This document shows, piece by piece, positions 1 to 39,785 of a stretch of 39,785 bases of DNA. The position numbers were made by a program, and so were the translations under genes. Where the stretch lies: positions 1 through 39,785 of the forward strand of contig JAFCCJ010000004.1 in assembly GCA_017610305.1 (NCBI GenBank). Direction: 5' to 3'. The notes below the pieces were generated by a model. The model did no database searches and was not told the origin of the DNA. It saw only the letters and a list, made by a program, of their open reading frames with translations. Positions within the stretch are counted from its first letter, which is position 1. The number at the start of each line of letters is the position of its first letter. Source of the DNA: Candidatus Iainarchaeum sp. (GTDB lineage: Archaea; Iainarchaeota; Iainarchaeia; Iainarchaeales; JAFCCJ01).

Positions 1-1
1 A

Positions 2-292
2 TTTGCGACTAATGTGGCTGAAGATGAATCCATCAGGATGACAACAAAGATTATTGTCCGGGGTCGGGAAGAGGGCAAATGCTCTGTTAAGTTCAAGATT
101 GAGAAGGTTGAAACCTTGGGTGAGGTTGATGATCTTGCGGCTTTCATGGTTTCGATGCTGCAGGGCCAGGAAATGGTATGCCTTTTGGACACAGGAAATG
201 TCTCTGAAATAAAAAACCTGGATTTTGACCAAATTATTGACAACTGCTCAGGTAGCCTTGTGGACACAATGAATGCAATCAGTGGCGTGTAA
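2..292 (+). CDS. Hypothetical protein, probably 5'-truncated by the window edge
   Basis: Frame stays open upstream of the GTG at 14 to the window edge; no recognised family. Confidence 0.5.
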   Translation, partial: FATNVAEDESIRMTTKIIVRGREEGKCSVKFKIEKVETLGEVDDLAAFMVSMLQGQEMVCLLDTGNVSEIKNLDFDQIIDNCSGSLVDTMNAISGV

Positions 293-394
293 TTAAAGTA
301 GAATCGTTCTGTTTTCCTTTTTTCTTACTAATAATTCGCCTTTTTCCTAAGCAAGAGGATATGTTTAAATAGAACAACAACGAATTATAAATGT

Positions 395-1630
395 ATGAAG
401 AAAGGCTATTTGTTAATTATCGCTCTGTTTGCATCCAGCATTTTTTTAGCAGGCTGTAATGGCCCTGCTACTCCCTTAGGGGATGAAACAGGCTGGACGT
501 CGGGAGGTGTCAATGATGTCGTTAATGCAAACAACCAATTTGCGTTGGATCTTTATTCCGAATTCAGGGACAATCCTGGAAATGTTTTCTTCTCCCCGTG
601 GAGCATTTCAACCGCAGTTACAATGACTTATGAAGGTGCAAAAGGCCAAACAGCTGATGAGATTAAAGATGTTTTCCACTTTTCAGATAATGATGCTGTG
701 CGTAGGCCTTCCTTTGCGCGGGTGCAGAATAAAATAAATGCCGCCCAGAGCGAATACCTGCTCCGTTCGGCAAACGCATTATGGGCAGAACAAACATATC
801 CTTTTTTGGAAGAATATACTGATTTGGTTGAGAAATATTATTCTGCCAGAGTGGAAAATATGGATTTTATTAATGATCCGGAAGGATCTACTGAAACCAT
901 AAATATCTGGGTTGAAAATCAAACAAATAACAAGATTCAGGATTTGCTTCCTCAGGGAGTTATCAACTCAGATACTGGATTGGTGCTTACAAATGCGATT
1001 TATTTCAAGGGAACCTGGGTTAATGAATTTGATAAAGCAGATACAAAAGAAGGGGACTTTTATATCGCGCCAAATAATACAGTTAGTGCTGAGATGATGA
1101 ATCTTTCAGATGAAGAATTTAATTATGCGGAGAACGACGAGCTCCAGATTTTGGAACTCCCCTACAAGGGCGAGAATCTCTCAATGCTGGTTCTTTTGCC
1201 AAGAGGAAATGATATAATTTCTCTGGAAAATTCCCTTACTGCCGAAAAATTATCTGAATTAAGAAATGAGATGGTGATGCAGGAAGTTATTATTGCGCTT
1301 CCTAAATTCAAAGTTGAAACCAAATATTCTATGCGTCAGACTCTTAAGGACATGGGTATGCCGACAGCATTTAAAGAAGGGGGAGCTGATTTCTCAGGAA
1401 TGGACGGCACAAGAAATCTTTTCATAAGCAATGTTATCCACCAGGCATTTGTTGAGGTTAATGAGGAGGGGACAGAGGCGGCGGCGGCAACAGCTGTTGT
1501 TATGGAAATACTATCATCTGGCCCTATGACTATTTTCAATGCCGACCATCCATTCATCTTCATAATCCAGGAGAAGGAAACCAGAAATATCTTATTCTTA
1601 GGAAGGGTTTCTGATCCGACAAAGCAGTGA
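395..1630 (+). CDS. Serpin-family protease inhibitor, predicted lipoprotein
   Basis: Lipobox-like N-terminus (FLAGC); serpin hallmarks NVFFSPWSIS, TNAIYFKGTW, hinge VNEEGTEAAAATAVV, NADHPFIFII, FLGRVSDP. Confidence 0.95.
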   Translation: MKKGYLLIIALFASSIFLAGCNGPATPLGDETGWTSGGVNDVVNANNQFALDLYSEFRDNPGNVFFSPWSISTAVTMTYEGAKGQTADEIKDVFHFSDNDAVRRPSFARVQNKINAAQSEYLLRSANALWAEQTYPFLEEYTDLVEKYYSARVENMDFINDPEGSTETINIWVENQTNNKIQDLLPQGVINSDTGLVLTNAIYFKGTWVNEFDKADTKEGDFYIAPNNTVSAEMMNLSDEEFNYAENDELQILELPYKGENLSMLVLLPRGNDIISLENSLTAEKLSELRNEMVMQEVIIALPKFKVETKYSMRQTLKDMGMPTAFKEGGADFSGMDGTRNLFISNVIHQAFVEVNEEGTEAAAATAVVMEILSSGPMTIFNADHPFIFIIQEKETRNILFLGRVSDPTKQ

Positions 1631-1672
1631 AAACTGGCCCTGATTTATCAACCAAATTTTAATATACAAGTT

Positions 1673-4450
1673 ATGCCTATAATTCTACAAATGAGAAAGA
1701 TATTTGCATTGATTTTGGTTCTTGCCCTGCTTTTCGGATGCTTTGAGCCGCCGGCCCCGAACAATAATGGGGGGGTAATTTTTCCGCCTGAAAAGGCGAA
1801 ATGGACAATAATGGTCTACCTCGATTCCGACAACAACCTTGAGCCCGCGGCAGTAATGGATATTGATGAGATGGAGCTGGCGGGCTCGGACGACAATGTA
1901 ATGATAGTAATACAATGGGACAGGGCAGAGGGTTATGATGAAAGCAATGGTGACTGGACAGGAACAAAAAGGTTCCTGATTAAAAAAGACAGCCAGGAGA
2001 GCATTGTGGCATCCCAAGAAATCATGGACCTGGGTGAGGTTGACATGGCCAATCCAGAATCTCTTGCGGGTTTCATAAAATGGGGCATGGAGAATTACCC
2101 TGCGGAGAGATACGCGCTTTTCCTCTGGGATCACGGCGGGGGCTGGACTTCACATTCACAGGATGAAGATAATGGCACTGAGGCAAACCTCCTTGTAACC
2201 AAAGAGGCATTTGAGCTAGCTGAGCTTGGTGAGGGCAAGAGAAAACTTGATTTGCTCATGTTTGACCAGTGCCTGATGGGGCAGATAGATGTTGCCTATG
2301 CGATTGCCCCTTATGCCAAAGTGCTTGTGGCCTCTGAAGATGTCATCCCTTTTTTCAGCATAAATTACAACGACTTCCTCATGAAACTTAAAGACAATCC
2401 GGGTATGGATGACAAGGAATTTGCAGGAGTAATTGTAAACAGCTATGCCGATTTCTATACGAATGATGTTCCTAATCCCTACACTACTCTTACGGCAATT
2501 GACCTCGCTAAGATGGGCAGCATAAACCAGGCATTCAGCAGATTTACCCTCAGCCTGAAAGCCAACCTGCAACAGCACTGGCCGGAGATAGGCAAGAGCC
2601 TTTTCTTTTCCGAATCCTTTGCAACACCTGAGGGAATAGCTGTTGTTAAAGCATTTAGTGTCAACGATTTGGCAGATTTTGCTGACATTGTCAGGCAGAA
2701 AATAGATTCCCAAGAATTGGAACAGTCTGCACAGGCTTTAAAGTTGGCAATTGAGGATGCGATTGTTGCAGAATATCACGGTTCTGAGCACCCTTATGCA
2801 ACAGGCCTGACAATGTATTTTCCTGAGGATGAGATACTTTACAATGAGCACTATCCGCAGCTTTCGGAATTCGGGAAAAATTCGGGCTGGGATGAGTTCA
2901 TCAGGAATTACATTGCACTTGAGAACACAGACACAATTGCGCCTGAGGCAAAAATCAATGAAGTTTCCTCGACTACTGCTAACTTCAACAACCCGGTTGA
3001 GATTTCAGGGGAGGTTAGGGGAAACAACATTGTTGAGGTTTATAGGGTTATGGGAACAATTCAGGGAGACAATATCTTACTTTTCAGTTCATGGCCTTTA
3101 GAGTATACGACAAAGACATATGAGGGGGATAGAAGATTGCCGGATTTTGTTGACGGAACAAACCCCATAATATATGCCTGGGCCACAAGCGGCAGGATAC
3201 TTACAAACGGGACAGACACAACAATAGCTCCTATTCAGTCATTTGGAAACAGCACTTTTTTCTATTCTTCCCGGGGCGAATACCTTGTGGCAGGCGAGCA
3301 GCAGCCTTTCGATGCACTTCTCATATTTGACCTAAGGCATGGTGAACTTTTAGGTGCGTTGCAGGTCGTGCAGATGGGTGAGGGATCAACAATGAAGGAA
3401 TTCATTCCGCAGTCTGGTGATATGTTCACACCATACCTTGAAACATACAACACAAATACTGGCGAGTATGGTTTTGCTAAGGCAGACCCTATCTCACTTG
3501 GGGAAGGGGGCATATGGGTGGATTTTTCGCTTGTGCCTGATGGGAAATATGTTATTGGAATTTTTGTGCAGGATGTTACAGGAAATACAGGCATAATTAT
3601 GAGTGTCATTGACGTTGAGGACCAGAAGGCAAATGACTTCTCAGTCACGGAAGACAAAATTGTGGGAAAGTGGATTGAAGAAGGGGTTGTGCTTGAGATT
3701 AATGAGGACGACAGCTGCAAAACTATTGCCGGTGTGAACGAAAAGCCCTGTACTTACTGGTTCAGAAACAACGGTCTGCCCCTGCTCAGCCTTTTCTCTA
3801 GTGCTGATGAAACAATGTTCATACATTTCGTTGTTGCAGAGGCAAATCAGGATTTTATTGTGCTTGCGGAAGCGCTCGATGGCGAAAGGCACACTTTTTA
3901 CAGGGAAGGAATCGAACCGCCCCATTCAGGTGGCACAATTGACCTTGCCCTGGTAGGAAAATGGGAAAACCAAGTGAGCAGTATTGAGTTCAAACAAGAC
4001 GGTGATTATATTTGGACCCTTGCAGAAACATCAGAAACAGGAACATTTGAGGCCTCAAATGGCACACTTTCAATGGCAAGTGGTGGCAAAACAACTAATT
4101 ATGCCTATAATATTTCTGGCGGGGCCCTTACAATTACGGATTCTGGGGGAAGTTCACTTGTTTACGCCAAATCTACAGGGATTGTTGTGCCCCCGCAGGG
4201 AAATTCCATTGTCGGCAGCTGGTATAATGCAGGGTTTGATGATACTGTAAACTTCAGGGAAGATGGCACATACACCTCCCATGTTTCCGGCACCCTTTTC
4301 ACAAGGGGAACTTACCGGGTTGAAGGCAATAGCCTTACAATTTCCAGCGCATACGGCATATTCTATTACACCTTCCAGATTAGCGGCAACGCACTTACCC
4401 TTTACGATCAGTTCTATGGCACCACCGTAACTTATGTACGAGCTGGTTAG
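1673..4450 (+). CDS. Clostripain-like (C11) cysteine protease, lipoprotein, with C-terminal lipocalin-like repeats
   Basis: Lipobox LLFGC; WTIMVYLDSDNNLE, YALFLWDHGGGW, LLMFDQCLMG (His/Cys of clan CD C11); three C-terminal G-K/S-W...F/I..DG/DD..Y/C repeats. Confidence 0.85.
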   Translation: MPIILQMRKIFALILVLALLFGCFEPPAPNNNGGVIFPPEKAKWTIMVYLDSDNNLEPAAVMDIDEMELAGSDDNVMIVIQWDRAEGYDESNGDWTGTKRFLIKKDSQESIVASQEIMDLGEVDMANPESLAGFIKWGMENYPAERYALFLWDHGGGWTSHSQDEDNGTEANLLVTKEAFELAELGEGKRKLDLLMFDQCLMGQIDVAYAIAPYAKVLVASEDVIPFFSINYNDFLMKLKDNPGMDDKEFAGVIVNSYADFYTNDVPNPYTTLTAIDLAKMGSINQAFSRFTLSLKANLQQHWPEIGKSLFFSESFATPEGIAVVKAFSVNDLADFADIVRQKIDSQELEQSAQALKLAIEDAIVAEYHGSEHPYATGLTMYFPEDEILYNEHYPQLSEFGKNSGWDEFIRNYIALENTDTIAPEAKINEVSSTTANFNNPVEISGEVRGNNIVEVYRVMGTIQGDNILLFSSWPLEYTTKTYEGDRRLPDFVDGTNPIIYAWATSGRILTNGTDTTIAPIQSFGNSTFFYSSRGEYLVAGEQQPFDALLIFDLRHGELLGALQVVQMGEGSTMKEFIPQSGDMFTPYLETYNTNTGEYGFAKADPISLGEGGIWVDFSLVPDGKYVIGIFVQDVTGNTGIIMSVIDVEDQKANDFSVTEDKIVGKWIEEGVVLEINEDDSCKTIAGVNEKPCTYWFRNNGLPLLSLFSSADETMFIHFVVAEANQDFIVLAEALDGERHTFYREGIEPPHSGGTIDLALVGKWENQVSSIEFKQDGDYIWTLAETSETGTFEASNGTLSMASGGKTTNYAYNISGGALTITDSGGSSLVYAKSTGIVVPPQGNSIVGSWYNAGFDDTVNFREDGTYTSHVSGTLFTRGTYRVEGNSLTISSAYGIFYYTFQISGNALTLYDQFYGTTVTYVRAG

Positions 4451-4535
4451 ATTAAGCCTTAAACCACTTCAATATGCTCCGAAATTCCTTGTCCAATAAA
4501 AACCAATAAAAAACCATTCCAACGAATTTCTTAGT

Positions 4536-4982
4536 ATGGAAACAAAAAAATCAGGAAACACAATACTTGTTAGGCTGGATAAGGGTGATGAACTTGTATC
4601 ATCGCTGGAAAAAGCCTGTGAGGGGAATGGGGTTGAGGGAGGCATGGTTTTCGGTCTTGGTGCATTGAGCTCAATGAAAATCATCACTGCCGCCAGCACC
4701 AATAAACTCGCGCCTGAATTCGAGGAAATAAAGGGCCCGATAGAAATCGCCTCCGCAATGGGAAATGTCTCAAAAAAAGAGGGCAAAATATTTGTCCATC
4801 TGCATGCCTCCTTGGGTTTGATGAGGGATGTTGATTCCGGAAATTCTGAGCCGCAATCCTACAACACTCATATCTCGGAGGGGATTATATCCCTAACAGG
4901 GGAATTTTTCATAATTCCTTCAGGAAAACTGGAAAGGAAACTGAATAAGGAAACGGATATGTTTATATGGGATTTGAAGTAG
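4536..4982 (+). CDS. PPC/DUF296 domain (AT-hook-associated fold) protein
   Basis: RLDKGDELVSSLEKACEGNGVEGGMVFGLGALSS...HLHASLG...HISEGIISLTGEFFI pattern typical of DUF296. Confidence 0.8.
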   Translation: METKKSGNTILVRLDKGDELVSSLEKACEGNGVEGGMVFGLGALSSMKIITAASTNKLAPEFEEIKGPIEIASAMGNVSKKEGKIFVHLHASLGLMRDVDSGNSEPQSYNTHISEGIISLTGEFFIIPSGKLERKLNKETDMFIWDLK

Positions 4983-4997
4983 AATTGGTGAGATACT

Positions 4998-5747
4998 ATG
5001 CCTGTTGATTTAATTTTAATTTTTGGAAGCATTTTCCTTGTAAGTATTGTATCGATAGTAGGAATACTGCTCCTTAGTTTAAAGGAAAATTTGCTGAATA
5101 AAATTCTGCTTTATCTGGTCAGCTTTTCTGCGGGTGCTTTGCTTGGCGATGCTTTCATCCATCTTCTTCCACACACCGTCGAGCATATGGGTTTTGGACT
5201 GGAGGTTTCCCTTCTGGTGCTCTCAGGAATAGTCCTTTTCTTTTTCATTGAAAAGGTAATCAAATGGCACCATTGCCACGGAATTCCTGGCGGAAAGTGT
5301 GAACACACCTTCACCTACATGAATCTTATAGGTGATGCCGTCCACAACTTCATTGACGGGATGATAGTTGCCGGAAGTTATATGGTAAGCGTTCCATTGG
5401 GGATTGCGACAACCCTGGCGGTACTTTTCCACGAAATTCCCCAGGAGATTGGGGATTTCGGGGTTTTAATTCACGGGGGCTTTTCAAAGAAAAAAGCCAT
5501 TGTATTGAACTTTGTCGTTGCCCTTACCGCATTTTTGGGGGGAGTAGTTGCTATTGTTGCCAGCGGCATAATCGGGGGATTTGAAATGTACCTTCTCCCA
5601 TTTACCGCGGGGGGGTTTATTTACATCGCCGCCTCTGACCTCATCCCGGAACTGCACAAGGATACCAGCTTGAAGAAAGGGGTTTTCCTAGTGCTTTATT
5701 TTATTTTGGGAATTGCTTTCATGGCTCTCCTTCTTTCCGTGGAATGA
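4998..5747 (+). CDS. ZIP family metal transporter
   Basis: Multiple TM segments; GDAVHNFIDGMIVAGSY and LFHEIPQEIGDFGVLIHGG ZIP signatures. Confidence 0.93.
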   Translation: MPVDLILIFGSIFLVSIVSIVGILLLSLKENLLNKILLYLVSFSAGALLGDAFIHLLPHTVEHMGFGLEVSLLVLSGIVLFFFIEKVIKWHHCHGIPGGKCEHTFTYMNLIGDAVHNFIDGMIVAGSYMVSVPLGIATTLAVLFHEIPQEIGDFGVLIHGGFSKKKAIVLNFVVALTAFLGGVVAIVASGIIGGFEMYLLPFTAGGFIYIAASDLIPELHKDTSLKKGVFLVLYFILGIAFMALLLSVE

Positions 5748-5798
5748 TAAAAACTAAAATTTATTAACCCTTTACAACATCCAATTATAGGTGATTTT

Positions 5799-6320
5799 AT
5801 GGATATGGAACTTGTGAAAAGGATTGAAGCCGCGCTTTTTATGAGCCCGGGTAAAATTACCCTTAAAGAACTGATGAAAAACACAAAAGGAAATGTTGCT
5901 TCTGTGAGGATAGCGCTTAACCAATTGGTAAATGAATACCATTCAAGGGATTCCGCCCTGGAAATAAAGGAGGATGAGGGCGGCTATAGGATGGCAATAA
6001 GGGAAGAATATGCTAAAGATGTTGACCATTTGGCGGTTTCCCCGGCAATCCATAAGGGAATCCTCAAGACCCTTGCATTTATCTCCTATAAGCAGCCGGT
6101 AAAGCAGTCGGAGGTAATTAATTTTCGCAACAGCAAGGCATATGACCATATTAAGGTCCTGAAGGAAAAGGGATTTATCCGGAAGGAAAAGACAGGAATT
6201 ACCTACAACATTTATACCACAAAAAAATTCCACCAGCATTTCAGCGCAAAAAAGGGTTCTGCCGGGGAAGATATGCGAAGTATTGAGGAAAAACCGGAAA
6301 CTATTTCAGGCGAAATTTAA
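5799..6320 (+). CDS. scpB: Segregation and condensation protein B homologue
   Basis: RIEAALFMSPGKITLKEL...LKTLAFISYKQPVKQSEVINFRNSKAYDHIKVLKEKGFI wHTH organisation of ScpB. Confidence 0.8.
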   Translation: MDMELVKRIEAALFMSPGKITLKELMKNTKGNVASVRIALNQLVNEYHSRDSALEIKEDEGGYRMAIREEYAKDVDHLAVSPAIHKGILKTLAFISYKQPVKQSEVINFRNSKAYDHIKVLKEKGFIRKEKTGITYNIYTTKKFHQHFSAKKGSAGEDMRSIEEKPETISGEI

Positions 6321-6774
6321 TTTCAACTATCCCGTTATTCAGGGAAATTTTTATCCCTTTGGATTTAACCGGCCTGTCAACCGCAATTCTTTTGTAAAAG
6401 CGGACTTTTCCCTCAGTTAAAATTTCAATATCATTTCCATCAACATTTACCTTCAAATCTTTCTTTTCCACCCCTGGCATTTCAGCAGTGACACTAAGAT
6501 CATCCTCCGAATAAATCAAATCAACAAGCGGTTCACGTGCCTTAAGCACAGCAGGCTTCTTTTTCTTTTTTGTAATATTCCCGAATTCCTGCATTTTGGG
6601 ATTGCCCTCAGAATCAAGCCTTATTGAAAAGCCCATTATTGCCGGCTTCCCCCTAAGGTTTTCCTCCTCGGACTCAAACAGGGCATCCATTAATTCATCC
6701 ATCATATCCTCAAGCTTTTCAAAGTCAAAGGGCAAATCCTCCAAATCCTTTCTTTTTTTCCACTTGCTCATCAT
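6301..6774 (-). CDS. Hsp20/alpha-crystallin-like small heat shock protein
   Basis: PLVDLIYSEDDLSVTAEMPGVEKKDLKVNVDGNDIEI... archaeal Hsp20 core; C-terminus overlaps scpB 3' end. Confidence 0.8.
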   Translation of the reverse strand: MMSKWKKRKDLEDLPFDFEKLEDMMDELMDALFESEEENLRGKPAIMGFSIRLDSEGNPKMQEFGNITKKKKKPAVLKAREPLVDLIYSEDDLSVTAEMPGVEKKDLKVNVDGNDIEILTEGKVRFYKRIAVDRPVKSKGIKISLNNGIVEIKFRLK

Positions 6775-6779
6775 AACAC

Positions 6780-7430
6780 CTAAATCAATTTCTGCTGGAA
6801 CCGCTCATCCAGCAATCGTTGGGAAGTTATCCATGCCTTCCTTGCAAAATGCGGCAGCTTATCATTCTCCGCAATGAATTTTTTTATGAAATTAATTGTA
6901 ATCTCATCATGAGAATAACCAGAACCGATATCTCCATAAATCTTTGCCAGGTTTTTAATCTCCCTATCCCTTTCAACCTTTGCAATGATTGAAGCCGCGG
7001 CAACAATCGGATAATTCAAGTCAGCCTTATGCTCTGCCCTGATGACAACATCAAAAGAAAGATATTTTCTCATCCTGTCCGCAAATGCATGGCTGATTAC
7101 ATCAGGGCTGTCCACAAAAACAACCGAAGGTTTCTCCTTTAAATTGTTCAAAAGCCTTGCAACCCTCATTGCCTCAATTTCATTCAGGCTTTTCCTGTCC
7201 ATAAGCCTGTCCAATTCCTCAACATCAACCTTCTCAACGCCAAATTCATTGACAATGCATTTCAATTCCTTGAATTTGGTCTGCCTTTGTGCGGGGGAAA
7301 GTAATTTGCTGTCCTTAACCCCTATGTTGGAAAGCTTTTCCTCCTCCCTAAAATCAATAGTGGTTATGGCAAGAACCATTGGACCCAAACAAGGGCCCCT
7401 TCCAGCCTCATCAACCCCAGCAATCAACAT
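6780..7430 (-). CDS. rnhB: Ribonuclease HII
   Basis: MLIAGVDEAGRGPCLGPMVLA and GSGYSHD motifs. Confidence 0.95.
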   Translation of the reverse strand: MLIAGVDEAGRGPCLGPMVLAITTIDFREEEKLSNIGVKDSKLLSPAQRQTKFKELKCIVNEFGVEKVDVEELDRLMDRKSLNEIEAMRVARLLNNLKEKPSVVFVDSPDVISHAFADRMRKYLSFDVVIRAEHKADLNYPIVAAASIIAKVERDREIKNLAKIYGDIGSGYSHDEITINFIKKFIAENDKLPHFARKAWITSQRLLDERFQQKLI

Positions 7431-7489
7431 TTGAATCGTATAAATTAGAGCATTAGCATTAATAAACTTAATTTGCTTCTGCGAATTTC

Positions 7490-7774
7490 CTATCTTAACT
7501 GAACAATCAGCCTATTGATGCGGTCAATCTCTTTATTGCATCCGTCACACTGGCTAACTGCATCAAGGCAGAGCTTTTTGTTGTCAAAGGCGTCATTAAT
7601 TTCATCAACCGAAGCATCCTCTTTTCTCAGGGTGTTGTATTGATCCAAAAAGAAGCTGTAAAGGTCATTAACTGCCTCTTTTGCAATTGCCTGGTGCTCG
7701 TCCCTCGCACCTAAATAGCGCCTTCCTGAGCAGAGTTTGCAGTTCTTCCTTGCCTCATCAATTAATGCTTCCAT
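7490..7774 (-). CDS. Small Cys-containing hypothetical protein
   Basis: MEALIDEARKNCKLCSGRRYLGARDEHQ..., two C-x2-C pairs; start chosen at 7774, internal to the longer ORF in the track. Confidence 0.5.
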   Translation of the reverse strand: MEALIDEARKNCKLCSGRRYLGARDEHQAIAKEAVNDLYSFFLDQYNTLRKEDASVDEINDAFDNKKLCLDAVSQCDGCNKEIDRINRLIVQLR

Positions 7775-7874
7775 AATTAAGGGATTGATGGAAATGTTTA
7801 AATAGAAAATCATTCCGAAAAACCAGAAACAGGGAAAAGATAATTTTATATAGTAAGTAATACTTCTATAATTC

Positions 7875-8696
7875 ATGGAAGATGAGATGTCAGGGGGAAG
7901 TTCTGGATTCCCTAGCAAATCGCAGAAAGACCTGATTATTTTGGCATTAATTGTAATCGGGGCGGTTACTGTACTGGCAGTTATTATTTTTGCTATTACT
8001 TTGTTTGTGGATTTTGATATGCTCCCTGTGGAAAATCCCATGAATATGCTGATTATCGGTTCAACATCCCAGGAAGTAATTAATGTTCTGGATAATAATG
8101 ATGATTTGCTGGATTACAGGATTAAAACAGCGGAATCACTTGACAGGAATCCTGGTGAGCAATTGAAAGAATATGATGTTGTAATGCTTGACCAATCTGA
8201 ACAGGTAAGCAAGGAAATTTCCCGCCAGCTTGGGGAAGCCCTCGCAGATTACGTTAACGGTGGCGGGAACTTAATTGTAGTTAAGAATTCAGGAATAAGG
8301 AGGCCTGGCGCAAATGATATCCTTGGCTGGGAAGCCAGCATGGAAGATCTTGTTCCCGTTAGGTGCGATTTGCAGCTTGACAACCGCCCTGTTTGTGATG
8401 AGGCATCAAAGATAACTGTAAGAGGCAGAATTTTGAGAAAGGATGAAAGCCATCCAATTATGGAGGGCATTGAGCAAGCGCCTGCGGGCCCATATTCGGT
8501 TCTGCATCTTTCTACATTTGATGTAGGCCAGGGGGACAATTACAAGGAAATTGCATATATGGAAGATTCGGCAACAGCAAAAACATATCCTGCAATAGTG
8601 GAGAGAACCTCCCTATTGGGAAAAAGCATCTACTTCAACTACAACCCTGGTAAAACAAGGGGAATTCTCGAGAATACGCTTGAGTATTTGCGCTAA
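7875..8696 (+). CDS. Single-TM membrane-anchored protein with glutamine-amidotransferase/ThuA-like fold
   Basis: N-terminal TM helix followed by MNMLIIGSTSQEVINVL..YDVVMLDQ..LADYVNGGGNLIVVKNSG..HPIMEGI. Confidence 0.55.
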   Translation: MEDEMSGGSSGFPSKSQKDLIILALIVIGAVTVLAVIIFAITLFVDFDMLPVENPMNMLIIGSTSQEVINVLDNNDDLLDYRIKTAESLDRNPGEQLKEYDVVMLDQSEQVSKEISRQLGEALADYVNGGGNLIVVKNSGIRRPGANDILGWEASMEDLVPVRCDLQLDNRPVCDEASKITVRGRILRKDESHPIMEGIEQAPAGPYSVLHLSTFDVGQGDNYKEIAYMEDSATAKTYPAIVERTSLLGKSIYFNYNPGKTRGILENTLEYLR

Positions 8697-8724
8697 TTAA
8701 AAAAATAGAAAAAAAGTGGCTGCT

Positions 8725-9630
8725 TTACGCAACCACTTCAATATTCAATCTTTTCTTCAATTCCCTATATCTATTCCGAATGGTGACCTCAGTCACTCCT
8801 GCAACATTAGCAACCTCTTTCTGGGTTCTCCTTTCCCCTTTCAAAAGGCCTGCAATGTAAACCGCTGCAGCCGCAACACCTGTAGGGCCCCTTCCTGAAA
8901 TAAGGCCGTTTCCGATTGCTTCCTCGAGGATTTTTCTTCCCTCTTCCTGGACCTCTCCTGAGAGATTCAGTTCTGAAGCAAACCTAGGAATATAGTGAAT
9001 AGGGTTGGTGAGTGGAACATCTAACTTAAGCTCCCTAACCAGGAACCTGTAAGTTCTTCCAATCTCCTTCTTTGTAAGGCCTGAAGCCTCTGCCATCTCA
9101 TTCAAAGTTCTGGGAACATTATAGGTCCTACAAACTGTGTAGAGAACTGCGGCAACAACTGCCTCAATCAACCTTCCCCTAATCAGGCCTTTCTTCACAG
9201 TCTTCCTGTAAAGAAGTGCCGCAGCCTCAATAAGCTGCTCAGGAATATTCAAGTATGAGGCAACCCTTCTAAGCTCGGTTAAAGCAATTGAAAGATTTCT
9301 CTGCATTGAGGAGCTAATTGAAGCCCTCTTATGCCACTTGATAAGCCTGTACATTTGGGCTCTGCTTTTTGAGGAAAGCTTATTTCCCCTCAAGTCAGTG
9401 CCTCTCCTGTCAATCATTGTGACAAGGCCTTTGTTGAGCTTAACATATTTCATTGGAGACCCGGTTCTAGCTCTTTCCTCCATCTGGTCAGAATCAAAAC
9501 TTCTCCATTCCTTGCCTAAATCTACGATATCCTCTGAAAGAACCAGTCCACATTGGTTGCAAACTATTTCTCCCTTCTCTTCATCCTTTGTAATTTTAGT
9601 ACTTTTACACTCAGGACATTCTGCGCTCAT
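8725..9630 (-). CDS. tfb: Transcription initiation factor IIB
   Basis: Zn ribbon CPECKSTKITKDEEKGEIVCNQCG; two cyclin repeats; C-terminal EVTIRNRYREL. Confidence 0.97.
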   Translation of the reverse strand: MSAECPECKSTKITKDEEKGEIVCNQCGLVLSEDIVDLGKEWRSFDSDQMEERARTGSPMKYVKLNKGLVTMIDRRGTDLRGNKLSSKSRAQMYRLIKWHKRASISSSMQRNLSIALTELRRVASYLNIPEQLIEAAALLYRKTVKKGLIRGRLIEAVVAAVLYTVCRTYNVPRTLNEMAEASGLTKKEIGRTYRFLVRELKLDVPLTNPIHYIPRFASELNLSGEVQEEGRKILEEAIGNGLISGRGPTGVAAAAVYIAGLLKGERRTQKEVANVAGVTEVTIRNRYRELKKRLNIEVVA

Positions 9631-9801
9631 TTCTCCACCACCTTCTTTTTTAAAAAAAGTTAAATTTTTTGCATTCAGATATCAAGCAATCAAACATGTA
9701 ATTGCATGAAAATAGCGAAAATGCATTAGAACTATATAAATAGCTGCGGGTGTTATATATAAAGCTTTTGCAAGCTCAAAAATTATGCGAGAATAAGGCG
9801 A

Positions 9802-10311
9802 TTATTGCTTCTTTTCTTCTTTGGAATCAGCTGTTTTTGCCGTTTTTTCGGCTTTTTTCTTCTTTTCTACCTTGTGCTTTTTTACCTTCTTTGTTTTTAC
9901 TTCTTCCTTAAATTCCTCAAAAACAGCATTAATATTGCCACTTTGCCCTGGCCTTGAGGTGACTCTTGCGGTTTTTTCCTCATTTCCAACCTTAACCCTG
10001 ATAATTGCCCCTTTTGTAAGGACATTTCTCCTTGTGTACTGCCTGTCGGCGTCATTGGCCAAAACATTTAGAATTTCGCCCTTAATCGCCTTATTGCTTT
10101 TTGGTTCGGTCAGGGTGGCAAATTTAACATATTGGAGCAATATCTTTGATTTTTTGCCCTGTCCCTTCTTTATCTTTCGGGTTTCCGCTTCAGCAATGGT
10201 TGTTGAGGCAAATCTCCCTCCCCTCCATGCCTTTCTCTTATCACTCCTTCGATGAGTAGTGAGAAGCCCGCCGGTGGGCTTTTTTCCGGATTTCATATGC
10301 CATTCTGTCAT
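9802..10311 (-). CDS. rps8e: 30S ribosomal protein S8e with Lys-rich C-terminal tail
   Basis: SGKKPTGGLLTTHRRSDKRKAWRGGRFA... NVLTKGAIIRVKVG ... ARVTSRPGQSGNINAV. Confidence 0.93.
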   Translation of the reverse strand: MTEWHMKSGKKPTGGLLTTHRRSDKRKAWRGGRFASTTIAEAETRKIKKGQGKKSKILLQYVKFATLTEPKSNKAIKGEILNVLANDADRQYTRRNVLTKGAIIRVKVGNEEKTARVTSRPGQSGNINAVFEEFKEEVKTKKVKKHKVEKKKKAEKTAKTADSKEEKKQ

Positions 10312-10480
10312 TTTAATTCACCAAAAAATAAAATAGAAATATTTTACTTCAGTTGAAATTAATTGGACATGGAATAGTTAATAAACCTTATCTATGGCTT
10401 TTTTCGATTTATTCAGCTCTGGAATTTGGATTTTTGTAGTAAGTTTAAATACAAGGGATGCGTTTTGTCTTATGTAACAG

Positions 10481-10669
10481 GTGATAATATTGCGGCCAAA
10501 GAAACCAAAAGGACCAAAAAAAGTTCAGGATATACGCCCTCCGGAGGGGTGGAGTAAGGGCCGTGAAGGGGCAAGCGCCGAAGAAATTCGTGCCATGGTG
10601 AATGCTATAGCCCATATGCGAAGACATGTCCATGCTAAAAAAAAGGCGCCAGGACCGGAGAATGTCTAA
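10481..10669 (+). CDS. Small basic hypothetical protein
   Basis: 62 aa, KPKKPKGPKK-rich; GGTGAT Shine-Dalgarno-like sequence at 10480-10485 suggests TTG start at 10490. Confidence 0.5.
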   Translation: MIILRPKKPKGPKKVQDIRPPEGWSKGREGASAEEIRAMVNAIAHMRRHVHAKKKAPGPENV

Positions 10670-10714
10670 AATGCAGCGCAAATAGTTTTAATAAAAACCT
10701 GCCCTAATTATTAA

Positions 10715-11251
10715 ATGCCTGAAAAATTCGACACAAAAAATTTGCGGATTGTTGCAGGGTCAGCTGACATAAAAGATTCAGATTCGGCCATAAAAAAACT
10801 CCTTGCTGAATCCAAAAAACTGAATTCTTTCGCCCAGCTCATTTCCCTGAAGCCAATTGCGTCTGAAGAGCAGATTACCTTCGCCCTGGAGCAATCAATG
10901 GACTCATTTGCTAAAAAGACTAACTTCTCAAAATCCCTCGAATTGGAATTCCTGACTAGGCTTTCAGGGCAAAGGCAGATAAATAAGGCGATGGATTTGT
11001 TCGCACTTGAGAAAGGGAAGAATGAAGTGGCCCTTATCCTCTATTCTGAAAATAAAAAAAATATTCAGGAATTAATTAAGTTTGTTGAGAAAGAGATTGA
11101 TTTTAAGGTGAAAAAGGATTTCATTAAACAGAACGCGAAAAAGAACGGGAAATTCATTGCGGAAATTTACGGAATCGGGGAAGAGGAACTGAAAATCCTC
11201 CCGCTTGAGGAATCTGTCCTCGAAAGGATTGCGATGGTCGCACTTTCGTGA
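10715..11251 (+). CDS. cgi121: KEOPS complex subunit Cgi121
   Basis: NSFAQLISLKPIASEEQITFALEQSMDSFAKKTNFSKSLELEFLTRLSGQRQINKAMDLFAL. Confidence 0.8.
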   Translation: MPEKFDTKNLRIVAGSADIKDSDSAIKKLLAESKKLNSFAQLISLKPIASEEQITFALEQSMDSFAKKTNFSKSLELEFLTRLSGQRQINKAMDLFALEKGKNEVALILYSENKKNIQELIKFVEKEIDFKVKKDFIKQNAKKNGKFIAEIYGIGEEELKILPLEESVLERIAMVALS

Positions 11252-11289
11252 TGGCAAGGTTTATATATTATAAAGTACTTTTCTAATTC

Positions 11290-11640
11290 ATGCCGCAAAG
11301 AAAAAGGAGAGCAATGAGTAGGACTCAAGATATTACTGCTAGGCGAGATGGCAGAAAAATTGTAAAAACAGTAACTCCTACAAGTGGGCCTGAGAAAGGA
11401 GTAAGAAGAATTGAACGGAGAAAACTAAGAAAAGGAGTTGGGGGAGAATTTGGCCAGGTGGGGCGCCCTTACAAAAGAGACGGATTGGGTGGAATAGAAG
11501 AGACGATTAATGAGAAAACTATTAGCGGCACTACTGAAAAATTGTTTGAAAACAAAGGCATTGGCTCTAGAGGTAAGGGGAAAAAGGGCAAACCTAAAGA
11601 CAAGCATAGCCATATTCGCGACGATAAAAATATACGATAG
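11290..11640 (+). CDS. Basic, glycine/lysine-rich hypothetical protein
   Basis: 116 aa Lys/Arg-rich ORF with own upstream TATA-like box (TTTATATATT). Confidence 0.5.
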   Translation: MPQRKRRAMSRTQDITARRDGRKIVKTVTPTSGPEKGVRRIERRKLRKGVGGEFGQVGRPYKRDGLGGIEETINEKTISGTTEKLFENKGIGSRGKGKKGKPKDKHSHIRDDKNIR

Positions 11641-11647
11641 TCTTTAT

Positions 11648-13894
11648 TCAATCTTTCTCCCATTTTGAACGGAGAACATCAATAATCTTCTTTGCCTTTT
11701 TTGGGCCCATTTTTTCGACTTCGCGGAGTTTTTTCTCGTCAGCTTCAACTATTGATTTTATAGAGCCAAACTTTCCAAGCAAGGCTTTCGCAAGTGTCGG
11801 GCCAATTGAGGGGAATGACTCAACAATAAAGCGCTGCTGTTCGGCAAGTGTCAGCCCCTTTCTCCCCACGCGAAGGCGAATGTCCTTGTCCTTTGCAAGC
11901 TGCTCCCGTTTCGCAATGGTAATCAAATACTGGGCAGTTTCATTTATATCGCGGGTGAAAATAATGGGCACCCTGTAATTGGTCGCGATGGAAATCAGCG
12001 CGCCGCGGATTGCATTCTCATGGATATCGCGTAACGCAAACAAATCCTCAATGCTCCCTTCAAGCAAAAGAAGGGGGGAATTGCAGTTGGAGGAAAGCAA
12101 AACCAATTGGTTAAACAATCTCCCATCAACCATTGAACTCAAAAAATCCTCAACAGTTTTCCTTTCAACTATAACATCATCACTTAGCATAAAATCCCCA
12201 ACTTCCAATGTGCGAACCTTTACCATGGCATTCTTTTCCTCTAAAATCGAGGCAATTGAGGATTTGCCTTCGCGGGAATCCACCCATACAAGAACCCGTT
12301 CTTCAGGCGCCATGTATTTCCCCAAAGTTGTCTGGGAATCCAGTTTCTGGCCATTGAATGTTTTCTGAATTACCTTAATCGTGTTATGCATTTTCTTCTC
12401 CTTTGCGCGTGCCGCCCAATAAAAACCCTCATCCCTAGTGTCTTTCGCAATAAGAACTATCACCCTTCCTTTTCCAAACCTTCCTGTCCTGCCCCTTCTC
12501 TGGATCATCCTGATTTCACTCGGGACTGGCTCATAAAAAACAACCAAATCAACGGCAGGAATATCCAGCCCTTCCTCAGCAACTGAAGATGCGAGCAATG
12601 TGTTATACTTCCCATCCTTAAGATCCTTAATTGTCGCAATCTGCTCCTTTTGGGTCATGCCCTTTTCATGGCTTTTTGCGGCCTGGCCCACAAACCTTTT
12701 TGCCTTTACCCCTTTCACATTTTTTAGATATTTTGCCATATGGCGAATTGAATCCCTGTAATGGTTGAAAACAATAACTTTGCCATCAGAATTGGCCTTA
12801 AATTGCTGAACCAGAATCTTTTCCAGCTCAAGGAGTTTTGGATGAATCACATTTGCATCATTTAGTTTTTTGGTTATTATAATTGCCTCACCTATTCCTT
12901 CATCCCTGAGCAGGCTTTTGGCGGCTTTTGTGGTTGCTGTTTTCATCCGTTCAAAATAATCGTTCAATGAACTAACTCCCTGTGTTTCAAGAAGGGTGTT
13001 GGCATGTGTAATCTTGATAAGTGCCGCAATTTTTGAGGCGGCGGTGAAAAGCGAAGGCCGTGTTCTTGCCTGCGTGGGGATGTCCCTTCTTATCTGCCTC
13101 TGGATTTCCAACAAGTCCTTCATATTCATGTACTTGCTTTTTGGGGCAAAACCAATTCTTTTCAGGGAAATCAACTGCTCTTTCATAAATATTTCAAGAT
13201 TCTTTTTCACAACAAGAAACTTTTCAGGCAGATTTACGCGAATCCATTCGGTCTTAATCTCCTGCACATATGGCTTTACATCCTCATCAGAATCCTTCTT
13301 GATTTCAAGGTTTTTTATGAAAAGGTTTTTGCAGACATCCTGGATTTTCTCCTCGCCGCTGCCTGGGGAGGCGGTAATTGCGAGAATGAGCGGCTTTTTG
13401 TTTTGCTTCATATATCTTTTCGCAATAAACACATAAGCATAATCCCCCACAGCCCTATGGCTTTCATCGAAAATGAGAAGTGATACCTCCTCCAAATCAA
13501 TTCTCCCCCTCAGCAAATCATTCTCAATAGTCTGTGGCGTGGCAGTAATTATTTGTGAATTGTCCCAAATCTCCGTTCTTTTTTTCGGGGTAATTGTTCC
13601 TGTGAGGAGTTCAATTTTCTCCTCATCAATTTTCAGGAATTTTTTAAAGCTCTTTTGATGCTGCACAGCAAGCGGTTTTGTCGGGGCAAGAAACAGGATC
13701 TTCTTTTTAGGGTGTTTTTGCAGCAATTCTGCCGAAAGAAGCAATGCAACTATTGTTTTCCCCAGTGCAGTGGGGGCAACAACCAATGAATTCCCCCTTT
13801 CCAAAACCCTGGCGGCAAGAACCTGCTGATAAACGCGCGCCTCAACAGATTTCTCCTTAATCAGGGGGTGTTTTACATAAGGCATTAGAATCAA
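11648..13894 (-). CDS. hef: Hef-type SF2 helicase / XPF-family nuclease fusion
   Basis: VVAPTALGKT Walker A, FDESH, QRRGRTGR motif VI, VIVERKTVEDF ERKxxxD nuclease, C-terminal HhH. Confidence 0.95.
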   Translation of the reverse strand: MILMPYVKHPLIKEKSVEARVYQQVLAARVLERGNSLVVAPTALGKTIVALLLSAELLQKHPKKKILFLAPTKPLAVQHQKSFKKFLKIDEEKIELLTGTITPKKRTEIWDNSQIITATPQTIENDLLRGRIDLEEVSLLIFDESHRAVGDYAYVFIAKRYMKQNKKPLILAITASPGSGEEKIQDVCKNLFIKNLEIKKDSDEDVKPYVQEIKTEWIRVNLPEKFLVVKKNLEIFMKEQLISLKRIGFAPKSKYMNMKDLLEIQRQIRRDIPTQARTRPSLFTAASKIAALIKITHANTLLETQGVSSLNDYFERMKTATTKAAKSLLRDEGIGEAIIITKKLNDANVIHPKLLELEKILVQQFKANSDGKVIVFNHYRDSIRHMAKYLKNVKGVKAKRFVGQAAKSHEKGMTQKEQIATIKDLKDGKYNTLLASSVAEEGLDIPAVDLVVFYEPVPSEIRMIQRRGRTGRFGKGRVIVLIAKDTRDEGFYWAARAKEKKMHNTIKVIQKTFNGQKLDSQTTLGKYMAPEERVLVWVDSREGKSSIASILEEKNAMVKVRTLEVGDFMLSDDVIVERKTVEDFLSSMVDGRLFNQLVLLSSNCNSPLLLLEGSIEDLFALRDIHENAIRGALISIATNYRVPIIFTRDINETAQYLITIAKREQLAKDKDIRLRVGRKGLTLAEQQRFIVESFPSIGPTLAKALLGKFGSIKSIVEADEKKLREVEKMGPKKAKKIIDVLRSKWEKD

Positions 13895-14033
13895 ATCAAA
13901 TGAATGTTAAAATAGTTTTAAACCTATTCATCCGCGAATTCCAAAATAAAGCCCAAAATGGAATTATTTGCCTGATTTAACCGCATTCTTTATATTTTTG
14001 TCTATTTAGGGATTAATTAGGAGGACATTTCAA

Positions 14034-14249
14034 ATGGGAGACAATATACTGCCTTTTGCTGCCGTTGACAGGCTTATCAGGAAAGCGGGAGCTGGAAGGG
14101 TTAGTGAAGATGCCGCAGTTGCATTGGCCGAAGTGCTGGAGGAAAAAGGAATTGAGGTTTCCCAGCAGGCGATTCAGTTTGCAAAGCACGCAAACAGGAA
14201 AACAGTGACCGCTTCAGATGTAAGGCTGGCAGTAAAATCCGGCCGCTGA
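14034..14249 (+). CDS. Archaeal histone
   Basis: LPFAAVDRLIRKAGAGRVSEDAAVALAEVLEEKGIEVSQQAIQFAKHANRKTVTASDVRLAVK. Confidence 0.97.
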   Translation: MGDNILPFAAVDRLIRKAGAGRVSEDAAVALAEVLEEKGIEVSQQAIQFAKHANRKTVTASDVRLAVKSGR

Positions 14250-14837
14250 TTATTCTATTCTTACAACCTTGTCAAAGAACAGGGAAAGGTTTTCCACAAT
14301 CAATTCATTTGCCCGAGTTTCCACTGTAATAAAAATTCCCTTTGTCTTCCAGTGATAAATCCTTTCTAAAAGCGCGTGAATAAATTTCTCCACAGTCTTT
14401 TCCTCATTATACACCAAAAGGGTGGAAATTGAATCCATGAAAATAAACTCCGCCCCCCTTTTCTTGCTTTTTATTGCCTTATCGAGGAGAACATTGATTT
14501 CGGTCACATTTTGCGAGGAAAATACCTTTACTCCCCCAACAGATTCCTCGGGCGCCTCCTTTGTGACACAGTCGATGAAAAATAAATTGTCTGCCTTAAT
14601 TCCCTTCTCAAGGAATTTGGCAAGTATCTTTCGAAAAGGCTTGTTGGTTGTGATATAGGTCCCAAAAAGTTTCTGGTCATTAAGGAAAATATCCATAAAT
14701 GCCAGGATAGTTGACTCATAATTTTTGGGCTTAACAATAACAAGCATTACATATTCTTTTGGGAGCGCCCTAAGCTCGTCCATAACTATCTGCTTTATTC
14801 CGTAATTTACGTCTATAATATCTATTTCGCCGGGCAT
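14250..14837 (-). CDS. RecA/KaiC-fold ATPase-like protein lacking a recognisable Walker A
   Basis: Walker B-like EFIFMDSISTLLVYN, but no GxxxxGKT; adjacent to an intact KaiC-like gene. Confidence 0.65.
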   Translation of the reverse strand: MPGEIDIIDVNYGIKQIVMDELRALPKEYVMLVIVKPKNYESTILAFMDIFLNDQKLFGTYITTNKPFRKILAKFLEKGIKADNLFFIDCVTKEAPEESVGGVKVFSSQNVTEINVLLDKAIKSKKRGAEFIFMDSISTLLVYNEEKTVEKFIHALLERIYHWKTKGIFITVETRANELIVENLSLFFDKVVRIE

Positions 14838-14859
14838 GCCTACACCTTTGAATATGAAA

Positions 14860-15564
14860 TTACTTAATTGCTTCCCACATGATTTCGTCTTTAGGATGAA
14901 TTGTTACGCCCTCTCCAGAAATGTCGAAGGGGTGAATTGTTTTCGAGTGGTCAGTTCCCCTCATCTTCCGTATAAAAATACTTCTGTGCGGAGGCGTGAA
15001 ATACAGTGCAATTACCGCGTCCGCAATGAACTCCTCAACACCAAAGGCACTAAAGTCGGTTTTTCCACCCTTTGTTTCGGAAATCAGGATAGTTGTGCAT
15101 CCCAGTTCTTTCAGGCCATCAGTGAAATTGTACAAAGTGCTCCTTATCTGGCCCTGATCTTTTAGCCAGACAGTGAATGCGGTGGTTGAATCAACCACCA
15201 ATCTTTTGGCGCCCATTTCCTTTACAATTTTGGCAATTGCTTTCAATTCTGCCTCAATCTGCATATCCACATTTTCATTAGGATTAATCTTCAGCCTGTA
15301 AACCTTGAACAGGTTCTTGTCCTGTAAGGGCTTTATGTCCCAGCCAAAATTCTCCATATTCCAGGTTATATTCTTTACATTGGTCTCTAAAGTAACATAA
15401 AGTCCCGCCTCATTGAACTCCTTGGCACCGCGATAGAGATAGGTTGTCCCCATAATTGTTTTGCAGGTTCCGGCTCCCCCCGCAAGCAGTACTGTGCTCC
15501 CTTCAGGAATTCCTCCCTGAATCAGCTCATCAAGGCCTGTTATTCCTGTCTTTATTCTATCCAT
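14860..15564 (-). CDS. KaiC-like RecA-superfamily ATPase
   Basis: RIKTGITGLDELIQGGIPEGSTVLLAGGAGTCKT; RLVVDSTTAFTVWL; TILISETKGG. Confidence 0.9.
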   Translation of the reverse strand: MDRIKTGITGLDELIQGGIPEGSTVLLAGGAGTCKTIMGTTYLYRGAKEFNEAGLYVTLETNVKNITWNMENFGWDIKPLQDKNLFKVYRLKINPNENVDMQIEAELKAIAKIVKEMGAKRLVVDSTTAFTVWLKDQGQIRSTLYNFTDGLKELGCTTILISETKGGKTDFSAFGVEEFIADAVIALYFTPPHRSIFIRKMRGTDHSKTIHPFDISGEGVTIHPKDEIMWEAIK

Positions 15565-15579
15565 ATAGGAAAACCTCCG

Positions 15580-16179
15580 TTAGTTTTTAATTTCATAAAA
15601 TTCATAAACTTTATTTTTAACCGTATCAAAAACTTGTTCTGCATTTAGAGAAGTGGTATCTAGTATAAAATGGTATGGGGTAAGGTCTTCGCCGTATTTT
15701 ATGCCATAAAGCTCCTGGAAAATCTTTTTTGTTTTTTCCTCCTTTTCCCTCACTGTTTTAATCAATTCCTCCGAATCAGTGCCATCCCTTTTCATCACCC
15801 GCTTAAACCTGACCTCTTCCTCAGCACTGAGCCATATCTTAAACCCGTCTTTGCTGAGCCAGGGCATTGTCCAGGAATCAAGGACTATATTTCCCTTTGC
15901 AATAAGTTTTAGCAGTTCCTTATCCAGTTTCTTATCAAAACTCTTGTCCTTTTCCCTTTCCTCAATGAATTTCTTTCCCTCTTCACTCTCCCACCAACCG
16001 TCATTTTTGCTCAGATCCGCCTTATTAACCTCACTAAATTCCTTCTCCTTTAGCTGCCTCAAAAGGGAGGATGTGGGATAGTACTCCAGGCCATATTCTT
16101 CCGCAAGCCTTTCGCAAAGGACACTTTTCCCTGTCCCGCTAAGGCCATTTACCAGAATTACCATTTTTTTCATTTCCAT
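15580..16179 (-). CDS. Archaeal-type cytidylate kinase-like P-loop kinase
   Basis: VILVNGLSGTGKSVLCERLAEEYGLEYYPTSSLLRQL; lid-like RDGTDSEELIKTVREKEE. Confidence 0.7.
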   Translation of the reverse strand: MEMKKMVILVNGLSGTGKSVLCERLAEEYGLEYYPTSSLLRQLKEKEFSEVNKADLSKNDGWWESEEGKKFIEEREKDKSFDKKLDKELLKLIAKGNIVLDSWTMPWLSKDGFKIWLSAEEEVRFKRVMKRDGTDSEELIKTVREKEEKTKKIFQELYGIKYGEDLTPYHFILDTTSLNAEQVFDTVKNKVYEFYEIKN

Positions 16180-16216
16180 GATAAAAAGAGGGAATAAGCC
16201 TTTTTAATCCCTTTAG

Positions 16217-16981
16217 TTAAATTCTTTCCACAAGGATATTGTCAAAATAGCTGCCCTTATTTCCCCAGTTGTAAAGCCCGATAGCACCTGAGGCAATTCC
16301 TGGGTCACTTTCATCAAAAATCTTCTCCCCATCGAGAAAGACCTTGATATTGGTTCCTATAGCTTCAATCTTAAGCAGATAATCCTGATTCAGTTTATAT
16401 TTCACAGTATCTTCAGACAGTACCGTAAAATTCCCATTAACATTCTTCACCAATCTCCTGTATTTCCTCTGCCGATCCATTGAAAAGCGGTAATAATTAT
16501 CGGCATTTTTGTACCTAAACATGACACCAATGGCATCATCATCTGTTGACCTCAAAGTAAGGTAAATTGTGTAATCCCTCCAGTCACTTTCCCCAGCCCA
16601 TGCATAGGTCCCGTGCATTTCTATCGACTTTCCGCCGTCCCTAATGTTGGAGTATTGCTGCAGTTCACCATTCAAAACCCGCCATTTTGATGGGGCTCCT
16701 TTGTTCCCCTCATCAACAACAGCCCATGAATCCATCGTCCCTGATTCAAAATCATCCATCAGGAGGATTTTATCCCCTCCCTTATCGCCACCCATCTCCT
16801 CATAAAGCTCATCAATCGACCGTTGGGCATTTTCCTTGGCGGTATTTGCCATATAGAACATAAGCCCTGCAACCGTACTTACAACCAACAATGCCCCGGC
16901 AATCAGCATCAGATACTCCAATGAACTTTGCCCCTTTGTTCTGAACTTCATTTGAACCATTCTAATAACCACTTTATACAA
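16217..16981 (-). CDS. Class III signal peptide (archaeal pilin-like) protein with a concanavalin/LamG-like C-terminal domain
   Basis: KGQSSLEYLMLIAGALLVVSTVAG; DDFESGTMDSW...WRVLNGELQQ...DNYYRFSMDRQRKYRRLVK...DGEKIFD...GAIGLYNWGNKGSYFDNILV. Confidence 0.8.
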   Translation of the reverse strand: MYKVVIRMVQMKFRTKGQSSLEYLMLIAGALLVVSTVAGLMFYMANTAKENAQRSIDELYEEMGGDKGGDKILLMDDFESGTMDSWAVVDEGNKGAPSKWRVLNGELQQYSNIRDGGKSIEMHGTYAWAGESDWRDYTIYLTLRSTDDDAIGVMFRYKNADNYYRFSMDRQRKYRRLVKNVNGNFTVLSEDTVKYKLNQDYLLKIEAIGTNIKVFLDGEKIFDESDPGIASGAIGLYNWGNKGSYFDNILVERI

Positions 16982-17058
16982 TAAAAAGGTTTTTATCCTG
17001 CGTTAGAAATGGGTCCGAGCAGTAAAGCATTAAATACTTCGAGAGTTTTAATATTCTT

Positions 17059-17298
17059 ATGCCTGCAAAAAAACCCTACAACTACAGGGTAGTTAATTCC
17101 CATAAAGGCAAATTTAAACAAGATCGAAGGGAATTAAACCCGAAAGCAAGGGAAAAAATGTCGGGTGTGCAAAAAGGAAAAGACATTGGCGGATCTGCCA
17201 GGGATTTATATGAGAACAGGGGGCCAAAATTTAGGGAAGAATCAAAAAGAAATCCTGAAAGAAAGTTAGGAAAAGCATATGTCTTAAAAAAGAAATAA
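17059..17298 (+). CDS. Small Lys/Arg-rich hypothetical protein
   Basis: 79 aa basic ORF with upstream TTTTAATATT box A-like element. Confidence 0.5.
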   Translation: MPAKKPYNYRVVNSHKGKFKQDRRELNPKAREKMSGVQKGKDIGGSARDLYENRGPKFREESKRNPERKLGKAYVLKKK

Positions 17299-17348
17299 TT
17301 TAGTTTTTTGCAAAGCTTTTTATATAACCAAGTACATTAATTCCTGAC

Positions 17349-17552
17349 ATGGGAAAGGAATTCAAGAAATCAAAATTTTACCAAATGTCGGCATATCTCT
17401 GGATAGGGTTTGCAATAATCCTTCTTGTGATTCAGGTCGTCCCTTTTGCGATGGGAATAATTGAAGAGCCAAACATTTTCTTCACTATTCTGACTTCCCT
17501 TGCATTAATTATGTTTGGAATCTCACTGGTTCTGGCTAAATTATATGAGTGA
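17349..17552 (+). CDS. Small two-TM membrane protein
   Basis: 67 aa with two hydrophobic segments; upstream TTTTTATATAAC. Confidence 0.55.
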   Translation: MGKEFKKSKFYQMSAYLWIGFAIILLVIQVVPFAMGIIEEPNIFFTILTSLALIMFGISLVLAKLYE

Positions 17553-18311
17553 TTAGCGGTAGCTGAATTCTTCAGAGGGGAATTTTCCGCCTTTAACTTC
17601 ATCCCTGAAACTTTTCACCGCATTTTTAATCTCATTCCCTAAATCAGCATACTGCTTTGCGAACTTTGGATTTTTGCCATTGGTTAAACCAAGGACATCA
17701 CTCAGCACCAAAACCTGCCCGTCGCAATATTTTCCAGCACCAATTCCGATTGTGGGAATTTTCACCGATTCAGTAATTTCCTTCGCGAGCGAGGAAGGAA
17801 TACATTCAAGCACAAGAGAAAAACACCCTGCCTTTTCCAGCGCGCTGGCTTCATCTTTCAATCGCTCAGCGTCTCCGCTTTCCTTACCCTGCACTTTGTA
17901 CTGCTCCGCAGTTTGCGGGGTTAACCCAATATGGCCCATAACCTCAATCCCCTTCTCGTGCAATGCCTCAACAACTTCAATCTTCGCTCCCTCAATTTTC
18001 ACCCCATGCGCACCTGTCCCAAGAAATTTCTTTGCATTAATTACTGCAAGCGAGGGATTTGTGTAGGTGTTTATTGGCATATCTCCAATGATTGGGGTAT
18101 TGGCTGCCCCCCTTGCAACCGCGCGGGTGTGGTGAAGCATCTCCTCAAGGGAAATTGATTTAGTATCGGTATAACCCAAAACACAATTTGCCAAACTATC
18201 TCCGACAAGAATCAGTTCAATTCCTGCTTCCTCGAGAAAGTGCGCAGTGGTAGCATCATAAGCGGTGAGCACTGCAAATTTTTCGCCTTTTTTCAGCTGG
18301 ATTTCAACCAT
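17553..18311 (-). CDS. panB: 3-methyl-2-oxobutanoate hydroxymethyltransferase
   Basis: AVLTAYDATTAHFLEEAGIELILVGDSLANCVLGY; MGHIGLTPQT; IGIGAGKYCDGQVLVLSDVLGL. Confidence 0.95.
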   Translation of the reverse strand: MVEIQLKKGEKFAVLTAYDATTAHFLEEAGIELILVGDSLANCVLGYTDTKSISLEEMLHHTRAVARGAANTPIIGDMPINTYTNPSLAVINAKKFLGTGAHGVKIEGAKIEVVEALHEKGIEVMGHIGLTPQTAEQYKVQGKESGDAERLKDEASALEKAGCFSLVLECIPSSLAKEITESVKIPTIGIGAGKYCDGQVLVLSDVLGLTNGKNPKFAKQYADLGNEIKNAVKSFRDEVKGGKFPSEEFSYR

Positions 18312-18399
18312 AGATATGATTAGAAATAATTCGCTTTAAATAATAATTCATGGATGCAAAAAAAGAAAAGTCATTTGACGAATTAGTGTGGGGAAATAC

Positions 18400-19353
18400 T
18401 CAATATAAGAGAGCAGCTATTACAATATACAAAAGTATGAGAAAAACTGCTTCATGCTTCTTTATGTCAAACTTGTTCGGGATTCTGAAAAGGAAAGGGT
18501 CGAACCAAATTATTATCATAAAAAAGATTACAAGGAGTGCGACAATGGGGAGCAGAAGATTTATCACATGCTGGCTTATGTTGAGTGGATAAAAAATAGC
18601 TATAAGGCCCACAATAAACGGCACTGACACACGCGTATCCCCTATTAGATTGCTGAAGGAAAGTCCGATATTCCCCCTTCTGCTGGCCAAAACCATTACA
18701 CTGGTTTCAGGTAGAATTGCTGCAAGGCCAACTATGATTACCCCTGCAAAGGTTTCTGTAAGAGAAAACTGATTCATTATGCCTTTTGCACCAGTAACAA
18801 CAAGCTCGGCCCCAAAAAACATGACAACAAGAGATATTATGGCAATTAAAGCTATTTTTGCTAGATCGACATTTTCTGGTTTTATTTTTTTGGTTTCTTC
18901 CCTGTGCAGGTTGAATGCATAGAATCCAAAAACAAGTATCAGAATCAAACCATCAACATTGCTCAACAGACCATCCGCCATCAAAAGAACCGTGATAAGT
19001 GAGGAGACACACAAAAACAAGGCATCCCTTTTCACCAATGCAGTTTTCCTTATGATAAATTTCCTCCCAAGCAAGACAGTTATGCCCAGAGCAAGTGTAA
19101 GATTGCCAATGGTATTGCCCAGATTGTTCAAATAAACAAAAGATTCTAATCCATTTAAGATTGAGCTTATGGAAATAAACAGATTTGGCAGGCCGGTAAT
19201 CAAAGGCAGCAGAAGCACACCAACAACAGGAATAGGAATTTTGTTTCCTCTAATAAGCTTACTTGCATACTGAACAAGAATGTCAGCTGTTTTGAATATC
19301 AGCAAAGAGCCTATTATGAGCATTGCCACCGAAACAAAGAAGTCAAACAGCAT
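18400..19353 (-). CDS. Na+/Ca2+ exchanger (CaCA) family protein
   Basis: About ten TM segments; alpha-repeat-like NTIGNLTLALGITVLLGR and FAGVIIVGLAAILPETSVMVLASRRGNIGLSFSNLIG. Confidence 0.85.
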   Translation of the reverse strand: MLFDFFVSVAMLIIGSLLIFKTADILVQYASKLIRGNKIPIPVVGVLLLPLITGLPNLFISISSILNGLESFVYLNNLGNTIGNLTLALGITVLLGRKFIIRKTALVKRDALFLCVSSLITVLLMADGLLSNVDGLILILVFGFYAFNLHREETKKIKPENVDLAKIALIAIISLVVMFFGAELVVTGAKGIMNQFSLTETFAGVIIVGLAAILPETSVMVLASRRGNIGLSFSNLIGDTRVSVPFIVGLIAIFYPLNISQHVINLLLPIVALLVIFFMIIIWFDPFLFRIPNKFDIKKHEAVFLILLYIVIAALLY

Positions 19354-19384
19354 ACTTCAATTATATTTATTTCTTATTAATAAT

Positions 19385-19405
19385 CTTTGTCTCAATTAGA
19401 GACAA
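19385..19405. promoter_or_regulatory. Perfect 8-bp inverted repeat TTTGTCTC-AATTA-GAGACAAA, candidate operator
   Basis: In the divergent CaCA/ilvE intergenic region, about 20 bp upstream of the TATA element TTTATATAC (19425-19433). Confidence 0.55.
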
Positions 19406-19473
19406 AATAGACCGAGAGCAAACGATTTATATACTTTTTAATACTCCCAATTAATACTGTTTAAGGTGCTTTT

Positions 19474-20385
19474 ATGGAAGAGGTTGAATTTATCTGGATG
19501 GACGGGGAGTTTGTAAAGTGGAAGGACGCAACCACTCATATACTTACCCACAGCCTCCACTACGGAACTGCTGTTTTTGAGGGTGTTCGAGCTTATGAAA
19601 CCCCTAAAGGCCCGGCAATATTTCGGCTTAAGGACCACACAAAAAGGCTGCTGAAATCTGCAAAGATTATGCAGATGGAAGTGCCAAATACTTATGATGA
19701 AATTTTTGAGGCATGCAAGCAAATTGTCACCAAAAACAACCTGAAAGAATGTTATATCCGCCCGCTTATTTACTACGGCTATGGGAAGATGGGTCTGGAT
19801 ACTGTAAATGCAAAAGTCAATGTTTCAGTCGCGGCTTGGCCATGGGGCGCATATTTGGGGGAAGAGGGAATAAAGAACGGCATAAGTGTGAGGATGTCCT
19901 CTTACAAAAGGCATTTTGTAAAGGAGGAGCTTGCGCATAGCAAAACCACAGGGCATTACACAATCTCCACCATTGCAAAAATGGAGGCATTGAACACAGG
20001 CTATGAAGAGGCGATTATGGAGGATTTGGAGGGAAATATTTGTGAATGCACAGGGGAGAACCTATTCATAGTAAAAGATTCCAAACTTATAACCCCCACA
20101 ACTAAATCTGCTTTGGTTGGAATTACAAGGGATTCGGTAATGAAGATTGCAAAGGATGAGGGAATTGAAGTTAGTGAGGAAACTTTTGACAAAGAAACTT
20201 TGTATGCTGCTGATGAGGCATTTATGACAGGCACCGCCGCTGAAATGACTCCAATTCGCAAGATTGACGGCAAGGATATTGACGATGGAAAGCCAGGACC
20301 AATCACAAAAAAACTGCGGGAAAAATACTTCGATATAATCCATGGCGAGGATTTGAAGTACGAGGAATGGCTGGACTATTGTTAG
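19474..20385 (+). CDS. ilvE: Branched-chain amino acid aminotransferase
   Basis: HSLHYGTAVFEGVRAYETPKG; EAIMEDLEGNICECTGENLFIVKDSKLITP; DEAFMTGTAAEMTPIRKIDG. Confidence 0.95.
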   Translation: MEEVEFIWMDGEFVKWKDATTHILTHSLHYGTAVFEGVRAYETPKGPAIFRLKDHTKRLLKSAKIMQMEVPNTYDEIFEACKQIVTKNNLKECYIRPLIYYGYGKMGLDTVNAKVNVSVAAWPWGAYLGEEGIKNGISVRMSSYKRHFVKEELAHSKTTGHYTISTIAKMEALNTGYEEAIMEDLEGNICECTGENLFIVKDSKLITPTTKSALVGITRDSVMKIAKDEGIEVSEETFDKETLYAADEAFMTGTAAEMTPIRKIDGKDIDDGKPGPITKKLREKYFDIIHGEDLKYEEWLDYC

Positions 20386-20789
20386 GTGCTTACTTGAAAC
20401 CCGGAACTAAAAGGCCAGTATTTAATATTGTTCATTTACGAAAACCGAGGTTAACCCTTAAGAGATTTACTGGAAAAACCTATAGGCAAAGAACCAGTGC
20501 CAGAAATGCACTTAGGGCTATTGCAGATATTGAAAACGAGCTTAAAGAAAGGTCTGGAAGTTTATTGGCGATGGGAAAAGAATATTCTGGATTGAAAGAG
20601 GCTACAAACGACATCTTAGAAATGAGAGATCTTGTGCCAGAACAAAAGATTGAATTGATAATAGATTTGGAAGAACTTTCAAAAAAAGCCAAGACATTAA
20701 CCTCCCAACAAATAAAGGCTTTTGAAGCGAGAATATTGCAATTTTTTCTAGAGAATTTAGAATCCGGTAAAATATCAATAAGAAAATAG
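20367..20789 (+). CDS. Hypothetical protein, start overlapping the ilvE 3' end
   Basis: 140 aa ORF with helical C-terminus; no recognised family. Confidence 0.5.
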   Translation: MAGLLLGAYLKPGTKRPVFNIVHLRKPRLTLKRFTGKTYRQRTSARNALRAIADIENELKERSGSLLAMGKEYSGLKEATNDILEMRDLVPEQKIELIIDLEELSKKAKTLTSQQIKAFEARILQFFLENLESGKISIRK

Positions 20790-20804
20790 GCTTTAATATA
20801 GTTT

Positions 20805-21254
20805 TTATTCTGTAGGAACCTGCGGGCCCTGTGTTAGGGGTTCAATATCCAATGCATAAAGGAAATCCCATGCATCAGTATCCTCTGCCAAAAAATCCAG
20901 AATTTCTTTAGGGGTTGTGCTAATCAACATCTCTTCCCCATCATCAAAATCACATTGTATGGATAAGGTTTCAATATTCCGGTAAATTTCAGGAACTGCC
21001 GAGGCTTTATTTAGTGAGGTTCCAAAAACATATGCCCAAGTCCCATAAACTTCCTTTTCGGATGCTGAAACAGGCTGTGAATAGGTCACCCTGATTTCAT
21101 CTTCCGTAACCTCAACCAAGGTTACATCAATGCCTTCACTGTTAAGTTGTTCACTGATTGATTCCGCAATGTCAAAATAAGGGTCGTTATCATCAGGGCA
21201 GCCTGAAAGCAGGAGCAGTAAAAGAACAAAGCAAAACAATATCTTGAATTTCAT
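20805..21254 (-). CDS. Hypothetical lipoprotein
   Basis: Signal peptide plus lipobox LLLSGC; overlaps the upstream gene stop (ATGA). Confidence 0.6.
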   Translation of the reverse strand: MKFKILFCFVLLLLLLSGCPDDNDPYFDIAESISEQLNSEGIDVTLVEVTEDEIRVTYSQPVSASEKEVYGTWAYVFGTSLNKASAVPEIYRNIETLSIQCDFDDGEEMLISTTPKEILDFLAEDTDAWDFLYALDIEPLTQGPQVPTE

Positions 21255-22846
21255 TCCACATCACCAAACCCTTTTATGTATTCAGTATCCGGCGCGCTTG
21301 TTGCCCATAGCAAGCCAGGCTCACCATAATAAACCCCGCCTTCCCTAATCACCTGATCTGCAAATGCTTCAAATCCCTCATCTGCTGAGTGACATGTATG
21401 GTTGTAATAAATATCAAGCGCGATACTGACCTCGGAGTTTGCCTTTAATCTTGCATCCTTTTCGCTCATCCCTTGCCGCATATACCATGCCTTTCTTGCT
21501 CTTGCAAGATGGATAGCAACATCATCAGCTCCCTGGTCCTCAATTGAAGGTTCACTTGCATGCGAGAAATAGGAAACAGCCCCCACATCAGGGTCTGTTA
21601 TTGCCGAAAAAATTGCATCAGACCTTGTTTCATCTGGCTCATCAAGCTTATAGCCCTGATCAAGCATAGTTACCTCATAACCAAGGGCTTTGTAAAATGC
21701 AACAGAATAATGCACTTTCTTAAGAATCCAAATCCTTTCCCTGCCACTTGTAATTGTCCCATTTATCAAAACATATGCCTTCTTGCCCTGCCCAATGTCG
21801 CTGGTAAATTCGTCAACATCAAGTCCAAGCCAGAATTTAATCTTTGCCTTGGTTTTTTCATCAATTTCCGGAATATTAGGATTTTCAGGATGCATTTCAT
21901 CCCCAAACCTATCTTGTAATTCCTCCAAATCCGGAATTCGTATATCTGCCTCCATACACACTCCGTCAAAGCAAACCTTGCCTTCACCGCAACCAGAATC
22001 AACAACGCATTCGCCAGTTATTTCAGGAAGGCAGAGCCCCTCTAAACATGTTTCCCCTTCATCACAGTCAGAATCATTAACACAATCGGTTGCAACTTCA
22101 CAATAGCCCTTAACACATTGAAAGCCACTGCTGCACGCATCATCCATTTTGCACTCCGGGCCCCAACACCAACCAAAGTAACAACTCTCTCCTGCTGAAC
22201 AACTGCCATCTTCTGAACAATCGGTCCCTGTCTTGTAACACGCATCCTCAAAGCATTCAAATCCTTCCCTGCACATTGTGTGCGGACAGCCCTGCAATCG
22301 GCTGCACATGCCATATTTACATTCATAATGCGCAGGGCATTGGCTGTTTCCCTCACAAATAATTTCTATCGGTTGGCAGTATCCTTTAATACAATCAAAT
22401 GTATGAACCTCATACATAGCCTTCCTCTTGCAGTGGGCAGATTCATCACAAATCCAAAGGTTCATCTTACATTTCCCAGATTGAAGACTTTGATCCCAAA
22501 CACACCTTTCTGTACTTGGACAGTCCCCAAGATCCCTACATTCCTTATTTGATGGATTGCAATTAAGGCTATCTGCACAGTCTGGGTCATCACAATCATT
22601 CAACCCATCACTGTCCTCATCAACACTGCTGTGGCACATTTCATAATAATGCACTCCTACTACGCACAAAGTTTTTCCCAAGCAGTAAGTTTTTTCCTCT
22701 GACCAGTCAAAGGAAATTCCCGGTCTCGGTTCTTGGGCGTCAAGCCTGCAATCAACCTGCTTGGAACAATCGGAAGCAGATGCCGATGCAGAAATAAATA
22801 TCAGAAAAAGAAGGGAAATAATTATCGCTGTTAATTTCCTATTCAT
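21251..22846 (-). CDS. Secreted Cys-rich multidomain protein, possible caspase-like (clan CD) C-terminal domain
   Basis: Signal peptide; repeated C..D..C..G..C motifs (SDCDEGETCLEGLCLP etc.); C-terminal VSYFSHAS...YYNHTCHSADEGFEAFADQVIREGG resembles His/Cys dyad region. Confidence 0.6.
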   Translation of the reverse strand: MNRKLTAIIISLLFLIFISASASASDCSKQVDCRLDAQEPRPGISFDWSEEKTYCLGKTLCVVGVHYYEMCHSSVDEDSDGLNDCDDPDCADSLNCNPSNKECRDLGDCPSTERCVWDQSLQSGKCKMNLWICDESAHCKRKAMYEVHTFDCIKGYCQPIEIICEGNSQCPAHYECKYGMCSRLQGCPHTMCREGFECFEDACYKTGTDCSEDGSCSAGESCYFGWCWGPECKMDDACSSGFQCVKGYCEVATDCVNDSDCDEGETCLEGLCLPEITGECVVDSGCGEGKVCFDGVCMEADIRIPDLEELQDRFGDEMHPENPNIPEIDEKTKAKIKFWLGLDVDEFTSDIGQGKKAYVLINGTITSGRERIWILKKVHYSVAFYKALGYEVTMLDQGYKLDEPDETRSDAIFSAITDPDVGAVSYFSHASEPSIEDQGADDVAIHLARARKAWYMRQGMSEKDARLKANSEVSIALDIYYNHTCHSADEGFEAFADQVIREGGVYYGEPGLLWATSAPDTEYIKGFGDVE

Positions 22847-22957
22847 GAGTTTTTATAAGTGCAAAGAGCTATTTAATTCTTGCTGAATTGAAATTTTGAT
22901 TAATTTATGCGATTAATTAGCAATCGACACAATCAAAAAAATTAGCAAATTAGGCAG

Positions 22958-22977
22958 TATATAAACATTTATAAATG
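22958..22977 (+). promoter_or_regulatory. TATA-box region upstream of BCAA leader ORF
   Basis: TATATAAACATTTATAAATG upstream of ATG at 23009; exact TSS uncertain because a third AT-rich box lies at about 22988-22997. Confidence 0.5.
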
Positions 22978-23008
22978 ATTTAAGCTACTATATATATTGT
23001 TGATTCAG

Positions 23009-23077
23009 ATGAGTAAGGATAATTTTTTGAATAAATTGCTTGTTTTGCTAGTCCTTGGTCTGATTTTGGTACTGTAA
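23009..23077 (+). CDS. Candidate Leu/Val/Ile-rich leader peptide (22 aa) of the BCAA operon
   Basis: ATG AGT AAG GAT AAT TTT TTG AAT AAA TTG CTT GTT TTG CTA GTC CTT GGT CTG ATT TTG GTA CTG TAA = MSKDNFLNKLLVLLVLGLILVL*; 9 Leu, 3 Val, 1 Ile; immediately upstream of leuA. Confidence 0.75.
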   Translation: MSKDNFLNKLLVLLVLGLILVL

Positions 23078-23080
23078 AGT

Positions 23081-23112
23081 GCCCTCTGAATCACAAACGA
23101 ATTTTAGAGGGC
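23081..23112 (+). promoter_or_regulatory. RNA hairpin just after leader stop
   Basis: GCCCTCT (23081-23087) / AGAGGGC (23106-23112), extended inward by GAA/TTT (one G-U); starts 3 nt after the leader stop codon. Confidence 0.7.
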
Positions 23113-23162
23113 GTTAAAAAAAGAAGAGATATCTATATAGTGGAAGAAAAGAGGTTTTGAGG

Positions 23163-24716
23163 ATGAAGAAGGAAAAAATAGTGATTTTTGACACAACCCT
23201 CCGTGATGGGGAACAGAGTCCTGGTGCAACGCTAAACCATCAGGAGAAGATGATAATTGCCAACCAGCTGGCAAAGCTGGGGGTTGATGTAATTGAGGCA
23301 GGGTTTCCTGTTGCTTCGCCGGGGGATTTTAAGGCGATTAAGGAAATAGGTGAAACTATTAAGGGTCCGAGAGTTGCGGCACTGGCAAGGTGTTTGGAGA
23401 AGGATATTGATTCCGCAGCTGCAGCGCTGAAGAACGCGAAAAACCCAAGAATGCATGTTTTCCTCGCAACTTCCCCAATCCATATGAAGTACAAGCTCAA
23501 AAAGAGCCCAAAAGAGATAATTGCCCTCGGCGTGCAGGGAGTGAAAATGGCAAAGGATAATTTTGATGATATTGAGTTCTCCCCTGAAGATGCCTCGCGC
23601 ACAAAGCCAAAATTCCTTTTTGAGATTCTGGAAAAGGTAATTGATGCAGGCGCAACAACTGTGAACATTCCTGACACTGTGGGATATGCACAGCCATATG
23701 AATTTGCAATGCTTATAAAATCCATAAAGGAGAATGTACCAAACATCGATGATGCAACAATTAGTGTCCATTGCCACAATGATTTGGGGCTTGCGGTTGC
23801 AAATTCCCTGGAGGCAGTAAGGAATGGGGCAAGGCAGGTTGAGTGCACCATCAATGGAATAGGTGAAAGGGCAGGCAATGCCTCTTTGGAGGAAATTGTG
23901 ATGAGCCTTAAAACCAGGAAAGACCATTTTGGTTTTTCGACAGGGATAAAAACAAGGGAAATTTATAACGCCAGCAAAATGGTTTCCGATTTCACAGGTT
24001 TAATAGTTCAGCCAAATAAAGCAGTTGTTGGGAGGAATGCCTTTGCACATGAGGCAGGAATACACCAGCATGGCATGCTGAGCAGCAGGGAGTGCTATGA
24101 GATAATGGACCCAAAAATGATAGGCCTTAAGACTGAATTAGTTATAGGAAAGCATTCCGGGAAGCACGCCGTAAAAAAAGTGCTTAACAACCTGGGTTAC
24201 AGGCTCACAAAAGAACAGCTGAAGCAGATTTCAGCAAAGATAAAATCGCTTGCAGACAAGCAGAAGCATGTTATGAGGGAGGACATAATTGCAATAGCAA
24301 ATGATGTCACCCAGCAGCTTTCCAAAGAGGAAAGGATTATTGAACTGGATGAGATTGTGGTGATGACCGGAAACAGGATAATGCCAACCGCAACAGTCAG
24401 CCTGATAGTTGACGGCAAGATGGTCGGGGGTTTAGGAAAGGGTGTGGGGCCTGTTGATGCTGTGAGCAGGGCAATTTTCTCAGTAGTTGGCAGCGGGGTC
24501 TCCTTAAAAGAATATAATCTCAAGGCAATAACTGGCGGGACTGATGCATTGGCTGAAGTGGCAATAAAGGTGGAGGACAAGAAGAAGAACACATATTCGG
24601 CAGGAGCCATAAACGAAGACGTTATAATGGCTTCTGCAAAGGCATTAATAAAAGGTGCAAACAAGGTTTTGAACTTTGAAAGAAGCAAAAAAAAGAAAAG
24701 GGGCAAAGGAAAATGA
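23163..24716 (+). CDS. leuA: 2-isopropylmalate synthase (or citramalate-synthase family)
   Basis: IFDTTLRDGEQSPGATLNHQEK; VSVHCHNDLGLAVANSLEAVRNGARQVECTINGIGERAGNASLEE; LeuA regulatory C-terminus. ATG at 23163 preferred over TTG at 23157 (GAGGT RBS at 23151-23155). Confidence 0.95.
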   Translation: MKKEKIVIFDTTLRDGEQSPGATLNHQEKMIIANQLAKLGVDVIEAGFPVASPGDFKAIKEIGETIKGPRVAALARCLEKDIDSAAAALKNAKNPRMHVFLATSPIHMKYKLKKSPKEIIALGVQGVKMAKDNFDDIEFSPEDASRTKPKFLFEILEKVIDAGATTVNIPDTVGYAQPYEFAMLIKSIKENVPNIDDATISVHCHNDLGLAVANSLEAVRNGARQVECTINGIGERAGNASLEEIVMSLKTRKDHFGFSTGIKTREIYNASKMVSDFTGLIVQPNKAVVGRNAFAHEAGIHQHGMLSSRECYEIMDPKMIGLKTELVIGKHSGKHAVKKVLNNLGYRLTKEQLKQISAKIKSLADKQKHVMREDIIAIANDVTQQLSKEERIIELDEIVVMTGNRIMPTATVSLIVDGKMVGGLGKGVGPVDAVSRAIFSVVGSGVSLKEYNLKAITGGTDALAEVAIKVEDKKKNTYSAGAINEDVIMASAKALIKGANKVLNFERSKKKKRGKGK

Positions 24717-26407
24717 ATGGTGCTGAAGCAATAGTCAAAACCCTAATTGGCGAAAAGACAAAGCATGTTTTTGGCTTTCCCGGCGGGTCTGTAATCCCAC
24801 TTTATGACGAATTCCTGAATTACACCAAAGAGATTAAACATGTTCTTGTCAGGCATGAGCAGGGAGCCGCACATGCTGCTGAAGGCTATGCAAGAGCTTC
24901 AGGAAAGGCGGGGGTTTGCATTGCAACATCAGGGCCAGGGGCGACAAATTTAGTTACGGGAATAATGGATGCTTATATGGATTCTGTCCCCATAATCGCC
25001 TTTGCCGGGCAGGTTCCCACAACCCTAATTGGGAATGATGCATTTCAGGAATCAGACATGATGGGAATAACCGCACCCATTACAAAGCACAATTTTCAGA
25101 TAAGGGACAGCAATCAGATAGAGGCGACCATAAAGAAGGCATTTACCATCGCCATGAATGGGCGGCCAGGCCCTGTCTTCATAGACCTTCCCAAAGATGC
25201 GCAAACCAATAAGGTGACAAAAAAAGTCAATCATGTGATGATTCGCGGATTTAAGCCTAACTTAAAAGGCCATCCAAAGCAGATAAAGGCCGCGGCAGAA
25301 ATGATATTGAAGGCAGAAAGACCGGTTATCCTTGCGGGAGGTGGAATATTGCATTCCTCGGCTTACAATGAATTGCTGTCTTTGGCTGAGAAGTTTGGGA
25401 TTCCTGTGACAACAACCTTTATGGGCAAAAGCGTATTCCCTGAAAGCCATCCCCTTTCATTGGGTGTTTTGGGTATGCACGGGAGAAAGGTCGCAAACTA
25501 TGCAATTGTAAATGCAGATGTGCTAATAGCAGTTGGGTGCAGGTTCTCGGACAGGATAACAGGAAACCTGGACACATTTTTGCAGGATTCAAAAGTGATT
25601 CACATCGACATTGATTCAGCGGAAATAGGGAAGAATGTTGCTGTTGATTTGCCGATTCAGGGAGATGCCAAGCTTGTGCTCGGGGATTTGCTTAAGATGA
25701 TGAAAAAGAAGGCACTAAAAAGCAAGGAATGGAACAATAAAATCAAAAATCTTATCAGGGAATGCCAGTGCGACCAGGATATTGATGACAATCCCCCTGA
25801 CCCGAGAAGGGTTTTGTTTGAATTGCAAAAACTTATTTCAGATAAGGATATAGTCACAACCGGGGTTGGGCAGCAGCAGATGTTTGCCTCACATTTCTTA
25901 AAAAGGGAAAAACCAAGGACCTTTATCTCAAGCGGGGGCGCGGGCACTATGGGCTTTGGGCTTCCTGCGGCAATGGGCGCAAAAACGGCAAAGCCCGATG
26001 TAAATGTTATTGATTTTGATGGTGACGGGAGTTTTGCAATGACCCAGCAGGAACTGGCAACCTGCAAAGAAGAGGGGATAAATGTTAAGGCAGTTATAAT
26101 GAACAACGCTTATCTTGGAATGGTGAGGCAATGGCTGGAACTTTTCTACGATAAAAGATATTCTCAGGTCTACCTAAATAGGAACCCTGACTTTGAGAAA
26201 ATTGCGCAGGCACACAGCTTAAATGGCCATACCGTAACAAGGTCAAGCCAGATTTATCCCGCATTAAAAGAGGCGTTTAAGGAAGACGAAGCTTCGGTCA
26301 TAGATATTCAGGTAGCTGAGGAATCAAACATCCTCCCGATGTTTGCCGCGGGAAAAAATGTGGATGATATGTTTGGATGGTGTATCCCAAAGAAATATTT
26401 CAGGTGA
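24713..26407 (+). CDS. ilvB: Acetolactate synthase large subunit
   Basis: FGFPGGSVIPLYDEF; GVCIATSGPGATNLVTGIMDAYMDSVPIIAFAGQV; TPP motif GDGSFAMTQQELATCKEEGINVKAVIMNN. Confidence 0.97.
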   Translation: MNGAEAIVKTLIGEKTKHVFGFPGGSVIPLYDEFLNYTKEIKHVLVRHEQGAAHAAEGYARASGKAGVCIATSGPGATNLVTGIMDAYMDSVPIIAFAGQVPTTLIGNDAFQESDMMGITAPITKHNFQIRDSNQIEATIKKAFTIAMNGRPGPVFIDLPKDAQTNKVTKKVNHVMIRGFKPNLKGHPKQIKAAAEMILKAERPVILAGGGILHSSAYNELLSLAEKFGIPVTTTFMGKSVFPESHPLSLGVLGMHGRKVANYAIVNADVLIAVGCRFSDRITGNLDTFLQDSKVIHIDIDSAEIGKNVAVDLPIQGDAKLVLGDLLKMMKKKALKSKEWNNKIKNLIRECQCDQDIDDNPPDPRRVLFELQKLISDKDIVTTGVGQQQMFASHFLKREKPRTFISSGGAGTMGFGLPAAMGAKTAKPDVNVIDFDGDGSFAMTQQELATCKEEGINVKAVIMNNAYLGMVRQWLELFYDKRYSQVYLNRNPDFEKIAQAHSLNGHTVTRSSQIYPALKEAFKEDEASVIDIQVAEESNILPMFAAGKNVDDMFGWCIPKKYFR

Positions 26408-26411
26408 TTAA

Positions 26412-26930
26412 ATGATAGAGGGACGAAAAAAGATAACGAAAAAGCGCAGGCATATAGTCGGTTTGCTTGTGGAGGACCAGCCAGGGGTAATGGCAAAAGT
26501 TTCAGGCCTGTTTGCAAGAAGGGGCTTTAACATAGACACTTTAGTTGTTGGGAAAGCCACCCAGAAAGGGGTATCCCATATTGTTGTTAGCTTAATAGCT
26601 GATGACAAAACAGTGGAGCAATTGGAAAAGCAGGTGAGCAAGCTTGTGGATGTGTTTAAGGTTATTGATTTAAATGAAAAACATTCGGTTGTCAGGGAGC
26701 ATTGCCTGCTTAAGGTGAGTTCAACAGCAAAAACCAGAAAGGATTTGGTAAATATTGCAAAGCTGCACCATGCAGAGGTACTGAACATGAATTCCGATTC
26801 CATAATTATTGAAATTTTAGGTGACCCTGAGAAGATAAACAACTTCCTAAAACTTGCGCAAAAGTATGGCATAAAAGAGGTAAGCAGGACAGGGATTAAC
26901 GCAATGCAGTGGGGAAATAATAAAAAATAA
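26412..26930 (+). CDS. ilvN: Acetolactate synthase small (regulatory, ACT) subunit
   Basis: HIVGLLVEDQPGVMAKVSGLFARRGFNIDTLVVG. Confidence 0.95.
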   Translation: MIEGRKKITKKRRHIVGLLVEDQPGVMAKVSGLFARRGFNIDTLVVGKATQKGVSHIVVSLIADDKTVEQLEKQVSKLVDVFKVIDLNEKHSVVREHCLLKVSSTAKTRKDLVNIAKLHHAEVLNMNSDSIIIEILGDPEKINNFLKLAQKYGIKEVSRTGINAMQWGNNKK

Positions 26931-26962
26931 TTTTTATTCAATTTATTTTTGGAGGGATTTGA

Positions 26963-27946
26963 ATGGAACTGTATTATGACAAAGATGTTGATGAAAAGGT
27001 TTTGGAAGGAAAAACGATTGCAATAATCGGCTATGGTTCCCAAGGGAAGAACCAGGGTCTTTGCATGAGGGATTCCGGGCTTAATGTGGTTTATGGTTTG
27101 AGAGAGGGTGGAAAGAGCTGGGAGGCCGCAAAAAAAGACGGCTTTGAGGTTTTGCCAATTGCAGAAGCCACAAAAAAGGCAGATGTTATTCACATACTCA
27201 TACCTGATGAGATTCAGGGGGATGTTTACAAGGAGCATATTGGCCCGAATTTAAGTGAGGGGAAGGTGCTAAGCTGCAGCCATGGCTTTAATATTGCATT
27301 TAAACGAATAGTCCCGCCTGAAAATGTTGATGTTATAATGGTCGCGCCAAAATCCCCTGGAAGCGAGGAAAGGAAGCGCTATCTTGAGGGCTTCGGGGTT
27401 CCTGGGCTTGTTGCGGTTTCGCAGGACGCAAGCGGGAACGCAAAGAACATTGCACTTGCAATGGCAAAGGGCGTTGGCTTAACAAGAGCTGGGGTTTTGG
27501 AATGCACTTTTGGGCAGGAAGCATATGAAGACCTCTTTGGCGAACAGGCAGTTCTTTGTGGAGGAGTTGTTGAATTGATGAAGGCCGGGTTTGAAACCTT
27601 GGTGAATAAGGGCTATCCGCCCGAACTCGCATACTTTGAATGTTTGCACGAAATGAAACTGATAATTGATTTGGTCTATGAGAAAGGAATTGAGGGCATG
27701 TATAATGAGGTCAGCAATACCGCCGAATATGGTGGAAGAATGATTGGCCCGAAAATAATTACTGATTCCACAAGAAAGGTTATGGCTGAGACTTTGGAAA
27801 AGGTTGAGAATGGCGAATTTGCTAGGGAATGGATTCAGGAATACAAAGGCGGCATGAAAAACTTCAACAAGATGAAGGAAGAACAGGCAAAGCACCCCAT
27901 TGAGATTACTGGCGAGAAAATTCGTTCACTGTTCAAGAAGAAATAA
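26963..27946 (+). CDS. ilvC: Ketol-acid reductoisomerase
   Basis: IAIIGYGSQGKNQGLCMRDSGLNVVYGLREGGKSW; DLFGEQAVLCGGVVELMKAGFETLVNKGYPPELAYFECLHEMKLIIDL. Confidence 0.97.
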   Translation: MELYYDKDVDEKVLEGKTIAIIGYGSQGKNQGLCMRDSGLNVVYGLREGGKSWEAAKKDGFEVLPIAEATKKADVIHILIPDEIQGDVYKEHIGPNLSEGKVLSCSHGFNIAFKRIVPPENVDVIMVAPKSPGSEERKRYLEGFGVPGLVAVSQDASGNAKNIALAMAKGVGLTRAGVLECTFGQEAYEDLFGEQAVLCGGVVELMKAGFETLVNKGYPPELAYFECLHEMKLIIDLVYEKGIEGMYNEVSNTAEYGGRMIGPKIITDSTRKVMAETLEKVENGEFAREWIQEYKGGMKNFNKMKEEQAKHPIEITGEKIRSLFKKK

Positions 27947-27965
27947 TCTTTTTTGAGGCAATTTT

Positions 27966-29588
27966 ATGGAAATAGCCAAAATAAAGGACCTTCCCGCAGC
28001 TCGGGGCCTGCTTGCAGCCGACGGCATAAAAAGCAAGGACCTAATGAAGCCGTTTATTGCTGTTGTTAACAGCTTTAATGAGATTACTCCGGGGCATATC
28101 CACCTTAACCGCTTGGGAAAGAAGGTTAAGGAAGGGATAAAAGCCGCAGGGGGAATTCCATTGGAGTTCCACACTATTGCGATTTGCGATGGCATAGCAA
28201 TGGGTCATGAAGGGATGAAATATTCTTTGCCCAGCAGGGAAACTATTGCAGATAGCATAGAGGAAATGATTGCAGGTCATGGTGTTTTCGCAGGGGCTGT
28301 GTTTATTGCAGGGTGCGACAAAAATCTCCCCGGGCATTTGAAGGCAGCCGCAAGGCTGAATATACCAAGCATTTTTGTAACCTCCGGACCAATGATGCCT
28401 GGCAAGGTTAATGGGAAGGATGCGGATGTTAAAAACTGCTTTGAGGCACTTGCACAGCTTGAAAGGGGAAAAATAACAAGAGAAGAGTATGAGAACATTA
28501 CGGATAATTCCTGTCCAGGTGCGGGGAGTTGCGCTGGGTTGTTTACTGCAAATTCAATGGCGGCAGTCACTGAGGCATTGGGATTAAGCCTTCCATATTG
28601 CGCAACAACCCATGCGATCGATAAAAAGAAGGATGAAATCGCATTTGAATCAGGGGAGAAGATAATGGAATTGGTGGAAAAAGGAGTCAGGGCAAGGGAT
28701 ATAATGACAGAAAAGGCATTTGAAAATGCATTGCGTTTGGATATGGCAATAGGTGCATCAACAAACACAATATTGCACGTGCCTGATGTTGCAAAAGAGG
28801 CAGGATTTGAATTTGACCTGAAAAGAATTAATGAAATAAGTGAAACCACGCCAAATTTGGTTAAACTTTCCCCAAATTCAGATTATCATTTAATTGATTT
28901 TCACAAGGCGGGGGGAGTTCCTGCGGTTTTGAATGAGCTGAATAAGAAGAAACTTCTACATAATGAGAATACGGTGGAGGGAAAACTATTTGATAGATTA
29001 AATGACGCCTCAATAAAGGATGAGAAAGTGATAAGGCCGATTGATAATCCTTATTCAGAAGATGGCGGGATTGCCATACTTTATGGAAACCTTGCTGAAG
29101 AGGGGTCTGTGGTGAAAGAAAGCGGAATTTCCATCGAATTTCCAAAAGTGTTTGAGGGAAATGCATTGGTATTTGATTCTGAGGATGAAATCAATGAATA
29201 CATTGAGAAACAAGAGCCCCCAAAAGGCACTGTGATAGTGATAAGATATGAGGGAAAGATAGGTGGGCCTGGAATGAGGGAAATGCTTTACCCCACAGCT
29301 TCAGTTTCAGGATTGGGGCTGGATTTGGATGTTGCATTGATTACTGACGGAAGATTTTCAGGGGCAACGCATGGCGCCTGCATAGGGCATGTTGAACCAG
29401 AGGCTGCGCGCAGAGGGACAATTGCGGTTGTGAAAAACGGGGATAAGATTAAGATAGATTTTGAGAAGAAGAGAATTGATTTATTGGTTGATGATAAGGA
29501 AATCGCTGCGCGGAAAAAGAATCTAAAAATAAAATTGAAGGAACCGCATGGAAAGGTTTTGGAAAATTACCGGAAGAGGTTTTTGTGA
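27966..29588 (+). CDS. ilvD: Dihydroxy-acid dehydratase
   Basis: GCDKNLPGHLKAAARLNIPSIFVTSGPMMPG; NSCPGAGSCAGLFTANSM; LITDGRFSGATHGACIGHVEPEA. Confidence 0.97.
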   Translation: MEIAKIKDLPAARGLLAADGIKSKDLMKPFIAVVNSFNEITPGHIHLNRLGKKVKEGIKAAGGIPLEFHTIAICDGIAMGHEGMKYSLPSRETIADSIEEMIAGHGVFAGAVFIAGCDKNLPGHLKAAARLNIPSIFVTSGPMMPGKVNGKDADVKNCFEALAQLERGKITREEYENITDNSCPGAGSCAGLFTANSMAAVTEALGLSLPYCATTHAIDKKKDEIAFESGEKIMELVEKGVRARDIMTEKAFENALRLDMAIGASTNTILHVPDVAKEAGFEFDLKRINEISETTPNLVKLSPNSDYHLIDFHKAGGVPAVLNELNKKKLLHNENTVEGKLFDRLNDASIKDEKVIRPIDNPYSEDGGIAILYGNLAEEGSVVKESGISIEFPKVFEGNALVFDSEDEINEYIEKQEPPKGTVIVIRYEGKIGGPGMREMLYPTASVSGLGLDLDVALITDGRFSGATHGACIGHVEPEAARRGTIAVVKNGDKIKIDFEKKRIDLLVDDKEIAARKKNLKIKLKEPHGKVLENYRKRFL

Positions 29589-29824
29589 TGGCTGCTAAAA
29601 AGAGTACTAAAAGGAGGACGACTCCAAATTTCATTGTTAGAACTCCCAGTACTGGCAAGTCAGTTCTTGAATCAGTCGGCCTTACAAAATTGCAAGTAAA
29701 TGAGCTTAGGGCAATTGCAAAAAAACATAAAGTTGACTTAAACGAGATTCCCGCAAGTGTTTTTTTAAAAGGACATAATAGAATTGCTTTAGAAATTCGA
29801 AATAGATCAAAAACAAAACAATAA
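29585..29824 (+). CDS. Small basic hypothetical protein embedded in the BCAA operon
   Basis: 79 aa, start overlaps ilvD stop (GTGATGG), ends just before leuC; no recognised family. Confidence 0.6.
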   Translation: MMAAKKSTKRRTTPNFIVRTPSTGKSVLESVGLTKLQVNELRAIAKKHKVDLNEIPASVFLKGHNRIALEIRNRSKTKQ

Positions 29825-29837
29825 TGAGGTAATTATA

Positions 29838-31100
29838 ATGCCACAAACAATAACTGAAAAAATAATCGCAAAGCATTGCGGAAAGGAGGAGGTTTCACCA
29901 GGGGAATTGGTTAACATCGATTTGGATGTTATTCTTGCACATGAAGTAACCACGCCCCCGGCAATTTCTGCTCTTGAGAGAAATGGCATTGACCAAGTGT
30001 TTGATCCCGATAAAATAGTGGTTACCCCCGACCATTTTGTCCCGAATAAGGATGAAAAAACAGCGGAGCTGGCAAAAAGGCTTAGGGATTGGGTAAAGAA
30101 GCACAAAATAAAGAATTATTATGAAATTGGCAGGCACGGGATTTGCCATACAATACTCATTGAGAATGGCCATGTCCTCCCGGGAATGACTGTGGTTGCC
30201 GGAGATAGCCATACATGTACTCACGGGGTTGTGGGGGCATTTGGGATGGGCATAGGCTCAACAGAATTGGCGGCGGCCATCGCTACAGGAAAAAGCTGGT
30301 TTATAGTTCCTGAAACTATTAAGGTGGAGATTAATGGCGAATTGGGCAAGGGAGTTTACAGTAAGGACGTAATGCTGCAGATTCTTTCCAAATTGGGTGT
30401 TGATGGAGCGACTGACAAGGTGATAGAATATGTTGGCTCAACAATTGACGCAATGGAAGTTGAGGATAGGGTTGTTCTTACAAATATGGCGGTTGAGGCA
30501 GGTGCCACTTTAGGGATAATAAATCCTGACAAGAAGACAATTAAATATGTGGAACAAAGAAGCAATAAAAAATATGATTTAGTGAAGTCTGATGCCGATG
30601 CTAAATTTTCTTCCCATAAAAAATTTGACGTTTCTTCACTTGAGCCAATGGTTGCCGTTCCTTCACTCCCCTCAAATGGAAAAACTGTTTCCAAAGTTAA
30701 GGATGTGAAAGTGGACCAGGCTGTTGTGGGGAGCTGCACAAATGGGAGAATTGGCGATTTGAGGGAAGCGGCAGCAGTGTTAAAGGGCAATGAAGTGCAT
30801 AAGGATGTTAGAATGATAGTTATTCCCGCCACCACAAAAATATACAAGCAGGCATTGAGAGAAGGGTTACTGGAACAGTTTATTGATGCAAACGCAACTG
30901 TCTCAACCCCGACCTGCGGGCCTTGTTTAGGGGGCCATATGGGAGTTCTTGCAGAAGGAGAAAGGTGCATTGCCTCCACAAACAGGAATTTTGTCGGGAG
31001 AATGGGCCATCCAAAGAGCGAGGTATATTTGGCATCGCCTGCAACTGTTGCGGCATCTGCAATAGATGGAAAGGTTGCTGACCCGAGGAAATATTTATAG
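29838..31100 (+). CDS. leuC: 3-isopropylmalate dehydratase large subunit
   Basis: VVAGDSHTCTHGVVGAFGMGIGSTELAAAIATG; VVGSCTNGRIGDLREAA; TPTCGPCLGGHMGVLAEGERCIASTNRNFVGRMG. Confidence 0.97.
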   Translation: MPQTITEKIIAKHCGKEEVSPGELVNIDLDVILAHEVTTPPAISALERNGIDQVFDPDKIVVTPDHFVPNKDEKTAELAKRLRDWVKKHKIKNYYEIGRHGICHTILIENGHVLPGMTVVAGDSHTCTHGVVGAFGMGIGSTELAAAIATGKSWFIVPETIKVEINGELGKGVYSKDVMLQILSKLGVDGATDKVIEYVGSTIDAMEVEDRVVLTNMAVEAGATLGIINPDKKTIKYVEQRSNKKYDLVKSDADAKFSSHKKFDVSSLEPMVAVPSLPSNGKTVSKVKDVKVDQAVVGSCTNGRIGDLREAAAVLKGNEVHKDVRMIVIPATTKIYKQALREGLLEQFIDANATVSTPTCGPCLGGHMGVLAEGERCIASTNRNFVGRMGHPKSEVYLASPATVAASAIDGKVADPRKYL

Positions 31101-31105
31101 GTGAG

Positions 31106-31600
31106 ATGATGAAAGGACGGGCGATTGTTTACAAAAAGAATGATATTGATACAGACCTGATAATTCCCGCAAAGTACCTGAATACAGATGACCCTAAAGA
31201 ACTTGCAGAGCATGCAATGGAATTTTTGGATGTAGAATTCCCAAAAAAGGTAAAGGAAGGGGATATTTTAGTTGCAGGAAGGAATTTCGGATGCGGGAGT
31301 AGTAGAGAGCATGCAATATGGTGCCTAACCGGAAATGGGGTACAGGCAGTAATCGCGGAAAGTTTTGCAAGGATTTTTTTCCGTAATGGCATAAATTATG
31401 GTTTGCTTCCAGTTGTATTGGAGGGGGCGACCAAAAAGATTTCAGATGGTGATGAACTGGAGATTGATGTGAAGAAGGGAACTGTGAAAAATATTACTAG
31501 TGGCAAGGAATTTGAAATCAAGCCATATCCTGAATTTGCGATGAAAATAATTAATGCTGGCGGGCTTATGAATTATGTGAAGAAGGAGATGAATAAATGA
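31106..31600 (+). CDS. leuD: 3-isopropylmalate dehydratase small subunit
   Basis: [49 protein letters not shown]. Confidence 0.97.
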
Positions 31601-32658
31601 GTAAAAAGATTGCAGTTTTAGCTGGAGACGGAATAGGTCCTGAGGTAATTGCCGAAACCCTTAAGGTTTTGCATGCGGTTGAAGAAAAGTTTGGCGCAAA
31701 ATTTGAATTTAATGAGGCATTGATAGGCGGTGCCGCAATAGATGAAAAAGGAAAGGCCCTTCCTGATGAAACTCTGGAATTGTGCAAAAACTGCGATGCA
31801 ATTCTTTTGGGCGCAGTTGGCGGGGACAAGTGGGATAAACTTCCGCCTGAAGAGAGGCCTGAAAGGGCTGCACTCCTTCCATTGCGGAAAGAATTTGATT
31901 TATTTGCAAACTTAAGGCCGGTGAAAGTATTTCCTGCTCTGGCAAATGCATCCACACTGAAAGCTGAAATAATTGAGGGCGGATTTGACATAATGATAGT
32001 GCGGGAATTAACCGGGGGAATTTATTTCGGGAAGAAGGGAAAAGGAAATGACTGGGCAAGTGATGAGCTCAAATATTCAGTCCCTGAAATCGAAAGGGTT
32101 GCAAAAGTAGCTTTTGAGATTGCAATGAAGCGCGGAAAGAAAGTTTGTTCTGTTGACAAGGCAAATGTCCTTTCTTCAATGGTTTTGTGGAGGGAGACCG
32201 TTGAAAAACTGGCGAAAGAGTTTCCTGAGATTGAACTTTCGCATATGTATGTTGATAATGCGGCAATGCAGTTGGTGAGAAACCCAAAGCAGTTTGATGT
32301 TATTGTAACTGGGAATATGTTTGGAGATATTTTAAGCGATGAGGCATCTATGATAAGCGGAAGCATAGGAATGCTTGCATCAGCATCCCTGCGGGAGGAC
32401 TCTTTCGGTTTATATGAACCAATCCACGGCTCAGCTCCTGATATTGCAGGCCAGAATAAGGCAAACCCAATGGCGACCATTTTAAGCGCCGCAATGATGC
32501 TTCGCCATTCTTTTGGAATGGAAAAAGAGGCAAAAGCGGTGGAAACTGCAGTAAATGCAGTTCTTGAAGAGGGGTTTCGCACAGGGGACATAATGCAGAA
32601 AAACTGCAAACAACTGGGAACCAAGGAAATTGGGGATGAAATTGCCAAAAGAGTGTAA
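31597..32658 (+). CDS. leuB: 3-isopropylmalate dehydrogenase
   Basis: [90 protein letters not shown]. Confidence 0.96.
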
Positions 32659-32684
32659 AAAATCCCGAGTTTCCACCAACATGC

Positions 32685-32693
32685 TTTTTAATA
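32685..32693 (+). promoter_or_regulatory. Box A/TATA element upstream of aromatic leader ORF
   Basis: TTTTTAATA about 28 bp upstream of ATG at 32717, consistent with a nearly leaderless transcript. Confidence 0.55.
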
Positions 32694-32716
32694 ACTAACT
32701 TCCCCTATAATTAATT

Positions 32717-32809
32717 ATGACATACATCAGCCTGCATAATAGGCCGTCGCTTGTGGTGATGTTAGTGGATGCTCTTTCTTCTATCCCATATTTTTTCTTT
32801 TATTGGTAA
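32717..32809 (+). CDS. Candidate aromatic leader peptide (30 aa) ending Y-F-F-F-Y-W-stop
   Basis: MTYISLHNRPSLVVMLVDALSSIPYFFFYW*; terminal codons TAT TTT TTC TTT TAT TGG TAA; lies between box A and the talC-pheA-tkt-aroF operon. Confidence 0.8.
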   Translation: MTYISLHNRPSLVVMLVDALSSIPYFFFYW

Positions 32810-32812
32810 TTT

Positions 32813-32839
32813 AGGCAGTACCATTTATGGCGACTGTCT
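32813..32839 (+). promoter_or_regulatory. RNA hairpin just after aromatic leader stop
   Basis: AGGCAGT (32813-32819) / ACTGTCT (32833-32839), one G-U, optional inner CCA/TGG; starts 3 nt after the leader stop; followed by TCTCAAAAAAG. Confidence 0.55.
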
Positions 32840-32889
32840 TCTCAAAAAAGATTAGATAAGGGAATAGAGGAAGAAAAGGAGGGGAAATT

Positions 32890-33540
32890 ATGAAAATTTT
32901 TATTGATACCGCAAATGTTGAGGAAATTAAGGAGGCCGCTTCCTGGGGAATAGTGGATGGTGTAACCACGAACCCTACTCTCATTTCAAGGGAAGGAAGG
33001 GACTTCAAGGAAGTTGTTAAGGAAATTTGCTCCATTGTTGATGGCCCAATCAGCGCAGAGGCTGTTAGTGAGGATGCTGCAGGAATGGTTAAAGAGGCTG
33101 AAGAACTCAGCAAAATCCACAAAAATATTGTTGTGAAGATTCCGATGACTGCTGAGGGGTTAAAGGCAACAAAAGAGTGCACTGGGAAGGGAATTAAGAC
33201 CAATGTAACACTTATTTTCTCCGCAAACCAGGCATTGCTTGCCGCAAAAGCAGGCGCAACTTATGTAAGCCCTTTTGTGGGGAGATTGGATGATATCGGG
33301 GAAAGCGGAATGCAGCTGGTTGAGGATATTGTTGAAATCTTTAAGAATTATGGTGTTCTGAAAACAGAGATTATTGTCGCAAGCATAAGGCACCCGATGC
33401 ATGTAATTGATGCAGGAATAATCGGCGCCCATATTTCAACAGTTCCATTTGGTGTTTTGGGGAAGATGATTAAGCACCCGCTAACTGATAAGGGAATAAA
33501 TGCATTTTTGGAGGACTGGAAAAAAGTTCCTAAAAAGTGA
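32890..33540 (+). CDS. Transaldolase / fructose-6-phosphate aldolase-like (TalC type)
   Basis: [73 protein letters not shown]. Confidence 0.93.
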
Positions 33541-33546
33541 TTTTGA

Positions 33547-34614
33547 ATGAGTCTGGCAGAAAAAAGAAAGGAAATCGATAAGGTCGATTTGAAGATTCTG
33601 GAATTGCTGAAGGCGAGGGTAAATCTTGCAAAGGATATTGGCAAGGTCAAGGCAAAGGGCAAGGGAGATATTTTCGTCCCTTCTCGGGAAAAGGAAATTA
33701 TCAACAATCTGCTGAAGAAAAACAAGGGCTCTGTCCCTGAGGAATGCATCAGCGGAGTTTATGGGGAAATATTCAGCGCATGCAGGAATATTGAAAGCCC
33801 GCTGAAAATCGCATATCTCGGACCTAAAGCAACATTTACACACATAGCTGCAATAAAGCAGTTTGGCTCATCCCCGGAATTCATTGCAAAGGATTCAATA
33901 AGTGAAGTGTTCTCAGATGTTGAAAAGAAAGTGGTGAGCTATGGGGTTGTGCCTATTGAGAATTCCCAGGAAGGAACCGTCACCCACACCCTGGACATGT
34001 TCCTGAAATATGATATTGACATTGTTTCAGAAAGAATGCTGGAGGTTAAGCACCATCTCCTTTCAAATCATGGGGTGAAGGAAATAAAGAAGATTTACAC
34101 CCACCCGCATGCAATGGCGCAGTGCAGGAACTGGATTGCAAAAAACCTGCCAAAGGCAGAGCTTATTGAGGTTTCCTCAACAACAAAGGGGGCGGAATCC
34201 GCATCCCTTTACCACAGCTCGGCCGCAATAGCCTCTGAACTGGCTGCAAAGGAATATGCTCTCGGCATAATTGCAAGAAACATAGAGGACAGCGGAAAAA
34301 ACCATACCCGTTTCCTTATTATCGGGGAATCAAAGCCAAAAAATACCGGAAAAGACAAAACATCCATGGTTTTTTCTGTGAAGCATGAGTCAGGCGCACT
34401 TTTCAGTGCCCTTAAATCATTTCAGGATTATGGTGTCAATATGACAAAGATTGAGAGCAGGCCCACCAAATTAAAAAACTGGAATTATGTTTTCTTTGTT
34501 GATGTGCAGGGATATATTGACGATGAAAAAATCAAGAAAGCCCTCAAGGATATGGAAAAATCAACAGGGTTTATAAAAATCCTGGGCAGTTACCCGGAAG
34601 AAAATAACAAGTGA
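33547..34614 (+). CDS. pheA: Bifunctional chorismate mutase / prephenate dehydratase with ACT domain
   Basis: AroQ-like IDKVDLKILELLKARVNLAKDIGKVKA; IAYLGPKATFTHIAAIKQFG; VVPIENSQEGTVTHTLDMF; NHTRFLII; ACT with KIESRPTK. Confidence 0.95.
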   Translation: MSLAEKRKEIDKVDLKILELLKARVNLAKDIGKVKAKGKGDIFVPSREKEIINNLLKKNKGSVPEECISGVYGEIFSACRNIESPLKIAYLGPKATFTHIAAIKQFGSSPEFIAKDSISEVFSDVEKKVVSYGVVPIENSQEGTVTHTLDMFLKYDIDIVSERMLEVKHHLLSNHGVKEIKKIYTHPHAMAQCRNWIAKNLPKAELIEVSSTTKGAESASLYHSSAAIASELAAKEYALGIIARNIEDSGKNHTRFLIIGESKPKNTGKDKTSMVFSVKHESGALFSALKSFQDYGVNMTKIESRPTKLKNWNYVFFVDVQGYIDDEKIKKALKDMEKSTGFIKILGSYPEENNK

Positions 34615-34618
34615 TATT

Positions 34619-35437
34619 ATGAAACTGGATTCACACAAGGATTTGGAGCAGAAGGCAAGAGAGATCAGGAGAGAAATCATTAAAATGCTCTCAATTTCGG
34701 GGAGCGGCCATCCCGGGGGAAGCCTTAGCGCAACTGACCTAATGGTTGCATTGTTCTACCATGAGATGAATTACAATCCCAATGAACCACTATGGCCTGA
34801 CAGGGACAGGTTTGTGTTAAGCAAAGGCCATTGCTGCCCTGCACTTTATGCGATACTTGCAGATTTAGGTTATTTCCCAAAAGAAAAGCTGAAAACTTTA
34901 AGAAAATTGAATTCGCCATTGCAGGGGCATCCATCTTACACACATATTCCCGCGGTTGAGGCAAGCACCGGCCCATTAGGGCAGGGATTGAGTGTGGGAA
35001 ATGGAATTGCGCTTGCAGGAAAACTGGACAAGAAAGATTATCATGTTTATGTTATGCTCGGCGACGGGGAGATGCAGGAAGGAAATGTCTGGGAAGCAAT
35101 GATGACCTCGAGCCATTACAAGACTGATAATTTAACCGCAATAGTGGATTACAATAATTTGCAGATTGACGGAAAGGTTAGTGAGGTTAAGGAAGTTATG
35201 CCCCTGAAGGACAAATTCAAGTCATTTGGCTGGGAAGTGTTTGAGGTTAATGGCCATAAAATGAAGGATATTGTCAAGGTTTTGGGAAAAGCCAGGAAGA
35301 AGAAGGGAAAACCTAGTGTGATTATTGCAAAAACCATTAAGGGCAAGGGGGTTTCTTTTATGGAGAATATTGTTGATTTCCATGGAGTGACACCAAATGA
35401 AGAGGAAACTGCAAAGGCACTAAAGGAGCTGGAATGA
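34619..35437 (+). CDS. Transketolase, N-terminal (TPP-binding) subunit
   Basis: GSGHPGGSLSATDLMVALFYHEM; STGPLGQGLSVGNGIALAGKL; GDGEMQEGNVWEA. Confidence 0.95.
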   Translation: MKLDSHKDLEQKAREIRREIIKMLSISGSGHPGGSLSATDLMVALFYHEMNYNPNEPLWPDRDRFVLSKGHCCPALYAILADLGYFPKEKLKTLRKLNSPLQGHPSYTHIPAVEASTGPLGQGLSVGNGIALAGKLDKKDYHVYVMLGDGEMQEGNVWEAMMTSSHYKTDNLTAIVDYNNLQIDGKVSEVKEVMPLKDKFKSFGWEVFEVNGHKMKDIVKVLGKARKKKGKPSVIIAKTIKGKGVSFMENIVDFHGVTPNEEETAKALKELE

Positions 35438-36375
35438 TGGACGCAAAGGCGACAAGGGAAGGATATGGAGATGGCCTTGCAGAGCTGGGCGAATCCAGGC
35501 CTGAAGTTGTGGCACTTGATGCGGATTTGGCAAAATCAACCAAATCAATTAATTTTAAGGAAAAATTCCCTGAAAGGTTTTTCGAGATGGGAATCAGCGA
35601 GCAGGATATGGTGGCGACTGCTGCAGGATTTGCCTTAAGCGGAAAAATTGCATATGCATCAAGCTTTGCCTGCTTCATTACAGGGCGAGCTTATGATCAA
35701 GTAAGGACCTCAGTATGTTACTCAAATGTTAATGTGAAACTTGTCGGGAGCCATGCAGGATTAATGACTGGGGAAGACGGAGCAACCCACCAGGCTTTGG
35801 AGGATATTTCATTGATGAGGTCACTTCCTAATATGAAGGTAATTGTCCCGGGAGATTATTTCGAGGCAAAGATTGCGACAAAAAAGGCAGCCGAAATTCC
35901 AGGGCCGGTTTATCTTCGAATGGCAAGGGCAAAAACCCCTATTTATTTCAATGATGATTACAATTTCACCTTAGGAAAGGGGGTTGTGATGGAATCAGGC
36001 TCAGATGTGGCCATAATTGCCTGTGGTGCGCCATTGCAGTATGCCATTGAGGCCGCTGAAAGGCTTAAAAAGGATAAAATTGACGCAGCAGTGGTCAACA
36101 TGCCATCTATTAAACCTTTAGACGCAAAACTTGTTTCTAAGATGGCCACTCAGGCAGGCGCGATAGTAACTGTTGAGGACCATTCAATCTATGGCGGGTT
36201 AGGAAGCGCTGTTTCAGAGGTAATGGCTGAGGAAGGCCTTGCACCTGTTGAAAGGGTTGGAACAAAGGATGTGTTTGGGGAAAGCGGAAAAGGGCCAGAG
36301 CTTTACAAAAAATATGGCCTGGATTCTGATGGAATAATTAATGCAGTTAAAATTGTAATGGGAAAACGGAAGTGA
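35434..36375 (+). CDS. Transketolase, C-terminal subunit
   Basis: LDADLAKSTKSINFKEKFPERFFEMGISEQDMVATAAGFALSGKIAYASSFA; ATG overlaps previous stop. Confidence 0.95.
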   Translation: MMDAKATREGYGDGLAELGESRPEVVALDADLAKSTKSINFKEKFPERFFEMGISEQDMVATAAGFALSGKIAYASSFACFITGRAYDQVRTSVCYSNVNVKLVGSHAGLMTGEDGATHQALEDISLMRSLPNMKVIVPGDYFEAKIATKKAAEIPGPVYLRMARAKTPIYFNDDYNFTLGKGVVMESGSDVAIIACGAPLQYAIEAAERLKKDKIDAAVVNMPSIKPLDAKLVSKMATQAGAIVTVEDHSIYGGLGSAVSEVMAEEGLAPVERVGTKDVFGESGKGPELYKKYGLDSDGIINAVKIVMGKRK

Positions 36376-36379
36376 TAGA

Positions 36380-37393
36380 ATGATAATAGTGATGGGGAAA
36401 GAAGCTGATGCAAACAACGTTAAAGCAGTTATTGAGAAAATAAAATCCGCAGGGTTAAAGGCATTTATTTCAGAAGGTGAATTTGTCACAATTATCGGGG
36501 TTGTGGGAGATGTCACAAAACTAAAGAAGGGCGAATTTGAAAGAATGGACGGCGTTGACAGAATAGTTGCCGTAATGAAACCCTATAAACAGGCATCAAG
36601 GGATTTCCACCCGAAAAATTCTGTTATTGAAGTAGATGGCGTAAAAATTGGCGGGGAAAAGATTACAATTGCCGCAGGGCCTTGTGCAATTGAGTCAGAA
36701 GAGTTTCTCTTTTCTATTGCAGAATCTGTTAAAAAATCAGGGGCGGAAATTTTCAGGGCTTCGGCTTATAAACCAAGGAGCTCACCCTATGATTTTCAGG
36801 GCATGGGTGAGAAGGGCCTGAAAATGCTGAAGAAAGTTAAGGAAGAGACAGGTTTAGTTGTGGAAACAGAGGTAATGGACACGAGAAATGTTGAACTGGT
36901 CGCAAAATATGTTGATATTTTAAGGGTTGGCGCAAGGAATATGCAGAACTTCGACCTGCTTAAGGAAGTGGGAAAGGTGAGCAAGCCAGTTATTCTTAAA
37001 AATGGAATTTCCGCAACGATTAGTGAATTTCTAATGGCGGCAGAATATATTATGAGTGAGGGAAATCACGAGGTAATCCTTTGTTATAGGGGGATAAGAA
37101 CACATGAGCCTGCTGTAAGAAACAGCATGGACATACTTGCAATTCCTCTCCTCAAAGCTAACACACATCTGCCGGTTATAGTTGACCCAAGCCATGCTGC
37201 CGGGAATTTCAGGTTTATTGAGGCAACTAGCAGGGCCGCAATTGCCGCAGGTGCTGATGGCTTGTTGGTTGAGGTGCACTGCAATCCTGAGAAAGCTATG
37301 TGCGATGGCAAACAAAGCCTTACAACACAAAAATTCGACTCCCTGATGAAAAACTTGAAAGCTGTGGCTGCAGCTGTTGATAGAAAAATGTGA
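36380..37393 (+). CDS. aroF: 3-deoxy-7-phosphoheptulonate (DAHP) synthase, type I-beta with N-terminal ferredoxin-like domain
   Basis: ITIAAGPCAIESEEFLFSIAESVKKSGAEIFRASAYKPRSSPYDFQGMGEKGL; CYRGIRTHEP; VIVDPSHAAGNF. Confidence 0.95.
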   Translation: MIIVMGKEADANNVKAVIEKIKSAGLKAFISEGEFVTIIGVVGDVTKLKKGEFERMDGVDRIVAVMKPYKQASRDFHPKNSVIEVDGVKIGGEKITIAAGPCAIESEEFLFSIAESVKKSGAEIFRASAYKPRSSPYDFQGMGEKGLKMLKKVKEETGLVVETEVMDTRNVELVAKYVDILRVGARNMQNFDLLKEVGKVSKPVILKNGISATISEFLMAAEYIMSEGNHEVILCYRGIRTHEPAVRNSMDILAIPLLKANTHLPVIVDPSHAAGNFRFIEATSRAAIAAGADGLLVEVHCNPEKAMCDGKQSLTTQKFDSLMKNLKAVAAAVDRKM

Positions 37394-38019
37394 GCCAGAT
37401 GAAAATCTTCCTTGTGCGCCATGGCGAAACTGAAATGAATATGGAAAGGCGCCTTTTGGGAAAGATTGATTCCCCTTTAGTTTCCGAGGGAATAGCGCAT
37501 GCTGAAAAGTTAGGGAATTATCTCAAGGATAAGGGGATGGAGATTGCCTTTTCCAGCACTCTGGGAAGGGTTGTGAAAACCACTGAAATAATCTCCGAGA
37601 AAACCGGCCTGGTTTTTGAAAGACGGCATGAGCTTGATGAAATTTCATATGGGCTTCTCGAGGGCCTTACAAGAGCTGAGGCGGATGAAAAATTCCCGGG
37701 AATCTGGGAAACTCGACTTAAGGACAGGTTTAATTTCGAATTGGAGGGTGCGGAAGATTATTCTGATGTGGCGAAAAGGATGGTGCCATTTGTTGATGAA
37801 TTAAAGGAAAAATATCCTGACAAAACAATACTTATTGCAGGGCATTTCAATACTCACAGGGTTTTGCTTGGGATTCTTTTAGGCCTGAGCCATGAGGAAA
37901 TTGTGGCAATTGATGTCCCGCACCAAATAGTTCATGAAATTGAAATAAACGGCGAAACAAAAGTAAAGCATCATTCCATAGACACAGGAAAAGAGAGCGA
38001 AGGTTTGTTGCATTCTTAA
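37390..38019 (+). CDS. Histidine phosphatase / phosphoglycerate mutase-like protein
   Basis: MKIFLVRHGETEMNMERRLLGKIDSPLVSEG; ILIAGHFNTHRVLL. Likely start is the internal Met at 37399. Confidence 0.9.
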   Translation: MSQMKIFLVRHGETEMNMERRLLGKIDSPLVSEGIAHAEKLGNYLKDKGMEIAFSSTLGRVVKTTEIISEKTGLVFERRHELDEISYGLLEGLTRAEADEKFPGIWETRLKDRFNFELEGAEDYSDVAKRMVPFVDELKEKYPDKTILIAGHFNTHRVLLGILLGLSHEEIVAIDVPHQIVHEIEINGETKVKHHSIDTGKESEGLLHS

Positions 38020-38042
38020 CACTTAAGCGATACCCATTTCTA

Positions 38043-38972
38043 TTATCTAGACTCTGAAGGAAAGCGGGGTGCTTTGGTTCTCCTGCCTTCAGGTCTTGCG
38101 AATATATATTGCCTAGAATAATTATGATAGGTATTCATAAGGTTCTCAGCCCTCTTCTTTTCTAACCCTAACTCCTTCGCTATTTGGCCAATATTTTTCT
38201 TTTCTCCCAAGCGTTTCAGTATTCGCTGCAAAATTCTGCTATCCCCATCAGTAATCCCCAAATCTTGCTTCATCCTATCCTTAGCGTATTCTCTACGGGC
38301 ATAACGTGCCCTCATCGAAACATAAGTGCTGAAGACTAGTTTCTTCTTTCCTTCTTCAGGAACGTGCTGTAACCAGCTTTTAATCCACAAAGGGAGTCTC
38401 TCTGCTGCGTACTGCTTAAATTCTTCTATGTACTCCTTTTTATTTTCCCAAGGAATGAGCGGGTCTGTAGTAGCCGCAATTATTTCTAAAGTTCTGAGTC
38501 CCTCGGGCAGGTATTTAGCCTCTTTTTTTGTAAGAGCCCTAGATTTTCTCTTCATTGGCGGCATTTTTGCTTTTGGCAACTCCTCTCCCTTAGATCTGAA
38601 CTCTTTCCTGACTACTTGTCTGACATGGTTTATTCTAGCTAGACTAACCCTAATTCTTTTGTTTCTTAGAATCTTATCGAGAGATACCCCGCCTAATTCA
38701 GGGTTTTCAAGAACTATTTTTCTAATTTTTAAATTTACGAGATCTTTTTGTAACTTCACTACAGGAAGCTCCGCTCCGGCATTACGTAATCTTTGTCTAC
38801 TATGGCGGACTGAATGAAGAGTAGTATCAATATCTTTTCTTGCTAGCAATTCAACTATCTGTGCAGCAGTCTTGTCAGGATTTATTTGTATTGCGGCCAT
38901 AACCTGCCCGGTTTTGCTTACTTTCTTAATGCCTAATGTTTTCTCAATATTTATTCTTCTATATTTCAGCAT
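38043..38972 (-). CDS. Putative HTH-containing DNA/RNA-binding protein
   Basis: Repeated HTH-like segments (KTAAQIVELLARKDIDTTLHSVRHSRQRLRNAG; ILKRLGEKKNIGQIAKELGLEKKRAENLMNTY); highly basic. Confidence 0.5.
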   Translation of the reverse strand: MLKYRRINIEKTLGIKKVSKTGQVMAAIQINPDKTAAQIVELLARKDIDTTLHSVRHSRQRLRNAGAELPVVKLQKDLVNLKIRKIVLENPELGGVSLDKILRNKRIRVSLARINHVRQVVRKEFRSKGEELPKAKMPPMKRKSRALTKKEAKYLPEGLRTLEIIAATTDPLIPWENKKEYIEEFKQYAAERLPLWIKSWLQHVPEEGKKKLVFSTYVSMRARYARREYAKDRMKQDLGITDGDSRILQRILKRLGEKKNIGQIAKELGLEKKRAENLMNTYHNYSRQYIFARPEGRRTKAPRFPSESR

Positions 38973-39019
38973 AATGAACTAGAAGCATTAACCCTATTTA
39001 TGAGTTTGGATTGCTTTTC

Positions 39020-39046
39020 AGAACTAGCATTACTAATTCTGGTTCT
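39020..39046. promoter_or_regulatory. Imperfect inverted repeat AGAACTAG-N11-CTGGTTCT, candidate operator
   Basis: 8-bp arms with one mismatch, directly upstream of TATA element TTTATATAC (39058-39066). Confidence 0.4.
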
Positions 39047-39057
39047 CAAACATAAGG

Positions 39058-39066
39058 TTTATATAC
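39058..39066 (+). promoter_or_regulatory. TATA box for the leader/tRNA-Trp/trpE unit
   Basis: TTTATATAC; predicted TSS around 39085-39090 by usual archaeal spacing. Confidence 0.6.
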
Positions 39067-39095
39067 AAAATGCGCCAATAATATTTTGTGATAAC

Positions 39096-39143
39096 ATGAT
39101 TAGAAGGGATTCACTTTGGCTACTCTCATTCTGTTTTGAATAG
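39096..39143 (+). CDS. Candidate short leader ORF with one Trp codon (15 aa)
   Basis: ATG ATT AGA AGG GAT TCA CTT TGG CTA CTC TCA TTC TGT TTT GAA TAG = MIRRDSLWLLSFCFE*; first ATG after the predicted TSS. Confidence 0.4.
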   Translation: MIRRDSLWLLSFCFE

Positions 39144-39216
39144 TCTTCGACATAGCTACTTTTATCAATTTTCATCCGGATTTGAATGGCACTGGCAGCC
39201 ATCAGCATAAATTATG

Positions 39217-39289
39217 GGGGTCATAGCATAACCTGGCAGTGCAGCTGGCTCCAGACCAGCTGATCAGGGTTCGAATCCCTGTGACCCCA
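39217..39289 (+). tRNA. tRNA-Trp (anticodon CCA), intronless
   Basis: Acceptor GGGGTCA/TGACCCC, anticodon arm GCTGG-CTCCAGA-CCAGC, T arm CAGGG-TTCGAAT-CCCTG, discriminator A. Confidence 0.95.
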
Positions 39290-39300
39290 TTTGTGATAAA

Positions 39301-39785
39301 ATGAGTGATGAAATTAAAAAAATGGAAAAGGCAGGAATTGGCTCAATAATGCCAATCTATAGAGCCATGGCCATAGACCAGTGTGCTGTTGAATACTTTT
39401 CAAAGCTCTCAGATTACGGGAGAATGGAAAATGCAATGCTTCTGGAATCTGCCGATATTGTGAAGAAATATGGTGAGCAGAGCATCGGTTCTGTAAATCC
39501 CTGCCTTAAGATAATCGGCAAAAACGAAAATTTTGAGATAAATGCCCTGAACAAATTGGGAGAAAGATTCATTTCCTTCATCAATGAAAGGATGGATTTC
39601 TGTGATGATGTTGAGTATGGGGAGAAAAAAATTAAGGGAACCTTAAAGCCAGTTAGGGGGGATTTTTCCGAGGAGGAGAGGCTGAACCTTAAAACACACG
39701 TCGATATTTTAAGGACCATTGCCTTCGCTTTCCAGCCTACTGAAAAACCAATTGTCCCTTATGGGGGCCTATTTGGGAATATCTC
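39301..39785 (+). CDS. trpE: Anthranilate synthase component I (TrpE)-like, truncated at window end
   Basis: MSDEIKKMEKAGIGSIMPIYRAMAIDQCAVEYFSKLSDYGRMENAMLLESADI...NPCLKIIGKNENFEINAL...PIVPYGGLFGNIS; LLESADI and GGLFG match the TrpE N-terminal half. Confidence 0.7.
   Translation, partial: MSDEIKKMEKAGIGSIMPIYRAMAIDQCAVEYFSKLSDYGRMENAMLLESADIVKKYGEQSIGSVNPCLKIIGKNENFEINALNKLGERFISFINERMDFCDDVEYGEKKIKGTLKPVRGDFSEEERLNLKTHVDILRTIAFAFQPTEKPIVPYGGLFGNI

Follow-up and report, generated by a model that had tools for sequence, protein, structure and literature searches.

The window, by which we mean the whole stretch of 39,785 nucleotides that was analyzed, carries an operon of aromatic amino acid synthesis headed by a short ORF, and its features are given here on the forward strand. 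The structural genes are a talC/fsa transaldolase-like gene (32890–33540; TIGR00875), pheA encoding a fused chorismate mutase-prephenate dehydratase (33547–34614), the N-terminal and C-terminal subunits of transketolase (34619–35437 and 35434–36375, respectively), and DAHP synthase (36380–37393; TIGR01361), in agreement with the aromatic-pathway operon described in the original prediction. A Shine-Dalgarno-like GGAGGGG of talC is located at 32878–32884. The window also carries TFB (TFIIB) and Hef nuclease, which indicates an archaeal source.

Leader ORF and Promoter

Between the promoter and talC, the position in which the short ORF of an attenuator is found, lies a 30-codon ORF, MTYISLHNRPSLVVMLVDALSSIPYFFFYW, at 32717–32809, which reads ATG ... 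CCA TAT TTT TTC TTT TAT TGG TAA and is separated by an 80 nt spacer from the talC start; counterparts are present in 12 other genomes. Six successive aromatic codons at the stop codon had been claimed for this ORF, and the sequence reads accordingly: TAT TTT TTC TTT TAT TGG, which we regard as the regulatory codons, occupies 32789–32806, with the Trp codon as the last of the run Y-F-F-F-Y-W. The ORF itself ends at 32809; position 32889, at which the predicted range ended, immediately precedes the first base of talC. When ORFs of 15–45 codons were collected in six frames from 1.214 of the 1.238 Mb of the window's genome, MTYISLHNRPSLVVMLVDALSSIPYFFFYW was the only one of 15,349 with a six-aromatic run within the last eight residues, and runs of at least five were found in four, the three others having five each. 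The aromatic tail is therefore not due to chance, as the original prediction had argued, being unique in the genome and sited where such a run makes functional sense.

The box A (TATA) that had been noticed upstream of the ORF was identified as the 8-mer TTTTAATA at 32686–32693, 31 nt upstream of the ATG. All 13 Phe leaders have a box A matching at least seven of eight positions 27–36 nt upstream of the start, compared with a frequency of 12.7% among 946 intergenic short ORFs in the window's own genome; no p-value is given because the genomes are related and hence not independent. Seven of the 16 Leu leaders described below have a box A at this distance. Because the spacing is 29–34 nt in all 13 Phe leaders, similar to the distance of about 25–30 nt before the start codon by which leaderless genes are recognized, these leaders are probably leaderless, and transcription of the pheA operon is predicted to start at the leader ATG or a few nt away from it. 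No second box A was found between the MTYISLHNRPSLVVMLVDALSSIPYFFFYW leader and talC, the best match there being 6/8.

Aromatic Leaders in Related Genomes

The comparison covered 75 genomes of the order, 31 of which have a match to the pheA product at E ≤ 0.001, including 15 close full-length relatives and one fragment; a wider search of the class and phylum gave no pheA outside the order. That relatives with the same operon might lack an aromatic-rich short ORF, the outcome named as adverse in the original prediction, was not borne out. Of the 16 operons with a pheA arrangement of this type, 13, spread over five families, are headed by an aromatic-tailed short ORF; the 16 include G066, although its upstream sequence is too short to judge. 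The tails, each ending at the stop codon, are PYFFFYW (G000), YFAYWYFYFFE (G007), YSAFWYFYFFE (G056), YFAYWYFV (G061), YFAYWYFA (G060), NWYFFYFE (G039), SFWFFFYFG (G062), WFFNFFFFY (G014), FYFYFWFFK (G015), FYFYFFFFK (G067), YSYFYFW (G027), GFYYFW (G016), and YFCVYFFW (G041). In G039 and G062, the leader ORF is separated from pheA by other genes of the same gene run, and for the G041 leader and several Leu leaders an internal ATG was chosen as the start codon. Leaders were also searched for in the pheA operons of G012 and G013 and not found, G013 having an aromatic-rich frame but no usual start codon.

The N-terminal parts of the 13 leaders are divergent and share almost nothing between families, while the aromatic tail is kept. 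The closest pair is that of G060 and G061. Over the last 15 codons, these two leaders show four synonymous differences (two at Tyr, TAC/TAT; one at Ile, ATC/ATT; one at Ser, AGC/AGT) and a single replacement, in the final codon; over the N-terminal half, they show six replacements and zero synonymous changes. Small as these numbers are, the pattern points to translation of the tail. Because a scan of 80 bacterial pheA loci gave no short ORF with six aromatic residues among the eight of its tail, an aromatic ORF is not a general neighbor of pheA; inheritance of the leader along with a bacterial pheA was rejected on the same count.

Leu/Val/Ile Leaders Before leuA

The same window contains another leader ORF, MSKDNFLNKLLVLLVLGLILVL, at 23009–23077 ahead of leuA (start 23163) and its leuA-ilv operon, in which Leu, Ile, and Val make up 12 of the last 14 residues, the next best ORF in the genome having 9. 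Leu/Val/Ile-rich ORFs, such as MKTAGSFGTKSTNYLLSLLVLLLVLLLG, MNFNARIRKLGILLVLVLVLLA, and MKSKISNNVCFVKTNKSISSLLTLLLLLAL, precede leuA in 15 relatives too, giving 16 leaders of this kind in six families. The last 12 residues contain 6–9 Phe, Tyr, or Trp and 0–3 Leu, Ile, or Val in the 13 Phe leaders, versus 7–11 Leu, Ile, or Val and no aromatic residue in the 16 Leu leaders. Product-specific codons clustered near the stop codon, a mark of attenuators, are thus found in all 13 Phe and 16 Leu leaders, and no other single argument is as strong as this match between the residues of a leader and the product of its pathway. Since a separate leader family precedes leuA, the comparison shows that the proposed rule, under which the regulated amino acid is also the leader amino acid, would be general in the order.

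RNA Structure After the Leader Stop Codon

In the window, the sequence following the stop codon of MTYISLHNRPSLVVMLVDALSSIPYFFFYW is predicted to form a hairpin (−10.5 kcal/mol, z −3.17) from a left arm AGGCAGT at 32813–32819 (segment 2) and a right arm ACTGTCT at 32833–32839 (segment 3). Segment 1, TGGTA at 32804–32808, consists of the Trp codon and the first two bases of the stop codon and may pair over 5 bp with TACCA at 32819–32823. The MSKDNFLNKLLVLLVLGLILVL leader has a stop-adjacent hairpin too (GCCCTCT...AGAGGGC, 23081–23112, z −4.98). In 29 of the 29 Phe and Leu leaders, the left arm of the best spacer helix begins 1–5 nt past the stop codon, under a search that allowed left-arm starts at +1 to +7 only; the right-arm end falls between +26 and +52, in most cases between +28 and +39. 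Location is properly tested by how often the 10 nt directly past the stop codon are paired: their pairing probability has a mean of 0.75 versus 0.466 (sd 0.040) in dinucleotide-shuffled sets. Folding of the 60 nt past the stop codon gives a mean z of −1.42 (n = 29), compared with −0.11 in a control set of 250 upstream regions from the window's own genome.

The arms vary in sequence with pairing kept, as in GCACTTCC:GGAAGTGC, GCACCCGC:GCGGGGTGC, and GCCCCAGGCC:GGCCGGAGGGGC. Covariation of the hairpin is suggestive and in formal terms weak, one pair being changed on both sides among six aligned Phe hairpins of family f8. Alternatives to this hairpin are convincing in some families only. Among the f8 Leu leaders, the last codons clearly take part in competing 1:2 helices (GCTAGGA:TCCTAGC); at the pheA leader of the window the 1:2 helix is limited to TGGTA:TACCA. 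A competing 3:4 helix is seen in four f8 Phe leaders (G007, G056, G060, and G061) but was found neither in every leader nor in the window.

No intrinsic terminator (stem plus U-run) was found before the first gene within 32600–32900. Because archaeal termination does not need a stem, this absence excludes the bacterial form only. Runs of at least five T within 60 nt of the stop codon occur in 45% of the leaders versus 20% of controls, many of them within the hairpin loop (+18 to +24), but a conserved T-run directly past the hairpin was not found and T-runs are missing from several leaders including that of the window, so that a conserved T-tract terminator was rejected as the output. We also noted two features of the spacers. 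In Leu and f8 Phe spacers, a T-run of 3–9 is located at about +18 to +24 past the stop codon, in the hairpin loop before the right arm. Families f8 and f16 have, in their leuA spacers (e.g., L263 and L258), a conserved RAAGTCNTTA-like motif between the hairpin and leuA, and in G067 it could pair perfectly with the hairpin loop (GACTTCTG:CAGAAGTC), possibly as a pseudoknot.

Trp and Other Candidate Leaders

A predicted leaderless micro-ORF with a conserved D-x-L-W core, exemplified by MQGDSLWLQ, MARRDLLWLKSICFE, and MPSDSLWVRE, precedes trpE in about 15 genomes, a count that leaves out the window's own genome, where the contig begins inside trpE. Loci with the micro-ORF upstream of trpE include L341, L342, L343, L344, L345, L348, L351, L354, and L358. 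It is possible that this ORF is a single-Trp sensor or an arrest peptide. In several genomes, a tRNA-Trp (CCA) gene is located between the micro-ORF and trpE; such tRNA genes upstream of trpE were found at L341:582–655, L344:589–662, L352:655–727, and L354:566–639, and on the reverse strand at L342:3110–3184 and L343:3135–3207. A tRNA with an insert was observed in G041 (L345), and G027, G062, and G066 have similar copies that look split.

No His leader was found within 1.5 kb of hisG. The window's genome has, just before the aspartokinase-asd genes (lysC), an ORF with a Thr/Lys/Ile/Met-rich tail, MYSLNLVKFGTNQNMSTTTKIKTTKMC (L216:4089–4172, contig C77), which starts shortly past a box A-like sequence. 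The relatives showed no such leader before lysC, and with this single-genome occurrence we do not claim it as a member of the leader family.

Proposed Mechanism and Alternative Explanations

We consider it likely, with a rough probability of 0.82, that MTYISLHNRPSLVVMLVDALSSIPYFFFYW is the leader peptide of an amino-acid-specific, ribosome-sensed cis-regulatory element. The sequences show the ORF, its conservation with an amino acid class that matches the pathway, the distance to the promoter, and a hairpin in each of the 29 Phe and Leu leaders; from these we infer that the leader is translated and stalls ribosomes, which way the operon responds, and how the output may arise, as follows. Transcription would begin at or beside the leader ATG, and a ribosome would load on the leaderless mRNA with RNA polymerase still near. 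When charged Phe, Tyr, or Trp tRNA is scarce, the ribosome would stall within the last 4–8 codons and leave free the bases just past the stop codon, so that the 2:3 hairpin AGGCAGT:ACTGTCT could form; when aromatic amino acids are ample, a ribosome at the stop codon would mask the left arm and no hairpin would form then. That the left arm is free on stalling and covered by a ribosome on the stop codon is expected because of the geometry of leader and hairpin, and translation speed over the aromatic codons would decide which state reaches the talC-pheA-tkt-DAHPS genes. By likeness to other biosynthetic operons, we expect stalling to correspond to the ON state.

Two explanations deny the ORF a regulatory role. 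The T-rich CATATTTTTTCTTTTATTGG could be an archaeal T-tract terminator that serves the ilv-leu operon upstream, with the aromatic reading a mere by-product of TTT and TAT; archaeal RNA polymerase is known to terminate at T-tracts, and the leuB stop codon lies 59 nt ahead of the ORF start. However, relatives keep the aromatic residues with other codons and no long T-run (G060, TAT TTT GCT TAC TGG TAC TTT GCA) and show synonymous TAT/TAC changes, no run of T-rich codons occurs in the parallel Leu leaders, and the box A-ATG spacing is conserved; we regard this artefact as largely refuted, deserving hardly any weight, and have rejected it. A functional small protein, e.g., a membrane peptide, would fit the conserved position and the hydrophobic tail, but it would explain neither the N-terminal divergence between families nor a tail that is aromatic or Leu/Val/Ile according to the pathway encoded downstream, and such a function seems very improbable.

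Other alternatives accept a regulatory ORF and differ in how it senses or acts. Instead of tRNA charging, the leader might sense a free amino acid in the ribosome tunnel as a TnaC-like arrest peptide, and the trp micro-ORF, with its single Trp in a D-x-L-W core conserved like a motif beyond the needs of codon counting, has this character. Many regulatory codons in series are a mark of tRNA-charging sensing, and the Phe and Leu leaders keep only the residue class and the run of regulatory codons, without a motif, which makes arrest improbable for them. As a variant of the ribosome-sensed leader, the output may be translational, with the leader ribosome altering access to or reinitiation at the start of the first gene without transcription termination. 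This would be consistent with the lack of a terminator in the window's spacer, the strong Shine-Dalgarno site of talC, and spacers of mostly 70–130 nt, but accessibility of the Shine-Dalgarno site and start codon, computed for 23 leaders folded at 13 ribosome positions, showed no consistent trend; a switch at these sites was rejected as the common output, and we hold the translational form to be possible and on the unlikely side. For the ribosome-sensed leader, premature termination in the spacer, either T-tract or FttA/aCPSF1-dependent, has about an even chance of being the output, and an effect on RNA stability or another step appears rather unlikely. Factor-dependent termination by aCPSF1/FttA has been reported near promoters in Saccharolobus (PMC8448881), and it is a possible output of the leader.

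Comparison with Known Regulatory Systems

No example of attenuation or antitermination was known in archaea as of 2021 (PMC8448881), and our search of open-access papers, with subscription papers and preprints outside its range, found no archaeal leader-peptide attenuation. We give roughly equal odds for and against the view that this archaeal order (Iainarchaeota/Diapherotrites, DPANN-type) has evolved its own Phe, Leu/Val/Ile, and Trp attenuators, with leaderless micro-ORFs, a stop-adjacent hairpin, and an output that differs from the intrinsic terminator of bacteria, namely termination of the T-tract or FttA/aCPSF1 type read out by the ribosome. The pheA locus and its 28 counterparts provide a concrete and testable case for translation-sensed operon control in archaea, and they suggest that ribosome-polymerase coupling may serve regulation there. 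Short leaderless ORFs thereby gain notice as regulators, and amino acid regulons of uncultured archaea could be annotated by sequence alone through such leaders.

Among known systems, TrpY and TK0271 also control aromatic amino acid synthesis in archaea, but these are DNA-binding regulator proteins acting at the promoter (PMC6737238), in contrast to the leader translation proposed here. T-box riboswitches likewise sense amino acid shortage ahead of biosynthetic genes, but they work through direct binding of tRNA, with no requirement for a leader ORF; an Rfam scan of 11 loci, including Phe and Leu ones, gave tRNA matches only and no match to the T-box covariance model. The closest likeness is to bacterial ribosome-mediated attenuators, e.g., E. 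coli pheL-pheA, leuL, ilvL, and trpL and the actinobacterial leaders (PMC1262725, PMC11857589), with which these leaders share the short ORF between promoter and operon, the run of own-amino-acid codons beside the stop codon, and an RNA hairpin whose left arm would be covered by a ribosome at the stop codon. Sequence homology between bacterial and archaeal leaders is not expected. The archaeal leaders differ in their archaeal promoter, the predicted leaderless leader ORF, and a hairpin that begins at +1 to +5 past the stop codon, and no GC hairpin with U-run terminator was found at the pheA leader. Judged in this way, the element falls outside the bacterial class on the intrinsic terminator, yet it appears to work like a leader-peptide attenuator, a device so far known from bacteria.
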